Assembly (NCBI GenBank): GCA_021776915.1
Contig: JAIQZU010000039.1
Coordinates: 1 to 64,000 of the forward strand
DNA length: 64,000 bases
DNA from: Candidatus Scalindua sp.
GTDB lineage: Bacteria; Planctomycetota; Brocadiia; Brocadiales; Scalinduaceae
Direction of reading: 5' to 3'
This document shows, piece after piece, positions 1 to 64,000 of the stretch (its first letter is position 1; the number at the start of each line of letters is the position of its first letter). The notes under the pieces are model-generated. The model had not been told where the DNA came from and searched no databases. It saw only the letters and a list, made by a program, of their open reading frames with translations. The position numbers and the translations under genes are program-made.

Positions 1-1179
1 AAAAACATTAGAAAGTTTATAGATTTACAGAAATCTTCCTACGAGGGGCATTACCTCCTGGGAGTTTTCCTGATTGCAAGCGGAGATAATAAATCTGCGA
101 AGGATACATTAGAAAAGGCCGGGAGTATAGATGCTGAACAAGGCAACATAATAGTCGCAAACGCTCTAATTAATCATATTGAAGGTAATTATAACACGGC
201 GGAAGCTTCTCTTAAGAAGGCGCTAAGCTTAACCGGGGAAATCAATAACCAGATAATCAACATGTTCTTAGCAAACCTTTACCTGTCGCAGGAAAAACTT
301 CCACTATCAAAAGAGAGTTTAAATATATCCGGCGGTTTTATAGATGGATTCAGGCCTGACAACCTTGATTTAAAATCTGATAGCAAAACCAGCCAATCTT
401 TCGCCCACACAAACCTTGCGATCTTTTTCTACCTTAACAAATGGTATGACAAGGCAATTAAGACGTGCGATGCCGCATTAGCAATCCATCCGGATAATCC
501 TATTACTTTGTATGTAAAGGGCAAATCACTTATAGATAAAAAAGATTTTAATCAGGCTCTTTTGCAATTTAAAAAGATCGTTGAAACACAACCTGATTTC
601 TTATCTCCTCATTATGATTTAGCAAGGATTTACTTTGTAATGGGCGACAATGATAAAGCTATTGAAGAATACAAGAGGACAGCAGAGTTAGACCCAAAGG
701 ATGCATCAGTCCACCTCTCTATAGGAAATATATATTCCAGACAGGGGAAAAATGATGAAGCCATTGCCGAATATAAACAGTTCCTTGCCATGGCGCCTGA
801 TTCTCCGATTGGATACAACGAACTGGCTTATCATTATGCGGAACTTGAAACTAACCTTGATGAAGGCCTGGAATATGCTCTAAAAGCGGCCAGGTTAGCG
901 CCAAAAGATGCATCGATCCTGGATACGTTAGGATGGGTATATTTTAAAAAAGGCAATCTTGAAAAAGCTCTCGAAAACCTGAGATCTGCAGTCGAATTTG
1001 GACCAAACTCGCCAACAATAAGATACCATCTAGGAATGGCACATTATAGAAACAGGAATCTCAACAACGCCTTAAACGAATTCAATAACTCTTTATCAAT
1101 CTCGGGAAGATTCAGCGAATCATCCCGGTCTAAAAAAATGATTAGATTAATTGGAAGCCAGTTGAGCCAAACACAATAA
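1..1179 (+). CDS. TPR-repeat protein, 5' end outside window
   Basis: The reading frame is open from the first base, so this is the C-terminal ~392 residues of a longer tetratricopeptide-repeat protein; the first in-window ATG (262) is probably internal. Repeated TPR signatures such as A...Y...G....A...F..A and 'LDTLGWVYFKKGNLEKAL' run through residues 20-380. TPR arrays are protein-protein interaction scaffolds. The 'DTLGWVYFKKG' type of repeat resembles the C-terminal part of PEP-CTERM/PrsT-like export TPR proteins, but no other element of such a system is in view. The specific partner is unknown. Confidence 0.85.
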   Translation, partial: KNIRKFIDLQKSSYEGHYLLGVFLIASGDNKSAKDTLEKAGSIDAEQGNIIVANALINHIEGNYNTAEASLKKALSLTGEINNQIINMFLANLYLSQEKLPLSKESLNISGGFIDGFRPDNLDLKSDSKTSQSFAHTNLAIFFYLNKWYDKAIKTCDAALAIHPDNPITLYVKGKSLIDKKDFNQALLQFKKIVETQPDFLSPHYDLARIYFVMGDNDKAIEEYKRTAELDPKDASVHLSIGNIYSRQGKNDEAIAEYKQFLAMAPDSPIGYNELAYHYAELETNLDEGLEYALKAARLAPKDASILDTLGWVYFKKGNLEKALENLRSAVEFGPNSPTIRYHLGMAHYRNRNLNNALNEFNNSLSISGRFSESSRSKKMIRLIGSQLSQTQ

Positions 1180-1207
1180 AAAAGGTTTTAGAAATAATTA
1201 CTACCTA

Positions 1208-1331
1208 TATTGAGCGATTTCGTAGCCGCAACCTTGAGGTTGCGTAACTTACGTAAACCCATCAAGTGGTGAAAAACGCAGGCTAAAGCCAGCGGCTACA
1301 ACGGCATGTAATATAAAATCGCTCAATTTAG
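1208..1331. repeat. Repeat A copy 1 (MITE/REP-like, ~125 bp)
   Basis: The ends are inverted repeats (TTGAGCGATTT ... AAATCGCTCAATTTA). The interior holds two further dyads, CCGCAACCTTGAGGTTGCG and CAGGCTAAAGCCAGCGGCTAC. Near-identical copies lie at 11219-11344 (opposite orientation) and 17754-17880. There is no coding capacity. It looks like a non-autonomous palindromic mobile repeat. Confidence 0.85.
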
Positions 1332-1344
1332 GTACTATTCAAAT

Positions 1345-2019
1345 ATGAAGAAACCATATCTATTAATAATTACGGTAATTCTGTGTCTGGCATTAACAGG
1401 TAGTATGTCTCCGGCAGAGGACTCTGACGCAGAGTCGATAGAGGCATGCAAGCAGGCAGCAATTGAAAATCCTGATGATGCAACAGCTCATTTTAATCTC
1501 GGTGTTGCCTATCTCAAATCAGGTATGTACAATGAGGCGATTGAGGCATTCCAGCAGGCAATAAAGATTGACCCTGATAATGGCAAGTCTCATAAAACTC
1601 TCGGTTACGTCTATTTAAATTTACACATGTATAAAGAGGCGATTGAAGCGTTAAATCACGTAATAAGGATTAACCCTGATGCAACCGCTCATTACAATCT
1701 TGGTTTTGTCTATGGCAAAGCAGGCATGTATAAAGAGGCGATTGAGGTGTACAAGCGTGCAATATTTATTCACCCTGATTATATAAATGCTTATAATAAT
1801 CTCGGTAATGCCTATGGTGAACTGGGCATGTACAAAGAGGCGATTGAGGCGTTAATGGTTGCGATAAGGAGATCCCCTGACCATGCAATGTCTTATTATA
1901 ATCTCGGCCTTATTTATAATCTATCAAACGACAAAGACTCTGCCCTGAAGCAGTATGAAATGCTGGAAAGCCTTGACTCCGATCTGGCAGACAAACTGTT
2001 TATATTAATTAAAAAATAA
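1345..2019 (+). CDS. Exported TPR-repeat protein
   Basis: 224 residues. The N-terminus is a signal peptide (K-K at 2-3, then a hydrophobic stretch to about residue 20). Five to six regular 34-residue TPR units follow, with the recurrent core 'GMYKEAIEA', so the repeats are recently amplified or under tight homogenisation. Likely a periplasmic or cell-envelope scaffold. It is separated from the upstream TPR gene by repeat A, so the two are probably not one transcript. The specific role is unknown. Confidence 0.8.
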   Translation: MKKPYLLIITVILCLALTGSMSPAEDSDAESIEACKQAAIENPDDATAHFNLGVAYLKSGMYNEAIEAFQQAIKIDPDNGKSHKTLGYVYLNLHMYKEAIEALNHVIRINPDATAHYNLGFVYGKAGMYKEAIEVYKRAIFIHPDYINAYNNLGNAYGELGMYKEAIEALMVAIRRSPDHAMSYYNLGLIYNLSNDKDSALKQYEMLESLDSDLADKLFILIKK

Positions 2020-2189
2020 CTCAGGGTGGAAAACATCCTGCGCCAAACTACATATCACCCACCAAACAAACCGTCGGGCATGCCTGTAGTGGCCCTGTGG
2101 ATCTGGGATGATCAAACGTAATAAGCTCATCGCTTTTCCTGTTATTTATTGTCTATAAGCGAAGGTCAGGCCGGTTATTTGGAATATCC

Positions 2190-2219
2190 TTGACACCTTA
2201 AAAACGTTTTTTATATAAT
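2190..2219 (+). promoter_or_regulatory. Sigma70-type promoter for the tRNA-Cys/tRNA-Leu unit
   Basis: TTGACA (2190-2195), an 18-base spacer and TATAAT (2214-2219) lie about 125 bases upstream of tRNA-Cys. The rest of the 2020-2343 intergenic stretch shows nothing else recognisable. Confidence 0.65.
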
Positions 2220-2343
2220 CTCAGCCTTGTTTATAACGTATCTGAATCTCTATAACATTTCGAATGAATTTGCCCTTCAGGTCAACCATGCGGGTAATCA
2301 TACCGATAGCATTTATAGATACTCCAGAATATGAGTGGTTTGA

Positions 2344-2419
2344 GGCGGCATGGCCAAGTGGACTAAGGCAGCGGATTGCAAATCCGTTATCCAGGGTTCG
2401 AATCCCTGTGCCGCCTCCA
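2344..2419 (+). tRNA. tRNA-Cys (GCA)
   Basis: Cloverleaf with acceptor GGCGGCA/TGCCGCC, anticodon loop TTGCAAA giving GCA, T-loop GTTCGAATC, discriminator T (usual for tRNA-Cys) and encoded CCA. Confidence 0.96.
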
Positions 2420-2436
2420 TTTTTTTGTGATTTAAT

Positions 2437-2519
2437 GGGCGGGTGGTGGAATGGCAGACACGAGGGACTTAAAATCCCTTCCTCGCAAGGGGGTGAGGGT
2501 TCGACTCCCTCTCCGCCCA
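2437..2519 (+). tRNA. tRNA-Leu (UAA)
   Basis: Class II tRNA with a long variable arm (CCTCGCAAGGGGGTG). Acceptor GGGCGGG/TCCGCCC, anticodon loop CTTAAAA giving UAA, discriminator A. CCA is not encoded. It lies 17 bases after tRNA-Cys, probably co-transcribed. Confidence 0.95.
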
Positions 2520-2719
2520 TTTCTCAAATCATAAACAATAATCACACAAAGTCCCCAGTGAAATCAAGTACTGTTACACGGTGCAGGCACGGAGATTCCC
2601 CGGACAAAAAACGCCGAGGACAAGCACTAAGAAAACGAATTTAAAAAAACAAAAGATAATGGTTTTTACCCTTTGTTTGCTTTGTAACTTCGTGTGAGGA
2701 ATATAAAGACCAACTACTG

Positions 2720-3340
2720 CTATCCATAAATAGCTTTTTCGCGTGCGATACGTTTAAGTTCCTGAGTATAAAAGAGTTCGTCCTGATCTCCGGATCCGGA
2801 TTCAGTACCTCCGCCAACATTTTCTAAATGTTTATTCAGTTTAACCAGTTTTCCTGTAGCCCGCTCTGCAGCTTCAATATCCACACTCTTCTTCTCCCTT
2901 GCCTTTTCTACCTTCTCCTGCACGTTACCCTTTCCTTTCAGTTCAGCAAGCTTTGCACGTGCATTTCTAATCTCCTCAATATCTTTGTTTTTAGACACGT
3001 CCTTTCCCTCTGATTCATTGCCGGCTTCAATATCACAAATCTTCTGCTCTAATTGCGAGCTAAACTCCTTTACTTGAGAATCTGAAAACTTTCCCACCTC
3101 ACGTATATTTTTATCCACATCTTCGTTCATCTTGTTAAGTCTTGTACGAAGGCTTTCAATCTCAGAGATATAGCGTTTAATTGAATCAGCACATTTGCTC
3201 TGCCCTTTAAAACTTTTCAGATTAATAAGCTTATCTTTCCACCGAGAGACAGATTCCAAAAGGAACTCAATCTCGCTTCGTATCAAATTCTTCTCATGAA
3301 TATCCTGCTTTAGTTTTTTCTCAATGATTGTAGCTACCAT
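2720..3340 (-). CDS. Hypothetical coiled-coil protein
   Basis: About 206 residues, highly charged (Lys/Glu-rich), with long predicted helices over roughly residues 1-190 and a Gly/Ser linker 'GGGTESGSGDQDELF' near the C-terminus. There is no signal peptide or transmembrane segment. I choose the ATG at 3340 because GGAGGGG lies just upstream; an ATG 18 bases earlier would swallow that ribosome-binding site. It lies downstream of pyrBI on the same strand with a ~65-base gap. No family recognised. Confidence 0.65.
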   Translation of the reverse strand: MVATIIEKKLKQDIHEKNLIRSEIEFLLESVSRWKDKLINLKSFKGQSKCADSIKRYISEIESLRTRLNKMNEDVDKNIREVGKFSDSQVKEFSSQLEQKICDIEAGNESEGKDVSKNKDIEEIRNARAKLAELKGKGNVQEKVEKAREKKSVDIEAAERATGKLVKLNKHLENVGGGTESGSGDQDELFYTQELKRIAREKAIYG

Positions 3341-3405
3341 ATTCCCCTCCATTCTCAAACCAGGTTTAATTTTTAATTTTTCTTCGGATAATCAGGATTT
3401 AATAT

Positions 3406-3855
3406 TTATACTAGCTCAATATCATCCTCACCCATATGACGTTCGCAATAGTGACATCTTATCCTTATCGGATTCTTATTTATTACATGAAATCTGCTTT
3501 TTACTTTCTGATGGTTGCTGACACAATTTGGATTAAAACATTTCAGGAATTCTTCTATAGACTCCGGTATAGCAACTTTAAATTTTTCTACAACTTCAGA
3601 ACCCTTGATAATATTAACAGTTGCATCCGGAGCAATTAATGATATTTTGTTTACTTCCTCCTGTGTAAGGAGCTTCCCTCCAATCTTTATAATACCTTTA
3701 GTGCCCAACTTCTTACTAGATAAATTGTACCCGATCAAAACTACCTGATCTATATCCTGGATGTTCAATATATTGACAACTTTGAATGTGTTTCTACTCG
3801 CAATCTGGTCAATAACCGTACCTTCTTCAATTGCTGAAACCTCAACTTTTTTCAT
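3406..3855 (-). CDS. pyrI: Aspartate carbamoyltransferase regulatory subunit
   Basis: 149 residues, the normal length for PyrI, the allosteric nucleotide-binding subunit that assembles with PyrB trimers. The C-terminal zinc domain is intact: Cys106, Cys111, Cys134 and Cys137 (CX4C...CX2C), which contact the catalytic subunit. The start overlaps the pyrB stop as ATGA, so the two are translationally coupled. Bacterial PyrI is patchily distributed, being common in archaea and enterobacteria, so its presence is mildly notable. Confidence 0.95.
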   Translation of the reverse strand: MKKVEVSAIEEGTVIDQIASRNTFKVVNILNIQDIDQVVLIGYNLSSKKLGTKGIIKIGGKLLTQEEVNKISLIAPDATVNIIKGSEVVEKFKVAIPESIEEFLKCFNPNCVSNHQKVKSRFHVINKNPIRIRCHYCERHMGEDDIELV

Positions 3856-4778
3856 TGTATGGCACCCAATACCAAGGCCAATAATGTTTCTCTTACCGGA
3901 ATACCACTATGAGCCTGCTGAAAGTACACCGCAAAGCTTGTAGCGTCCAGGCTTTCATCCATCTCGTCTACCCTTGGCAGGGGATGGAGTATCTTAAGAT
4001 CTTCCTTAACATTTAACTCATCCATAACGGCTTTACTGAGCTTATAAATACCTCTTACTTTTTCATACTCTACAGGGTCTGAAAACCGCTCCTTCTGTAT
4101 CCTTGTGCAATAAAGAATATCAAGCTTGCTGCTTACTTCGCTTAGAGACTCCACCTCATGATATGAAACATTTCTTGATCCTAACTCCTCCAGATAATCT
4201 TTAGGAGTCTTGAGACTTGGTGGTGAAATAAAGTACATCTCTGCATTAAAGTTGGCCATGGCATATGCCAGTGAGTGTGCAGTCCTGCCATATTTTAAAT
4301 CTCCCAGAAACCCAATCGACAAGTTCTCAAGTTCACCTTTCACCTTTTTTATAGTATAAAGGTCTACAAAGGTCTGGGTTGGATGCTGGCTTGCCCCGTC
4401 ACCGCCATTAATAACCGGAATGCTTACGGAATCAGCCGTAAGCCTGGAAGCGCCTTCAAGGAAATGCCTTAAAACAATAATATCACAATAACCTTCAATA
4501 ATTTTAACTGAGTCCCTTAGTGATTCGCCCTTTACGCTAGACGTTGTTCCAAGTTCATCAAACCCGACAACCTCTCCTCCAAGTCGTTTCATTGCCGTTT
4601 CAAAACTCAATCTCGTTCGCGTTGAAGGTTCAAAAAAAAGATTTGCAAGCACCTTCCCCTTTAGAATTTCAGAACTACCTTCTTTCTCCATCCTCTTTGA
4701 TATGTCAAGAATGTATAATATTTCCTCTTTTGTAAAGTCCAGGATGGAAATTATATCTTTGTTTTTTAAGCTTATCAT
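3852..4778 (-). CDS. pyrB: Aspartate carbamoyltransferase catalytic subunit
   Basis: 308 residues. Catalyses carbamoyl phosphate + aspartate to N-carbamoylaspartate, the committed step of pyrimidine synthesis. The carbamoyl-phosphate motif PSTRTR is at residues 51-56; HPTQ and HPLPR motifs are also present. First gene of a pyrB-pyrI pair. It is divergent from apgM across ~270 bases that hold both promoters (for apgM a TATAAT-like box near 4912). Confidence 0.96.
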   Translation of the reverse strand: MISLKNKDIISILDFTKEEILYILDISKRMEKEGSSEILKGKVLANLFFEPSTRTRLSFETAMKRLGGEVVGFDELGTTSSVKGESLRDSVKIIEGYCDIIVLRHFLEGASRLTADSVSIPVINGGDGASQHPTQTFVDLYTIKKVKGELENLSIGFLGDLKYGRTAHSLAYAMANFNAEMYFISPPSLKTPKDYLEELGSRNVSYHEVESLSEVSSKLDILYCTRIQKERFSDPVEYEKVRGIYKLSKAVMDELNVKEDLKILHPLPRVDEMDESLDATSFAVYFQQAHSGIPVRETLLALVLGAIQ

Positions 4779-5049
4779 TGGTCTACGTTAACTTGCTTGC
4801 TGGTAATTGCTTTATGATATTATCAAAGAGGGTTTAACATAACAAGAGAAAAACACCTGGAAAGGTATGACAAGTAGCGCCCTTAACAACATTTACATTC
4901 AAATTATATTGATATAATTATGGGGGTCTGTTATATTGAACTTTCTGGCTTCTTTTCAAACAAGCTCCGGATTTCTTGCGAAAGCAGGGTTACCTCCCTG
5001 CCCGACAAATGGCAGACGGGCCTTTCAGGAGGAATACAATTCTTATAAT

Positions 5050-6246
5050 ATGAAATATTGCATCATCATTCCTGATGGAATGGCCGATTATAAACTGGAA
5101 AAACTCAGCAACAGAACACCACTGGAAGCGGCAAGAACACCTAACCTGGATAATATAGCCTCTGGGGGAGCACTTGGACTCGTCAACACCATACCAAAAG
5201 GATTCAAACCGGGAAGTGATATTGCATGCCTTTCAGTGTTAGGTTACGATCCGGAAGTTTACTATACAGGACGTGCACCGCTTGAATCTGCAAGTTTAGG
5301 CATCAAGCTGGGAAAGCAGGACTGGGCCGTTCGCTGCAATTTAATCACAATGAATGATGGCATACTGGAAGACTTTACTGCTGGCCATATATCCGATAAT
5401 GAGGCAAAGCTAATCATCTCATTTTTGAATGAAAGTCTGGGAAACGACAACATCAGCTTCCATGCAGGCAAGAGCTATCGAAACATAATGATTTACAATG
5501 GAGATAGCATGATAGAGGCTGATTGCACTCCCCCTCATGACATCATCGGCAAATCAATAAAACAATATTTACCAAAAGGAAATGGCAGTGAAATATTAAT
5601 AAATTTAATGAATAGTTCACACCCTTTACTTATGAATCATAACATAAACAAAGTAAGGATAGACCTTGGTAATAATCCCGCCAATATGATCTGGCTGTGG
5701 GGACAGGGGCAACGTCCTTCTATTGTTCCTTTTAAAGAGTTATACGGAATCTCAGGCGCAGTCATAACAGGTGTCGATTTATTAAAAGGCCTTGCGACTT
5801 ATCTTGACTGGAACATCATAGACGTTCCTGGCGCCACTGCGTATTTTGACACCGATTATGATGCCAAGGCACGATATGCAATTAAAGCGATGGAAACACA
5901 TGATCTGGTTTTAATACATATTGAGGCTCCGGATGAAGCAGGCCATGAGGGAAATATCCATGAAAAGATTCGGGCTATTGAAAATATCGACAGGAAAATC
6001 ATCGGTCCGGTTTTCGATGCGCTACAAAAATATAAGGAATTCCGCATGCTTATACTACCAGACCATTATACACCAATAAGCAAAAGAACTCATACCTCAG
6101 AACCTGTACCTTTTACCATTTACAGCACAGATTCAATTGAAAAAAGCAAACTTGCTTTCTCAGAATCAAATGCAAAACAAACCGGCCTGAGGGTGAAAAA
6201 AGGATATGAATTAATGAATAAATTTATCAATGGCGATATCGCTTAA
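5050..6246 (+). CDS. apgM: 2,3-bisphosphoglycerate-independent phosphoglycerate mutase, archaeal (ApgM) type
   Basis: About 398 residues. Interconverts 3- and 2-phosphoglycerate in glycolysis/gluconeogenesis. The N-terminal 'IIIPDGMADYK' gives the metal-binding Asp of the alkaline-phosphatase superfamily, and C-terminal 'HIEAPDEAGHEGN' and 'ILPDHYTP' supply further metal ligands. The frame is open upstream to 4936, but those residues resemble a repeat (CCTGCCCGACAAATGGCAG, palindromic, recurring near 53655), so I take the ATG at 5050. The 3' end overlaps that of convergent miaB by 36 bases. Confidence 0.92.
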   Translation: MKYCIIIPDGMADYKLEKLSNRTPLEAARTPNLDNIASGGALGLVNTIPKGFKPGSDIACLSVLGYDPEVYYTGRAPLESASLGIKLGKQDWAVRCNLITMNDGILEDFTAGHISDNEAKLIISFLNESLGNDNISFHAGKSYRNIMIYNGDSMIEADCTPPHDIIGKSIKQYLPKGNGSEILINLMNSSHPLLMNHNINKVRIDLGNNPANMIWLWGQGQRPSIVPFKELYGISGAVITGVDLLKGLATYLDWNIIDVPGATAYFDTDYDAKARYAIKAMETHDLVLIHIEAPDEAGHEGNIHEKIRAIENIDRKIIGPVFDALQKYKEFRMLILPDHYTPISKRTHTSEPVPFTIYSTDSIEKSKLAFSESNAKQTGLRVKKGYELMNKFINGDIA

Positions 6247-7605
6247 ATCACCGAAAAGTGTTAAATCTGTTGAATCTACAATATCAATATTGACAAGCTT
6301 ACCAGACATTAAAGAGGATGCATCAGCTTGATTACTTTCTTCCGGCAGGTCAAAGGCAACAATCTGATTTTGCCTTGTCCTCCCGCTTAATCTGCCTGCA
6401 TCAGATTTACTCGTCCCTTCCACCAGAACCTCAACAGACTTCCCAACCATCTTCCTGTTTTCTTCAGTACTTATCTTCTTCTGCAGATCCAGCAATATAT
6501 GATTTCTTCTTTTCTTTGTTTCTTCCTGCACGTCATCAAGAAATTCTGTAGCTGCAGTTCCCGATCTTGACGAGTATTTAAATATAAAACTATTCTGGCA
6601 GCGTACATCGTTTAACAATCTCACTGTGTCTTCAAAGTCCTCCTCTGTCTCACCGGAAAAGCCCACAATAAAGTCACTGGCAATTTTAATGTCTGGCACT
6701 AAAGACTTAGCCATCTCAACAAGTTCTCTATAGTGTGCAGACGTATATTGCCGTCTCATTTTCTTCAATATTCTGTCTGAACCTGACTGTGCCGGCATGT
6801 GCAGATATTCACAAACCCCGGGCAATTCTCCAACAGCCTCTAATATCTCCTTAGTCATATCCCTCGGATGAGAGGTAACAAAACGGATTCTTTCTATACC
6901 TTCAATTGGGTCCAGTTTTCTGAGCAGTGTGGCTAAAGTAACACTCCCATTCAAACCCTTTCCGTAAGAGTTTACATTTTGACCCAATAGAGTAACCTCT
7001 TTACAACCATCATCCGCAAGGCGCTTAACCTCATCTATGATATCTGTAACAGGCCTGCTGAATTCACGCCCCCTGACATACGGTACAATGCAATAAGAGC
7101 AGAAATTATCGCATCCCCTCATGATAGACACAAAAGCATTGTACCGGTTTTGCCTCTGTGTAACCAATCGGTCAAAGCTTACTTCACCATCTTCATCAAT
7201 AGCCAGAATGCGGTTATTGGTTCCATTAATTTCTTCGAGTAACTCAGGAAGTTTAGAAAACATCCTCGTACCGCAGACAAGATTAACATGAGGCATCCGT
7301 TTGAATATTCTGTCTCCCTCATTTTGTGCCATACATCCCAGTACGCCAAGAATCAGTTTCGGGTTCTTTTCCTTTTGATCTCTCAAACTGCCGAGTTGTG
7401 AATATACCTTGTGCTCAGCCTTGTCACGCACACTGCAAGTATTCAGAAGGATAACGTCCGCATCTTTCTCATCTTCGGCAAAAGCGTAACCTCTCTTCGC
7501 AAGTGAGCCTATTGACAACTCCGAATCCAGCTTATTCATCTGGCAGCCATAAGTCTTGATAAAAACTTTAGTTTGATTTGTATTCATAGATTTCATCTTT
7601 GACAT
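6211..7605 (-). CDS. miaB: tRNA-2-methylthio-N6-dimethylallyladenosine synthase
   Basis: 464 residues. Radical-SAM methylthiotransferase that converts i6A37 to ms2i6A37 in tRNAs reading U-starting codons. The N-terminal UPF0004 domain has its three cluster cysteines (in TYGCQMN, LNTCSVRD and VLGCMAQN). The radical-SAM motif is CDNFCSYC, and a C-terminal TRAM domain follows. Three Met codons lie in the first seven residues, so the exact start is uncertain by up to 18 bases. Confidence 0.95.
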   Translation of the reverse strand: MSKMKSMNTNQTKVFIKTYGCQMNKLDSELSIGSLAKRGYAFAEDEKDADVILLNTCSVRDKAEHKVYSQLGSLRDQKEKNPKLILGVLGCMAQNEGDRIFKRMPHVNLVCGTRMFSKLPELLEEINGTNNRILAIDEDGEVSFDRLVTQRQNRYNAFVSIMRGCDNFCSYCIVPYVRGREFSRPVTDIIDEVKRLADDGCKEVTLLGQNVNSYGKGLNGSVTLATLLRKLDPIEGIERIRFVTSHPRDMTKEILEAVGELPGVCEYLHMPAQSGSDRILKKMRRQYTSAHYRELVEMAKSLVPDIKIASDFIVGFSGETEEDFEDTVRLLNDVRCQNSFIFKYSSRSGTAATEFLDDVQEETKKRRNHILLDLQKKISTEENRKMVGKSVEVLVEGTSKSDAGRLSGRTRQNQIVAFDLPEESNQADASSLMSGKLVNIDIVDSTDLTLFGDLSDIAIDKFIH

Positions 7606-7747
7606 TCTTTATTTTCTCATTTTATCTATACTATATACTGTATGGATATTATAATATCTTGAATAGTTAAACTGAAAAATAAAATATCTTTTCTTACCTA
7701 ACCAATTTCTTTATTATTCTGCTTTCTCTATTTTTCAAAATGCAGTT

Positions 7748-8131
7748 ATGGCAGACACGGCTGTATTAATATATGATGATAGATGTAGCTTATGCTGTGG
7801 TTGTATGAGGTGGCTTAAGTTGCATGCAATTGGGAGCGACGCATTCGAGTTTATCCCATGCCAGTCTAAGAAACGTATGAGTCTATTTCCCAGTTTAAAC
7901 GAGAAGAAATGTCTGGAGGAGTTACACATGGTTCTTCCTGATGGGCAAATCCTTACAGGCGACAGGTCACTACCGGAAATCCTTATACGGCTGAGGTATT
8001 TCAGGCGACTGGCTGTTTTATTCAGAATACCTGTAATCCGCTTGTTTTCGTATGCCGTCTACCGTTTGATAGCTAACAACAGATACATTATCTCACGAAC
8101 AATATTGCCTCTGACAGAAGAAAAAATATAA
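7748..8131 (+). CDS. DCC-family thiol-disulfide oxidoreductase-like protein (DUF393)
   Basis: 127 residues. The N-terminal 'YDDRCSLCCGC' matches the DxxCxxC signature of the DCC family, thioredoxin-like proteins of poorly known redox function. The middle 'GDRSLPEILIRL' and the Arg-rich helix are also family-typical. Stand-alone gene between convergent/divergent neighbours. Substrate unknown. Confidence 0.85.
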   Translation: MADTAVLIYDDRCSLCCGCMRWLKLHAIGSDAFEFIPCQSKKRMSLFPSLNEKKCLEELHMVLPDGQILTGDRSLPEILIRLRYFRRLAVLFRIPVIRLFSYAVYRLIANNRYIISRTILPLTEEKI

Positions 8132-8250
8132 GGTTACACAGTATGCTTTTCCCCTGTTTACAACAAACACAAACGTCATATTATACTCCTATGACGGGAA
8201 CGCCTATCTTTTAACCGGTGCTACTCAGAAATCCTGTCTTCAAAATTGCC

Positions 8251-8487
8251 CTAATCCATATGGGTGCATGCTTCCTGGATTAACGGCAGAAGATTCGTTA
8301 TCTCTTCCTTAGTCAATCTTCCCAACTTGGCAAACCTTAATTCACCTTGACTATTTTTGTTCTCCCTGGATATTTGCAGTTTCTTGGTCCCCTTATTGTA
8401 GGAATAAATACTTGCTGTTAAACGTTCATTATCATTTTCCCAGGACTTTGCGAACACACATTCATCCAATTCTTTGTCATACGGCAT
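8251..8487 (-). CDS. Small hypothetical protein, 78 residues
   Basis: A TAGGAGG ribosome-binding site sits at proper spacing before the ATG. The product has a predicted beta-rich first half (ending 'KKLQISRENKNSQGELRF') and a C-terminal helix 'LTKEEITNLLPLIQEA'. No family recognised with certainty. The good initiation signal and balanced composition support a real gene. Confidence 0.65.
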   Translation of the reverse strand: MPYDKELDECVFAKSWENDNERLTASIYSYNKGTKKLQISRENKNSQGELRFAKLGRLTKEEITNLLPLIQEACTHMD

Positions 8488-8717
8488 ATTTAACCTCCTG
8501 CTATTAAGTTAAAACATTACCTTTTAAATGTATACAAGATTAAGCTTCATCCTTATTCAAATATAAATTATCTGCTATAAGCAGCTTCATTAATCTTTAG
8601 GATACCCAATACATTTATTTCAATCACCGGATGTGTGAGATTCGCATGAATATATTAAATACAGAATGTCATAATGTCAATGATTATAATTGCTTAATAT
8701 CTTTTTAGACAGAGTCG

Positions 8718-9704
8718 TTATACTTTTTTTTCAGGAGGCATTGTCCTCAATACTGCCTCTTTAAATGACATTGTTTCAAACGGGAAATATTCCTTGATGG
8801 ATTCATCATGGCAGATAGCCTCACTCTTCAGCCCTTCTACCAGACATCTTGTTATTGAGTTTGGTATCGGCGTAAGTAAACTTGCCAGATATGTATAAAG
8901 CCCGATATTAAGAAAAGGAAACGGAATGAAAATTGTTCTTTTATCAAGAAGTTTGGCAAGAACCTTCAGCAGCTCCTTATATGTCAAAACGTCTCTCCCC
9001 CCTATATCAAAATCTTTCCCCACGGTTTCTGGAACTTCCAGGACACCGACAAGATATTTGATTACATCACCTATCGCCACAGGTTGGCATTTATTTCTTG
9101 CCTGAAGCGGAAATGGAATAACTGGAAGTCTTTTCACAAGATACCGCATAATCTCATAAGAAGCGCTCCCCTTACCTACAATAATAGCCGCACGAAGAAC
9201 AGTTACCGGCGTCTTCCCTTTTCTTAATTCTCTGGCCACCTCCATGCGATTGCACAGATGAGACGAGAGCGAACTCCTGGTATCCCCAAGTCCTCCCAGG
9301 TAAATTAGCCTTTTAACGTGTTTTTCACCTGCAACCTTTCTAAAGTTAACAGATGCCCTGATATCTGCGGCCTCAAAGCTTTTAGACCCTAAACGCATGG
9401 AATGAATTAGATAATAAGCGGTATCGATCCCGTCAAGAGCAGTATTCAGATGTTTCTCATTCAAGGCATCCGCAACAACTATTTCAGCCCCTGCCCATCT
9501 ACTCTTATATGCAGAATTTGTTCCCCTCAGCATCACTCTCACCTTATATCCTCTTGCCAATAACTCGGGAACTAATCTGCCGCCCACATGCCCTGAAGCG
9601 CCGGTAACTAAAATTGTACCGACATGAGGAAGAGGCTTTGAGGGTAAATCACTGCAAAACAGCCCTTCTTCCTTACATATATCAGCAACAGAAGAATTAT
9701 TCAT
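8718..9704 (-). CDS. NAD(P)-binding Rossmann protein (atypical SDR / NmrA- or NDUFA9-like)
   Basis: 328 residues. Dinucleotide-binding motif 'VTGASGHVGG' is at about residues 33-42, followed by the short-chain-dehydrogenase fold with 'DTAYYLIHSM' and 'LGGLGD'. This matches the complex-I-NDUFA9-like/YcfA group of extended SDRs, which often lack the catalytic YxxxK. A ~30-residue N-terminal extension precedes the Rossmann fold. Substrate unknown; no pathway neighbours. Confidence 0.8.
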   Translation of the reverse strand: MNNSSVADICKEEGLFCSDLPSKPLPHVGTILVTGASGHVGGRLVPELLARGYKVRVMLRGTNSAYKSRWAGAEIVVADALNEKHLNTALDGIDTAYYLIHSMRLGSKSFEAADIRASVNFRKVAGEKHVKRLIYLGGLGDTRSSLSSHLCNRMEVARELRKGKTPVTVLRAAIIVGKGSASYEIMRYLVKRLPVIPFPLQARNKCQPVAIGDVIKYLVGVLEVPETVGKDFDIGGRDVLTYKELLKVLAKLLDKRTIFIPFPFLNIGLYTYLASLLTPIPNSITRCLVEGLKSEAICHDESIKEYFPFETMSFKEAVLRTMPPEKKV

Positions 9705-9935
9705 CTTTTCTTATTATACCAAACCCTTCTTAGGGCAAAAGTCGCCAGGCTCAATAACTTATGGCAATTCAAATATTGTGTAATAATTAAGGTTGACTTG
9801 AAGTGTTATGTGAAATGGAACAGTAAATTCTAGAAATTGAAGAGATATATAAACAGCAGTATCCTTTTATTTACAAAGGTAATTAACGTGTTTTGTACAC
9901 TTTATAAGGCCAGGCATTTACCAGATACTGAGTTG

Positions 9936-11102
9936 CTATTCTTTATCTTCAATACAGTGTCTAATGCATTTTGAAAGTCCATTCCTTGCTGCATGATCTA
10001 TTCCAAGAAACGATATTCCTACATCATATTTGCTGGAACTGAATTTTTCAATACGAACAACATCCCCTGCAATCACTAATGGCTCATCAGCAGTACCTGT
10101 TGGTATCCGGAGTTGTACTTTAGTATCTATATCAATCGGATATTTACTTTCGAAAAGAATTCCCCCAGTGCTCAGGTTTTTGCTGGTTGTTTCCAAAGTA
10201 CCTATCTTATTATTGGGATCAACTATCTGAACCTGAATATCAGCAATAAAGTCTACTCGAATGTAACGTCGTTTGTGTTCAGAGAAGATTACAATATTGT
10301 TTTTACCTGTTTCTTTGGCCTTATAAACAGCAATATCAGAATTTTTAATCAGGTTTTCTGTATCAGTCGCATCTATAGGGAAGGATGCTATTCCTCCACT
10401 AATAGTCAAACTGATGTTTTGGCCCTTATAGTCAAGCCTTGTCCTTTCCACTCTCTCACGTATTCTTTCCCCTACCACAAAAGCATCAATTTTTCCTGTT
10501 TCCGGCAACACAACCACAATCTCTTCCCCTCCATATCTAACAGCAATATCTATAGTCCTTAATTCGCTCTTAATCATCCTGGCTACATGCTTCAATGTCT
10601 CATCACCCGCCAAATGGCCAAAGGTGTCATTTATCTTCTTAAAATCATCAAGGTCAAGAAATAAAACAGACAGTTCCAGCCCATAGCGAGTAGCGCGATC
10701 TATTTCCAGCAAAAACATATCATCAAAAGTACGCCGTGTATAAAGACCCGTAAGACTGTCGTATTTTAAAGAATCGAGCGCTTCCTCAAGTACGCGAATC
10801 TCAATCACTATGGGATTCGTCATGTCTTTACTGACTGAACAAAAGTAATCACATATCGCTGTCCTCAAATTAACGTTCCTGCCTAAAGCTTTACTAATAC
10901 TGTTGCGATGAGAGAGAATTTGATTCCAGTAGTCTTCGGCTTTATCAGATGTTAAATCGAGATGTGTTAATACACTGAAAATGATTTGATACGCTTCACC
11001 GCCTCCTTTCTCGATAATGCAATTAAGCTCCGAGATAAGTTTATCATCATCTAAAGAAAATTCATCCAGACATTTTAATACTGACTCTCGGATTGAATCC
11101 AC
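9936..11102 (-). CDS. Diguanylate cyclase with C-terminal PilZ domain
   Basis: 388 residues. An N-terminal helical region (1-110) resembles a sensory or dimerisation segment. The GGDEF domain carries active-type signature GGEEI (191-195) and an inhibitory I-site RTID (182-185) five residues upstream. The PilZ domain (about 270-388) has 'KRRYIRV' and 'NLSTGGILF', the c-di-GMP-binding RxxxR and (D/N)xSxxG elements. One protein can thus make c-di-GMP and bind it. The start is preceded by AGGAGG-like 'CAGGAGGTTTATTAGTG'. Confidence 0.9.
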   Translation of the reverse strand: MDSIRESVLKCLDEFSLDDDKLISELNCIIEKGGGEAYQIIFSVLTHLDLTSDKAEDYWNQILSHRNSISKALGRNVNLRTAICDYFCSVSKDMTNPIVIEIRVLEEALDSLKYDSLTGLYTRRTFDDMFLLEIDRATRYGLELSVLFLDLDDFKKINDTFGHLAGDETLKHVARMIKSELRTIDIAVRYGGEEIVVVLPETGKIDAFVVGERIRERVERTRLDYKGQNISLTISGGIASFPIDATDTENLIKNSDIAVYKAKETGKNNIVIFSEHKRRYIRVDFIADIQVQIVDPNNKIGTLETTSKNLSTGGILFESKYPIDIDTKVQLRIPTGTADEPLVIAGDVVRIEKFSSSKYDVGISFLGIDHAARNGLSKCIRHCIEDKE

Positions 11103-11218
11103 TAATAAACCTCCTGTATGCTATCGTTAGGGAAATTAACAAAAAAATCTTGGTCTGGATTTATAACAAGAATATTGATCAAGCATTATGTAATTCTGTA
11201 AATGTTTTCTGTTTAACC

Positions 11219-11344
11219 CAAATTGAGCGATTTTATATTACATGCCGTTGTAGCCGCTGGCTTTAGCCTGCGTTTTTCCTCACTTGATGGGTTTGCGTAA
11301 GTTACGCAACCTCAAGGTTGCGGCTACGAAATCGCTCAATTTAG
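11219..11344. repeat. Repeat A copy 2 (inverted orientation)
   Basis: Same ~125-base palindrome-ended element as at 1208 and 17754, in the opposite orientation. The remaining part of the 11103-11522 gap (to about 11500) shows no gene. Confidence 0.85.
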
Positions 11345-11522
11345 GTTTAAATAACAACAAAAAGGAAGCTTGCCTTATTATCTAACGACGAAATCTATTA
11401 TTAAATAGGATAATTCAGCAAACGGCAGAAACACAATGGCTTATAGTAGATATGTAAAAATTAAAATCAAGTGGAAAAATGGTTTATTACCCAAAAACTT
11501 TTGGGCATAGTTTCATCCTATT

Positions 11523-11828
11523 TTAGTAATCAATCCCCGGTTGGGGTTCAATTTCCTTTCTGTAGGCATGTTTAATTTCTTTAATTTCACTCACCGTATC
11601 CGTTGATTCAATTATTTCAGGATGAGCATCACGCCCTGTCAGTACCAGATACATGAGGGGTGATTTACGTGGAATGATCTCCAAGACCTGTTCCAAATCT
11701 ACTAAACGGAGCTTGAGGGGTTGGTTATCTCATCCAGTAAGTATGTCAAACTGGCCTGATTCCATCTTCCGGCATGCAAGTTGAGTAGCATCCTGTGCAT
11801 TCTTTCTGTGCTCTTCATGCGGATAGGG
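11523..11828 (-). pseudogene. Remnant of cob(I)yrinic acid a,c-diamide adenosyltransferase (CobO/BtuR family)
   Basis: On the minus strand the three frames together read the C-terminal ~100 residues of a CobO/CobA-type adenosyltransferase: 'RKNAQDATQLACRKMESGQF', then the Walker-B-like 'LDEIT' in a shifted frame, then 'LRLVDLEQVLEIIPRKSP', 'YLVLTGRDAHPEIIE', 'TVSEIKEIKHAY' and a terminal 'PQPGIDY'. An in-frame TGA and two frame changes lie around 11727-11750, and the N-terminal P-loop half is missing. Short iterated GGGATTCA units (11823-11850) mark the broken 5' edge. Decayed gene. Confidence 0.8.
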
Positions 11829-11868
11829 ATTCAGGGATTCAGGGATTAGGGAATTAATTCTTCAATTC

Positions 11869-12570
11869 CTAAACCAGCTTAAAGAAGTTTGTGCAGAATT
11901 GCTTTGCCTGTGCCTTGTAATCCTCAGATTTTGCCTTTGTATCAAAAATAATCTGGTCAGGATCCACTATACCCTTTAAAGAATCTAGCTCGTCTCTATA
12001 GGCATCTATCCATTGATAAATCATTTGCTCAGTTACTTCAACATGAAACTGCAGGCCATAAATATTGCTGCCGATCCTGAAGGCTTGATTTGAGCAAAGT
12101 TCTGATGATGCAAGTTTAACAGCTTCATTTGGAATCTCGAACGTATCACCATGCCACTGAAAGACGTCAATCTCTTCCCAAAAACCCCGAAATAATAGAT
12201 CGCTAGGGCTATTCTCGCTCAACGTTATCTTAAACCAACCTATCTCTTTTTGAGGAGCTTTCTTTACAATTGCCCCTTTTGCCTTTGCAATTAATTGAGC
12301 GCCAAGGCAAAAACCTACTGTCGGTACCTCTTCTATTATAACCTTTTTCAGAAATGCATCTTCCTGTTTGAGAAAAGGGTATTTATCCTCTTCATATACA
12401 TTCATCGGCCCCCCAAGTACAATAACAGCAGAAATGCCAGAAAGGGAAGCTGGTAATGGTTGGCCATCAAAGACGTTGATTATCTGGTAAGGGATATCGT
12501 TACAATCTAAAAAATCACCGATTGTGCCCGGCCCCTCTATGTCAATATGTTTAATTATTATTACTTTCAT
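11869..12570 (-). CDS. Class I glutamine amidotransferase (GMP-synthase-like)
   Basis: About 233 residues. Stand-alone GATase1 domain with nucleophile Cys in 'GFCLGAQ' and the His-Glu pair in 'LQFHVEVTE'. It resembles the YfeJ/GuaA-amidotransferase-like group that hydrolyses gamma-glutamyl bonds; the substrate is unassigned. I start at the ATG at 12570, which overlaps the thiC 3' end by 20 bases. It is therefore the last gene of the thiC run. Confidence 0.85.
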   Translation of the reverse strand: MKVIIIKHIDIEGPGTIGDFLDCNDIPYQIINVFDGQPLPASLSGISAVIVLGGPMNVYEEDKYPFLKQEDAFLKKVIIEEVPTVGFCLGAQLIAKAKGAIVKKAPQKEIGWFKITLSENSPSDLLFRGFWEEIDVFQWHGDTFEIPNEAVKLASSELCSNQAFRIGSNIYGLQFHVEVTEQMIYQWIDAYRDELDSLKGIVDPDQIIFDTKAKSEDYKAQAKQFCTNFFKLV

Positions 12571-13834
12571 CTGCCACTTTAAACACACAAAACTCAGCAC
12601 ACATTGAGCATACGTCTACATTCTGAGGTGTGCCTTTCTCTCTGATTTTTCTTGCATGTGCCGGATCAATACATGTTGAGAACTGCCCTTCCCAATCTCG
12701 CTTTCGCCTGAGCTGAGACATAGTCCTGTCCCAGTCCCACGCTGATTTTATACCCTTGGCTATATCGGCAGCATGTGCCGCGATACGTACCGCAATGACA
12801 CCATCATGCACATCATCTGGTTGCGGCAGGCTCAGATGTTCTGTTGGTGTAACGTAACACAGGAAATCAGCTCCAGCAGACGCTGCTATAGCACCACCTA
12901 TTGCGGACGTTATATGATCGTATCCCGGTGCAATATCTGTCACAATTGGCCCAAGAACATAGAAAGGAGCTCCTTTACAAAGTTCTTTCTGCATCTGGAC
13001 TTGTGACTGGATCTGATTAAGTGGAACATGCCCGGGACCTTCTACTATTACCTGCACATCAGCATCCCACGCCCTTTGAGTAAGCTCAGCCAATACGTTC
13101 AATTCATATACCTGGGCCCTGTCAAATGCATCCGCCAAAGCTCCAGGCCTCAATGCATCTCCCAGGCTCAGAGTCACGTCATACTCATGTGCAATTGATA
13201 ATATCTCATCAAACTGTTCGTAAAGCGGGTTCTCTTTTTTATGGAAAGACATCCAATCTACAAGAAAAGAACCTCCCCTGCTAACAACACCACAGATCCT
13301 TTTGTCATCTACCAGATGTTTCAATACTCCCTGCGTCGCGCCGCAATGAACCGTAATATAATCGATCCCATCCTCGCAATGACGTTTTATCGCATCAATC
13401 ATACTCGTTGCTGTCATATCTCTGACGGAATGTTTTTGTTTAACTGCATCAACGGCAGCTTCATATATCGGCACACTGCCTATGGTAATCGAACAGTTTT
13501 CCATAATCTCCAGCCTGATTTCACGAAGATCTCCACCAGTACTGAGGTCCATCACGGTATCTGCCTGCGCATCTTCAGCAGCACGAAGTTTTTTCAGCTC
13601 TTCTTCCACTCCATGATAGTCAGCTGACGTACCAATGTTTGCGTTGACTTTAGTCCTGAGGTCTTTGCCTATACCACAGATTTTTTTTAACGAATGCTTC
13701 TTATTGCGTGGAATTACAACCTTTCCTTCAGCCATGTTTGACCTTAATGTTTCAACATCGCAGTCTTCAATCTGTGCAACCTGCTTCATTTCAGGTGTAA
13801 TTCTGTTTAACCTGGCCTGCTTTAACTGAGTCAT
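12551..13834 (-). CDS. thiC: Phosphomethylpyrimidine synthase
   Basis: 427 residues, the short form of ThiC without the long N-terminal extension of proteobacterial enzymes. Radical-SAM enzyme converting aminoimidazole ribotide to hydroxymethylpyrimidine phosphate for thiamine. The C-terminal cluster cysteines are in 'CSMCAEFC', spaced CX2CX3C, one residue shorter than the textbook CX2CX4C. The start follows the stop of the upstream pseudouridine synthase directly, so no TPP riboswitch fits in front of this gene. Confidence 0.95.
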   Translation of the reverse strand: MTQLKQARLNRITPEMKQVAQIEDCDVETLRSNMAEGKVVIPRNKKHSLKKICGIGKDLRTKVNANIGTSADYHGVEEELKKLRAAEDAQADTVMDLSTGGDLREIRLEIMENCSITIGSVPIYEAAVDAVKQKHSVRDMTATSMIDAIKRHCEDGIDYITVHCGATQGVLKHLVDDKRICGVVSRGGSFLVDWMSFHKKENPLYEQFDEILSIAHEYDVTLSLGDALRPGALADAFDRAQVYELNVLAELTQRAWDADVQVIVEGPGHVPLNQIQSQVQMQKELCKGAPFYVLGPIVTDIAPGYDHITSAIGGAIAASAGADFLCYVTPTEHLSLPQPDDVHDGVIAVRIAAHAADIAKGIKSAWDWDRTMSQLRRKRDWEGQFSTCIDPAHARKIREKGTPQNVDVCSMCAEFCVFKVADESNNN

Positions 13835-14590
13835 TTATACTTTCTCCATCTCTCTTTTCTTTAATGTATTAACAGGAACAGCCAGTGAGTACAAGCTCTC
13901 AACCTCTGCCTTACTTAGAGACCTGTATTTTCCAATCTTCAGGCTGTGACTCATTTTCAAAGGCCCGATTTTAATTCTTCGCAATGAGACTACCGGGTGA
14001 TCTATCTTTGCAAGTATACGTCTTATTTCTCTGTTTTTACCTTCTCTGAGTACTAACTCTAATACACTGTATTTAAATTTTCTATATACAACCTTGACCC
14101 TGGCCGGCAACGCCTTACCCTCAGAAACCCAGATTCCCTTTTTAAGAACACGTATCGACTCATCAGTCACTCTTCCTTTAACCTCTACCATGTATGTTTT
14201 CTCTATCCCATACCTTGGATGAGAAAGGCGGTTTGCCAATTCGCCATCATTAGTTATTATGATAAGTCCCTCACTCTCTTTATCCAACCTGCCTACAGTA
14301 TATATTCTCTGCTCAATATTACTCAATAAATCTATGGCCCTGGGATCCCTGGAACCTTTAACATTAGTGCATACAACCCCTCTGGGTTTATTGAGAAGAT
14401 AATAAATCTTTTTCTGCCTTTTTATTGGCTCACCGTCACAATAAATACTGTCTTTGGTTGGGTCAGCCACTTGGCCCATCTTCGTAATACGCTTACCATT
14501 AATTGATACACGTCCGGCAGTTATCAGGCTTTCACATTTACGCCTGGAACCAATCCCTGCCTGTGCCATAATTTTGTGGAGTCTTTCCAT
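13835..14590 (-). CDS. rRNA pseudouridine synthase, RsuA/RluB/E/F family
   Basis: 251 residues. An N-terminal S4 RNA-binding domain (1-60) precedes the catalytic domain with 'GRLDKESEGLIIITNDGEL', which contains the catalytic Asp. Probably RluB-like (23S rRNA), but the family member cannot be fixed from sequence alone. The C-terminus abuts thiC with no gap, implying co-transcription. Confidence 0.9.
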   Translation of the reverse strand: MERLHKIMAQAGIGSRRKCESLITAGRVSINGKRITKMGQVADPTKDSIYCDGEPIKRQKKIYYLLNKPRGVVCTNVKGSRDPRAIDLLSNIEQRIYTVGRLDKESEGLIIITNDGELANRLSHPRYGIEKTYMVEVKGRVTDESIRVLKKGIWVSEGKALPARVKVVYRKFKYSVLELVLREGKNREIRRILAKIDHPVVSLRRIKIGPLKMSHSLKIGKYRSLSKAEVESLYSLAVPVNTLKKREMEKV

Positions 14591-14603
14591 AATTTGTTAA
14601 TTA

Positions 14604-14927
14604 TTATTGAACCTTCGAACCGGATTTAACATCTTTCTCTGTAGTAAGCAGGACAACTTTATCATCATCCCTTGCAGCAAGGAGCATTCCCTGACTTTCC
14701 ACACCCCTTAAAACCGCCGGTGCAAGATTATTAACGACAATGATTTTCCTGCCAATAAGCTCCTCTGCACTGTAATGATTCTTTATGCCTGCCACCAGTT
14801 GTCTCTCACCATCACCGGCATCAATCTTTAATACCAGCAGTTTGTCCGCATTCGGGTGTTCTTCGACCGCCTTTATCTCTGCAACCCTTAAATCTATCTC
14901 AGAAAAGTCTTGAATACTTATCGTCAT
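14604..14927 (-). CDS. tRNA-binding OB-fold protein (MetRS C-terminal/CsaA-like)
   Basis: 107 residues, a free-standing EMAP/Trbp111 domain: 'DLRVAEIKAVEEHPNADKLL' and 'GIKNHYSAEELIGRKIIVV' are diagnostic. This domain is the C-terminal dimerisation appendage of many bacterial MetRS proteins, but stand-alone versions exist (Trbp111, CsaA, MetRS beta). Its role here could be tRNA binding or MetRS assistance. First gene of, or just upstream of, the pseudouridine synthase-thiC run. Confidence 0.88.
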   Translation of the reverse strand: MTISIQDFSEIDLRVAEIKAVEEHPNADKLLVLKIDAGDGERQLVAGIKNHYSAEELIGRKIIVVNNLAPAVLRGVESQGMLLAARDDDKVVLLTTEKDVKSGSKVQ

Positions 14928-15026
14928 TATACTCCCTCTGCATAGCCGTTAAAATTCCACATTTTTATTGATTTTGAAATTCTAACAAATGTCATTCTTG
15001 ATTAGCAAGTTAAAACTCCTGACTCG

Positions 15027-15758
15027 TTAATACTTAACCCTTAACAGGCATAAACCATTTGCGGGAACAGTATTTCCGGCCTTTGACCTGATTCCCGATT
15101 TTACTGCTTCCCTGAATTCTTTTATTGTCATCCTCCCCCTGCCGACCTCAAGCAGAGTTCCAACTATTGCCCTGACCATTTTATAAAGAAATCCGTCTGC
15201 TTCTATAGTGAAAAACAGATATTCCCCCTTCTTCTTAATTTCCAGTTTCTTTATAGTTCTAACACTGCTGATAACCTCAGATTTTGATTTGAATGTACTG
15301 AAGTCGTGTTTACCAATTAAGACTTTTGATGCCTTTTGCATTTTCTCAATATCTAAATCCGTACTGTAATAGTGACAATAATTCCTGCCGATTGCGTTTC
15401 TGGTTTTGCTGTTAAAAATAGTATAGCGGTAAACCTTAGATTTGGCGCTATATCTGGAATGAAACTTCTCCGGCACTTTTTTCGCAGATTTAACTACGAT
15501 ATCTTTCGGAAGATAATAATTTATTGCCTGTGCTAAATTAAAGAGAGGAATATTTGATTGCGTTTTAAAATTGGCAACTTGGCCAATTGCGTGAGTGCCG
15601 GCATCTGTCCTGCCTGAACCATGAAGTGTTATCTCCTCATTAACCACTTTTACAATAGCTTTGTTAAGCGTCTGATGAATTGTTTTACCATTCTTCTGCT
15701 GCTGCCAACCGGCATAATTAGTACCATCATACTCTATAACAAGTTTTATATTATTCAC
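15027..15758 (-). CDS. truA: tRNA pseudouridine(38-40) synthase
   Basis: About 243 residues from the GTG at 15758, which matches the usual TruA length. The frame is open upstream to an ATG at 15812, but the extra 18 residues look non-homologous. The catalytic Asp lies in 'GSGRTDAGTHA'. The N-terminal 'LVIEYDGTNYAGWQQQ' is the family signature. Modifies U38-U40 in the anticodon arm. Confidence 0.93.
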   Translation of the reverse strand: MNNIKLVIEYDGTNYAGWQQQKNGKTIHQTLNKAIVKVVNEEITLHGSGRTDAGTHAIGQVANFKTQSNIPLFNLAQAINYYLPKDIVVKSAKKVPEKFHSRYSAKSKVYRYTIFNSKTRNAIGRNYCHYYSTDLDIEKMQKASKVLIGKHDFSTFKSKSEVISSVRTIKKLEIKKKGEYLFFTIEADGFLYKMVRAIVGTLLEVGRGRMTIKEFREAVKSGIRSKAGNTVPANGLCLLRVKY

Positions 15759-15869
15759 GAGGAATTCCCACAAGTGGTGACAGCGCCGTCTATAGTACCA
15801 TTGCGATATCAAAAGCAGAACTGTTTAAAGAATGACTAATGAATTGCGAAATTAACGAGGATTAAAAAA

Positions 15870-15952
15870 GGGGTGTTAGGCGGCGAAGCTACCCAGATAA
15901 GCCCAAAACTGAGTAATTTACAATCAAGGCTTTTCCCCGACACCAACACCCC
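15870..15952. other. Inverted repeat GGGGTGTT ... AACACCCC, possible structured RNA
   Basis: Perfect 8-base arms enclose 67 bases that include a second possible pairing (AGCC...GGCT). It lies upstream of truA in the 15759-16268 gap, which is otherwise empty apart from AT-rich DNA. It could be a terminator-like or small-RNA structure; I match it to no known RNA family. Confidence 0.35.
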
Positions 15953-16268
15953 GCTATAATAAAATCTCAACGTCTTTACTTTTAAAAACAGTTAACATGG
16001 AGCTTACCAAACGAATAATCTGACCACCGCAACACACATACCTGAACCAACGTAAACCCTCAGACCCTTTAGTATTCTATTTACTACCTATTTGTTTGTC
16101 AACCATGAAAAGAGCATTAAATACGTAATGCACCTAATCTAAATATGAAAAATCCTTGAGAATGGCAAGCGCATAGATTATTGCAAATGAAAGGGAGAGG
16201 GAACGGAAGCGGTTATTTGCAGAACTACATACCCAACCCAAACGAGTCGGAATTATAATCTTGAGGCA

Positions 16269-16508
16269 TTAATTACATAAGTGTTCTTTATTATACTTAT
16301 GCAGATAATTCGTATAGTTTGAGAAATAATGATAAGCCTTTTTATTCAGCAAAGAAGACCGGATATTAATCTTACCTTCTTTAGATACATTGTCTGACAG
16401 TAACAGCCTAAGTTCATTAAGGTTCTTATTATCCGGATCGTTATTTTCCAGGTACTCAATACGTTCCATAATAGTATTAATAAGCGCTAAATAAACTTCT
16501 TTGTCCAT
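16269..16508 (-). CDS. Small hypothetical protein, 79 residues
   Basis: Charged, helical composition (Asn/Leu/Lys-rich), no transmembrane segment. An AGGGCG element lies 11 bases before the ATG. No family recognised. Confidence 0.5.
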   Translation of the reverse strand: MDKEVYLALINTIMERIEYLENNDPDNKNLNELRLLLSDNVSKEGKINIRSSLLNKKAYHYFSNYTNYLHKYNKEHLCN

Positions 16509-16600
16509 AGCAGTGTTCGCCCTTATTTAAAGGTGGACTCTTTTAAAGAAAGTAAGTTATTTCCGGTACAACCCCAGCAGGATTCTTCAGCTTGTTTTTG

Positions 16601-16780
16601 TTAAACAATTCTTACATAACTTCCATAACACTTGATAAAATCTTTCAATACACTCTCGGCAATTGTTCGTACATCTTCAGGTTCTTTGCAAATAGATTGT
16701 GCTTCTGTTTTGAACATAGACAAAAGCTCTTCTATTGTGTATTTTGCACTTTGCTTAAAAGCAATATCCTGTTTATACAT
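16601..16780 (-). CDS. Small hypothetical protein, ~59 residues
   Basis: Begins at the ATG of 'MYKQDIAFKQ'; a GTG 39 bases upstream is an alternative start. Predicted mostly helical ('TIEELLSMFKTEAQSICK', 'DVRTIAESVLKDFI'). Same orientation as the preceding small gene. No family recognised, and coding status is uncertain. Confidence 0.4.
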   Translation of the reverse strand: MYKQDIAFKQSAKYTIEELLSMFKTEAQSICKEPEDVRTIAESVLKDFIKCYGSYVRIV

Positions 16781-16935
16781 TGTTATATTGCCCCATGTGT
16801 TAAAACCCTTAATAAGCACCTAACATTATTATCGACACATTCACATAAACCTTAACCTTAAAAAACCCCTAAAATACCGTTTTTATTGATACAATTTGAT
16901 TTCTCCCCGTAGTTGCTTCAATCCAAATACATATA

Positions 16936-16969
16936 AAAGTTTCACATGTCAGGCGTAATCAGGTGGTAA
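16936..16969. repeat. Repeat D copy 1 (~33 bp)
   Basis: Reverse complement of the consensus GATTYACCACCTGATTACGC followed by NTGANNTGTGAAA. Other copies are at 36000-36032 and 36981-37013. Partial dyad only; function unknown. Confidence 0.6.
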
Positions 16970-17038
16970 ATCGTTCGATCAAGCCTGATTTAGAAAATAC
17001 TTGCCTATTTCCATAGTGAGCTTATAATTGAACTTATT

Positions 17039-17647
17039 ATGAAAAAACACTTAACAATACACATCTTAATCATATTGTTTATATTCTTTTCAACTCCAAT
17101 TATACAAGCAGGAGAAGAACCACGCATAAACCTGCGTCCATATTACAAAGAATTGTCTGTTGCTCAGGTACAGGAAATACCGAATGTCGAGATACGTAAA
17201 AAGGAGAAATGGGGATTTCATGGACATAGCACAATTAATAGCGATTTCCATCTGAAAACAATCAATGATGACAAGATTGTGGTAGACTCTGCAACAGGCC
17301 TGATGTGGCACCAGTCCGGTTCTGATAAATATGTGAGTTGGAAAGGAGCAAAGAAGTGGATAGCCGGGTTGAACAATGAAGGTTATGCAGGTTTTCAAAA
17401 CTGGAGATTGCCCACTGTGGAGGAAGCAGCGTCACTATTAGAATCTGAGGAAAAAAATGGTAATCTACATATAGACCCTGTATTTGATAGAAAGCAATGG
17501 AGTATCTGGACATGCGACAGTCATATTTCGGATGACAGCCTTGTCTTGAATGGTGCATGGCGCGTTTCATTCAGCGATGGAGCCGTATCCTGGGGCAGCA
17601 ACAGCCTTGACATATTCTATATTCGTCCGGTACGTTTAAGCAAATGA
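17039..17647 (+). CDS. Exported DUF1566 (Lcl-like) domain protein
   Basis: 202 residues with a Sec signal peptide (cleavage near 'IIQAGEE', residues 22-26). The C-terminal domain (about 85-200) has DUF1566 landmarks: 'DSATGLMWHQSG', 'NWRLPTVEEAASLL' and 'YIRPVR' at the end. These domains occur in surface or periplasmic proteins with a C-type-lectin-like/FGE fold; function unknown. Single-gene unit. Confidence 0.82.
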   Translation: MKKHLTIHILIILFIFFSTPIIQAGEEPRINLRPYYKELSVAQVQEIPNVEIRKKEKWGFHGHSTINSDFHLKTINDDKIVVDSATGLMWHQSGSDKYVSWKGAKKWIAGLNNEGYAGFQNWRLPTVEEAASLLESEEKNGNLHIDPVFDRKQWSIWTCDSHISDDSLVLNGAWRVSFSDGAVSWGSNSLDIFYIRPVRLSK

Positions 17648-17753
17648 TACCCGCCAGAAAGCCTGCCGTCAGCCCGGATGAATCCGTTCGGACGGGGACA
17701 TGAAGCTTGATTATACCTTCCTTGATTTGGTGCCCAAATAAATTGATTCTTAT

Positions 17754-17880
17754 CTAAATTGAGCGATTTCGTAGCCGCAACCTTGAGGTTGCGTAACTTA
17801 CGCAAATCCATCAGGTGATGTAAAACGCAGGCTAAAGCCAGCGGCTACAATGGCATGTAAAATAAAATCGCTCAATTTAG
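17754..17880. repeat. Repeat A copy 3 (most complete)
   Basis: Ends CTAAATTGAGCGATTT ... AAATCGCTCAATTTAG are perfect inverted repeats of 16 bases. The interior matches copies 1 and 2. The rest of the 17648-18082 gap contains a CCCGG/CCGTTCGGACGGG dyad near 17680 (possible terminator of the DUF1566 gene) and AT-rich DNA. Confidence 0.88.
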
Positions 17881-18082
17881 ATCTTAATAAAATGGCAACA
17901 AATACGCTCCCCTTGGTTAAGATAATATTAATGCATATAATATAATTGACAACTTTTAAAAGGTTTGTTAACCTGCAATCCCATCAATCAAAATTACATT
18001 TAATCAAAAAAAATGATTACATTTTTTTTTCATACTATATAAACTTTACCCAAGAAACACAGGGAGTCCTGAAACGGTATAC

Positions 18083-18826
18083 TTGGCTTTCGCTTTCGGT
18101 TTTATTGTGATTGTTTTCACAAGCTTTGGTATTGAAAAGCTATGGGCGAAGTATATAAACGTAAAGGCAGTCAGGTTCTTTCTTTTCCCCGGCGCTGTAA
18201 TACACGAACTCAGCCATGCCTTTATATGCCTGATTACCGGTACTACCATAAAAGAGCTGAATATATTTAAACTTGAGAACGGCAGTATACAATACGACAG
18301 GCCGAAAGTCCCATTCCTCTTTGATTTCTTTATAGCAACATCTCCTATCTTCGGATGCGCTTTCATCCTGATACTAATCTCCATAATCCTCGGAAATCCC
18401 ATTCGTGTAGATGAAACCTTACCTAATGAAATGACATTTTCCCTCAAGATAGTCTTTGATTACGCAAAAAACTTCCTGGATATGATATGGCTGACGCTCA
18501 ATGCATTCTGGAAAAGCGGTTTGCGTAGTATAAGTTCTGTACTATTCATAATAGCATCAATCATTTTCACTGTATCCATGGCTCCACACAAAAGCGATAT
18601 AAAGTTTATTGTGTTGGGCTTTATCATCCTGGGCGCTGCTTTATTCGCCCTGGAGCGGTTCGGAGTATCTCTGCTGGATTATAAATGGTGGGATAAGGCA
18701 TTAGACGACTCGTGGAGAATACTCACTTACGTCATTTCAATATTGCTGACCATCCTCTTTATATCTTCCATAATAATTGGTTTCATAAAGGGAGTAAGGC
18801 TGACTTTTGGACATAAAAGCGAATGA
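18083..18826 (+). CDS. M50-like membrane metalloprotease-like protein
   Basis: 247 residues from a TTG start preceded by AGGGAG. Hydrophobic throughout, with about five to six membrane segments. HELSH (41-45) is a zinc HExxH motif inside the first third, as in M50B-like 'HELSHAF' families; the C-terminal LDG-type motif is not obvious. Overlaps ogt by four bases (ATGA). Activity unproven. Confidence 0.65.
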   Translation: MAFAFGFIVIVFTSFGIEKLWAKYINVKAVRFFLFPGAVIHELSHAFICLITGTTIKELNIFKLENGSIQYDRPKVPFLFDFFIATSPIFGCAFILILISIILGNPIRVDETLPNEMTFSLKIVFDYAKNFLDMIWLTLNAFWKSGLRSISSVLFIIASIIFTVSMAPHKSDIKFIVLGFIILGAALFALERFGVSLLDYKWWDKALDDSWRILTYVISILLTILFISSIIIGFIKGVRLTFGHKSE

Positions 18827-19323
18827 GAGATAATATCAGTTACTCCTGCCTTGACTCCCCCTTAGGCCCTGTCTTTGTTGCAAAATCCATTAAGGGCGTA
18901 TGCCTTGTCAGCCTTCCAAAGATTTCCGAGGCAGAATTTCAATCACTTCTAAGAAAAAGGTTCCAAAAAGAGGTAATCCGAGACGACAAAAGACTGAAGA
19001 ATGTAATTCATGAACTATCCGGTTACTTTAATGGCCGTAATGTAAATTTTAAATCTCTTTTGGATTTAAGTATCGGAACAGAATTCCAACGAAAGGTTTG
19101 GAAAAAAATCAGTGAAATACCTTACGGAGAGTTGAGGAGTTATAAATGGATTGCCGATGGGATTGGCAATCCACACGCCGTCAGGGCCGTTGGTAATGCC
19201 GTAGGAAAGAATCCGGTATCTCCGATAATACCCTGCCACCGTGTAATACGTTCTGATGGAAAGCTTGGAGGATTTTCTTCCGGAATTGCACTGAAGAAAT
19301 GGCTCTTGAAATTAGAGAAGTAA
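18823..19323 (+). CDS. ogt: Methylated-DNA--[protein]-cysteine S-methyltransferase
   Basis: 166 residues. Suicide repair of O6-alkylguanine. Active-site 'PCHRV' with acceptor Cys138; the 'VGNAVGKNP' recognition segment and 'GGFSSG' are typical of Ogt/MGMT. Translationally coupled to the upstream M50-like gene. Confidence 0.94.
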   Translation: MRDNISYSCLDSPLGPVFVAKSIKGVCLVSLPKISEAEFQSLLRKRFQKEVIRDDKRLKNVIHELSGYFNGRNVNFKSLLDLSIGTEFQRKVWKKISEIPYGELRSYKWIADGIGNPHAVRAVGNAVGKNPVSPIIPCHRVIRSDGKLGGFSSGIALKKWLLKLEK

Positions 19324-19383
19324 TACCTGCCCAACATTTATCAGACAGACTGGTGAATGAAATCGGGATAATGGTTTGTTAAC

Positions 19384-19476
19384 TGGCGGAGAGGCCGGGA
19401 TTCGAACCCGGGGTCCCACTATCAGCAGGACAATGGGTTAGCAACCCACCGCTTTAAGCCGCTCAGCCACCTCTCC
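19384..19476 (-). tRNA. tRNA-Ser (GCU)
   Basis: Acceptor GGAGAGG/CCTCTCC, anticodon loop TTGCTAA giving GCU, long class II variable arm, discriminator G and encoded CCA (minus strand). Confidence 0.95.
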
Positions 19477-19514
19477 AAATGATATGAATTAAAACACATT
19501 CTTTCTTTTTTGAT

Positions 19515-19604
19515 TGGCGGAGGGAGTAGGATTCGAACCCACGGTCCCGTTGCCAGGACTGCAGTTTTCAAGACTGCCGCCTTCGTCCACTCGGCCATCC
19601 CTCC
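19515..19604 (-). tRNA. tRNA-Ser (UGA)
   Basis: Acceptor GGAGGGA/TCCCTCC, anticodon loop CTTGAAA giving UGA, long variable arm, discriminator G and encoded CCA. It lies 38 bases upstream of tRNA-Ser(GCU) on the same strand, probably one transcript. Confidence 0.95.
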
Positions 19605-19635
19605 TGTAATATTACCATGTAAAGCTGAGAAGAAG

Positions 19636-19770
19636 TGACTAAAGTGAATTAAAGTTTAAAGTGTCTAAAGTTAAGGAAAAGGGGGGAATCATTAATTTTT
19701 AAATAATACATATTCCTCCTCCCCCTTTAGGCACTTTAGCTCACTTCACACTTTAGACACTCCAAACTTG
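19636..19770. repeat. Repeat C copy 1 (AAAGTG..CTAAAGT family)
   Basis: Left arm CTAAAGTGAATTAAAGTT and right arm TTTAGGCACTTTAGCTCACT form an inverted repeat around a variable core. It is followed by 'TTGGTTGCGGCT', as in the copy at 41578. Other copies: 22012-22110 and 43722-43862. Confidence 0.75.
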
Positions 19771-19795
19771 GTTGCGGCTATGCCGCTCTATGCTA

Positions 19796-20203
19796 TTATA
19801 TGTTTTCCCACTTGCAGACTTCTTCCAGAACCGTCTTAGCCACATATATTGGTGTGTTGCCTTGCATGGCCAAAGCGATAGCATCACTTGGTCTCGAGTC
19901 TATCTCTAAAGTACTACCGTTTTGACTTATGATTATTTTGGCATAAAAAGTATTATTTTTCAGATCACTTATTTCGACTCTCTCTATGCCTCCACTCAGC
20001 TTTGTTATCACATTTGAGAGCAAGTCATGTGTAAGCGGCCTTGGTGTTGGAATTTCCTTAACCGCCCTATCAATAGCCCATGCTTCATGCAAGCCTATAA
20101 CAATAGGAAAACTTCTTTGGCCTTCTTTTTCTTTAAGAACAATTATCTGATGGTCGCTCGTTTCAGATATCATTATCCTTGACAATTCCATGTGAACCAT
20201 CAC
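19796..20203 (-). CDS. Bifunctional nuclease family protein (DUF151/BFN)
   Basis: 135 residues. Motifs 'GQRSFPIVIGLHEAWAI', 'PRPLTHDLLSNVI' and 'IDSRPSDAIALAM' are diagnostic of the BFN domain, which has DNase/RNase activity in plant homologues and is conserved as a single gene in many bacteria. No obvious operon partner. Confidence 0.9.
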   Translation of the reverse strand: MMVHMELSRIMISETSDHQIIVLKEKEGQRSFPIVIGLHEAWAIDRAVKEIPTPRPLTHDLLSNVITKLSGGIERVEISDLKNNTFYAKIIISQNGSTLEIDSRPSDAIALAMQGNTPIYVAKTVLEEVCKWENI

Positions 20204-20390
20204 GATATTTCCCTCATAATTTATCCAAATACTACAAAAATTCTAACATACAAGGTATCATTGTCAACATTATTTTGAAATACGCAAAACCAAACCACGC
20301 TAAAACTTGGGAATGTATTATACCTCTATTAGCCGTGTATTCTTTACCTCACATATAGTGTAGTTTTTCTTTCTATCAAGGCGAAAATTA

Positions 20391-20419
20391 TTGACACTAA
20401 ATATAGCGATTGATATACT
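20391..20419 (+). promoter_or_regulatory. Sigma70-type promoter for uppP-CPBP
   Basis: Consensus TTGACA (20391-20396), exactly 17 bases of spacer, TATACT (20414-20419), 53 bases before the uppP start. Confidence 0.75.
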
Positions 20420-20472
20420 TGCCATCCTTTCACCTGCCAAAATTGGCCAGTATTAGATAGTATCCCAAGTAA

Positions 20473-21294
20473 ATGTTAATAAAATCAATAATACTAGGCG
20501 CAATACAGGGCCTGACAGAATTTCTACCAATCAGCAGTTCAGGTCATCTTGTAATCTTCAAAAGTTTTTTAGACATAGAAACCCAGGGAGTTATCTGGGA
20601 AATATCATTACACTTCAGTACGCTTCTGGCCATCTTTGGAGTCTTCTATAAAGATATATTTATGATTTTAAAAAGTGTCTGTCTCTCCTTTAAAGAGTTA
20701 ATCTCTGGTGAAAGTATTACCAGCATCTTTAAAAACGACATTCATACCCATACCTTTCTTCTTATAATAATAGGTACAATACCTACAGTAATAATAGCAT
20801 TTTCCTTTAGAAGCGCTTTCGAGAGTCTTTTCAATAAGCCGGCAGTAGCAGGATATATGCTGCTAGTAACCGGTACAGTACTCTGGTTTACCAAATATAG
20901 TTTAAAGGCCGATGGTACTAAAAAGAATTTAGGTATTATTGACGCCTTGATAGTCGGCACCGTACAGGGACTTGCAATTACCCCAGGTATATCACGTTCA
21001 GGTACAACAATCTCTGCCGCCACTTTCAGGGGAGTTGACAGAGAAACAGCTGCCAGGTTTTCCTTCCTACTGGCGATACCCGTGATCATGGGGGCAATGG
21101 CAATGATGGCAAAGGACGCTATTACTCTCAAAAACGGAGAAATTTCTTTTCTTATAATCGGAAGTATTGTTGCCGCAATAACCGGCTACATCTCCCTGCG
21201 CATATTGATAAAAATCGTTACTATCGGAAAGCTACATCTTTTCTCTTATTACTGCTGGCCTGTCGGGCTGTTTGTAATCCTTTCTTTCCTATGA
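20473..21294 (+). CDS. uppP: Undecaprenyl-diphosphatase
   Basis: 273 residues, about seven to eight membrane helices. Regenerates undecaprenyl phosphate for cell-wall and glycan synthesis. Signatures 'TEFLPISSSGHL' (N-terminal) and 'PGISRSGTT' (active site) are complete. Overlaps the next gene by four bases. Confidence 0.95.
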   Translation: MLIKSIILGAIQGLTEFLPISSSGHLVIFKSFLDIETQGVIWEISLHFSTLLAIFGVFYKDIFMILKSVCLSFKELISGESITSIFKNDIHTHTFLLIIIGTIPTVIIAFSFRSAFESLFNKPAVAGYMLLVTGTVLWFTKYSLKADGTKKNLGIIDALIVGTVQGLAITPGISRSGTTISAATFRGVDRETAARFSFLLAIPVIMGAMAMMAKDAITLKNGEISFLIIGSIVAAITGYISLRILIKIVTIGKLHLFSYYCWPVGLFVILSFL

Positions 21295-21992
21295 ATGATT
21301 ATCTGACTCGTTCAAGAAATCTACCGAAAAGTTTTCTTTTCATTCTGCCCCTTTTAGTCTTTTATGAGATTGGAATAATCTTATACGGTTCAGAAACAAA
21401 AAATACTGCTGATGTTATCATAAAAAAACCACTTGAAATCTTCGGAAATCACGCGACCCTGGTATTTAATTCCTTAATCATCATTGTCTCTTTCTGTTCA
21501 ATATTTTATATTGAGAAAAAAAACCGATTAAGCTGTGGAATCTTTATTCCCATGTTTTTAGAAAGCGCAGCTTATGCCTTTTCACTCGGGTACGTAACCC
21601 TGTTTTTTGTACATGGATATTTACCATTTAATATTACTAATTTACATGTACAAAGTTTCATTAAGGGAATAATCATTTCCTTAGGTGCAGGAATTTATGA
21701 AGAAATACTTTTCCGGCTTCTGCTATTAAGCATCCTTTATCTGGTTATAGTTAAAATATTAAAATTCAACGCAATAATAGGTTCTCTTTTTAGTATACTG
21801 ATATGTGCCTGCATTTTCTCTATTATGCATTATATAGGAATGGCAGGTGATAGTTTCTCAATGAATAGCTTCTTGTTCCGTGCGGCTGCAGGGTTTATTT
21901 TATCAGCAATTTTTGTTTTTCGTGGCTTAGGGATTGCTGTTTACACACATGCTATTTACAATATCTTAATAATCAATAAGGTTTATATATAA
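21291..21992 (+). CDS. CPBP-family intramembrane metalloprotease
   Basis: 233 residues, six or more membrane segments. Glu137-Glu138 and Arg142 (EExxxR in 'IYEEILFRLL') plus a His in 'SIMHYIG' (about 185) are Abi/CAAX-protease catalytic motifs. Co-transcribed with uppP. Substrate unknown. Confidence 0.85.
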   Translation: MNDYLTRSRNLPKSFLFILPLLVFYEIGIILYGSETKNTADVIIKKPLEIFGNHATLVFNSLIIIVSFCSIFYIEKKNRLSCGIFIPMFLESAAYAFSLGYVTLFFVHGYLPFNITNLHVQSFIKGIIISLGAGIYEEILFRLLLLSILYLVIVKILKFNAIIGSLFSILICACIFSIMHYIGMAGDSFSMNSFLFRAAAGFILSAIFVFRGLGIAVYTHAIYNILIINKVYI

Positions 21993-22011
21993 CACGGTAT
22001 AGCCGAAGCCA

Positions 22012-22110
22012 AGTTTGAAGTGCCTAAAGTCAAAAATAATGCTTTTTAACTACAAAACTTAGCTCCGCAACTTTAGCTCACTTTAAACTTTAGGCACTTT
22101 TAACTTTTTT
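22012..22110. repeat. Repeat C copy 2
   Basis: AGTTTGAAGTGCCTAAAGTC and ACTTTAAACTTTAGGCACTT form inverted arms around an AT-rich core. It lies between the CPBP gene and ubiX. Confidence 0.75.
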
Positions 22111-22163
22111 ATGAGAGTAATTGATTAGTAATTTATGTTAAAATTTGTAATAATATTCAGAAA

Positions 22164-22193
22164 TGTAGGGGCGTATTGCAAGACGCCCCTACA
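22164..22193. terminator. Hairpin TGTAGGGGCGT...ACGCCCCTACA
   Basis: An 11-base perfect stem with an 8-base loop, 45 bases upstream of ubiX. It could terminate the uppP-CPBP transcript, but no T-run follows, so a palindromic repeat unit is equally possible. Confidence 0.4.
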
Positions 22194-22237
22194 GAAACAA
22201 ATTTTTACAGACAAAGACACAATGGGGTACCGTTTAA

Positions 22238-22864
22238 ATGGAAAGCATAATAGTAGGTATTACGGGAGCAAGCGGTGTAGTTTATGGGCAGCGTCTTTTG
22301 CAGGCATTAAGCGATAAACCGTACTCTATTCACTTAATTGTATCAGAGGCTGCTGTAAAAGTGATAGAAAGTGAATTAAACCTCTCCTTAAACCTGAACG
22401 ACTTCGATATAAGTAAATTTATAGACAGAAAAGCCCACTGTGTAACCTATCACCATATATCAGATATTGCAGCATCTATCTCAAGCGGTAAATTGAAGAC
22501 CAGGGCAATGATTATAGCGCCATGCAGTATGAACACTCTCTGTTCAATAGCAAATGGAATTGCATCAAATCTTATTCAACGTGCTGCCAGTGTAACCCTG
22601 AAAGAGGGAAGAAAATTGATTGTTGTACCACGTGAGACCCCACTAACACCTATTCACCTGGAGGGCATGTTGAAATTGTCAAGGGCACAAGCTTGTATTC
22701 TGCCAGCTATGCCCGGATACTACCTCAATCCGACAACTATAGATGACCAGATAGACTTCGTAGTAGGAAAGATTCTCGACCACATTGGCATAGACTATCT
22801 GCCATACACGAAAAAAGGTTATGGAGAATGGGATTACCTGAGTTCAGAATTGATGATTAAATAA
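22238..22864 (+). CDS. ubiX: Flavin prenyltransferase UbiX
   Basis: 208 residues. Makes prenylated FMN, the cofactor of UbiD-type decarboxylases. N-terminal 'VGITGASGVVYGQRLL', middle 'MIIAPCSMNTLCSIANG' and 'VPRETPLTPIHLEGMLKL' are the family blocks. No ubiD is in view, so the partner decarboxylase lies elsewhere. Confidence 0.95.
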   Translation: MESIIVGITGASGVVYGQRLLQALSDKPYSIHLIVSEAAVKVIESELNLSLNLNDFDISKFIDRKAHCVTYHHISDIAASISSGKLKTRAMIIAPCSMNTLCSIANGIASNLIQRAASVTLKEGRKLIVVPRETPLTPIHLEGMLKLSRAQACILPAMPGYYLNPTTIDDQIDFVVGKILDHIGIDYLPYTKKGYGEWDYLSSELMIK

Positions 22865-22878
22865 GCAGACAAGATATA

Positions 22879-22990
22879 GTTAGGTCGCTATCGCGACAAA
22901 AGACTATCCTTCGACTCCGCTCAGGATGACGTCACACTGAGCGAAGTCGAAGTGTTATCAACATTGAATTTCCTATGCATTAAATTACCA
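22879..22990. repeat. Repeat B copy 1 (CTTCGACTCCGCTCAG family)
   Basis: Unit: GTTAGGTCGCTATCGCGACA, then CCTTCGACTCCGCTCAGGAT, then the inverted CACTGAGCGAAGTCGAAG, then an AT-rich tail (TATCAACATTGAATTTCCTA). Five copies lie in the window: also 45108, 46068, 53420 and 55497 (inverted). Confidence 0.85.
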
Positions 22991-23007
22991 TAGAATTTAA
23001 ACTCACA

Positions 23008-24072
23008 ATGAATGACAATAAGAAAAAAAACAAATTAAGTTTCTGGATTGCAACTTCACTGGCAATATTCTTCTTTCTTTGCAGCGTAGCATTATTTTTT
23101 TCGTTGATGGGGCTTCTCATGATAAAGGGTGCGCTCTCACCACATGAGGAAGAAGGTAGAATCGAAAAACTGGTTGAAACCGTAATAGAAGGATCAGGTA
23201 CTGATAAAATACTCATAATCCCTGTGAAAGGAGTTATTACAGCACAATCATCCAGGAAACTTTTCCAGGAAACACAAAGTATGGTTGACAGCGTAACACA
23301 ACAACTTGAGCAGGCACGTGCTGATAATAACGTTAAAGCGGTGATATTGGACATTAACAGTCCCGGCGGTGGAATCACAGCAAGTGATATCATTTATAAA
23401 GAAATTCTGGAATTCAAGGAAAAGACAAACAAAAAAGTAATAGTCAGCATGCAGGATGTTGCAGCATCAGGCGCTTATTATATTTCGGCAGCCGCTGACA
23501 AGATCATCTCTCATCCAACGACAGTTACCGGAAGCATAGGTGTAATCATGCCTCTTCTTAACATATCTGATCTGGTAGAAAAATACGGTATTGAAGACAC
23601 TTCTGTAAAATCCGGAGATATGAAGAATATAGGCTCGCCACTTAAGAAGATGTCTGATGATGAAAGAAAGGTTTTACACGATATCGTAGACGAAATGTAT
23701 ACAAGGTTTCTGAATATTATTGCTGACGGCAGAAATATGAAAATTGAAGTTGTTAGAAAGTTGTCGGATGGCAGAATATATACAGGTAAACAGGCACTGG
23801 AAAATGGCTTGGTAGATCAACTGGGTTATATGGATGATGCAATAACTTTAGCTAAAGAAATATCCGGTTTAAAAGAAGCAAAAATCATAAAGTATAAGAA
23901 AATGTTTAGTCTGGCGGAAATCTTTGCAGGCTCAATGGATAATTTATTTGGTAATCGCACAATCAAGATTGGCATAAATGCCGCAGCAACAGATAATGAT
24001 TTCCCGAGATTTATGTACTTATGGACAGGTTACCAACAAAACTATCTCTTCAAATGGCCCGCATTTAATTAA
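23008..24072 (+). CDS. sppA: Signal peptide peptidase SppA (short form)
   Basis: 354 residues. One N-terminal membrane anchor (about 10-40), then the ClpP/crotonase-like S49 domain. Ser154 (in 'VAASGAYY') and Lys206 (in 'SGDMKNIG') form the expected Ser-Lys dyad 52 residues apart, as in the Bacillus enzyme. Cleaves signal peptides left in the membrane. Single gene after repeat B. Confidence 0.93.
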   Translation: MNDNKKKNKLSFWIATSLAIFFFLCSVALFFSLMGLLMIKGALSPHEEEGRIEKLVETVIEGSGTDKILIIPVKGVITAQSSRKLFQETQSMVDSVTQQLEQARADNNVKAVILDINSPGGGITASDIIYKEILEFKEKTNKKVIVSMQDVAASGAYYISAAADKIISHPTTVTGSIGVIMPLLNISDLVEKYGIEDTSVKSGDMKNIGSPLKKMSDDERKVLHDIVDEMYTRFLNIIADGRNMKIEVVRKLSDGRIYTGKQALENGLVDQLGYMDDAITLAKEISGLKEAKIIKYKKMFSLAEIFAGSMDNLFGNRTIKIGINAAATDNDFPRFMYLWTGYQQNYLFKWPAFN

Positions 24073-24270
24073 AAAACTACAAATCATATTTTCAAATCAA
24101 GAAAAAGTCTAAATATCCGAAAATTAGGATAACCCAAAGACACAGAAAATAGATTTTGGGAATTTGACGTTGAAAGATGGAATTATGAAAAATCCCATCA
24201 ACATTTCACATTTATCCATAATATACAGTATTAAAATCCCATTCCCGCCTAACCTATATGAATATTTGAA

Positions 24271-27200
24271 ATGAAGAACGAAGGTTTACATACAAAACAG
24301 AAAGGCCGCAAGCGATCTTCAGGATTAGGGCTGATGAAACAGTTGATAATATTGGCACTAATCCCGGCATTGATAGTAGGTGGATTCATGTCAATTCTTC
24401 TGTTTCATGAACTTGAAGCCAAGAAACATGCTGATCAGATTAGGGGTATTGCTGATTATATGGTGGCAGCCAACCAGGTTATTCATCAATTACAAAGAGA
24501 GCGTAGCTCTTCGGTCGGATATATAGCCAGTGATGGAAATCGAATGGCAAACAGGATGAAGAAACAAAGACGCCTTACAGATAAGTATTATTCTGTCCTG
24601 GACAAAGATATAAAATCATTAGATATAAAAAACTTAGGTTATAAATTTGCCAGACGAGCCAATACTTCCTCAAGAAATCTTTGGAAACTACCTTCTATCA
24701 GGGAAAAGATTTCATCACTGTCAATTGGCAAGAATGAATCTAATGAATTCTACATAGAAATAATAGAAGACATCATTAGAACATTTCAGGAAGCAAGTGT
24801 AATTATTAAGGATTCTGCGCTTTCGTTCCCCTTTACGGCCTGTGTCAATTTCATCATGGCCAAGGAAATGGCCGCTATTGAAGGAACAATTATGATGGGC
24901 TTTGTCGCCGAGGACAAACCTGTTAATCAATCAGATATGCACAAATGGATGCAGGTATCTAAAGGTCAGGAGGCACTGCTTGAAGCGTTTAAGTACCAGA
25001 TAACAGGAGAAATACTGAAAGAGTATCGCACAAAACTCAGCGAGACCAACATTAAGGCCGTAAGGGATATACGTAAGCAACTCAGTGATAATCTCAGTAA
25101 AGGAAAGTTTGGACTGAAACCGGAAGATGTCCTTACAACAACAACGAGACGAATAGACGATTTGAAGAAGGTTGAAGATGCACAACTTCAGGAGATTCTT
25201 AAGTATGCAACAAAATTATCCTCTGAAAAGATGGTGTCTGTCATCGTATACTCAGGTTTGACTGGTGGGTCTACATTGGCAATGTTTATATTGTGCTTCC
25301 TTATTACGAGAAGCATAACCGGTCCGATATCCATGCTGTCTAAAGCAGCCAAACATGTTGCAGAAGGACAACTTGATCACAAAATTGAAATAAAATCCAG
25401 AGGTGAAATTGGTGAATTAGCTGATAGCTTTAATGACATGCTCTCCAACTTACAACTCACAACGGAAAAGAATAACGCACATAACTGGCTCAAAACAGGA
25501 CAAATGGAACTGAGTGTAAGAATGCGAGGTGAACAGGAGCTTGAAACATTGGGCAGGAATATTATTGGTTACCTTGCAGAATATCTAAATGCACAGATTG
25601 GAAGATTGTATATGGCCCATAGAAACAACCGCCTTAAATTAATCGGCGGTTATGCATACAGCCGACAAAAAAATACATCGAATGAATTCATGTTCGGTGA
25701 GGGTCTGGTAGGCCAAGCTGCAATAGAAAAAAAACACATTCTTGTTACCAACTGCCCTGATAATTATATCAACATTCATTCCGGTCTGGGTGAAACCGTC
25801 CCGAAAAATATCCTGATATTCCCGTTAATACTGGAAAACACAGTACAAGGTGTTGTCGAACTGGGGTCTTTGCGTGAATTTTATGATTCTCACCTGAATT
25901 TTTTGAATCAGGTTGCAGAGGGCATTGCGATTGCCATGAACTCTGTTGTCTCCAGAAAACGGACAAAAGATCTTCTTGAGCAGACGCAACAACAGGCGGA
26001 AGAGTTGCAGGCAAGTGAAAAGGCGCTCCGGCAAAGCAATGAAGAGCTTGAAGAAAATGCCAGTGCCTTAAAAGAATCTGAATCAAGACTACAAGCACAA
26101 CAGGAAGAACTTCGCCAGATCAATGAAATGCTTGAGGAGCAAAAAGAAGATGTAGAAAGAAAAAACAGGGATCTGAAAGGAGCCAGAAAAATCATTGAAG
26201 AAAGAGCACGGGACTTAGAATTAAGCAGTAAATATAAATCAGAATTTCTGGCCAATATGTCTCATGAACTGAGAACACCTCTAAACAGCATCCTCCTTTT
26301 ATCAAAACTTCTTGCAGACAATAAAAACGGCCAACTGACAGAAGACCATGTGGAGTCTGCACAATCCATTCATTCCTCCGGCTCAGAACTCCTGCAGCTT
26401 ATTAATGAGGTACTGGACATTTCCAAGGTGGAAGCAGGGAAAATGGATATCAATATAGACGACATGGATATTCAGGATTTTTCCACTGCCATGAAACGAA
26501 ACTTCCAACCGGTCACGACAGAAAAGAAGTTATATATGAAAGTTAACATTGCTGACGACTTACCCAAACATATCCACACAGACAAACAAAGAGTAGAACA
26601 GATTGTAAAAAATTTCCTTTCAAACGCATTCAAGTTTACGAGTAAGGGCGGAGTCACTCTGCTTATAAGCCGCCCTGATGGTCAGTCATACAACAAGACC
26701 CAACTACTCAGGAAAGGCGTTGACTGTGCAAAGGTTGTTGCATTCTCAGTCTCAGATACAGGAATAGGTATTCCTGAAGAAAAGAAGGACCTGATATTTG
26801 AAGCTTTTCAGCAGGCAGACGGTACTACAAGCAGGCAATATGGTGGAACGGGACTTGGACTTTCAATTTCCAGAGAACTTGCCCTTTTGCTTGGTGGGGA
26901 AATCCATATCGAAAGCAACCATGGTGAAGGAAGCACGTTTACACTTTATCTTCCGGAGACCTTCGAGTCAAAGACTAAAACAGAAATAACTGAGGCTGAG
27001 AACTTAACACGAAATACTCATATTCCAACACCATCAACAAGGATCAGCCAAATGGAAGATGCATTTGAGGCAATTGATGATGACAGAAAAGCAATCTCTT
27101 CTAAAGACCAATCCGTTCTCATAATAGAAGATGATCCTAAATTCCTGAAAATTCTCAGAGATTTAACACGTGAACATGGTTTTAAATCTCTGGTGGCAGG

Positions 27201-28275
27201 AAATGGAGAAACAGGCCTTCAATTTGCCGATTATTACAAGCCGAGTGGTATTATATTGGACGTAGAACTCCCCGGTATCAGTGGATTGACTGTTATGGCA
27301 AGGCTTAAAGACAACCCTGAAACCCGTCATATTCCTGTCCATTTCATATCCGCATCTGACAAAAGATTAGATGCCATTAAAATGGGGGCTGTGGACTATG
27401 TGACAAAACCAGTAAGCCCTGAGGTAATTGACCAGGTGTTTGAAAAACTAAATAAAGTAATATCAAAACCTGTAAAAGACCTTCTTGTAGTGGAAGACAA
27501 TCTGGAACATGCAAAGTTAATATCCGAAATAATAGGCGCCAAAGATGTCGTGACCACTATTGCCACAACAGCCAAAGAAGCCTATAATCAGGTATTATCA
27601 GGAAAGTATGACTGTATAGTCCTGGACATTTCCCTTCCGGATATGTCAGGCATTGAATTGCTCAGCAAAATCAGAAGCAATGAAGATATCCCACAGATCC
27701 CTGTTATCGTTTATACCGGTAGAGAACTTACTAACAAAGAAAAGAAAATAATAGATGAATCCGCAGAATCAACCATTATCAAGGGAGAAGGTTCCCATCG
27801 AAAACTTCTTGACGAGACGACACTGTTTCTGCACCGTGTCGAAGCACACCTTCCTGAAACACAACAAAAGATACTTAGAATGATTCACAACAAGGAGGAG
27901 ATTCTGGCAGGTAAAAAAATACTGGTAGTAGACGATGACATGCGAAATGTTTTCTCAATCAAAAAGGTTCTCGAAGAGAAAAGTATAAAGACATTAGTTG
28001 GAAAAAATGGTAAAGAAGGTTTAGCATGCCTTAACGATAATCCAGATATCCAACTGGTACTAATGGATATCATGATGCCTGAAATGGACGGATACACGGC
28101 CATCGGAGAAATCAGAAAACAAGACAGATTTAAGGAACTCCCTATTATTGCATTGACAGCAAAGGCAATGAAGGGAGACCGTTCTAAATGCATTGAAGCA
28201 GGCGCCAATGACTACCTGGCAAAGCCATTTGAAATTGAAAGACTGTTCTCAATGTTGAGAGTATGGCTGTATTAA
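24271..28275 (+). CDS. NIT-domain hybrid sensor histidine kinase with three receiver domains
   Basis: 1334 residues. Order: membrane segment (~24-45); periplasmic NIT (nitrate/nitrite-sensing) domain (~50-310) with 'HQLQRERSSSVGYIASDG'; second membrane segment (~320-348); HAMP; GAF (~405-560); coiled coil (~560-655); HisKA with phosphoacceptor His665 ('MSHELRTPL'); HATPase with 'GTGLGLSISREL'; receivers with Asp997, Asp1119 and Asp1266. No output domain, so signal passes to another regulator, perhaps the REC-GGDEF protein two genes downstream. A nitrate or nitrite ligand is inferred from the domain name only. Confidence 0.92.
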   Translation: MKNEGLHTKQKGRKRSSGLGLMKQLIILALIPALIVGGFMSILLFHELEAKKHADQIRGIADYMVAANQVIHQLQRERSSSVGYIASDGNRMANRMKKQRRLTDKYYSVLDKDIKSLDIKNLGYKFARRANTSSRNLWKLPSIREKISSLSIGKNESNEFYIEIIEDIIRTFQEASVIIKDSALSFPFTACVNFIMAKEMAAIEGTIMMGFVAEDKPVNQSDMHKWMQVSKGQEALLEAFKYQITGEILKEYRTKLSETNIKAVRDIRKQLSDNLSKGKFGLKPEDVLTTTTRRIDDLKKVEDAQLQEILKYATKLSSEKMVSVIVYSGLTGGSTLAMFILCFLITRSITGPISMLSKAAKHVAEGQLDHKIEIKSRGEIGELADSFNDMLSNLQLTTEKNNAHNWLKTGQMELSVRMRGEQELETLGRNIIGYLAEYLNAQIGRLYMAHRNNRLKLIGGYAYSRQKNTSNEFMFGEGLVGQAAIEKKHILVTNCPDNYINIHSGLGETVPKNILIFPLILENTVQGVVELGSLREFYDSHLNFLNQVAEGIAIAMNSVVSRKRTKDLLEQTQQQAEELQASEKALRQSNEELEENASALKESESRLQAQQEELRQINEMLEEQKEDVERKNRDLKGARKIIEERARDLELSSKYKSEFLANMSHELRTPLNSILLLSKLLADNKNGQLTEDHVESAQSIHSSGSELLQLINEVLDISKVEAGKMDINIDDMDIQDFSTAMKRNFQPVTTEKKLYMKVNIADDLPKHIHTDKQRVEQIVKNFLSNAFKFTSKGGVTLLISRPDGQSYNKTQLLRKGVDCAKVVAFSVSDTGIGIPEEKKDLIFEAFQQADGTTSRQYGGTGLGLSISRELALLLGGEIHIESNHGEGSTFTLYLPETFESKTKTEITEAENLTRNTHIPTPSTRISQMEDAFEAIDDDRKAISSKDQSVLIIEDDPKFLKILRDLTREHGFKSLVAGNGETGLQFADYYKPSGIILDVELPGISGLTVMARLKDNPETRHIPVHFISASDKRLDAIKMGAVDYVTKPVSPEVIDQVFEKLNKVISKPVKDLLVVEDNLEHAKLISEIIGAKDVVTTIATTAKEAYNQVLSGKYDCIVLDISLPDMSGIELLSKIRSNEDIPQIPVIVYTGRELTNKEKKIIDESAESTIIKGEGSHRKLLDETTLFLHRVEAHLPETQQKILRMIHNKEEILAGKKILVVDDDMRNVFSIKKVLEEKSIKTLVGKNGKEGLACLNDNPDIQLVLMDIMMPEMDGYTAIGEIRKQDRFKELPIIALTAKAMKGDRSKCIEAGANDYLAKPFEIERLFSMLRVWLY

Positions 28276-28370
28276 TTGGTAAAGGGCTCCATGATTTCAG
28301 TATCAAACTACACACAATCACTGTAGTGAAAACCCTGACTCCAGCAAATTCTACGAATCTCAGAATTGTT

Positions 28371-29435
28371 ATGAAACTTTTAAATCAAACTATAGAAAAT
28401 ATCGAGGAGGTCTTGATAGACCCAGATGGAAACATAAGGAATAGATTAAATAATCTGGCCATTCCTGCCGGAAGCCTTGGAAGGCTGGAAGAGTTTGCGA
28501 CCATTTACGCCTCCATAAAAGGATCGACAGATGCGGCAATAAAACACAAAGTTGTTTTTACAATGGCTGGGGATCATGGAGTCTCCTGTGAAGGTGTAAG
28601 CGCTTTTCCTCAAGAGGTAACCAGGCAGATGGTAAATAACTTTCTTGATGGAGGAGCCACTATAAGTGTTTTAGCACGACATGCAGGGGCAAGGGTAGTT
28701 GTAGTTGATTGTGGTGTAAAGGCTGATTTTGAGCCAGTTAAGGGTTTAAAGATAAAAAAGGTTGGTTATGGAACCGGTAATATTGCATGTGGACCCGCAA
28801 TGTCCAGAGAAGATGCAATAAAGTCTCTGGAAGCAGGCATAGAAGTTCTTAATGAAGAACTGTGCAACGGCATAGACATTATTGCCACCGGAGATATGGG
28901 AATAGCCAATACGACACCAAGTAGCGCAATAATTGCAAGTTTAACAGGAGTAGATGTAAGTAAAGTAACCGGAAGAGGTACCGGTTTAGATGATGAAGGT
29001 ATGAAAAAGAAGATAAGTGTTATCAAGAGAGCATTAGATGTTAATAAACCTGACCCCTCAGACCCGATAGACGTTCTTTCAAAGGTAGGAGGATTTGAAA
29101 TTGGTGGTATTGCAGGCCTTTGTCTCGCCGCGGCAAGTCACAGGATACCGGTATTGATTGACGGATTTATCTCAACCGCCGCCGCACTAATAGCGTGCAC
29201 TGTAGAACCCAAGGTAAATAACTATCTTATATCATCTCATTCATCTGCAGAAAATGGCCATAATATCGCACTGGAAAAATTGGGGAAAAAAGCAATCTTG
29301 AATCTGGATTTAAGACTCGGAGAAGGTACCGGTGCTGTATTGGCAATGAGTTTGATTGAGGCTGGTGTAAGTATCTTGACACAGATGGCAACATTTACTG
29401 AAGCTGGAGTCTCTGTGCCACATCTTCATAAATAA
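28371..29435 (+). CDS. cobT: Nicotinate-nucleotide--dimethylbenzimidazole phosphoribosyltransferase
   Basis: About 354 residues from ATG 28371, matching the family; the frame is open upstream to 28263 inside the kinase end, but that would add a non-homologous leader. Activates the lower ligand of cobalamin. 'IPAGSLGRLEE', 'AGDHGVSCEGVSAFP' and 'LRLGEGTGAVLAM' (catalytic Glu) are family signatures. The gap of ~95 bases after the kinase makes co-transcription possible. Confidence 0.94.
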   Translation: MKLLNQTIENIEEVLIDPDGNIRNRLNNLAIPAGSLGRLEEFATIYASIKGSTDAAIKHKVVFTMAGDHGVSCEGVSAFPQEVTRQMVNNFLDGGATISVLARHAGARVVVVDCGVKADFEPVKGLKIKKVGYGTGNIACGPAMSREDAIKSLEAGIEVLNEELCNGIDIIATGDMGIANTTPSSAIIASLTGVDVSKVTGRGTGLDDEGMKKKISVIKRALDVNKPDPSDPIDVLSKVGGFEIGGIAGLCLAAASHRIPVLIDGFISTAAALIACTVEPKVNNYLISSHSSAENGHNIALEKLGKKAILNLDLRLGEGTGAVLAMSLIEAGVSILTQMATFTEAGVSVPHLHK

Positions 29436-29446
29436 AAGGACAATAA

Positions 29447-30406
29447 ATGGCAAATCAAGATGAAACACAAACAACAGGGAAAATTGATTCTGAAAAGACT
29501 CAAATTATGATTGTTGATGACGAAGAGAATATCTTGAATTTTATGAAGCATGCACTACTGGATATGGGGTATAAAGTAACCGTATATTCAAATGCAGAAA
29601 ATGCGATTGAAGAAATAAAGAAGGAAGCTTATGATTTAGTTATTACTGACTTGATGATGCCTAATCTTTCAGGGATTGAATTTGTTAAAAAGGCAAAAAA
29701 AATCTCTCCAAATACCGACCTGGTTGTTATGACAGGATATCCATCTGTAGAAACTGCTGTGAAATGTATGAAACTTGGCGCCACTGATTACATAGTAAAG
29801 CCACTTGACCTGGAATACATTAATATTATAGTTGAAAGGTCTATATATAAAAGGGATCTTGAGAAACGTGCTGCAGAACGGGAGCATTTTGAGCAAATCT
29901 CGCGTGTGGACGGCCTTACCGGATTGTATAATCACAAATCTTTTCATGACTTATTAGATGCTGAGATTTCAAGATCTGACAGATATAAATATAATTTTTC
30001 GTTATTAATGATTGATATTGACGACTTTAAAGAAATTAATGATAATTACGGACATCAGTCTGGAGATGCCATACTAAAAGAATTGGCATTGATTTTTAAA
30101 TCTCTCGTAAGAAAGATAGACCCTGTTGTACGTTATGGTGGTGAAGAATTTGTTATAATCTTGTCGCAAACGGCGAAGGAACAAGGCCGCCTATTTGCAG
30201 ACAGGATAGTTAATGGTGTTGCTACCTCAAAATTTAAAGGTATTCCCCCAAATAAAATGTTAACTATAAGTGCAGGGCTTGCTGGCTTTCCTGACGATGC
30301 CAGTTCACATGAAACATTAATTAAGAGAGCAGACGAAGCACTTTATAAAGCAAAAAGTATGGGCAAAAACACTTTTTGCGTATGTGGAGAGCAGAAAACT
30401 ACTTGA
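29447..30406 (+). CDS. Response regulator diguanylate cyclase (REC-GGDEF)
   Basis: 319 residues. REC domain (18-135) with phosphoacceptor Asp68, then GGDEF with active-type GGEEF near residue 230 and an I-site RKID five residues upstream. It starts 11 bases after cobT and lies close to the NIT hybrid kinase, which lacks an output domain. A kinase-to-c-di-GMP link is plausible but inferred. Confidence 0.93.
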   Translation: MANQDETQTTGKIDSEKTQIMIVDDEENILNFMKHALLDMGYKVTVYSNAENAIEEIKKEAYDLVITDLMMPNLSGIEFVKKAKKISPNTDLVVMTGYPSVETAVKCMKLGATDYIVKPLDLEYINIIVERSIYKRDLEKRAAEREHFEQISRVDGLTGLYNHKSFHDLLDAEISRSDRYKYNFSLLMIDIDDFKEINDNYGHQSGDAILKELALIFKSLVRKIDPVVRYGGEEFVIILSQTAKEQGRLFADRIVNGVATSKFKGIPPNKMLTISAGLAGFPDDASSHETLIKRADEALYKAKSMGKNTFCVCGEQKTT

Positions 30407-30563
30407 AGAATAAAGCAATATTACCTTTTAAAACACTCTTTGCTTATATTAACTCATTTTTCAATACTATTCCGCCTTACTCTTTATTTGTGAGTGACCA
30501 CATTTCCACTTCCTGTATAAACATTATATCAAAGCGAATTAAGTACTTTTATGTTCGCAACTT

Positions 30564-31832
30564 ATGATGAAAGTAGAAATAATATCTGTTGGCTCTGAAC
30601 TTGTGTGTGGCCGGATCAGAGATTTGAATGCACCATTTGCAGCATCAAAACTAACAGAACTGGGTTTCAATGTTATATATCAATCAATTGTAGGCGACAA
30701 TTCCCAGGATTTAAGACTTGCGCTTCAAACTGCTTCAGAGAGAGCAACCCTAGTTATAATAACAGGAGGATTGGGGCCTACTATGGATGATATTACAAGG
30801 GAAACTGTTGCCAATTTCTGTAATGTTAAATTAGCAACAGATGATGATTCCGTAAATCATATCGAGAGCTTAATTAAAAGCGCACATAGCCACAAGTATA
30901 TTAATAACTTAAAGCAGGCAATGATACCGGAGAGTGGTATTGTCATCCATAACGCAACAGGAACAGCTCAAGGTTTTCTCGTAAGCACCTCTCAATCCAG
31001 TATTATTTGCCTGCCGGGTGTACCTGCCGAGATGGCGTTAATGTTTGAAGATTGGGTTATCCCGTATATTCTTCGAGAATCAGATGATAGAAAAGAAAGA
31101 TGTACCAGGGTAATTAATACATTTGGGATGTCAGAATCTATACTTGATGAGAAAACCAGGGAAATAATTCAACCTGATGAGCATTTCTCTTACAGCACGC
31201 TTGTAAATGATGGCATAGTTTCTATACGCATTACAGTAAGCGATGTAGAAGAGGAAAAAGCGATCTCTATACTTAATGATATTGACGAAAATATTTGCAG
31301 AGAGCTGGGGATATCTGTTTTTAGTAAAGGCGAAGATACTCTTGAAGTCACTATTTCAAAACTTTTAAAGAAACATGCCACAACATTGGCAGTCGCTGAG
31401 TCCTGTACTGGGGGGCTGGTTTCAAATCTGTTGACAAATGTCCAGGGTAGTTCAGATTTCTTTTCAGGAGGAATCGTTTCTTATAGTAATAAGTCAAAAC
31501 AAGATATACTCAACGTTGATGGAAAACTCATTGAAAAATATGGGGTAATAAGTGCAGAGGTTGCAAAAGCAATGGCTTCCGGCGTAAGAGAACGAATACA
31601 GGCCGATATAGGATTGGCTGTTACCGGAATAGCCGGACCTGCCGGTATTGAGGAAGGAATTGACCAGGGGAAACCTGTGGGGCTGGTTTATGTCGCAACC
31701 GCAATAAATGAAGATCTGGAATGTGAGGAATATAGTTTTTTCGGATCAAGAATAGATATAAAAAAACGTGCTGCAAATGCAGTACTGAACACATTGAGAT
31801 TACATTTATTAGGAAAAGCAGCAAGATGCTGA
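30564..31832 (+). CDS. cinA: CinA-type nicotinamide-nucleotide amidohydrolase / competence-damage protein
   Basis: 422 residues. The N-terminal MoCF/COG1058 domain ('ISVGSELVCGRI', 'ITGGLGPTMDDITRE') and the C-terminal PncC amidase domain ('VAESCTGGLVSNLLT', 'GIAGPAG') are both complete. Salvages pyridine nucleotides by deamidating NMN. Two consecutive Met codons at the start. Confidence 0.94.
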   Translation: MMKVEIISVGSELVCGRIRDLNAPFAASKLTELGFNVIYQSIVGDNSQDLRLALQTASERATLVIITGGLGPTMDDITRETVANFCNVKLATDDDSVNHIESLIKSAHSHKYINNLKQAMIPESGIVIHNATGTAQGFLVSTSQSSIICLPGVPAEMALMFEDWVIPYILRESDDRKERCTRVINTFGMSESILDEKTREIIQPDEHFSYSTLVNDGIVSIRITVSDVEEEKAISILNDIDENICRELGISVFSKGEDTLEVTISKLLKKHATTLAVAESCTGGLVSNLLTNVQGSSDFFSGGIVSYSNKSKQDILNVDGKLIEKYGVISAEVAKAMASGVRERIQADIGLAVTGIAGPAGIEEGIDQGKPVGLVYVATAINEDLECEEYSFFGSRIDIKKRAANAVLNTLRLHLLGKAARC

Positions 31833-31857
31833 AAACGCGTTAATTTGCTCTGCAATC

Positions 31858-31989
31858 CTATGTATTCAGTTTTTGTCCCTTTGCTCTTCGTCTTTTAATT
31901 ATTGCCCTTCCGCCTTTTGTCCTCATTCTCTTGCGAAAACCACACATTCTGACTCGCTTAATTGAACTTTTCCTGATTCTAATTTTCAT
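31858..31989 (-). CDS. rpmH: 50S ribosomal protein L34
   Basis: 43 residues. The middle '[20 protein letters not shown]' and 'RRRAKGQK' align with the conserved L34 core (HGFRxRMxTxxGRxxLxxRRxKGR). The ATG at 31989 is preceded by AAGGACG. The N-terminus diverges from the usual MKRTYQPS. There is no rnpA directly downstream, since the next gene is the convergent cinA. Confidence 0.9.
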
Positions 31990-32221
31990 AATATCGTCCT
32001 TTGTAGAGTAATAATCCTTTTTACTGGTTTACCTTAGAAGGGTTTTAACGGATACACGGCATAATACACCCGCTTGATTACTCAATTCAAACGTTCGCTA
32101 TCCGTTTCCCTATATATTTAAGAATTGCATAAAAGTATAGATTTTATAGAATGATATAAATTTGTCAAACAAAAGATGTTTTTTTTTAAAAATATACTTT
32201 AATAAAAGTCATAAAATCGTA

Positions 32222-32250
32222 TTGACATAAGTACTTAGACTTGATAGCAT
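32222..32250 (+). promoter_or_regulatory. Promoter for the HU-type gene
   Basis: TTGACA (32222-32227), 17-base spacer, TAGCAT (32245-32250). The rest of the 31990-32310 gap is AT-rich and holds the divergent rpmH leader. Confidence 0.6.
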
Positions 32251-32310
32251 GCTTCAAAAGCTTTGTATAAAATTGTAAATGACTTTCACAAAAGAAAGGG
32301 GTATGAATAA

Positions 32311-32631
32311 GTGCAAACTACTACAAAGAGAGATTTATGTGAGAAAATAGTACGAAAAACTAACAATTCACAATTACTGGTCAAAGAAACGATTCAAATG
32401 TTTTTAGACAGGATAGTTCAGGAATTGTCACAAGGCAACCGGATAGAACTGAGAGACTTCGGTGTGTTTGAGGTTAAGCAAAGAGCGGCAAGGAAAGCAA
32501 GGAATCCACGTACCGGAGAAGAAGCCTTTGTACCTGCGAAAAATGTCGTTGTTTTCAAGGTGGGAAAATTAATGAAAGAAAGAGTAAACAACAGCGCAAA
32601 CAATAGTGCAAATACCGCAGATCCGTCTTAA
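32311..32631 (+). CDS. HU/IHF-family DNA-binding protein
   Basis: 106 residues from a GTG start with AAAGGGG ten bases upstream; an ATG at 32303 is in another frame. The histone-like fold is recognisable by 'GNRIELRDFGVFEVKQR' and the DNA-binding arm 'KARNPRTGEEAFVPAKNVVVF'. It has a short Asn/Ala-rich tail. Probably a nucleoid-associated protein; HU versus IHF subunit is not resolvable. Confidence 0.92.
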   Translation: MQTTTKRDLCEKIVRKTNNSQLLVKETIQMFLDRIVQELSQGNRIELRDFGVFEVKQRAARKARNPRTGEEAFVPAKNVVVFKVGKLMKERVNNSANNSANTADPS

Positions 32632-32823
32632 AATTAAAAATCATACCACTGAAAAGCCCGTTACAGAATCTTTTGTTCCTACTAACACAAGGTTAGTAAC
32701 ATAATAATATTTGACAATTTCTAATAAGTTAAAAACTACTGCGACAACTCCACGCTATAACACATTCAATCCACATTAAATAAGACAGACTATAACCACC
32801 CTTAATTCCCATCTGGAAGATAA

Positions 32824-33992
32824 ATGAAGGAACAGATCTTTAGTTATATGCAATACCAGGAAAATGAGATTGTGCGCCTGGCAGATGATCTAATTGGCGC
32901 TAACACCGTAAATCCACCCGGTAATGAGCGACTGGCTGTAAATATTGTAGAAACGTATTTTAAGACACATGACATTCGGTATGATATCTTTGAAAAATTG
33001 AGGGAAGATCAAATATAATTGGATATATCGGAAATGGAAGCCCGACATTACTCGTTGCCTGTCACCTGGATGTTGTTCCACCCGGTGATGGGTGGGACAC
33101 AGACCCTTTTAAGTCAGTTGTAAAAAATGGTAGAATTTACGGACGTGGAGCAAACGATAATAAGGGACAAATGGCTTCCATGTTGGTACTGGCAAAATTC
33201 TTAAAAGATAACGAATCAAAACTTAATGGTAGTTTCTTACTAATTGGCGCGGCTGATGAAGAAAAAGGTTCGGACTTAGGGTTAAAATATTTACTTGATG
33301 AATGTGGTGTATCTGCAGATTTTGCAATTGTACCAGATGTTGCACACAATATGAAAATAATAGACGTTGGAGAGAAAGGAGCTTTATTCCTGAATATAAC
33401 GTCATACGGTAAACAGGCTCACGGCTCAACACCGGAAAAAGGTACTAATGCTATATGGAATATGGTTGAGTTGCTGAACCAATTAAAAAATATAAAATTC
33501 CATCGCTTGTCTCATGAATTATTTTCCCATCCAACCTTAAATCTTGGCACTATCTCTGGTGGAGCAGCGCATAATGTCGTTCCTGCCAAATGCGAAGTAA
33601 AACTTGATATCCGTTATTTACCGGGTGAGACAGAAAAAGAAATATTGGGTAATATTAATGAGATAATCACTTCAATAGAAAAAAATAATCCAACCTCAAA
33701 GTTTGATATCACTGTTGATGCACATCTGCCCCCTACTCAAGTACCGGAAGATAATCCACTGGTTAAAATAATTTCAATACATTCTGAGTCTGTTCTCGGA
33801 ACAAAACCAATACCCAGGGGTTTTTCAGGTGTAACGGTAACCAAACAACTAATAGAAAAAGGTATTATAGCGGTGGGATTTGGCCCCGGCGATGAAGACC
33901 AGTCTCATATTGCAAATGAATCTATAGAGATACAAGAGTTGATAAATTTTGGAAAGATTATGGGTCTAATAACTTTCGATATACTTAAATAA
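32824..33992 (+). pseudogene. M20 metallopeptidase (ArgE/DapE-like), single frameshift
   Basis: Two reading frames together give one ~390-residue M20 deacylase/dipeptidase. The first (32824-33018) ends soon after 'DIFEK'; the second continues with 'ACHLDVVPPGD' (zinc His/Asp), 'GRGANDNKGQM' and 'ADEEKGSDLG' (catalytic Glu-Glu). The frames switch at GAAAAATTG near 32992; one added A restores the protein. This could be a real mutation, a consensus error in a homopolymer, or slippage. All catalytic residues are otherwise present. Confidence 0.85.
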
Positions 33993-34031
33993 TTCAGCTT
34001 TAAAATATTTTAGAAAAAAATAAAAATCGTC

Positions 34032-34059
34032 TTGACTCTGATTCCATGAAATATATAAT
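34032..34059 (+). promoter_or_regulatory. Putative promoter upstream of a small gene
   Basis: TTGACT (34032-34037), 16-base spacer, TATAAT (34054-34059). It is about 108 bases upstream of the 61-residue gene. Confidence 0.55.
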
Positions 34060-34166
34060 TTGATTACAAATGGAATTGAAATACGAGAGCAAGTATTTCA
34101 CATCAGAAAATTTTTTGAGCTTCATAATTAAAGTTTTGATTTCTGCAGTTTAAAAAAGAGTAAAAG

Positions 34167-34352
34167 ATGGTTTCCAATTTCAGGGTACACATAAACAAGA
34201 ATTATAAGAAAACGGAAAGATTAGCTTTCCTGAAAGAGCGGTATAAAAAACTTATATTAGAACCTAGAAAAGAGATAGAATCTGAGATAGAGAAGGACTC
34301 AATAGAAGACGAAAGCATCGAGGACACAAATGTTGAATGTTTTCATCAATAA
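34167..34352 (+). CDS. Small hypothetical protein, 61 residues
   Basis: Basic N-terminal half ('NKNYKKTERLAFLKERYKKL') and acidic C-terminal half rich in Glu/Asp/Ile. Likely helical, no membrane segment. A strong promoter-like sequence upstream supports expression. No family recognised. Confidence 0.5.
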   Translation: MVSNFRVHINKNYKKTERLAFLKERYKKLILEPRKEIESEIEKDSIEDESIEDTNVECFHQ

Positions 34353-34554
34353 AATGATTAGATTTAACGTTTTAAAATTACGTAACTATTCTCAATCATC
34401 CCTGATCAAATATAATACTTTTAACACCATGCCCAAATAGTGATGAAGTATTTATAATTCACGATTCTTTTTTTGTAGAACCTTTTCCAGTTTTATATTT
34501 CAGTTTAGATATAATAAATACGTAATCAACATATTCTGCGGATTTGAATAATGT

Positions 34555-34632
34555 CGGGGCGTGGCTCAGCTTGGCTAGAGTGCCTGCCTTGGGAGCAGGA
34601 GGTCGCTGGTTCGAATCCAGTCGCCCCGACCA
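34555..34632 (+). tRNA. tRNA-Pro (UGG)
   Basis: Acceptor CGGGGCG/CGCCCCG, anticodon loop CTTGGGA giving UGG, discriminator A, encoded CCA. Confidence 0.95.
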
Positions 34633-34658
34633 CTTTAATAAAACCACAAGTTCTATCT

Positions 34659-34732
34659 GCGCCAGTAGCTCAGCTGGATAGAGCATCAGATTTCTAATCT
34701 GAGGGTCGGAGGTTCGAATCCTCCCTGGCGTA
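34659..34732 (+). tRNA. tRNA-Arg (UCU)
   Basis: Acceptor GCGCCAG/CTGGCGT with a G:T pair at position 1:72, anticodon loop TTTCTAA giving UCU, discriminator A. CCA not encoded. Confidence 0.93.
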
Positions 34733-34751
34733 TGTTGTCAATTCTTAATAT

Positions 34752-34829
34752 GGTGGGTGTAGCTCAGTTGGTTAGAGCACCAGATTGTGGTTCTGGGGGC
34801 CGGGGGTTCGAATCCCCTCACTCACCCCA
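34752..34829 (+). tRNA. tRNA-His (GUG)
   Basis: Includes the extra G-1 paired with C73 that marks tRNA-His. Anticodon loop TTGTGGT giving GUG, encoded CCA. Third member of a Pro-Arg-His cluster. Confidence 0.95.
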
Positions 34830-34919
34830 TTTTTCATTTGCAGCACATAAAAAATATCAAGCCCCAACTGGCACAAACCTGAAATCAAACCATACTTTCA
34901 TCAAATCTCACTGAATTGT

Positions 34920-35162
34920 ATGGAAAAGTTAGTTGATTGCTTGAAACCGTTTAATAAAGGTGATATAGATTGTGCTACTGCATTTACAATGCAGTAGCAA
35001 ATACTCACTGATGAAATAGACGATCCTGAGTTTCTTGAATTTGCAATAAAGAATTTAGAGGAGCTATCTTCATATATTATTAATAGCAACTTAAACATTA
35101 GAATGCACAGGGATATTATGGGTAAGATATGGTTTGGGCAGGATAGTGACCTGTATTTTTAA
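34920..35162 (+). pseudogene. 81-codon reading frame interrupted by one amber codon
   Basis: From the ATG at 34920 the frame runs 25 codons to TAG (34995-34997), then 54 more sense codons to TAA. The part after the stop looks protein-like ('DEIDDPEFLEFAIKNLEELS', 'MHRDIMGKIWFGQ'). The stop falls in GCATTTACAATGCAGTAGCA, near an imperfect dyad (CTACTGCATTTACAATGCAGTAG). Probably a point-mutated small gene. No family recognised. Confidence 0.45.
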
Positions 35163-35591
35163 TTAATTAACAAGTGTTTGCTTATCTGTCAGTTTACTAT
35201 TATGGTCTAATTTTTTTTCGCATTCATTTAACCACTTTTCAATCTCATCAATCTTAAATGGTTTCTTGAACATGTGACAGTCAAGGCTCTTAGCATGTTC
35301 AATCTCTTCATCTGTCCATCTCCCCGACATTACAGCCACGTTTTGAACTTTACACCCCATGCTTTTTTGGTGCTCTATGAATTCCAACCCTGTCATATTC
35401 GGCATATCAATATCAGTAATGACAATAGTCGTACAAAAATGTCCAACTGGACAGGGACATTCGCTGTCCAAATATACAGAACAAGAAAGAGGTTCAGAAG
35501 AGGCGTGGGCTTCATATCCCCGATTTTTAAATATGTCGTAGATTAAATCCCTTATTACATCCTCGTCGTCAATAACTACAGCTCTTATTCT
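35163..35591 (-). CDS. Single-domain response regulator with Cys-rich insertion
   Basis: About 142 residues from the ATG of 'MRIRAVVIDDED'; the upstream in-frame ATG gives a poor leader. Receiver fold with acidic pocket Asp9-Asp10-Glu11, phosphoacceptor Asp61 ('ITDIDMPNMTG') and Lys in 'FKKPF'. Between beta2 and beta3 there is an insertion with Cys38, Cys46, Cys48 and Cys54 ('SECPCPVGHFC'), which could bind metal or respond to redox state. No output domain. Confidence 0.85.
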   Translation of the reverse strand, partial: RIRAVVIDDEDVIRDLIYDIFKNRGYEAHASSEPLSCSVYLDSECPCPVGHFCTTIVITDIDMPNMTGLEFIEHQKSMGCKVQNVAVMSGRWTDEEIEHAKSLDCHMFKKPFKIDEIEKWLNECEKKLDHNSKLTDKQTLVN

Positions 35592-35656
35592 CATTTTATT
35601 TATATTTCCCTTCCACTTACGCTCAGCAATTTCCATATAAGGTTCAAGTGATTAGA

Positions 35657-35747
35657 GCGTATCAATTAATCCTTCCTTGTCGTTTCTTAATAGTTAGTTT
35701 CGCAACAAGTTCTATCAATATTAATATAATATGCTTAATTGATACGC
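35657..35747. repeat. 91-bp element with 13-base terminal inverted repeats
   Basis: GCGTATCAATTAA (35657-35669) and its exact complement TTAATTGATACGC (35735-35747) flank 65 AT-rich bases. It lies within the 35592-36140 gap, which holds no convincing gene apart from this and repeat D. Confidence 0.5.
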
Positions 35748-35999
35748 ATCGCACATGCCAAATACATACTACAATGAACGTTATTTTTAAAACTATACTT
35801 AAGTGCTGTTATATTACGATGATACGAGAAATAATTCCGGTATGCCATAGGAGGAATAATAAAAGAAAAGATAAGACACTCAGGGTTAAATTATACTATT
35901 ATTATACAAAGCATTAATCATTATTTTCCCGGCTTCATTTAACAGTAAGGACAAAACAGAAATATACTTTGAAAATAATAGGCTATGATCCTTCAGATT

Positions 36000-36032
36000 T
36001 ACCACCTGATTACGCATGAGATGTGAAAGTTA
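36000..36032. repeat. Repeat D copy 2
   Basis: TTACCACCTGATTACGC with the TGAGATGTGAAA tail, same as at 16936 (inverted) and 36981. It lies downstream of the retropepsin-like gene. Confidence 0.6.
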
Positions 36033-36140
36033 GACATCAGGATACATAGGAATATAACGGGGTTAGTCTCTGATAATTACCAGGGTGTGATTTATCGGAT
36101 TAATTATGGGAAGTAATTCCCGCTCAAATCCGTTTTTTGT

Positions 36141-36803
36141 TTACCGGACTGAATATTTTAGTGTCATCTGCTCGTTCCCCTGATTAATCTCGACATGTTG
36201 CAGAAAAGACATCCCAAGTAATGGGTCTTCCGGGTATTTGTGCTTCGTGATTATAGCAGGAATGTTTTGAAGCTCAATGCCACCGACACTTACGGTATCA
36301 AGCGTTACCTGATAGGCAGTTTCTATTTTTGTGGCCGTACTAATTTGTATTTCTTTATTACCCGGTTTTATTTTCAATGCACTGGCCTGAACTTTACTCA
36401 TGGTAACATAGGACGCCCCTGTGTCGACCAGGAAAGTCACATCTTTGCCGTTGATCCTGCCCTTTACCAGATAGCCACCGCTTCCAGGATCACGTTTTAA
36501 TGTGATTTCTTCAGCCTCAGTCAGAATGGAGCCTCTAATGTTACTTTTTTCATATCGGTAACGTTTACCTTCAACCAGGACGACGATCGACTCTACATTT
36601 GCAGAGATGAGCTTCACACCATCCTTACTCGTCTGCCCCGGTGTGAGTTTTTCCAAGCGTCCGTTGACCCTAATCAATACCTTGCCGTAAAGCATGCCAC
36701 GGTAATTTATCTTGGGTGCTGCATAAACATTGGATGCAATGGCCATGCAGACCAATAAAACCAGAAGTGCTGCTTTCGATGTTCTGTATTTACCTATTTC
36801 CAT
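36141..36803 (-). CDS. Exported retropepsin-like aspartic protease
   Basis: 220 residues with a signal peptide (hydrophobic 12-28, cleavage near 'VYAAP'). The C-terminal domain (~105-220) has the active-site 'FLVDTGASYVTMS' and the second 'DPLLGMSFL', typical of the TIGR02281/clan AA periplasmic family. The N-terminal part (~30-95) resembles a beta-rich regulatory domain. Flanked by two repeat D copies. Target unknown. Confidence 0.88.
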   Translation of the reverse strand: MEIGKYRTSKAALLVLLVCMAIASNVYAAPKINYRGMLYGKVLIRVNGRLEKLTPGQTSKDGVKLISANVESIVVLVEGKRYRYEKSNIRGSILTEAEEITLKRDPGSGGYLVKGRINGKDVTFLVDTGASYVTMSKVQASALKIKPGNKEIQISTATKIETAYQVTLDTVSVGGIELQNIPAIITKHKYPEDPLLGMSFLQHVEINQGNEQMTLKYSVR

Positions 36804-36980
36804 TTGGATACGGCCAATTGCTTTCTGTTTATTCTAAATAAAGAAAAATAGTTGCCAAAGCTATATCTATAATAATCGGCTAACCTTACTAAAATCTTAG
36901 TCAAAATTGTAAAATATCATATTATCAAAATTAAAGTGGCATTAATTGGTGGGGAGCAAAGAGAGGAATGTGACATCTCA

Positions 36981-37013
36981 GATTCACCACCTGATTACGC
37001 TTGAATTGTGAAA
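36981..37013. repeat. Repeat D copy 3
   Basis: TTCACCACCTGATTACGC followed by TTGAATTGTGAAAG, upstream of the retropepsin-like gene and ~85 bases past the end of the lipoprotein gene. The 36804-37097 gap has nothing else. Confidence 0.6.
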
Positions 37014-37097
37014 GGTGTTATAATTCAGTCAAAAGAGAATTTGAATACCAGGAGGCACTGTGAGGTTTCTTGGTTTTGGTCATTGATCTCAGTTTGA

Positions 37098-38081
37098 TCA
37101 CTCTATGCTGCCGGGATTTGTTTCTTCAGTAACGCTCAGTTTTGTCTCTTGTTCAGGACCCGCACTATTTCTACCTCTTGCCTTTTCAATCAAATCAAGT
37201 TTTGTATCATCGTAGTCTGAATTAGTGATGAGGTCTTCGTGCCGTAGAACGTTAAGTTCACTAAGTTTCTCAGCAATATTTATATTGTGCCTGGTTTTTC
37301 TTATATATTCTTCATCCAGCAGATATGTATAGTTTGTATCAAAACCCAATTTCTCTATACAATGTTCAGAGACAGTGTCTGCAGCATCATCCAATTTTTC
37401 TTTAAGAGGCTGTGCGTCGCCATAAACAATGCCAAGAAAGTCTTCCGTACTCATCCCTATCGCCGTCCTGGCCTCAACAATATCTCTCCAGATGACCGCT
37501 CCCTCTAATGCCGTAGTCATCTTTACATCGATCTTTAGAGAGGCATACGGATCGAGAAAAACTCCGGGGTCTTTGATGCCATATGATATTATGCCGATTT
37601 CAAGTATTGTATCAACGCCCAGTTCTGTCCCTATCTTTTCATAGTCCCTGGGATCTTTATCTCTTTTCTCCATCAGTTCCCATACGGCACTACTTTTCGT
37701 AATGCTTTCCTGTGGTACAATATGAAAATATGAACACAATTGAAGCTTTGTATTGAGCTTCTCACATAATAATTCACCAATATTCAGGTCAAATACCATA
37801 TCGTTAAAGGCCCTGATGTCTTCTTTCTTAGCAGAATTATAAGCTAATCGCATAAGTAACTGCGGTATAATAGCAGGGCCTAATAATAAAGTAGAAAGCA
37901 TCTGCTCATCATTTCTGATATTTACGTCCATCTCAGGGTTATCTGCATAATGCAATATCACCATGTCATTTACATACTTGGAATATTCCTTTTTGTATGG
38001 TACCTGAGTAATTTCTGTAGTTTCACAACCAGCAAAAATTATTAAAGATAATACAAAACAGACATAACGCTTCCTTTTCAT
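37098..38081 (-). CDS. Putative lipoprotein
   Basis: 327 residues. Lipobox 'IIFAGC' with Cys19 after a hydrophobic signal. The middle 'GTELGVDTILEIGIISYGIK' and 'VIWRDIVEART' resemble the outer-membrane-lipoprotein families that bind or modulate envelope assemblies, but no named family is secure. Its start overlaps the PDZ gene by four bases, and both follow the VWA genes, so it may belong to that operon. Confidence 0.7.
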   Translation of the reverse strand: MKRKRYVCFVLSLIIFAGCETTEITQVPYKKEYSKYVNDMVILHYADNPEMDVNIRNDEQMLSTLLLGPAIIPQLLMRLAYNSAKKEDIRAFNDMVFDLNIGELLCEKLNTKLQLCSYFHIVPQESITKSSAVWELMEKRDKDPRDYEKIGTELGVDTILEIGIISYGIKDPGVFLDPYASLKIDVKMTTALEGAVIWRDIVEARTAIGMSTEDFLGIVYGDAQPLKEKLDDAADTVSEHCIEKLGFDTNYTYLLDEEYIRKTRHNINIAEKLSELNVLRHEDLITNSDYDDTKLDLIEKARGRNSAGPEQETKLSVTEETNPGSIE

Positions 38082-38914
38082 TGAAGAATTCTAACACTCT
38101 TTCTTTTTGATTCTGTAACCGTTTCTAAACTGTCAGATTCAATACCACTCAGACTCTTTTCAATTTCCTGAAGATTCGTCAGGATTATGCTTAGATAGTC
38201 TTCTTTTTGTGTCTTTTCATGGCATCCGGCATAAAAACTGATAGACTTTCTATAATTTATTATGCCTTCTTTTATGTCGCCATTCACCACATGAAGATTA
38301 CCCAATTCATGGTAGGAATTGGCAATCTGGAGAGCGGTATCTATGGATTCAGGTTGATAATGCAGTCCATTTAGAAAATACTTTATGGCTTTATTGTAAT
38401 TTGCTACCTCTGCTTCAGAGTCTTCTCTTTCCGGACGTATTAATGACCTGTTACCTTTACCAACCCAGTACTCATATGGTGAATTTGTCAAACCCGGTGG
38501 AAGTTCAATTGGTTTCGTTATCTTTTCCTTCCAATGCTGAAAGATCGGAATACTATAAATCTTTATGGTTACATCATAACTAACTCCTTCCCTGAGAATC
38601 ACCAGGGGTATTTCGACTTTTTTACCCTTCACCTCTCTTGATATTTCTACATAGTCCTCCAATTTTTTTGTTTTCTTACCTTCTATTTCAAGGACTATGT
38701 CACCAGCCCTTAATCCTGCACCAAAACCGGGACTCCCTGATTTCACATCTACAATCTTTATACCATCTTTCTTTTCAGAAATAATCAATCCGGAGAAAAT
38801 TCCCTGTGAAAGACATGGAGAGGTAAAGACACATAATGATATAACAGTTATAAAGAAAATAGTGTATAGTCTTATAATATTTAATATTCCTCTTAATTTC
38901 ACGCTAAGCCTCAA
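38078..38914 (-). CDS. Exported PDZ-domain protein with TPR-like C-terminus
   Basis: 278 residues. N-terminal membrane segment or signal (~14-35). PDZ domain (~40-120) with 'SPGFGAGLRAGDIVLEIEG'. TPR-like helices (~165-245, 'IDTALQIANSYHELGNLH'). No protease domain, so probably an adaptor or scaffold for the neighbouring membrane VWA proteins. It starts 32 bases after the VWA gene stop. Confidence 0.75.
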   Translation of the reverse strand: MRLSVKLRGILNIIRLYTIFFITVISLCVFTSPCLSQGIFSGLIISEKKDGIKIVDVKSGSPGFGAGLRAGDIVLEIEGKKTKKLEDYVEISREVKGKKVEIPLVILREGVSYDVTIKIYSIPIFQHWKEKITKPIELPPGLTNSPYEYWVGKGNRSLIRPEREDSEAEVANYNKAIKYFLNGLHYQPESIDTALQIANSYHELGNLHVVNGDIKEGIINYRKSISFYAGCHEKTQKEDYLSIILTNLQEIEKSLSGIESDSLETVTESKRKSVRILQ

Positions 38915-38945
38915 AGATTATAAATCATTTACAATACGGGTAATA

Positions 38946-41570
38946 TTATACCATCTGTCTATTAAATTTCCTTACTGCAATATCTAAAATAAACAGAATC
39001 AGCGCCAGGGGGATTAAATAGCCTGCAAAATCTTTGGCAATAATTATCTCCTCTTCTTCAACTGCGATCTCTTCCTTTTCAGGATTATACTTACCGCCTG
39101 TAATCTCTGCAATATTTTTAAGGTACGGAACATTATTGCCTTGAACCGCATATTCAAGTGGCGTTGAAGTTATCTTCTCTGGAACCAGCAACCCTTTTGT
39201 CTTTAAATCTATAATCTTTCCATCCTTTATTCTGGATATCTTTAGATTATAAATGCCGGGATTAATACCTTTCAGTACTGTTGAAAACCTTTTTGGCGCA
39301 ATCTGCTTTAAAGTTAGTTTCTGTTCATTATCCGCAGAATCCGGTGTCAACAGGCCGACTTCCAGCTTTGTACCGTCTTCGACTAGAGAGGATGATTCTA
39401 ATAACAGGGAAATTGCGTTATCATCAGTCTTAATCTTTACATCATAATTTGCTTTCGATATATCCCTCATAGACCATCGCACTACCTGGGACCAGAACTT
39501 GTTAAACATTGACCAGTTAATCCACTTTGACGACCATCGCGCATTGGCGTCCGATGCGTAAACTACCACCTTGCCGAGACCGTACCTCCAGTTCGCCAGG
39601 ATAGGATCAGTTTTCCCTGTTATGTTTGTTATCAGTGGAACTTCAACCTTTTCTTTTGCCTCGGTTATTGTGTGCCCTTTGAGCGGGGGAAATTGCTTAT
39701 CATAAATACCTTTCAGTATCTGGCTTTCCTGGTTGATTTCCGGATAAAAATGCTCTTCATGAAAGTCTGATTGTGATACAAAGAATTCCGTATCCTTTAC
39801 TATTAATCTCGGTAATTTTATTATATCAGTTACCTGATAAAATTGTCCTTTTGTCTTCGTTGCTATATCTTGCAGCAGCTTTGTATTAACGAGCCAGGAT
39901 CCAAGGGCAATGGTCGAAACCGTCACATTTGCCTGCTGAAACCGGCTGATTAATTTATTATAGTAATAAAAAACAGACCTTGTGTTTCCATCGGAAAGCA
40001 GGATTACATGGTTTACCTTTGAATTCATTTTCTTGATCTGTTGATAGGCAGAATCCATGGCAGGAAATATATCCGTCCCTCCATCTGCTTTTAACATACT
40101 GAGTTTTTTGATAATTTCCTTCTTTACTTCTTCATTAGGTTTGAGTTCGACGATAGTGTATGGCATAGTGTCAAATGCAATAATACCAAAATTATCATTC
40201 TCCTTCAATTGTTTGATTAATTCAATCGATGCCTTTTTGGCAAAGAGCATCTTCTTTCCAAGCATGCTTCCTGATTTATCTATTATTAAGATCAGGGAAA
40301 GCCTTGTTTTCTTCTCTGTCTTTGGCGGTTCACCACCTACTATTTTAACCGGCAGGATTTCTTCTATTTTAGTATCCGTGTATCCGCCTTCAGCCGTAAT
40401 ATTAGTGCCACACGTCATTACAAATCCGCCACCGTGGTCCTTTACGTATTTTTCTATCAACACCATCTGTTCATCGCTTATATAATCCCTGGAAACATTA
40501 GAGAGGATTACGCTATCATATTTAAGATATTCCTCCAGTGTATCAGGTATCTGTCCGGGTTTCTTTATGTCTACAACTATTGTTTTGTCTTCCAGAGCTT
40601 CAGGTAAGTACATTTGCTGGCTTTCGTCTCCATTTATAAACAACAACCTCGTCTTACCTGAAACATTTACAAATGCATTCCTGCTATTATTCTCCTTATC
40701 TTTGTCTAGCATGGCGTCTTCAATGTTTAAATTTGCATTAAATTTCACAAATCCCCTTTCATCGCTCTTGTATTGCGCCTCAAATATACTTATACCGCTT
40801 TTAAATTCAGTATCCCACTCTTTCAAAATGCCGTTTTTTTCATCCAGTCTCAGCTTACCTTTGATTGATCTCTCATTTCTGTTTTCAATTACTACTTTTA
40901 CTTCAAACATTTCACCTTCGTTTATTTTTTTAGGACAGATAACCTTCTTTATTAATATTTCGCTCTCTTTTTGAGCTGGAGGGGGAGCTGCGACAAAGAA
41001 TTTGACATCATTATTAGCTGCCATTGTAGCAGCCTTTAAGGCATCACCCAGGTTCTGGTTTCCATCCGAAAGAAGGACAACCATTTTTGAAGAATCTTCG
41101 GGCATAATGCCCAGTGTAGCCATTATTCCGCTTGCAATGTCCGTCCTGTCAGAAGTAATGTTTGATTCTGTAATCTTTCTGTGTATATCTTTCAACTCTA
41201 AATCGTCAGCGAGTGTTGGCGTAATCACTCTGGATTCTCCACCAAAGACCACCAACCCCTTCTTGATCTTCTTATCCAACCCATTCCTTACGTCTTTCAC
41301 ATAGTCCCACATCCATTTCCTGCCTTCCGGAGTAATGCTGTCAGACACGTCCACTAAAAATACTGCACTGATTTCACGTTTCGACTTTTCCTTCATGCTG
41401 AATCCCGCCAGCACCAGAATGATGAGAAGAAACACAAGAGATCGCAAAAAGGTAGAAAGAAGAATCCTTGAAACCGATAAACGGTTATAACCAAAGATTG
41501 CCACTAGCCAGAAAACCGGCAATGCATACAAAAGCTTTAAATATTCAGGATTTGTAAATATATATTCCAT
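38946..41570 (-). CDS. Large membrane protein with two VWA domains and a central GATase1-like domain
   Basis: 874 residues. Two N-terminal membrane helices (~12-60), VWA-1 with partial MIDAS 'DVSDS' (~75-230), a beta-rich region, a GATase1-like segment ending 'VMTCGTNITAEGGY', VWA-2 with full MIDAS 'DKSGSM' (~430-580), and a C-terminal helix. This layout matches planctomycetal 'BatA/YfbK/glutamine amidotransferase-like' proteins, which usually accompany MoxR and DUF58. Function unknown; probably assembles or checks envelope complexes. Confidence 0.85.
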   Translation of the reverse strand: MEYIFTNPEYLKLLYALPVFWLVAIFGYNRLSVSRILLSTFLRSLVFLLIILVLAGFSMKEKSKREISAVFLVDVSDSITPEGRKWMWDYVKDVRNGLDKKIKKGLVVFGGESRVITPTLADDLELKDIHRKITESNITSDRTDIASGIMATLGIMPEDSSKMVVLLSDGNQNLGDALKAATMAANNDVKFFVAAPPPAQKESEILIKKVICPKKINEGEMFEVKVVIENRNERSIKGKLRLDEKNGILKEWDTEFKSGISIFEAQYKSDERGFVKFNANLNIEDAMLDKDKENNSRNAFVNVSGKTRLLFINGDESQQMYLPEALEDKTIVVDIKKPGQIPDTLEEYLKYDSVILSNVSRDYISDEQMVLIEKYVKDHGGGFVMTCGTNITAEGGYTDTKIEEILPVKIVGGEPPKTEKKTRLSLILIIDKSGSMLGKKMLFAKKASIELIKQLKENDNFGIIAFDTMPYTIVELKPNEEVKKEIIKKLSMLKADGGTDIFPAMDSAYQQIKKMNSKVNHVILLSDGNTRSVFYYYNKLISRFQQANVTVSTIALGSWLVNTKLLQDIATKTKGQFYQVTDIIKLPRLIVKDTEFFVSQSDFHEEHFYPEINQESQILKGIYDKQFPPLKGHTITEAKEKVEVPLITNITGKTDPILANWRYGLGKVVVYASDANARWSSKWINWSMFNKFWSQVVRWSMRDISKANYDVKIKTDDNAISLLLESSSLVEDGTKLEVGLLTPDSADNEQKLTLKQIAPKRFSTVLKGINPGIYNLKISRIKDGKIIDLKTKGLLVPEKITSTPLEYAVQGNNVPYLKNIAEITGGKYNPEKEEIAVEEEEIIIAKDFAGYLIPLALILFILDIAVRKFNRQMV

Positions 41571-41577
41571 ATTATAT

Positions 41578-41720
41578 TTGTTGGAAAAGTGTAAAGTGTC
41601 TAAAGTGAGCTAAAGTGCCTAAAGTTGGAGGAAAATAACGGTTCAAACCGCGTCTATTTCCTAACTTTAGATCACTTCAAACTTTAGTTCACTTTAGGCA
41701 CTTGGTTTGGTTGCGGCTTC
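41578..41720. repeat. Repeat C copy 3
   Basis: AAAGTGTCTAAAGTGAGCTA ... TTTAGTTCACTTTAGGCACT inverted arms, followed by TTGGTTTGGTTGCGGCTTC. It separates the two VWA genes, with 193 bases between them. Confidence 0.8.
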
Positions 41721-41763
41721 TTGTCCTCGGCGTTTTCCAGTCCGGGGAGCCGCTGTATCACGC

Positions 41764-43701
41764 TCAGGCAGTACCGGCTCTTAATCTTTTGTAAAATAGC
41801 AGCCATTCAACCAGAAGAATAAACGGCACAAGCAAGAGAAGATATTTACCGAATTCTGTTTTCTTGTCTTTTACGAGTGTTACCGCTTCTTTTTCCTCAA
41901 ATACCAGTTCTGTATCATCGGTTAACTCCAGCATAATCCTGGATTCCTCTTCATCAAAAAGATTTGTAACAAATCTATTACTGAAACCGGCGCCGGTAAT
42001 TTTATATTCCCCTATGTAATCTATTTTGTTAAACACAAAATGATCCTCAGAGTCGTCTTTGAAATCGTATTTCAGCGTTTCTCCCTGAGGATTTAATATT
42101 TCGATATTATCTTTTAAGGTATAGTGCGGCCTGTACTGCCCGCCGGTTAATACCTTATTATGATCCTCCGCTTCATACGGATTTAACCATTGAATTATAT
42201 TAAGTGTCAAAATAAGTATCCGTAAATCAGCCGATTTTGAAAAATCAAATTCTCCCAGGTCGAAACCCAGTGTTACCACCTTCTTTCCTGCATACTGCCC
42301 GGCAAATGCAATAGGAGAATCTCCCAGATTGCCGGATACCTTTATTAATGGCGTTGACCAATCCGGAGGTTCCATTGTGAGAGCGCCCGCGATATTTAAA
42401 TCATCCAGATTAGACAGATGCATCATAACAGGATGTGTGTTGTCCCAGTCGAGTATCTTTACATTCAATAAAAGACTGTGTTCGGGGACCAGTAAGTTGC
42501 TGAAATCTTTACTTGCTTTTGCGTCTTCTTCCTGAATACTCAATGCGTACATATTCTGAATAGTATATAGTGCATTTATGTCAGGACTGACTTCAGGGAT
42601 AAATTCGTGAAAAATAGCAACATCATAATCCTTTACAGCTTCCGGTTTATACTCAGATACATTTATCCTGGTCAGTTTAATCCGTTTGGTACCATGCTCT
42701 ATCTTCTCCAGTTCATCCTGCAATGTGAAATTGTCTGAAACTAATAATATATTAATAGGTTTTATTTCATTAATTATTGCATAGGCAGTATTATCAACAG
42801 CAAGAAAATCATCAGTCTCAATACCGGCTTTTAAGATTCCGGCAGTACTGAGATTTTTCACACTTAGTGTCTTCTGCTCTTCACCGGCTAATTCCAGTTC
42901 TTCCTCCTTTATAATTTCATCATTTAGAAAAACAGTCAATTTGATATTTTTGTTCTCACCTGAATAATTCTTGATTGTCACATAAGCCTCACGCTCTGTA
43001 TAATCTTTAAACATATCCTGATATACATCCAGTGACGAAATGGCAACATTTGCAGATTTCTCCCCGAATCTGATAAATTTTATATTTCCCGGCTTTTGCC
43101 TGGTAAGATTCACCGAAGATGGTGACCGGTCAGTCAGCACATACATCTCGCCCCTTTCAACATTTTTCAGGAAGGAGATGCCGAGGCCCACACCTTCGTC
43201 CAGATTTGTCCCTGTATCCTTCGGCTTTAAATCGTTAATTGCCTTGTTTAACTTGTGCTTGTCATCAGTAAAATCAGAGGCAATCCTGGAAGAATAGTCT
43301 GCAGAAATAACCATCATCTTATCCCATTGATTCAACCTGCCAACCATTTCGAGTGCTTGAGTCCTGGCCTGATCAAAACGTGAACCGTTATCTTCAGAAG
43401 TTTGCATACTTGCGGAAGAGTCAAGGACGAGGATGACATTCTTGCCTGATATATTTATTACATTAGACTTGAGGTATGGGTGTGCGAGAAAAAAGACCAG
43501 AAGCAGTATCAGGAGTATTTGCAGTAAGAAAAGCAGATCTATCCTGAATATTCTGCTCCTTACAGCATCCTCTCTTATTGCACTCCAGGGAATGATACTC
43601 GGCACTTTAACTACATACTTCTTTTTACTGAGGAAATATATCAGTACTACAAGTGCAATTAACGCTAAATATCCAAACGCCAGTAAGTTTATGAACCCCA
43701 T
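41764..43701 (-). CDS. BatA-type membrane protein with VWA domain
   Basis: 645 residues. N-terminal aerotolerance (BatA) helix pair ('LLALVVLIYFLSKKK' region, ~5-28, and ~55-78), a VWA domain with MIDAS 'DSSASM' (~90-95), a long beta-rich middle, and a C-terminal helix 'YLLLLVPFILLVEWLLFY'. With MoxR and DUF58 it forms the Bat-like system. Here it is 16.6 kb from DUF58. A 48-base copy of its 5' end recurs at 46021. Confidence 0.88.
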   Translation of the reverse strand: MGFINLLAFGYLALIALVVLIYFLSKKKYVVKVPSIIPWSAIREDAVRSRIFRIDLLFLLQILLILLLVFFLAHPYLKSNVINISGKNVILVLDSSASMQTSEDNGSRFDQARTQALEMVGRLNQWDKMMVISADYSSRIASDFTDDKHKLNKAINDLKPKDTGTNLDEGVGLGISFLKNVERGEMYVLTDRSPSSVNLTRQKPGNIKFIRFGEKSANVAISSLDVYQDMFKDYTEREAYVTIKNYSGENKNIKLTVFLNDEIIKEEELELAGEEQKTLSVKNLSTAGILKAGIETDDFLAVDNTAYAIINEIKPINILLVSDNFTLQDELEKIEHGTKRIKLTRINVSEYKPEAVKDYDVAIFHEFIPEVSPDINALYTIQNMYALSIQEEDAKASKDFSNLLVPEHSLLLNVKILDWDNTHPVMMHLSNLDDLNIAGALTMEPPDWSTPLIKVSGNLGDSPIAFAGQYAGKKVVTLGFDLGEFDFSKSADLRILILTLNIIQWLNPYEAEDHNKVLTGGQYRPHYTLKDNIEILNPQGETLKYDFKDDSEDHFVFNKIDYIGEYKITGAGFSNRFVTNLFDEEESRIMLELTDDTELVFEEKEAVTLVKDKKTEFGKYLLLLVPFILLVEWLLFYKRLRAGTA

Positions 43702-43721
43702 ATAAGATAAGCCTTCGGCAA

Positions 43722-43862
43722 CTTTGTAAAAAGTGCCTAAAGTATAAAGTGAGCTAAAGTGAAGGGGTGCCTACGGCACAATCTATTACAAATATAATTC
43801 GCGCTGAAAGCGCCTCCGAACCTTTAGGCACTTCAAACTTTAGTTCACTTTAGGCACTTTCA
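43722..43862. repeat. Repeat C copy 4
   Basis: AAAGTGCCTAAAGTATAAAG ... TTTAGTTCACTTTAGGCACT inverted arms. It lies just upstream of the BatA-type gene and before the duplicated promoter segment. Confidence 0.8.
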
Positions 43863-43882
43863 CATAAATATTGAAATTCCTA

Positions 43883-43911
43883 TTGACATAATAACTTAAG
43901 GAATATATGTT
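43883..43911 (+). promoter_or_regulatory. Cassette promoter, copy 1
   Basis: TTGACA (43883-43888), 17-base spacer, TATGTT (43906-43911). The segment 43870-43985 is repeated nearly exactly at 46200-46315, before a different gene. Confidence 0.7.
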
Positions 43912-43988
43912 TACAATAATTATTTACCAGACATATGTATTGTAAAACTGCGTTCAGGCAGTCTAATCTATGTGGGATAGAGGTATTT

Positions 43989-44657
43989 ATGGAACTTGTT
44001 ATCATAATTTTCTTGCTGATACTTATTGTCTTCATCGTCTGTCTACTTCTATCTAAATCCAAAGAATTTAGGGAAAGAGTTCCCGTAGCTATAGCAGTTA
44101 TCGCAGTCATTATATCGCTCGTATCAGCTTTCAAGGATACCATATTCCCATTTAATCTCGAAGTTATTACCGATCAGGTCATAATAGCAAGACCTACTGC
44201 ACCCAGTCATAATAGCCTTCCCTTGGTAGTCCCATTAACTTTTATCAATCATGGTAATGGTTCAGGCATCATTGAAGCTATTTCAATCAAAATTGAAACA
44301 CAAAAGTCTGTAAAAATATATACTCCAGTAGCAGAAGTAAATTTTGGCAATTTCATTGCTGGGAAACGAGCTTTGCATGCAGATAACATAATTGGGGCTT
44401 TCGATCCCTTTCCAATATCTGGAAAGTCTTCAATAAAAAAACACATTTTATTTGCCCAGGAGGAAAACTCTAAAAAATATCCATTTAACATCTGGAACCC
44501 AGACAAATACACATTTCAAATATTTATTAAGGAATCCAGAAACGATAAGCCCAAAGAATATATTTCTATGTCTCATGAAATAACAAAAGATATTCTCGAT
44601 GCTTACAAAAAAGGTACAAGTACCGTTTTATCTTCGAGTAAAGAATTAGATATCTAA
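43989..44657 (+). CDS. Hypothetical protein with two N-terminal membrane helices
   Basis: 222 residues from ATG 43989 (AGAGG upstream). Helix ~2-24, helix ~33-52, then a soluble beta-rich domain (~65-210). No family recognised. The stop codon lies within an attC-like site (44652-44781), the usual position for an integron-cassette gene. Single gene with its own promoter. Confidence 0.65.
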   Translation: MELVIIIFLLILIVFIVCLLLSKSKEFRERVPVAIAVIAVIISLVSAFKDTIFPFNLEVITDQVIIARPTAPSHNSLPLVVPLTFINHGNGSGIIEAISIKIETQKSVKIYTPVAEVNFGNFIAGKRALHADNIIGAFDPFPISGKSSIKKHILFAQEENSKKYPFNIWNPDKYTFQIFIKESRNDKPKEYISMSHEITKDILDAYKKGTSTVLSSSKELDI

Positions 44658-44781
44658 CAACGCATTTGCAGCCGACCAAAGGGGCATGATCTTCCTGGAT
44701 AGCTTGTTGCTCTCCAATAGGCATGTTGGACAACAATAAAAAGTGCAAATTTCCTCTTTTGCTGCTGAAAAGTATTTAGGT
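44652..44781 (+). other. attC-like cassette recombination site 1
   Basis: ATCTAAC (44652-44658) fits R'' RYYYAAC. Nine bases later comes GCAGC, which pairs with GCTGC nine bases before a degenerate R' TTTAGGT (44775-44781). Spacing and strand-symmetry match attC architecture, although the inner stem is imperfect and R' lacks the first G. About 130 bases. Confidence 0.45.
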
Positions 44782-44792
44782 CTCTAACTGAT

Positions 44793-44889
44793 ATGAAAGA
44801 ACAATGGAAGGCAGGCGTTAGTTTTGGTTTAACTTCTGGTGTGATTACCACCATGGGTCTTATGGCGAGACTCCATTCCTGAACTCATG
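44793..44889 (+). pseudogene. 5' fragment of the VIT-like membrane gene (copy a)
   Basis: Over 97 bases it matches the start of the intact gene at 58684, including upstream AGGTCTCTAAC. The frame meets TGA at 44880, after 29 codons, and homology ends at 44889. The remainder to 45107 shows no gene. Confidence 0.85.
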
Positions 44890-45107
44890 ATCACAAACCT
44901 TCAGACATTGAAAGCAGTATATACAATTTTGAGTATATTCAAGATGTGTTTTTGCAAAGCCAACCCAGGAGATGACTATTATCGCACGGTTTTAAATTGT
45001 TTTTCTTCTAAACATCTGGTAAGTTTCACTTATTACGTAAATCTTTAGCGAGACGGCATGCCGCACCTGATCGCATCGTCAGGGAAGAGCAATATCAATC
45101 TTATCAA

Positions 45108-45213
45108 GTTAGGTCGCTATCGCGACAAAATTCCTCGACTCCGCTCGGAATGACGTCACACTGAGCGGAGTCGAAGTGTGATCAATATTATTGAAATTCC
45201 TGTGCATAAATTT
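45108..45213. repeat. Repeat B copy 2
   Basis: GTTAGGTCGCTATCGCGACA, CCTCGACTCCGCTCGGAATG and inverted CACTGAGCGGAGTCGAAG. It lies directly before the toxin-antitoxin pair. Confidence 0.85.
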
Positions 45214-45236
45214 AGATAGAAAATGAGGGAATAATA

Positions 45237-45455
45237 ATGAAGATAACTGATGTTCCAGAAATATTAAAGTTAAGCGTACCGGAAAAGATACTTTTTGTGG
45301 AAGATCTCTGGGATAATATCTCCTCTATTGATTCAGATATTCCTGTGCCGGATAGTCACAAGAACGAGCTAGACCATCGATTGGAAAAACATTATTCTCC
45401 TGGTGAACTCTTGTCTATTAAAGAATTGCAAGCACGCATCGAAAAACGAAAATGA
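45237..45455 (+). CDS. Antitoxin, addiction-module component (TIGR02574-like)
   Basis: 72 residues. 'LSVPEKILFVEDLWDNI' followed by a helical C-terminus 'HRLEKHYSPGELLSIKELQ' matches the small antitoxin family paired with ParE/RelE toxins. GAGGGAATAATA precedes the ATG. The stop overlaps the toxin start as ATGA. Confidence 0.88.
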   Translation: MKITDVPEILKLSVPEKILFVEDLWDNISSIDSDIPVPDSHKNELDHRLEKHYSPGELLSIKELQARIEKRK

Positions 45456-45772
45456 TTTATTCTTTATCGTTTCTTCCTGAATTAGAAGAAGATACCATAA
45501 ACGGTTATAGATGGTATGAGGAAAAAACCATCGGGCTTGGTGAAGAATTTCTTCGTATTTTTTACGCTCACTCCTACAAAATCCAACGAAACCCGTTACT
45601 CTATCAGGCAGTATACAAAGATTTCAGGCGATGTTTACTCAGGCGATTTCCATATGCTATTTATTACAGGATAGATAAAGATAAAATTATTGTATATGGT
45701 TTGTTTCATTGTGCGAGAAACCCAAAAACCTTGAAGAAACATTTACACAATCGAAAGCTTAGAAATCCCTGA
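45452..45772 (+). CDS. Toxin, ParE/RelE family
   Basis: 106 residues. 'LPELEEDTINGYRWYEEK', 'GLGEEFLRIFYAH' and 'FPYAIYYRIDKDKIIVYGLFH' are the plasmid-stabilisation (ParE-like) blocks. Four-base overlap with the antitoxin. Probably inhibits gyrase or translation; target not determinable. Lies in the cassette patchwork, where such pairs often stabilise mobile DNA. Confidence 0.9.
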   Translation: MIYSLSFLPELEEDTINGYRWYEEKTIGLGEEFLRIFYAHSYKIQRNPLLYQAVYKDFRRCLLRRFPYAIYYRIDKDKIIVYGLFHCARNPKTLKKHLHNRKLRNP

Positions 45773-45798
45773 CAAGCGCATGAAAGAGGTAATCAAGA

Positions 45799-45948
45799 AT
45801 GACTCATAAAAAATTAAAAAAGATTGCACTAAGTAAAAGAAAAGTGAAAGCAGACGTTAGTTTTGGTTTAACTTCTGGTGCGATTGCAGATCAATATCTC
45901 AAGATTGCTGCTGCCAAATGCTCCTTGCCTTTCTGCCCAATTCCTTGA
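45799..45948 (+). pseudogene. Chimeric 49-codon frame containing VIT-like fragment (copy b)
   Basis: The frame begins 'MTHKKLKKIALSKRK' of unknown origin, then 45845-45887 reproduces ~43 bases of the VIT-like gene ('FGLTSGAI'), then an unrelated tail. A recombination junction rather than a functional gene. The rest of 45949-46020 has no gene. Confidence 0.6.
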
Positions 45949-46020
45949 TACTTCTTTAATATTTACTTTATTCATATTTCAATAATTTGCATAGTTCTTC
46001 AATAAATCCTACCAGCCCTA

Positions 46021-46068
46021 TTAACGCTAAATATCCAAACGCCAGTAAGTTTATAAAACCCATATAAG
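46021..46068 (-). pseudogene. Duplicated 5' end of the BatA-type VWA gene
   Basis: 48 bases match 43661-43708 with few changes, and encode the start of the BatA-type protein ('MGFINLLAFGYLA') on the minus strand. With repeat B3 and the promoter copy it forms a second version of the region upstream of that gene. Confidence 0.8.
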
Positions 46069-46212
46069 TTAGGTCGCCATCGTGACAGAAACCATCCTTC
46101 GACTCCGCTCAGGATGACATCACACTAAGCCGCTCAAAATAACATCACACTAAATCGCCCAGAACAACGTCACACTGAGCGGAGTCGAAGTGTTATCAAT
46201 ATTGAAAATCCT
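46068..46212. repeat. Repeat B copy 3 (internally expanded)
   Basis: Same ends as copy 1 but with iterated ~30-base units in the core (ACATCACACTAA..., CATCACACTAA, ACGTCACACTGA). It joins the BatA-gene fragment to the promoter copy. Confidence 0.8.
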
Positions 46213-46213
46213 C

Positions 46214-46242
46214 TTGACATAATAACTTAAGGAATATATGTT
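46214..46242 (+). promoter_or_regulatory. Cassette promoter, copy 2
   Basis: TTGACA (46214-46219), 17-base spacer, TATGTT (46237-46242). Near-identical to 43883-43911. Confidence 0.7.
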
Positions 46243-46320
46243 TACAATAATTATTTACTAGACATATGTATTATAAAACTGCGTTTAGACAGTCTAATCT
46301 ATGTTAGGCAGGTAATTATA

Positions 46321-46998
46321 ATGAAAAAGCGATTAGAGCATAAACTTGAAAAACTTCCAGACGGTAGGACAAACGTTTCTGTATCTATGCCAATGGCATT
46401 GGCGGGACTTGAGCAATATGAGTCCAACGATATGATGGAAGATATTGCAGTCCTACGACGTAGTGTTACTCCACCGCAAAGGAAGATAGGGTCTGCAAGG
46501 TGGTTTTTGGCAGAAATGAAACGTTGCATTCAAAATGAAGCTTTTACACTTATGTTCCTTGAAGCTTATGTAACGGCCATACGTTCAGCTACATTTGCAT
46601 TACAAAAAATGTATGGTAATAACAAAGATTTTGATAAATGGTATGCAAAGAAACAAGAGGAAATGAGAAACGACTCTGAGCTACGCTTGATTGTTGACTT
46701 ACGTAATATTGCAGAAAAAGAAGGCGTTATCTTAGATGAATATAGACATACCACAATCGTCCGTTTCTATATGAGTGGAAAAACTGAGGCAGAGACTGGC
46801 GTACCGATAATACAAATTGAAGGGAAGGAAGTTGATAGTATATTGCCATTGCTTGAAGCATCATTGACTAAAATTTCAGACCTTATTGAAGAAGCGCATA
46901 AATTATTTCCTGTAAAAATGGGCCGTACTCCTATTATGGGAAAAATTGAATATATAAGAGAGAAAGAAGATGGAAACTGGGAACGTTTTGATTTCTAA
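46321..46998 (+). CDS. Hypothetical soluble protein, 225 residues
   Basis: No signal peptide or membrane helix. 'ALEAYVTAIRSATFALQKMY' and 'LIVDLRNIAEKEGVIL' look like helical bundles; 'KTEAETGVPIIQIEG' precedes a C-terminal helix. No family recognised. It sits behind the duplicated promoter and ends at an attC-like site, so it is probably a second cassette gene. Confidence 0.7.
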   Translation: MKKRLEHKLEKLPDGRTNVSVSMPMALAGLEQYESNDMMEDIAVLRRSVTPPQRKIGSARWFLAEMKRCIQNEAFTLMFLEAYVTAIRSATFALQKMYGNNKDFDKWYAKKQEEMRNDSELRLIVDLRNIAEKEGVILDEYRHTTIVRFYMSGKTEAETGVPIIQIEGKEVDSILPLLEASLTKISDLIEEAHKLFPVKMGRTPIMGKIEYIREKEDGNWERFDF

Positions 46999-47074
46999 CA
47001 TAACAACCGGCTGAAGCTGACGGCTCGCCTGTAGATAAGGCGTGAGCGCCCGCAGCTTAGCCTGAGCGTTGGGT
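46998..47074 (+). other. attC-like cassette recombination site 2
   Basis: ACATAAC (46998-47004), nine bases, then AAGCTGACGG, an inner loop, CCGCAGCTT, nine bases, then GTTGGGT (47068-47074), which fits R' GTTRRRY. The arms pair as GGCT-G-AAGCTG-A-CGG with CCGCAGCTTAGCC, leaving two extrahelical bases on one strand, a hallmark of attC. The R'' box deviates at one position. 77 bases. Confidence 0.6.
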
Positions 47075-47110
47075 ACCTAACTGATATGAAAGAACAATGG
47101 AATGCAGGCT
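47075..47110 (+). pseudogene. 5' fragment of the VIT-like membrane gene (copy c)
   Basis: CCTAACTGATATGAAAGAAC and the following ~12 bases match the leader and start of the gene at 58684, then diverge. It follows attC-like site 2 directly, as copy a follows site 1. Confidence 0.75.
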
Positions 47111-47202
47111 ACTATTTAAAACAATCCCATGCTGATAAGTATTCATGGTATGCTATTAGGATACGAATTTTTGCGAGGAACAACCTTTTCACAATTACAA
47201 TG

Positions 47203-48579
47203 TCAAAAGTATAAGTCTCTTTCACCCTGGATGAGAGATTCCATTTTACTGGATGTCAACTTTCTGACATTAGGATCTGGAATCTTGCTAATTTCTGAGG
47301 TTATAAGGGCCTTTATCTTTTGCGCCAGTTTGGGATTATAATCCAGAAGATATTCTTCGAATGTAAGAAGAGCGTTTGGCTGACAAAAATTTTTGATTTC
47401 ACCGGGTTTAGCGAGTTCCATAAAATCCTCACCCGTTCTGCCTGAACGATAACAGGAGGTGCAGAAACTTGGAATGAATCCGCTTGTGGCCAGTTCCTCT
47501 ATAACTTCTGAAAGGGAGCGTTCATCTGAAACAGTGAATTGTCCCTGTGCTTCTTTGTCGCTGCTGTAACTACCGGGCACTGTCCTGGAACCGGCAGAAA
47601 TCTGAGATACGCCGAGATAAAATAGTTCATCTCTCAACGCTGCATTCTCTCTTGTAGAAAGTATTATACCAGTATATGGGACGGCAAGACGGAGAACTGC
47701 AATTATCTTCTTAAGCTCATTATCTGATACAGGGCTGGGTGGACGAGAAGCAATATCAGAACCTTGTGCCGGTTCAAGCCTGGGGACTGAAATAGTGTGC
47801 GGCCCGACTCCAAAAGTATCCTCAAGGTGCATAGCATGAAACAGCAGTGCCAGTACCTCAAATTTGTAATTGTACAGGCCAAACAGTGCACCTATACCCA
47901 CATCATCAATACCGGCATTTTGCGCAAGATCACAGGCATAAAGCCGCTTCAAATAGTCTGACTTTGGCCCCGAAGAATGCAATGTAGTATAAGTATTGTT
48001 ATGGTATGTTTCCTGAAACAACTGATAAGTTCCTATATCTGTACCCTTGAGCCTTTTAAAATCCTTCACTCCCATTGGGGCAACATTGACGTTTAGCCGT
48101 CTTATGTTACCGTTACCTTCCCTCGTATCATAGACAGTCTTTATAGCTTCTTCTAAATAATCTATATTGACTGCAGGGTCCTCTGCAGAGACGAGGAGTA
48201 GTCGCTTGTGTCCCTGTGAAATAAGGGCTTTGGTTTCTTCACGTATTTCATTTGTATCTAAAAGTCGTGTTCCTGTATTTAAGTTGTCCTTGCTGAAGCC
48301 ACAATAAAGACAGTTGTTAACACATCTGTTTGATAGATAGAGAGGTGCAAACAAAACTAAGCGGTTTCCGTAGATTGACTCCTTGATCTGCTTAGCTGCA
48401 GTGAAGACGCTGTTCAATACGACATCATCTTCACAATTGAGGAGGACGGCAGCATCTTCAGGGCTGAGGCCATTTAATTCCAGGGATTTATTAATTATGG
48501 TTTTGACACGTTGACGGGAAGGACTTTGTGTTTCTCCCAGAATATCAAATATTTTGTCTTCGTTAATAAAGTTTTTCAT
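47203..48579 (-). CDS. hydG: [FeFe]-hydrogenase maturase HydG (tyrosine lyase)
   Basis: 458 residues, the family length. Radical-SAM cluster Cys86, Cys90, Cys93 (CX3CX2C), and a second-cluster motif Cys373, Cys376, Cys399 (CX2CX22C), which distinguishes HydG from ThiH. Known HydG splits tyrosine and forms an Fe(CO)x(CN) cysteine complex for the H-cluster. The start overlaps the upstream HypC-HydE stop by four bases. No hydA or hydF is in the window; the nearest hydrogenase is the [NiFe] type at 54173-58254. Confidence 0.93.
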   Translation of the reverse strand: MKNFINEDKIFDILGETQSPSRQRVKTIINKSLELNGLSPEDAAVLLNCEDDVVLNSVFTAAKQIKESIYGNRLVLFAPLYLSNRCVNNCLYCGFSKDNLNTGTRLLDTNEIREETKALISQGHKRLLLVSAEDPAVNIDYLEEAIKTVYDTREGNGNIRRLNVNVAPMGVKDFKRLKGTDIGTYQLFQETYHNNTYTTLHSSGPKSDYLKRLYACDLAQNAGIDDVGIGALFGLYNYKFEVLALLFHAMHLEDTFGVGPHTISVPRLEPAQGSDIASRPPSPVSDNELKKIIAVLRLAVPYTGIILSTRENAALRDELFYLGVSQISAGSRTVPGSYSSDKEAQGQFTVSDERSLSEVIEELATSGFIPSFCTSCYRSGRTGEDFMELAKPGEIKNFCQPNALLTFEEYLLDYNPKLAQKIKALITSEISKIPDPNVRKLTSSKMESLIQGERDLYF

Positions 48580-49871
48580 ATACCTAAATCCGTAGGAGCC
48601 CTTCCAATGCTTTTAAGCAATTGCAGCGCGTCTGCAATCTGATTTTCAATAGAGACATCTACCGTTGCCCTGTTTGGATAGATATCGTAAAGGTTGACGT
48701 AATCTTTGGGTGTAAGGTTTAGCATAATTGAATTTGCCCCACCCATAAGGGCCATTCGTCTTGCCTGTGGGTTTAGAGACTCAAGCGCTGTAGTAACCAG
48801 GATTTTCCCATAGGGGTCTATGAGTCTTAAAACGGAAAGAGCCTTGAGTACATATTCAGCGCTGGGTGCGTCATGGCCGGAAAGAGGGGTATCAGGATGC
48901 GGAATAAATGGACCAAATGAATACATATCGCAACCCAGATCTTTAGCAAACATAAAATCGTCAATAACACTCTCAGCCTTCTGTCCGGGAAGACCAATGA
49001 GACTTCCACTGGCAATAATGTATCCGATATCCTTAAACAACTCAAGGTACCTGATCCTTTTTTCCAAAGATGAATGAGGGTGCAACTTTGAATACAGATT
49101 GCTGTCAGATGTTTCAAACCTGAACAGGACAGCCCTGGCGCCTGCATCAAATGCCTTCTGATAAAATGCCTCTTCCCTTTCTCCCACACTCAGGAAGATA
49201 AAGACAGGAGAATTATTCCTTATCTTTTTGATTAAACCTATAATATCTTCTGACTTGTAAGATGGGTCTTCACCGGATTGCAGGACTATTCCCTTAAACC
49301 CAAAACGTTTTACTGCATCTGCAACTACGCCGAGAATCTCATCGGTGCCAAGACTGAAACGCTTGAGAGTGGTGTTTGATGAACTTATACCGCAGTATGC
49401 ACATTGGCTCTTACAGATATTTGAAAACTCGATAATTCCATGGACACAGCAGGCATTGCCCAGAAACTTCTGGCGTATAAAATTGGCTGTTTTATGTAAC
49501 ACATCAATTTCGTCTGGATCTTCGCTTAAGAGTAATCTTAACGCCTCCTGATGTGATATTGACTTGCCATAAGTCGCTCTATCAATAATTTTCAGAAAAT
49601 TCTTGTCCAGATTGGGCTTGTCATTATAGAGCCTGGAGAGTTTAACGTCAGTTTCCTTTAGTTCAAAGAACAGTTCCTTCCATGTATCCAGGATTTCTTC
49701 GGCATCCCTTTCATCTATTTTCTGCACTACGAATCCGCCCTGTGCGTAGACGTAATCACCAACCTGAAGGTCGTAGAAGTCGTTCCGTGCCTTCCTCTCT
49801 TCACCAAAATAATCTACAGTGATCAGGTCACCAGTAATACTCTTAACATTTCCGGGGATAGCGTAACACAT
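48576..49871 (-). CDS. HypC-HydE fusion protein
   Basis: 431 residues, about 80 longer than HydE. Residues 1-~75 are a HypC/HybG domain: 'MCYAIPG' with the essential Cys2, then a small OB-like fold 'FYDLQVGDYVYAQGGFVVQ'. After a helical linker (~75-135) comes a HydE-type radical-SAM TIM barrel with Cys153, Cys157, Cys160 (CX3CX2C). HypC is the [NiFe] Fe(CN)2CO chaperone; HydE acts on the HydG product. The fusion places both on one polypeptide and is coupled to hydG. The 5' 108 bases are duplicated at 51354-51461. Confidence 0.88.
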   Translation of the reverse strand: MCYAIPGNVKSITGDLITVDYFGEERKARNDFYDLQVGDYVYAQGGFVVQKIDERDAEEILDTWKELFFELKETDVKLSRLYNDKPNLDKNFLKIIDRATYGKSISHQEALRLLLSEDPDEIDVLHKTANFIRQKFLGNACCVHGIIEFSNICKSQCAYCGISSSNTTLKRFSLGTDEILGVVADAVKRFGFKGIVLQSGEDPSYKSEDIIGLIKKIRNNSPVFIFLSVGEREEAFYQKAFDAGARAVLFRFETSDSNLYSKLHPHSSLEKRIRYLELFKDIGYIIASGSLIGLPGQKAESVIDDFMFAKDLGCDMYSFGPFIPHPDTPLSGHDAPSAEYVLKALSVLRLIDPYGKILVTTALESLNPQARRMALMGGANSIMLNLTPKDYVNLYDIYPNRATVDVSIENQIADALQLLKSIGRAPTDLGI

Positions 49872-50149
49872 AATTTTTATTTAATTAAAAATAAATTTCC
49901 TGCATTATAATATAAAGCTATAGATATATAAAATATTATATTGGTTATTTACCTGTAGAAACTATTTAACGGAGTAGGTAAATTTCAAATTAAGACGGTT
50001 TTATTTATTTTGATGTTTTGGATTCTTTATATAATAATGGGTATAATTCTACTTTTATTTATTTATTTATTTATGTATCTATCCTACCACATAACTTCTA
50101 TAATTTATTATAAATCAGTATATTCTTACAAGAACAGAAAGAAGGCAAA

Positions 50150-51352
50150 ATGATTGTCATAGAGACATTTAAAGGAAAATCCGTTACAGAACACAGTGTC
50201 GAGATAGTAGAACGAAAAGGCACAGGCCATCCTGACTATATGTGCGACGCCATGATGGATGCCATTTCTGTAACGCTATCCAGGGAATATATCAAAGAGT
50301 TTGGAACCATCCTTCACCATAACATAGACAAGAGCCTTCTGGCGGCTGGAATGGTTGACAAGAGGTTTGGTGGTGGCAGTGTCACAAAGCCTATGGAACT
50401 GACTATAGGAGACAGGGCTACATTCAGCGCTTCCGGCATAACAATACCTGTTTCTGATATCGCCATAGATACAGTGAAAAAGTGGTTAAAAGAAAATATG
50501 AGATTCGTTGACCCTGAAAAGCACCTGAAATATAACATTGCCCTTGCATCCGGTTCCGAGGAACTTACGGATATCTTTTTAAGGCCAGGTAAGGTTAGAG
50601 GAGCTAATGACACCTCTGCTGCCGTTGGTTATTACCCCTTCAGTCTTACCGAAAAGGCAGTCTTTGAACTTGAAAGGTATCTCAATTCAAAAAGTTTTAA
50701 AGATGAATATCCGGAAACGGGTGAAGACATAAAGATTATGGGTCTCAGGAATGAAGAATGCCTTGATATAACGGTCGCTATGCCGTTACTTGCCAATTAC
50801 GTTCAATCAGAAAAAGAGTATTTTGAGAGGAAAAACACTGTCTATAAAGAGATAGTCGAGTTTCTGGAAAAATATAGAGGATTCCAAAACATAGAGGTTC
50901 ATTTGAATACCCTTGATGAAAAGGGCAGGGGACTTGGCGGCATTTATCTCACTCTTTTGGGCACTTCCGCAGAAGATGCGGATTCAGGACAGGTAGGTCG
51001 TGGCAACAGAGTGAACGGTCTCATCTCCGTGAACAGACCCATTGGCACGGAGGCATCGGCAGGTAAGAATCCCGTAAGTCATGTCGGCAAGATATACAAT
51101 GTTCTTGCCCATAAGATAGCGCAGGAGATCTATGAATCCACAGAGGGAATAAAAGAGGTCTATGTTCTGCTTTTGAGCAGGATAGGCACACCAATCGATA
51201 AACCACAGATGGCAACTGCACAGATATTATTTGAGGAGGGAAGAGAGATAAAGGAAGTAGCAGAGAAAGCGGAAGGGATAATTGATAGCAGATTAAAAAA
51301 AATCAATACCTTCTGCCTTGAACTTGGGGATGGGAAATATCCTGTCTGTTAA
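50150..51352 (+). CDS. metK: S-adenosylmethionine synthetase, archaeal type
   Basis: 400 residues. Archaeal-type MAT family (PF01941): 'ERKGTGHPDYMCD', 'GGGSVTKPMEL' and 'GRGNRVNGLISVNRP', unlike the bacterial MetK. Makes SAM, the cosubstrate of the adjacent radical-SAM maturases, though a general role is equally possible. AGAAAGAAGG precedes the ATG. Divergent from hypC-hydE over a 278-base AT-rich gap containing five TTTA units near 50059-50075. It is flanked by 108-base direct repeats (49764-49871 and 51354-51461). Confidence 0.93.
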   Translation: MIVIETFKGKSVTEHSVEIVERKGTGHPDYMCDAMMDAISVTLSREYIKEFGTILHHNIDKSLLAAGMVDKRFGGGSVTKPMELTIGDRATFSASGITIPVSDIAIDTVKKWLKENMRFVDPEKHLKYNIALASGSEELTDIFLRPGKVRGANDTSAAVGYYPFSLTEKAVFELERYLNSKSFKDEYPETGEDIKIMGLRNEECLDITVAMPLLANYVQSEKEYFERKNTVYKEIVEFLEKYRGFQNIEVHLNTLDEKGRGLGGIYLTLLGTSAEDADSGQVGRGNRVNGLISVNRPIGTEASAGKNPVSHVGKIYNVLAHKIAQEIYESTEGIKEVYVLLLSRIGTPIDKPQMATAQILFEEGREIKEVAEKAEGIIDSRLKKINTFCLELGDGKYPVC

Positions 51353-51353
51353 T

Positions 51354-51461
51354 CTGAAGGTCGTAGAAGTCGTTCCGTGCCTTCCTCTCTTCACCAAAAT
51401 AATCTACAGTGATCAGGTCACCAGTAATACTCTTTACATTTCCGGGGATAGCGTAACACAT
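51354..51461 (-). pseudogene. Duplicated 5' fragment of hypC-hydE
   Basis: 108 bases identical to 49764-49871 except one substitution. It encodes the HypC domain's first 36 residues on the minus strand and then runs antisense into the metK 3' end. It has the start codon but none of the rest, so it is non-functional, and it shows that metK sits between direct repeats. Confidence 0.93.
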
Positions 51462-51554
51462 ATCTTTTTCTAATCCTGACGACCAGGATGACCTTTTTTG
51501 ATTTTCTGCAAAATATATAAAGAAATCATGTATATGCCGACAACCCTGTAAACA

Positions 51555-52928
51555 TTATACAGGAAATGAAACAGTAACCGTTGTGCCTTTTCCGAATTTA
51601 CTTTGCACATCAATGTGTCCATCGTATCTTTTAATCAGATTCTTGACTATAGTCAATCCTAACCCTGTACCATCTGATTCGGTAGCTTTTGCATTTTGAG
51701 ATCTGTAAAATTCGTCAAAGATCTTATTAATGTCATCTTTATGAATTCCGATTCCTGTATCAGAGATATCTATTCTAATTTCATTGTCAGTAATTATGTT
51801 GCTTATGTTTATTGTACCACCTTCTCTGGTATACTTTATGGCATTACCAATCAGGTTTGTCATGATAATATCCAGATCATCAGGAATTATATTCAGATAA
51901 GCAGGTTTTCCAGTGGTATGAACTGTAAGTTTGATATTCTTTTCCTTCACTTTTTCCTGCATCAGATCAAGTGTACATTTAACGGCTTCATTTATATCTA
52001 CCGGTTTACTATCGCCCTCTCTCGGCTTTCCTGTTTTGCCTGTAACCAGATCAAGCAGGTCTTTAACGAGTGTCAAAAGAAAACCGGTCCTTCTCTCAGA
52101 TCTTATGATTAATTCTTTTGCCTTCTCTGAGACTTCTCCCGCATAGCCTTCTTCGATTGATTTTAAGAGACTTTGTATTGCGCTTAAGGGTGACCTGAGT
52201 TCATGCGTAACCTTGTATGTAAACTCACTCTTTTCCCTGTCCTTTCCTTCCAGCGCTTGATATGCGTCAGTGATTTTATCCTTGAGAACTATTATTTCTT
52301 TTTCTCTCTTCCTGATTTGATTGGCAATACTGGTAGCTAAATATGCAGAGACGTATAAAGAGGTGATGCAGAAGAAAAGAACAGACAATAGATAAAGACT
52401 GTTATCATAAATTGCATTTGGAAATAGTTCTTTAATCTGAACATGGGGGATTATATTTACATATTCCAGGATTGACAGGCTGATAATTAGCAGCACTGCG
52501 AAAGACGTCTGGAGATAACAGGCTTTTCTTGATAAAAGGATTGCGGCAATAATCACATGAAATATAAAATAAAATATTACGGGACTTTCAATGCCACCCG
52601 TGTAATGTACAAGAAAGACAAGGGCAATCCAGTCTGTGAAAATCTGCAGGTTGGCAAATCGGTGATGTGATTTTATATACTGGTTGTAAGATATACATTT
52701 TATGTAATGGTGATAGGTTATACAAACGAAGTTAAATAACAAGATGCAGGCGGCTATAATTAATATTGGTATAAAAGGCAGGCCAATATTCAGGATAAAG
52801 CAGGCTATTAAAGAAGTGGCACATATTCCAGCGACAGTGATCCAGCGAAGGGTTAAAAACCATAAAACCCTCTCTATGAGCTCCTCTTCTACTGAGGATC
52901 TTTCAGATACCGGGGTGCCTGGTAACAT
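51555..52928 (-). CDS. Membrane sensor histidine kinase
   Basis: 457 residues. Six to seven membrane helices (~22-200) form the input domain. HisKA with His242 ('KVTHELRSPLSAI') is followed by HATPase with 'DTGIGIHKDD' and 'GTGLGLTIVKNLI'. Upstream of (and possibly co-regulated with) the adjacent response regulator on the same strand. The signal is unknown; the location between hydrogenase maturation and structural genes suggests hydrogen or redox state (inference). Confidence 0.92.
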   Translation of the reverse strand: MLPGTPVSERSSVEEELIERVLWFLTLRWITVAGICATSLIACFILNIGLPFIPILIIAACILLFNFVCITYHHYIKCISYNQYIKSHHRFANLQIFTDWIALVFLVHYTGGIESPVIFYFIFHVIIAAILLSRKACYLQTSFAVLLIISLSILEYVNIIPHVQIKELFPNAIYDNSLYLLSVLFFCITSLYVSAYLATSIANQIRKREKEIIVLKDKITDAYQALEGKDREKSEFTYKVTHELRSPLSAIQSLLKSIEEGYAGEVSEKAKELIIRSERRTGFLLTLVKDLLDLVTGKTGKPREGDSKPVDINEAVKCTLDLMQEKVKEKNIKLTVHTTGKPAYLNIIPDDLDIIMTNLIGNAIKYTREGGTINISNIITDNEIRIDISDTGIGIHKDDINKIFDEFYRSQNAKATESDGTGLGLTIVKNLIKRYDGHIDVQSKFGKGTTVTVSFPV

Positions 52929-52993
52929 GATTTATTTTAAATGCAGAAATTTGTATTAGATAGTCTTCGGTAATAACCTTGTTCATGATTAAA

Positions 52994-53407
52994 TTATTCT
53001 TTGTTTACCACAAGTTCTGCAACCTTTTTCAACAGCTCTTTCGGCTGGATGGGCTTCTCGATAAAATTGTCAACCGGCAAAAAGGCATCATCCTTTTCGG
53101 GTGAAAAGCTCATGCCCTTTTTCTGTGATATTGCCGTAATCATCAGGATAGGAATTTTTCTGCAATTCTTGTATTCAGAATCCTGCATTTCACTCCGTAG
53201 TTCATAAGCAACATGAAACCCTTCAGTATCTGTTTCCATCATAACATCAAGGATAATCAAATCCGGAATTTCCTCTCTTGCTTTTTGCAGTCCTTCCTTT
53301 CCGCAATTTGCAGTGATTACTTTATAGCCATTTGCTTCAAGAGGCATCCTCATTGCTTCAACAATATCCGGATCATCATCTATGATTAATATTTTTTGAT
53401 CTGTCAT
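52994..53407 (-). CDS. Single-domain response regulator
   Basis: 137 residues. Receiver with acidic pocket 'IDDDPD', phosphoacceptor Asp in 'LIILDVMME' and Lys in 'IEKPIQP'. No output domain. A ~12-residue insertion after beta4 ('KKGMSFSPEKDDAFL'). Partner of the adjacent kinase. Its effect must be through protein contact or a phosphorelay. Confidence 0.9.
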   Translation of the reverse strand: MTDQKILIIDDDPDIVEAMRMPLEANGYKVITANCGKEGLQKAREEIPDLIILDVMMETDTEGFHVAYELRSEMQDSEYKNCRKIPILMITAISQKKGMSFSPEKDDAFLPVDNFIEKPIQPKELLKKVAELVVNKE

Positions 53408-53419
53408 ATAAATTAGCTA

Positions 53420-53514
53420 TCTCTACAAAAACATCCTTCGACTTCGCTCAGGATGACGTCACACTGAGCGGAGTCGAAGTGTGATAAACATTGAAATTCC
53501 TATGTATTAAATTA
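53420..53514. repeat. Repeat B copy 4
   Basis: CCTTCGACTTCGCTCAGGAT and CACTGAGCGGAGTCGAAG arms with the ATTGAAATTCCTATGTATTA tail, between the response regulator and the maturation protease. Confidence 0.85.
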
Positions 53515-53521
53515 GCCCCTT

Positions 53522-53570
53522 CCTCTCTTTCGAGAGGAATCCATATTCTGGAATCCTCTCGAAAGAGAGG
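53522..53570. repeat. Long hairpin CCTCTCTTTCGAGAGGA...
   Basis: Near-perfect 22-base stem with a ~5-base loop (CCTCTCTTTCGAGAGGA pairs with TCCTCTCGAAAGAGAGG). It is followed by two further palindromes: GTGCAGTGACCATGTCACTGC (~53608-53628) and GCCTGCCATTCGTCGGGCAGG (~53650-53672), the latter also near 5000. A compound palindromic repeat cluster downstream of the protease gene. Confidence 0.75.
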
Positions 53571-53697
53571 GTAACAGTGAGAGCATTTCCAAATTGCTGC
53601 ACAAGGTTTTTTGGAGTGCAGTGACCATGTCACTGCTTTAGTACGCATCATCACGCCCGCCTGCCATTCGTCGGGCAGGGATGATGCACTCCATATT

Positions 53698-54180
53698 TCA
53701 GACAGACAGAGTACTGCAAACTTCTTCAATTCTCCTTAGTACGGTATTTATTATGTCTGGCATTGAATCTGTTAACTCTTTAGAAAGAGTAGTGCCGTAA
53801 TTAATAGTCTTTGGCTGGATGCCCACAATCTCTATTTTTGGAGAAACTTCAAGCAGTTCTGTCATTTTAATTACTTCCATAAGATCGGTATCATGTAATG
53901 AATACTTCTTCTTGTGGTAGAGTGAACGGACGTCTTCTGATCTAAATGTTGTAATAGTGCCTGGCGCCTTGCCGGCTCCAACTGCGTCAATAAAAATCAC
54001 TCTTACCGCCCCATGCATGAGATCGATTAGTTTAAACCCGCCTGTACCGCCATCATATATTTCTATATTCCGGGGAAGATCATATTTCTCCAATTCATTG
54101 ATTGTGTGGACGCCAATACCTTCATCCATGAGTAATAAATTACCAATCCCAATAACCACTATCCTGTTATTGTCATTCAT
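53698..54180 (-). CDS. [NiFe]-hydrogenase maturation endopeptidase
   Basis: 160 residues, HycI/HoxW/HyaD family. 'GIGNLLLMDEGIGVH' contains the Asp/Glu nickel ligand and 'FIDAVGAGKAPG' the second. Removes the C-terminal tail of the large subunit after nickel insertion. The start overlaps the large-subunit stop by eight bases, so its substrate is almost certainly that protein. Confidence 0.93.
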   Translation of the reverse strand: MNDNNRIVVIGIGNLLLMDEGIGVHTINELEKYDLPRNIEIYDGGTGGFKLIDLMHGAVRVIFIDAVGAGKAPGTITTFRSEDVRSLYHKKKYSLHDTDLMEVIKMTELLEVSPKIEIVGIQPKTINYGTTLSKELTDSMPDIINTVLRRIEEVCSTLSV

Positions 54181-55465
54181 TTACAAATTTTACCTTCATT
54201 AAATGTGTCGCACATGATATGCATGGATCATAAGCCCTTACAAGCATTTCTATGTCAAGGATTATGTCATCCTTTTCTTTATGTAAAATATCCGGTACCA
54301 GGGTTCTTAAATCATTTTCAATGTTTGCAAGGTTCTGGCCGGTTGGAATAATATAATTAGCATAGGTAATCTTGCCATTATCATCTAATTTGTGTTCATG
54401 ATATAATGTTCCCCTTGGTGCTTCTGTGGCACCTATACCATGTCCAGCCTTAGGAAGCAGTTCTATTTTTTCGTCCTTCAAATCACCTGAAATCAGATCA
54501 TCAATCAACCTGATACTGTCTTCAAAACAGTGTACTGTTTCTACTACCTGAGCAATATTATTCATGTATGAATTGTAACAGGGGTGCCTTAATCCCAGTT
54601 CCCCAGCGACCTCTTTTGCTTTCGGGTGCAATTGATCGTAATTATTATTAAACCTTGCCAGTGCTCCGACCATGTAGGAATCTCTATTTGCCTTTGCGTG
54701 TTTTGATGTAGAACTAGCAACCATATACTCTTTTACTTTATCAAGATAGTCTGTCGGTACTACTTCACCATTGTCACTCGATTTGATATTGCCATCATAA
54801 AGGGCGTATTCTTCAGGGTTAGTCAGGGATATATATTCCGTATCTCTCTCAAATTCAGGAGTTTTCAGGCTCTTGAAAAATTTTACCGTTTCTTCTATAT
54901 CCGGCCATGCATCCTCAATTTTCTTCTTGAATTCGGCCAGATCTTTTGATTCAGGATTTTTTGAAAAACAGCCTATCTTCAATGTAATTGGGTGAACGTG
55001 CCTGCCACCAACCAATGCACATAATTCGTTAGCGAGGGTTTTAAGCCGCATGCCTCTTAAGACAACCTCTTTATTGTCTTTTACCATACCAAACACACTG
55101 CCCACTCTGAAGAAGTCAGGTGCTGTCAGAAAATAAACATGGAGAATGTGGCTCTGAATAAATTCGGCGTTAAGTAAGAGCTTTCTTAATTTTATTGTCT
55201 GTGCCGATGGTTCAAATCCGAGTGCGGCTTCAATGGCTTTTATTGATGTTGTAGTATGGGTAACGGCGCAGATACCGCATATACGTGAAGTAATATGTGC
55301 AACCTCTTTATACGACCTGCCAAGTGCCATAGCCTCGAAAAACCGTGGAGATTCCACTATATCCATACGCAGTTCTCGAATCTTCCCTTCCTTGACGTCA
55401 ATTATTATGTTTCCGTGTCCTTCAACTCGTGTTATATGTTCAATACCTACGTGAAAATCATGCAT
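54173..55465 (-). CDS. hyhL: [NiFe]-hydrogenase large (alpha) subunit, group 3b-like
   Basis: 430 residues. Nickel ligands Cys63 and Cys66 in 'RICGICAVTH', and Cys415 and Cys418 in 'DPCISCATH'. A nine-residue tail 'LMKVKFVNE' follows His421, the expected cleavage point for the adjacent protease. With three partner subunits it forms a cytoplasmic NAD(P)-linked sulfhydrogenase-type enzyme. Separated from the small-subunit gene by 185 bases containing repeat B5. Confidence 0.93.
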   Translation of the reverse strand: MHDFHVGIEHITRVEGHGNIIIDVKEGKIRELRMDIVESPRFFEAMALGRSYKEVAHITSRICGICAVTHTTTSIKAIEAALGFEPSAQTIKLRKLLLNAEFIQSHILHVYFLTAPDFFRVGSVFGMVKDNKEVVLRGMRLKTLANELCALVGGRHVHPITLKIGCFSKNPESKDLAEFKKKIEDAWPDIEETVKFFKSLKTPEFERDTEYISLTNPEEYALYDGNIKSSDNGEVVPTDYLDKVKEYMVASSTSKHAKANRDSYMVGALARFNNNYDQLHPKAKEVAGELGLRHPCYNSYMNNIAQVVETVHCFEDSIRLIDDLISGDLKDEKIELLPKAGHGIGATEAPRGTLYHEHKLDDNGKITYANYIIPTGQNLANIENDLRTLVPDILHKEKDDIILDIEMLVRAYDPCISCATHLMKVKFVNE

Positions 55466-55496
55466 TCAATTTTTCCTGAAAAATTCATGGATAGTA

Positions 55497-55615
55497 AATT
55501 CAATATTGACACTTCGACTCCGCTCAGTGTGACATCTTCCCTGACGCATATGGTAACGACATCCTGAGCGGAGTCGAAGGATCCTATTTTGCCGCGATAG
55601 CGACTTTGCTTTTTG
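55497..55615. repeat. Repeat B copy 5 (inverted, inside hydrogenase operon)
   Basis: CTTCGACTCCGCTCAGTGTG and TCCTGAGCGGAGTCGAAG arms around a longer core, with CCGCGATAGCGAC beyond. It sits between small- and large-subunit genes and can form a strong hairpin in the transcript. Confidence 0.85.
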
Positions 55616-55650
55616 CTAAATATAACTTTAGTCACTTCCAACTTAGATAC

Positions 55651-56394
55651 CTATTCATACTTCTCTTTACTATTTCCCCCAAACAGCATGTATTGTGAAA
55701 TGGCTTCATCAACAGTCAATCCATGTTCGCTTAGCAGGTTCTTGTGAGAAGACAGGTTCGGGTCATCTATCAGACCGCGGCAGCCGACACATCCATCATT
55801 ATAGGTAGGGCAGATAGCCTTACATCCGGCCCTTGTAACCGGTCCCATGCAGACCATTCCTTTTTCGAATAGACAGACATTCTCTCTCATCTGGCATTCA
55901 ACACACACCGGATAATCAGGTATACGGGGCTTTTTCCCTAGCAATATTGCCTTGGTTACCTCAATAAATTCATCTTTGTCTATCGGGCAGCCTTGTATCC
56001 AGTAATCTACCTTTATTACGGCCTCAATCGGCCTTGCAGGGATAGTCTCATAATTACCTGCCATTTTACCATATACGATGTCTTTAACCTTATCCATTTC
56101 AAATTGGTTTTTCAGACAATTAACACCTCCGATTGTAGCACAGGCACCTAATGCTATTATGACCTTAGCAGTTTCTCGTATTTTCTTAATCCGTTCTATT
56201 TCAGAAGTCCTTGTTATACTGCCTTCGACAAATGCAATGTCGTATTCCTCGCTTTTTTCACTCATCGCTTCTCTGAAGGAAACAATGTCTATTAAATTGA
56301 CGAGTTCAAGAAGCTGTTCCTCAATCGTGAGAACTACTAACTGGCATCCTTCACAGCTTGTAAAAGAGAAGAAAGCTACTCTTGGTTTAGTCAT
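55651..56394 (-). CDS. hyhS: [NiFe]-hydrogenase small (delta) subunit
   Basis: 247 residues. Proximal-cluster motif Cys14/Cys17 ('FTSCEGCQ'), 'GACATIGG' and 'QGCPI', then two C-terminal cluster sets ('CVECQMRENVC', 'CPTYNDGCVGC'). No twin-arginine signal, so cytoplasmic. Overlaps hyhG by four bases. Confidence 0.93.
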   Translation of the reverse strand: MTKPRVAFFSFTSCEGCQLVVLTIEEQLLELVNLIDIVSFREAMSEKSEEYDIAFVEGSITRTSEIERIKKIRETAKVIIALGACATIGGVNCLKNQFEMDKVKDIVYGKMAGNYETIPARPIEAVIKVDYWIQGCPIDKDEFIEVTKAILLGKKPRIPDYPVCVECQMRENVCLFEKGMVCMGPVTRAGCKAICPTYNDGCVGCRGLIDDPNLSSHKNLLSEHGLTVDEAISQYMLFGGNSKEKYE

Positions 56395-57218
56395 ATAGCC
56401 TCCGAAAGAAATTTCAGGGTATGATAGCTGAATTCAGGTCCGTCCAGGCATACATATACTCCGTTAATCTGACAGTGACCGCATTTTCCAATACCGCATT
56501 TCATACGCCTCTCTAATGACATTATAATATGATCTTCAGATATCTGTTTTGCCTGGAGTTCAAGCAGAACGTATTTATACATTACCGGAGGTCCGACTAC
56601 TAGTGCATAGGTATTAGTTGGTTCCATATCTAAAGGAGGAATAAGCCTTGTGACAACTCCGGATTTGCTGGACCAGTTATCATCCGGTTTATCGACCGTA
56701 ATATCTATTGCTATATCTTTTCTCTTTTTCCAGAGTTCAAGTTCATCTGCAAACAGAATCTCTCCGGGATTCTTTGCACCGTACAGAATAGTTATCTTTG
56801 CAAAGTCGTCCCTTCTTTCAAGTACATAATTGATCAGTGAGCGCAGCGGGGCCAGGCCCAGACCGCCGGCTACAAATAACAGATCTTTTCCCTTCATTTC
56901 TTCTATCGGGAAACCATTGCCCAGCGGTCCTCTAATACCTATGTATGAACCTGCTTCTAATTTATGAATAGCTGATGTAACATCTCCGGCTTTTCTGACA
57001 CATAAACCAATAGTATCTTTGTTAAAAGGGGAGGATGATATTGATATAGGGGCTTCGCCTATGCCAAAAATAGAAAGCTGAATAAACTGTCCTGGATTAA
57101 AATTAAATTCCTTTGTTTCCTTTAACTTTAATTCTATATACTTTTCCATCTCCGTTAGCTGTCGTGTACTTACGACCTCAGCAATTTCAGGTAAAAATAT
57201 GGAATCATTATTTATCAT
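56391..57218 (-). CDS. hyhG: Hydrogenase gamma subunit, FAD/NAD(P)-binding
   Basis: 275 residues. Ferredoxin-reductase-type FAD domain ('GQFIQLSIFGIGEAPISISS') and NAD(P) domain ('FVAGGLGLAPLRSLI'), with a C-terminal [2Fe-2S] motif 'CGIGKCGHCQ...C'. Transfers electrons between the hydrogenase and pyridine nucleotide. Overlaps hyhB by 11 bases. Confidence 0.93.
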   Translation of the reverse strand: MINNDSIFLPEIAEVVSTRQLTEMEKYIELKLKETKEFNFNPGQFIQLSIFGIGEAPISISSSPFNKDTIGLCVRKAGDVTSAIHKLEAGSYIGIRGPLGNGFPIEEMKGKDLLFVAGGLGLAPLRSLINYVLERRDDFAKITILYGAKNPGEILFADELELWKKRKDIAIDITVDKPDDNWSSKSGVVTRLIPPLDMEPTNTYALVVGPPVMYKYVLLELQAKQISEDHIIMSLERRMKCGIGKCGHCQINGVYVCLDGPEFSYHTLKFLSEAI

Positions 57219-58254
57219 CAGTCTTGTTATTTTTGATTACGGCATTAACTGTTTCTACTACATCAATATTAACCGGACACGACCTCGTGCACCGTCCGCA
57301 TCCGACACAAAAAGATGTATTATACCTGGTCATTAAGTAGTTGAACTTTCTATTAAACCTATGTCTTAATCTTTGACCCCTTGTTGACCGGAAGTTTTCT
57401 CCGGTAGATACAACTGCGAAATCTTTTAATGTACATGCATCCCACTCACGACATCTTTCCCCTGATGTCATATTTAAATCCATGCAGTCGTAGACGTCGA
57501 AGCAATAGCAGGTGGGACAGACGATATTACAGCGCCCACATCCAAGACATCTGTCATTTAATTCATCCCATACAGGGTCGTTGTCTGCATTTTTAAATAT
57601 AAGAGGCAGATTAGAAATATCTGTTTTTATCTTATTTTCAAACTTGCCCTCTCGATCATTCCTCAATCTCAAGAATCTCTTTCTGTCTTCTTCACCTGCG
57701 CCTGTATATTTAGAGTATTTCCTTACTATTTCCTCGCCCTGCGATGTTTTAATTGAGGTGTAAAAATAATCACCTATGTCCGTCATCATAATGTCGTAGC
57801 CGTCATCTACGTTCAGACAACCAACACTTGCACAGAGAGCGTGTTCATAGCACGGTTCAAGGCAGTCCATGCCAATGATGACGGTTTCTTCCCGTTTTCG
57901 AGTATAGTTCTTGTCATCGTGGTCAGCTGTAAATATTTTATCCAGCAGACTGATTCCATGAATGTCACAGGGCCTGACGCCGAATAACACCTGTTTTCTG
58001 GACTCAATTACCGGTTTGACATCAGGAAGTGGTTGCGTATCAAAACGTAACAGAGTTTCCTGTTGAGGGAATAGATATTTTTTGGGTGGTAGAATGGTTG
58101 GTATGTAGTCTTTCAGGGGGTCAGAGAACTCATCTATTTCGTCAAAGACATAGAAGCCTTCTTCCTTTTGCTTTACTCCATAAACAGTGAATTGCTCTTT
58201 TAAATTACTACAAAATGTGCCTATGTCTTTTTTACAAATAAGGATATCATTCAT
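57208..58254 (-). CDS. hyhB: Hydrogenase beta subunit, iron-sulfur protein
   Basis: 348 residues. HydB/AsrA-type N-terminal domain ('FGVRPCDIHGI'), then two [4Fe-4S] motifs 'CLGCGRCNIVC' (~238-248) and 'CVGCGRCTRSC' (~317-327). Links the flavin subunit to the small subunit. First gene of the hyhBGSL-protease run. Confidence 0.92.
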   Translation of the reverse strand: MNDILICKKDIGTFCSNLKEQFTVYGVKQKEEGFYVFDEIDEFSDPLKDYIPTILPPKKYLFPQQETLLRFDTQPLPDVKPVIESRKQVLFGVRPCDIHGISLLDKIFTADHDDKNYTRKREETVIIGMDCLEPCYEHALCASVGCLNVDDGYDIMMTDIGDYFYTSIKTSQGEEIVRKYSKYTGAGEEDRKRFLRLRNDREGKFENKIKTDISNLPLIFKNADNDPVWDELNDRCLGCGRCNIVCPTCYCFDVYDCMDLNMTSGERCREWDACTLKDFAVVSTGENFRSTRGQRLRHRFNRKFNYLMTRYNTSFCVGCGRCTRSCPVNIDVVETVNAVIKNNKTDDK

Positions 58255-58331
58255 TTGTGGCGACCCTGTAGTTAAGCCGATGTTCTTGATAATGATAAGC
58301 TATGCTTTACATTATTAATTTTATCACACAT

Positions 58332-58370
58332 AATAACCGGTTGCAATTGGTATCTTAGATACCGGTTATT
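58332..58370. promoter_or_regulatory. Nested dyad upstream of hyhB
   Basis: AATAACCGG ... CCGGTTATT with inner GGTATC/GATACC, 78 bases before the hyhB start. It could be an operator or transcript hairpin. In the rest of 58255-58683 I see a TATAAT-like box (58493), a 24-codon frame (58546-58620, not convincing) and a hairpin CGCACCTGATTAGGTGCG (58649-58666). Confidence 0.35.
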
Positions 58371-58683
58371 ATTACCCATGAAACGCCATATCACGAATTT
58401 ATTGTACTAAATCGTTGTTACTCTTTAAGGTTTGAGTACATAAAATTTATATAAAACTTTGAAATATTTAAGGAAATTTTCTGTTTGATCGGTATAATTT
58501 AGAATCGAAGATTCACGTTGCTCTTTTTAAGTTTTATTTGTGAAAATATGCGGATTAAAGATCAAGTGGGAGGTTGGCTGGAAATGGATGTAAAGGAACT
58601 TATTATTAAGGCTGCAGAATAATTTAATTCAGGTAACCCAAAAAGCGACGCACCTGATTAGGTGCGCCAGGTCTCTAACGGAT

Positions 58684-59163
58684 ATGAAAGAACAATGGAA
58701 AGCAGGTGTTAGTTTTGGTTTAACTTCTGGTGCGATTACCACCATGGGTCTTATGGTGGGACTCCATTCCGGGACTCATGCAAAATTAGCGGTTATGGGC
58801 GGTGTTGTTACAATAGCAGTTGCAGATGCATTCTCAGATGCTTTAGGCGTACATATCCATGAAGAGGCTGAGAATACTCATTCGCACAAGGAAATCTGGG
58901 TTGTTACACTGGCAACCTTCATCTCAAAGTTTGTGTTTTCGCTCTCGTTTATTATCCCTCTATTGCTTTTCCAGCTAAACACAGCAATTGTTGTAAGTGT
59001 TGTTTGGGGACTATTTCTTGTTGCGCTTATCAGTGCCTTTGTTGCTAAAGATCAGGGTATTAAAATAAAACCTGTTATTGCAGAGCATGTTTTTATTGCA
59101 TTACTGGTAGTGGTTATAACGCATTTCACCGGTAATTGGATTAACAGTATATTTGTCGGATAA
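58684..59163 (+). CDS. VIT/CCC1-like membrane protein
   Basis: 159 residues, about five membrane helices. The N-terminal 'AGVSFGLTSGAITTMGLMVG' and 'VADAFSDALGVHIHEEAE' recall the vacuolar-iron-transporter (VIT1/CCC1) family in shortened form. Possible Fe/Mn transport; not proven. Truncated copies of its 5' end lie at 44793, 45845 and 47075, so this sequence has been mobile. Confidence 0.7.
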   Translation: MKEQWKAGVSFGLTSGAITTMGLMVGLHSGTHAKLAVMGGVVTIAVADAFSDALGVHIHEEAENTHSHKEIWVVTLATFISKFVFSLSFIIPLLLFQLNTAIVVSVVWGLFLVALISAFVAKDQGIKIKPVIAEHVFIALLVVVITHFTGNWINSIFVG

Positions 59164-59209
59164 TAAGCACTTCAAGTCTGCTGTTGACTCAGCTATTTAT
59201 CATAATCTG

Positions 59210-59665
59210 CTACCTTCCCCGTCCTCCTCCCCTGCCGCCACTATATCCTCCCTTGCCACCGCCATATCCGCCCTTACCGCCGCTACCACCACCATATCCA
59301 CCCTTGCCGCCTCCGCCATATCCACCCTTGCCACCGCCACTATATCCTCCTCTGCCGCCTCCGCCACCACCATATCCACCACCGCCGCCGTATCCACCTG
59401 TGCTGCCTCCTCCAAATTTCTCGGTGCGAGGACGTGCTTCATTCACGTTAAGTGTTCTTCCCTTTAACTCTTTACCATTCAGTCCATCAATTGCAGCCTG
59501 TCCTTCAGCTTTAGAGGACATCTCCACGAATCCAAATCCCTTTGGCTGACCACTAAACTTGTCTTTTATGATTGTGGCAGATTCAACCTTACCGAATGCT
59601 TCGCAAGCGAGCTGTAAATCCTCTTCGGTAGTCTCGTATGACATATTTCCTACATAGATCTTCAT
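59210..59665 (-). CDS. RRM RNA-binding protein with Gly-rich tail
   Basis: 151 residues. RRM domain with RNP2 'IYVGNM' (3-8) and RNP1 'KGFGFVEM' (42-49), then a GGYGGG-type tail from about residue 87. Same plan as cyanobacterial/planctomycetal cold-inducible Rbp proteins that act as RNA chaperones. The adjacent cspA supports a cold-response or RNA-folding role (inference). The tail's repeats are GC-rich and create long antisense proline frames. Confidence 0.93.
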   Translation of the reverse strand: MKIYVGNMSYETTEEDLQLACEAFGKVESATIIKDKFSGQPKGFGFVEMSSKAEGQAAIDGLNGKELKGRTLNVNEARPRTEKFGGGSTGGYGGGGGYGGGGGGRGGYSGGGKGGYGGGGKGGYGGGSGGKGGYGGGKGGYSGGRGGGRGR

Positions 59666-59757
59666 TCTGTCTTCCTTTCTAATAATAGAATTGTACTTAA
59701 ACTGACATTACTTTTAGTGTGTTCTACCAGTTTTCTTTATTCTCTGCATATACAAAT

Positions 59758-59796
59758 AAAGCCCCCGATACCGTTTCATGGATATTGGGGGCTTTT
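59758..59796 (-). terminator. Rho-independent-type terminator of cspA
   Basis: AAAGCCCCC...GGGGGCTTT stem with a 22-base loop containing ATA/TAT pairing. On the minus strand it is followed by TTATTTG. Position 106 bases after the cspA stop. Confidence 0.65.
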
Positions 59797-59901
59797 ACGT
59801 TATCATTATAATATATTTTACAACTACTCTATAAATTATATATACAACTCTATTTCGATAGATTATACAGTATAAATATATGAGTAAGCTTTATAATATA
59901 T

Positions 59902-60102
59902 TTATACTTTGACAACATTTGAGGCCTTGCTACCCTTTTCGCCCTGTTCTACTTCAAACTCTACCTGGTCTCCTTCTGAAAGGCTTTTAAAACCATCAGA
60001 CTGAATTGCGGTATGGTGAACAAAGACATCTTCTCCGTTTTCCGGAGTAATGAAGCCAAAGCCTTTTGAGTCGCTGAACCACTTTACTGTTCCAGTTTGC
60101 AT
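59902..60102 (-). CDS. cspA: Cold-shock protein (CspA family)
   Basis: 66 residues from ATG 60102, with GGGGGTGA upstream; a GTG 12 bases earlier overlaps that site. RNP motifs 'KGFGFI' and 'DVFVHH' are intact. Single-stranded nucleic-acid chaperone. Own transcription unit between two terminators. Confidence 0.96.
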
Positions 60103-60135
60103 ATTAAAAATCACCCCCTTTAAATAGTAAATAGT

Positions 60136-60179
60136 AAAAAAATAAAAAAGGCCACAAGATTGGAAATCTTGCGGCCTTT
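60136..60179 (-). terminator. Rho-independent terminator of the moxR-DUF58 unit
   Basis: Stem AAAGGCCGCAAGATT/AATCTTGTGGCCTTT, followed on the minus strand by TTTTTTATTTTTTT. It lies 140 bases after the DUF58 stop and just before cspA. Confidence 0.8.
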
Positions 60180-60320
60180 ATATATGCATATATATATACT
60201 GAACATCACAACTACCAACTTAAGACGGATGATATCACACATTAGTAATTAAAGCAAGAGGAAATAATATTTTTATTTTAAGGTCAGTGGCCATATTAAA
60301 GGGATCACCCATTTACCCCT

Positions 60321-61244
60321 TTATCTTACGAAGCCAATTTTCGGAAGTTCGCGCAGTATGAAGTCTTCGAATTTTACATTCGTTTTAGCCAACGAGTAAA
60401 CAATCCTGTTAACACTGCAGAAACGCCTCAACCGCTGGTTGTGTTCTTCCAGTGCCGCTTTGTATCGTTTACGATTTGCTTCTGAGAAGTCTATGGTCAT
60501 CTTTTCATTTGTCTCTACGTCCAGTATCTGGCCTCTCCTGGTCTTACCGAATGGGTCCAGTTCATTCTCTCCCAGGATTTGTATAATCTTGATATCAAAA
60601 TTCTTAAACCTTAAAAGATTAAGCCCCTTCGTATAAACTTCCGGTTTCATCATAAAATCAGATATAATAACAACAGTACCTCTTCTCCCCTTTACCTCGT
60701 ATATGTATTTTGAAATGTAATCAACAAGGTTTATCTCACCTTCCGGTGTTACTTTCTGAAGGAAATCTGCTATTGTGAAGATATTCTCTTTTTGCTGGAA
60801 AAAAGGTGTTTTATCTTTGAATTTCTTACTTATATCCTGCATAGTTGCAACCCTGACACTATTCTTGCTAGATAATGCAATATAACTCAAAGCAATTACA
60901 AGATCTTTTGCATAATCAAACTTCTTGTCTTCTTCCGGAAACATCATAGACCCGCTTATATCGAATAAGATGTGAACAGACAACTCCTCTTCTTCCTTGA
61001 ATGTTTTTACTAATAGTTTGTCAAGGCGTCCATAAATATTCCAGTCTATGTACCTGAAGTCATCTCCGGGAATATATTCCTGATAATCGGCAAATTCTAT
61101 ACTGGTTCCCTTCTTATTAACCGCCTCATAATTACCCTTCCTGACTCCGCTATAAGTTTTCTTACATACAATACACAGAGATTCCAGCTTTTTCAGGAAT
61201 TTAGCGTCAAAAATATCTCCAAGTGCGGAACCGGTTTCACCCAT
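60321..61244 (-). CDS. DUF58 protein (VWA-like)
   Basis: 307 residues. 'EFADYQEYIPGDDFRYIDWN' is the DUF58 hallmark; MIDAS-like 'DISGSM' (~95-100). Partner of MoxR ATPases in envelope quality-control or assembly systems. It starts two bases after the moxR stop. The usual next genes (BatA/VWA) are at 38.9-43.7 kb, not here. Confidence 0.93.
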   Translation of the reverse strand: MGETGSALGDIFDAKFLKKLESLCIVCKKTYSGVRKGNYEAVNKKGTSIEFADYQEYIPGDDFRYIDWNIYGRLDKLLVKTFKEEEELSVHILFDISGSMMFPEEDKKFDYAKDLVIALSYIALSSKNSVRVATMQDISKKFKDKTPFFQQKENIFTIADFLQKVTPEGEINLVDYISKYIYEVKGRRGTVVIISDFMMKPEVYTKGLNLLRFKNFDIKIIQILGENELDPFGKTRRGQILDVETNEKMTIDFSEANRKRYKAALEEHNQRLRRFCSVNRIVYSLAKTNVKFEDFILRELPKIGFVR

Positions 61245-61246
61245 AT

Positions 61247-62299
61247 CTATTTTTCAACTTTTTCTAATATTTTTTCTATAATATATTCCGGCTTTATATT
61301 GTCTGCATCAGCTTCAAAATTCAGATGCAATCTATGGTTCAACGCTGATATAGCAACCCTATCTACATCATCATAACTTATATTAGCCCTGTCATCTAAA
61401 AGGGCATTTACCTTCGCCGCCAAAACGATTGCCTGAGCGCCGCGAGGGCCTGCTCCATAGATAATATAGCGTCCTACGTAATCTGTGACATTGTCTCCAT
61501 CAGATATCTGATTATGTGTCTCTCTGCTGTTTGGATGAGTTGACATTATAATGTTGGTTATATAGTCCTCCACTTTTGAAGAAACAAGAACATCTCTTAC
61601 CAGCGTTCTCATTTCAGTAACCCTTTTTACTGCCGAGCTGGAATCAAAAACCGGCTTGATAATGTAACTTTCATTAGCGGTTGTTTGTCTCAGAATATCT
61701 TTCAGTTCGTTAAAATTTGGAAATGAAATGTTTAATCTGAAGAAGAATCTGTCCATCTGTGCTTCAGGCAAAGTATATGTTCCTTCCATCTCTATAGGAT
61801 TCTGAGTTGCCATGACAAAGAATGGTTCTCTCAATCTATGCGTTTTTCCTGAAACAGTTACCTGCCTTTCCTCCATCGCTTCCAGCATAGCCGATTGTGT
61901 CTTTGGTGTAGCACGGTTAATCTCATCTGCTAGAAGAATATTAGTGAAAAGAGGGCCTGGCGAAAACTCAAATTCCTTTCTGCCGTCACCCCTGTCTACA
62001 ACTATCTGCGTACCTGTTATGTCTGCCGGCATTAAATCCGGTGTAAATTGTATTCTCTTAAAGTCAAAGCCAAGCGCTTTACTTAAAGACTTGACAAGCA
62101 GTGTCTTCCCCAGGCCCGGAACGCCTTCAAGAAGTACATGCCCATTTGCAAAGAAAGCAGTTAAGATTTTCTTTACAATGTCTTTATTTCCTACTATTAC
62201 CTTACCAATCTCTTCACTGATGCAGTCAAAATCTTTTTTGAATCTATCTATTTCTTTTTTTATGTCAGTCACATCATCGCTTCTATCTCTATTTGGCAC
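61247..62299 (-). CDS. moxR: MoxR-family AAA+ ATPase
   Basis: 350 residues. Walker A 'GVPGLGKT' (59-66), Walker B 'LLADEINRA', sensor 'ATQNPIEMEGTYTLPEAQ' and a C-terminal AAA lid. Chaperone-like ATPase acting with DUF58/VWA proteins. Three bases after the upstream gene's stop. Confidence 0.95.
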   Translation of the reverse strand: MPNRDRSDDVTDIKKEIDRFKKDFDCISEEIGKVIVGNKDIVKKILTAFFANGHVLLEGVPGLGKTLLVKSLSKALGFDFKRIQFTPDLMPADITGTQIVVDRGDGRKEFEFSPGPLFTNILLADEINRATPKTQSAMLEAMEERQVTVSGKTHRLREPFFVMATQNPIEMEGTYTLPEAQMDRFFFRLNISFPNFNELKDILRQTTANESYIIKPVFDSSSAVKRVTEMRTLVRDVLVSSKVEDYITNIIMSTHPNSRETHNQISDGDNVTDYVGRYIIYGAGPRGAQAIVLAAKVNALLDDRANISYDDVDRVAISALNHRLHLNFEADADNIKPEYIIEKILEKVEK

Positions 62300-62302
62300 T
62301 TT

Positions 62303-64000
62303 CTACTCCTTATCAGAATGAATCCTCTTGATAATATCTTCATACTCTAATGGTATTGAAGTCTTTCTTATTGCATCATCTTCCGCCTGTTCTTTACTTA
62401 ATTTCACAGTATCATCATAACCTACCGTGGGAAGTTTTGCCCTTTTTGTATCAGCAGGCGTTCCCTTGCCGGTGGATATAGTCTCTCTTACTGTCCCAAG
62501 TTCATCTTTAATTCCCTCTATTTTCAATTTCATTTCTTTAGCGCTCTCAGGAGTATCAATCGTTTCAGGTTTAGAAGAATATAACTGTTCTCCAGGTTTA
62601 TCTCCACCCGGTACAGCAATTTCACCTATGTCTCCTAATTTCTTTTTTGCCTGCTCCTGAATACTCGCCTCATCATCTTCATTTTTCAATTTGTTTGTAT
62701 TCTCCTTACTCTTCATCTCATCCATATTACCGCTAATATCCAGTCCCATTTTCTTTTCCAATGAAGAGATCTGGCCGGACAGACTCGCCATTTGACTTGC
62801 AATCTTATTTTTCAGATCAGCGCTGCTTAGTGTTTCACTCTTACTGCCGCCATTCTTATCCTGGCTTTGTCCCGATATTTCTTGCATAGAACTTCCGGTT
62901 CTCTCTGCAGACTTACCCTCACCCTCACCGCTGCTTTTGTCTGCTATTTGTGAAGATATTCCTTCCCCAGACCCTTTACCATTATCACCTTCTTCTCCGC
63001 TTGAACCTTCTTGTTTTTGGGAGGTCTCTGACCCTCCGGATTCTGTACCTTCTTCTGTTCCCTCACCCTTTGCAACGATACCTTCCCCTGCCTTTTCTGA
63101 ATCTCCCTGACTACCCTGGGTATCCTGGTCTGATTGCTCCGTACCGTCACTTAATTTGCTTTCACTTGTTCCCATATCATCAGGAGTACTTTCCACCTGT
63201 GACTTTTCCCCTTTTGACAACTTTATATCTTCTTTCTCAGTAGATGGTTGAGGTGCCTGCGATCCTGCTTCGCCCACCTCCTTGCCTGCCTGTGCTAATT
63301 TATCTTTAATACCCTGGCTGGATTCCTGTTCCTGCCCTTGCTCTGGCGTGCCTGCTTCTGCTGCAGGTTGAGAAGAAGTATCTTGGCCACTTTTTTGCGC
63401 TATCTGCTCTTTCGTAACTTTATCACCAGCATTAATTTCCTTTTGTAGTCCTGCGCCTGACACATCATCTTTACCAGAGTCAGAAGGGGTGGATTGATCC
63501 CCGGATTCCTTATCTTTCCCGGAAGCAACCTCAATACCGTCTGCCTTTTGTGAACTTTCCTGATCACCCTGACCCTCTTGAGATGTTTGTTCTGTGCCAT
63601 TCATTTGATTACTATCTGCTTTTCCCTGATTAGAGATATCGCCAGTCTGTTGTTGTCCTTGAGCTAATTTATCCTTGATATCCTGACCGGATTCCTGTTG
63701 TTGGGTTTCCGGCATTCCCTCTTTACCTGAACCAGAAGATGCCGCTTGCCCCCCGGTCTCTTTTCCGCCACTTGCAGTTTGTGTATCTGATTTTTCCGGT
63801 TGTTTGCCTTGTCCACTATCTGAGGCACCTGACTTCTGTTCATTTTGATTTAGGCTGGCTTGTACACTGCCTAATCCTGCCCCGGCCTTCTCATCCTTAC
63901 CGGATGCAACCTCTTCGCCCCCTGCCTTTTGCGAATCTCCCTGACTCGCCAGCCCCTCCCGGGTTGTTTGCTCTGCGCCATCCATTGGCTTGCTGCCAGC
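62303..64000 (-). CDS. Repeat-rich Gly/Ser/Gln protein of the MoxR operon, 5' end outside window
   Basis: At least 565 residues, open to the window edge. Three diverged units begin near residues 2, 129 and 280 of the 63985-based frame ('DGAEQTTREG', 'NGTEQTSQEG', 'DGTEQSDQDT') and include 'SQKAGGEEVASGKD'-like and 'IKDKLAQ' blocks. The region is low complexity and probably disordered. The C-terminus 'SIPLEYEDIIKRIHSDKE' resembles the end of large DUF4175-like envelope proteins found beside moxR in planctomycetes. Function unknown. Confidence 0.82.
   Translation of the reverse strand, partial: AGSKPMDGAEQTTREGLASQGDSQKAGGEEVASGKDEKAGAGLGSVQASLNQNEQKSGASDSGQGKQPEKSDTQTASGGKETGGQAASSGSGKEGMPETQQQESGQDIKDKLAQGQQQTGDISNQGKADSNQMNGTEQTSQEGQGDQESSQKADGIEVASGKDKESGDQSTPSDSGKDDVSGAGLQKEINAGDKVTKEQIAQKSGQDTSSQPAAEAGTPEQGQEQESSQGIKDKLAQAGKEVGEAGSQAPQPSTEKEDIKLSKGEKSQVESTPDDMGTSESKLSDGTEQSDQDTQGSQGDSEKAGEGIVAKGEGTEEGTESGGSETSQKQEGSSGEEGDNGKGSGEGISSQIADKSSGEGEGKSAERTGSSMQEISGQSQDKNGGSKSETLSSADLKNKIASQMASLSGQISSLEKKMGLDISGNMDEMKSKENTNKLKNEDDEASIQEQAKKKLGDIGEIAVPGGDKPGEQLYSSKPETIDTPESAKEMKLKIEGIKDELGTVRETISTGKGTPADTKRAKLPTVGYDDTVKLSKEQAEDDAIRKTSIPLEYEDIIKRIHSDKE

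Follow-up and report, generated by a model that had tools for sequence, protein, structure and literature searches.

The window analysed here, 64,000 nucleotides of a Candidatus Scalindua contig, encodes a protein in which a HypC domain is joined to a HydE-type radical SAM domain. The gene for this fusion is followed by hydG, whose start overlaps the fusion stop by 4 nt, and the operon of a [NiFe] hydrogenase lies nearby on the upstream side (Table 1). A first-pass annotation, made from the sequence alone, had described a 431-residue protein combining HypC (with Cys2) and a HydE-type radical SAM enzyme (C153/157/160), an overlapping true HydG with both cluster motifs, and a [NiFe] hydrogenase, hyhBGSL, at 54173-58254. 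All of this held: the fusion was supported by profiles and motifs, HydG by TIGR03955 together with C86/90/93 and C373/376/399, and the hydrogenase is of group 3b type.

Table 1. Features of the maturation genes and the neighbouring hydrogenase operon, in window positions.
Feature	Position	Strand	Basis
hypC-hydE fusion gene, 431 aa	48576..49871	-	PF01455 and TIGR03956 above cut-off; orthologues in ~60 genomes
HypC domain of the fusion, residues 1-64; Cys2 is the iron-binding Cys of the HypC family	49680..49871	-	PF01455
HydE-type radical SAM domain of the fusion, residues 96-431	48579..49586	-	TIGR03956; T. maritima HydE is the best match among solved structures
Radical-SAM cluster motif of the fusion, C153-x3-C157-x2-C160	49392..49415	-	Invariant in 35/35 aligned fusions; common to canonical HydE
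hydG, 458 aa	47203..48579	-	TIGR03955, 522.7 bits; structures 4wcx/4rtb (HydG)
HydG radical-SAM cluster motif, C86/C90/C93	48301..48324	-	Invariant in 24-sequence HydG alignment
HydG auxiliary (dangler-iron) cluster cysteines, C373/C376/C399	47383..47463	-	C373 and C399 invariant, C376 >=90% (24-sequence alignment)
HyaD/HycI-type hydrogenase maturation protease	53698..54180	-	TIGR00072, 131 bits; PF01750, 94.6 bits
hyhL, group 3b-type [NiFe] large subunit; L1 RICGIC, L2 DPCISC and C-terminal extension	54173..55465	-	Profiles, motif alignment
hyhS, [NiFe] small subunit	55651..56394	-	PF01058; NF040836, 208 bits, under its equivalog cut-off
hyhG, FAD/NAD(P)-binding subunit	56391..57218	-	Profile matches
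hyhB, Fe-S electron-transfer subunit	57208..58254	-	Profile matches

The fusion protein starts M1-C2-x-x-I5-P6, with M1, C2 and P6 invariant and I5 almost so in an alignment of 35 fusions. Residues 1-64 match the HypC family PF01455 with 56.7-60.5 bits against a cut-off of 28.5, while the score for the NCBIfam HypC model TIGR00074 is narrowly below its threshold (44.4 bits against 48). Residues 96-411 meet the cut-off of the HydE equivalog model TIGR03956 (262.6 bits against 254.6). The solved structures nearest to the protein are T. maritima HydE and the HypC structures 2z1c and 3vyr. AlphaFold2 predicts a single confident two-domain fold (pLDDT 94.4, pTM 0.92), and a Foldseek search with this model placed T. 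maritima HydE at the top, with complex-B-bound entries among the matches (TMt 0.91-0.96). Full-length orthologues are found in five related genomes at 77-90% identity and across many phyla at 35-53%, which, together with the confident predicted fold, argues that the fusion is neither a chance nor an assembly join. HmdB and other BioB/HydE-like radical SAM proteins (TIGR03957) are of the same superfamily, but the fusion differs from HmdB, reaching only 76.8 bits with TIGR03957 against a cut-off of 320.9. A search of plasmids returned nothing beyond ordinary HydE and BioB relatives. The genes and their domain architecture are shown directly, and at this level the fusion joins the last radical SAM enzyme of the HydEFG route to the carrier of the Hyp route.

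A weaker HypC match in the window, at 51363-51461, was rejected as a further genuine HypC gene, being a truncated 97% copy of the 5' end of the fusion gene. It belongs to a 118-nt direct repeat, 97% identical, in which 51351-51468 copies 49761-49878, and a truncated 52-residue HypC ORF is found there (51303-51461). The space between the two HypC-end copies is occupied by a methionine adenosyltransferase (S-adenosylmethionine synthetase) gene on the forward strand (50150-51352), of the archaeal-type family PF01941, which adjoins the two SAM-consuming maturases; the relatives G345 and G362 have an ornithine-cyclodeaminase-like gene at that spot instead.

HydG clears the TIGR03955 cut-off of 312.15 bits, and its closest solved structure is 4wcx. 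The hydrogenase has the B-G-S-L subunits, the L1 and L2 cysteine motifs, the C-terminal extension and the protease by which group 3b is recognised. No equivalog cut-off of the sulfhydrogenase models was reached, so that the assignment to this subgroup depends on the best match and the order of the genes. The hydrogenase operon and the fusion are separated by genes for a receiver-only response regulator and a histidine kinase (51555-53407), and in G345, G362 and G322, too, the kinase gene lies upstream of the fusion.

The absence of hydA, hydF and hypD/E/F from the window, also pointed out by the first-pass annotation, was confirmed and extends to the whole host genome (3.79 Mb, 95.2% complete). 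Profile searches of this genome found neither HypD nor HydA, and nothing over the family cut-offs for HydF, HypE or HypF. Matches below cut-off to the last three are given by all 14 control genomes as well and are therefore taken as other members of the superfamilies. The only HypC matches in the host are the fusion and its truncated copy.

Within a sample of 392 genomes drawn from the phylum the fusion was found in 14. HypD, HypE, HypF, HydA and HydF were absent, at family cut-offs, from all 14, while a [NiFe] large subunit over cut-off was present in 12; in the two exceptions, G322 and G362, the contig carrying the fusion ends near the place where the large subunit would be expected. In a comparison set of 34 genomes every non-fusion genome with a [NiFe] large subunit over cut-off (12/12) has HypD, HypE and HypF, and every non-fusion genome with HydE (10/10) has both HydA and HydF. 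The genome-wide replacement pattern is shown by these counts: [NiFe]-bearing genomes of the phylum sample carry either the fusion or HypDEF and never both (12 against 12, Fisher p = 7e-7, ancestry uncorrected). The p value is a guide only, given the shared ancestry of the genomes and the hand-picked comparison set. Four of the fusion genomes are essentially complete, namely G088 (one 4.4-Mb contig, 99%) and G275, G195 and G239 (each 100%), and all four lack HypD, HypE and HypF. The same profiles do give matches in E. coli, Synechococcus elongatus, Methanocaldococcus jannaschii, Methanosarcina acetivorans and the 12 non-fusion relatives.

Beyond the phylum sample, a scan of GTDB contigs found the HypC part at 49 more loci, some of which are truncated where the contig ends, and another two loci carry fusion-type HydE with no HypC. 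According to the depositors' record titles, the bacterial loci come from Omnitrophota, Margulisiibacteriota/WOR-1/Saganbacteria, Spirochaetota, Atribacterota, Nitrospirota, Elusimicrobiota, Planctomycetota, gammaproteobacterial bins, Peregrinibacteria, Falkowbacteria, Buchananbacteria and Methylomirabilota, and the archaeal ones from the DPANN groups Micrarchaeota and Nanoarchaeota; other groups are represented as well. Forty-eight of these wider genomes were searched for HypD, HydA and the large subunit, the counts for HypE, HypF and HydF being confined to the phylum sample. None of the 48 has HypD over cut-off, 46 have a [NiFe] large subunit, and HydA is present in 10 and absent from 38. As L134 among the 48 duplicates the genome G175, 61 distinct genomes with fusion-type HydE, 60 of them HypC-fused, were tested for HypD, and it is absent from all 61. 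Most of these are incomplete metagenome bins, in which absence by profile is weaker evidence.

Two outcomes had been named beforehand as refuting the idea that HydG-HydE chemistry serves the [NiFe] enzyme: complete HydA-HydF and HypA-F sets elsewhere in the genome, or a fusion that co-occurs only with [FeFe] hydrogenase. Neither was met. The host has no HydA, HydF or HypD/E/F, and HydA is found in 0/14 and 10/48 fusion-type genomes against 12/14 and 46/48 for the [NiFe] large subunit. The database search for fusions and the hydrogenases accompanying them, which had been suggested as a check, shows the fusion recurring in about 60 genomes, mostly with [NiFe] hydrogenase and without HydA.

The two HydE of fusion type that lack HypC, L141 (9995-11050) and L144 (8854-9384), are from Parcubacteria/Azambacteria and lie in loci with [NiFe] genes, with HydG present in L141. 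No HypC gene was seen near the L141 HydE, and its genome is without HypD or HydA. The fusion-type HydE of L108 (a Falkowbacteria bin) and L109 (a WOR-1 bin) are identical, and at least one of the two is therefore probably mis-binned. Labels of 'HydA' assigned by blastp in L132 and L135 were rejected, as they lie antisense to HydG or the fusion and arise from an overlong query ORF of 1026 residues.

The linkage to [NiFe] operons is shown by gene order, most loci with enough flank having the arrangement hyhB-G-S-L-hycI(-hypA)-fusion-(hydG) across phyla. In a clustering of the genes around the 51 fusion-type loci, those shared widely encode hydrogenase subunits, HypA, HycI and HydG; hydG is within reach in 32 loci, and HypA-like genes are found in 18 (PF01155 was confirmed for one). 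With antisense or spurious ORFs set aside, only a response-regulator family (13 loci) is otherwise of that spread. The fusion is near membrane-bound hydrogenase/antiporter genes in L101, L113, L117 and L124 and near a different large subunit in G239 and L187, and in G012 and G062 hydG is beside a [NiFe] operon on a contig other than that of the fusion. In genomes with HydA, hydG is beside the fusion in only 2/10, compared with 29/38 of those without (p = 0.002, with noise added by contig ends), as would be expected if one HydG serves both systems. Several Omnitrophota loci (L106, 11349-11978, and relatives among L101-L107) have a gene for a Rex-like redox repressor placed between fusion and hydG.

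The HydE domains of the fusion type form one clade, separated from 18 canonical HydE by a branch with 100/100 support. His144 is fixed in the fusions (57/57), where all 18 canonical sequences have arginine, and N130 (Asp in canonical HydE), E364 and S381 are likewise fixed and different from canonical HydE, although the roles of these residues are not established. In the HydG tree fusion-linked and [FeFe]-linked sequences are intermixed; since the phylogeny does not separate the two settings, HydG alone is not diagnostic. Repeated switching is shown by a tree of [NiFe] large subunits, built by a quick method, on which the maturation label changes six times, with at least five changes forced by well-supported branches. 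The large subunits of a fusion genome (L199; G195) and of a HypDEF genome (L066; G122) are 81% identical, and that of the window is 65% identical to those of the HypDEF genomes G138 and G206 from the same order. Those of fusion genomes retain L1, L2, the arginine of EAPRG/EVPRG and mostly the PTxxN motif, and no difference in kind was seen between the two groups in the motifs surrounding the active site. In the fusion genomes L138, L142, L143 and L187 the large subunit stops right at the L2 histidine and has no C-terminal extension of the kind normally removed by the protease.

In the published HypABCDEF system Fe(CN)2CO is bound by Cys2 of HypC (or HybG) together with Cys41 of HypD, and HypC (or HybG) then delivers it to the apo large subunit (PMC8692609, PMC11565642); a 2025 review has six Hyp proteins as necessary anaerobically, with the source of the CO unresolved (PMC12134894). 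The fusion system resembles this one (PMC12134894, PMC11565642, PMC8692609) in its HypC domain with Cys2, in the HypA and HycI-type protease genes of its loci and in having the same [NiFe] large subunits with L1 and L2. It differs in lacking HypD, HypE and HypF, in fusing HypC to a radical SAM enzyme and in its diatomic ligands, which presumably derive from tyrosine through HydG and not from carbamoyl phosphate. HypC/HupF chaperones work with the HypD scaffold, a requirement that the fusion, with HypD absent in 61/61, does not meet. In the HydEFG system a Fe(CO)2(CN)(Cys) synthon made by HydG from tyrosine is handed straight to HydE, which reduces the synthon and generates a diiron species destined for HydF (PMC12752695). 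Shared with that system are HydG with both cluster motifs, the HydE-type fold with its radical-SAM motif and a hydE-hydG-like gene pair; unlike it, the fusion system has no HydF (0/14), mostly has no HydA and is linked to [NiFe] operons, and its HydE bears a HypC domain and forms a separate clade with fixed H144, N130, E364 and S381. The HypX route of aerobic [NiFe] maturation (PMC6802093) is similar in that a dedicated enzyme provides the CO ligand of the [NiFe] site, but HypX uses the HypCD scaffold and formyl-THF, whereas the fusion system is radical-SAM, presumably tyrosine-dependent, and appears to replace HypDEF.

It would seem very likely (probability about 0.87) that HydG and the HypC-HydE fusion stand in for HypD, HypE and HypF in the maturation of [NiFe] hydrogenase. 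The proposal of the first-pass annotation, that HydG-HydE chemistry feeds the HypC domain and the [NiFe] centre, is thereby strongly supported by comparative genomics; the chemistry remains inference, without biochemical data. In the proposed pathway HydG would cleave tyrosine and, at its auxiliary cluster, assemble the Fe(CO)2(CN)(Cys) synthon, as known for canonical HydG and inferred here from the intact cluster motifs. The synthon would then move to the HydE domain, as known for canonical HydE. Instead of dimerising the synthon to a [2Fe] precursor for HydF, this domain may free or reshape the iron unit and give it, as a mononuclear species, to Cys2 of the fusion's own HypC domain, which would replace the HypCD scaffold. 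HypC would dock to the apo large subunit and deliver the iron unit, by analogy with HypC/HybG, after which nickel insertion (a HypA gene is present in many loci) and cleavage by HycI would complete the enzyme. Tyrosine lysis, complex B binding or formation of a [2Fe] precursor, the transfer from HydE to Cys2 of HypC and the CO/CN set that reaches the active site are all inferred for these proteins.

The main unsolved point of the proposed pathway is the ratio of CO to CN, which is 2:1 in the product of canonical HydG and 1:2 in the HypDEF-matured [NiFe] site. Given that the two systems serve large subunits with as much as 81% identity, the iron finally installed is probably Fe(CN)2CO, just as after HypDEF maturation, though Fe(CO)2CN remains possible. 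As canonical HydG gives Fe(CO)2(CN) and not Fe(CN)2CO, the pathway requires an exchange of ligands, unless the active site itself is different. A bolder reading, which we consider likely, is that this is a complete third hydrogenase maturation pathway of bacteria and DPANN archaea, radical-SAM-based, with a tyrosine-derived iron unit and without HypD, HypE or HypF. It would have been swapped several times with HypDEF, the HydE domain converting Fe(CO)2(CN) to Fe(CN)2CO or the sites having a different CO/CN set.

The same ratio is the basis of a rival explanation, in which the ligands supplied by HydG and the fusion are incomplete (CO alone, for example, or one CO with one CN) and unrecognised replacements of HypD, HypE and HypF provide the remaining cyanide or the scaffold. 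In its favour, the unit of canonical HydG has two CO to one CN where the HypDEF-matured [NiFe] site has one CO to two CN (PMC12752695; PMC12134894). However, no further widely shared family accompanies the 51 loci, and HypE and HypF are missing from 14/14 genomes, making this unlikely. Less likely still is that HydG and the HydE domain mature a [FeFe] hydrogenase or some other iron cofactor, with the HypC domain and the adjacent [NiFe] operon being incidental. No role outside [FeFe] maturation is otherwise known for HydE and HydG, and HydA does occur in 10/48 of the wider genomes, but HydA and HydF are both absent from 14/14, HydA is absent from 38/48, and the [NiFe] linkage is seen across phyla. 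On this explanation the [NiFe] hydrogenases of the HypD-less genomes would also be left without a maturation route. It is equally improbable that HypD, HypE and HypF are present and were lost in the gaps of bins or have diverged beyond the reach of the profiles. Incomplete bins do make up most of the 61 genomes, but the 99-100% complete G088, G275, G195 and G239 are also without these proteins, and the profiles work in the reference genomes and in 12 non-fusion relatives.

The protein families involved are already known; for the pathway that they seem to constitute, the literature searched has no description. The first-pass annotation had not known of such a route, and no account of the fusion, or of HydG or HydE in [NiFe] maturation, was found in the open-access literature searched, in which most subscription papers and all bioRxiv preprints are lacking, so a prior description cannot be ruled out. 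A study of the hydrogenases of Saganbacteria and Margulisbacteria (PMC6349859) makes no mention of HydE, HydG or maturation.

If the replacement of HypDEF by HydG and the fusion is correct, it would give one answer to where the CO ligand of anaerobic [NiFe] hydrogenases comes from. A large group of anaerobes seems to dispense with three of the six Hyp proteins and to have in their place enzymes of known CO/CN chemistry, which makes the question of the CO source directly testable by tyrosine labelling. A two-component route may also be simpler for the heterologous production of [NiFe] hydrogenases. The replacement would connect the maturation routes of the two main families of hydrogenase, and the presence of HydE and HydG in a genome need not imply a [FeFe] hydrogenase.
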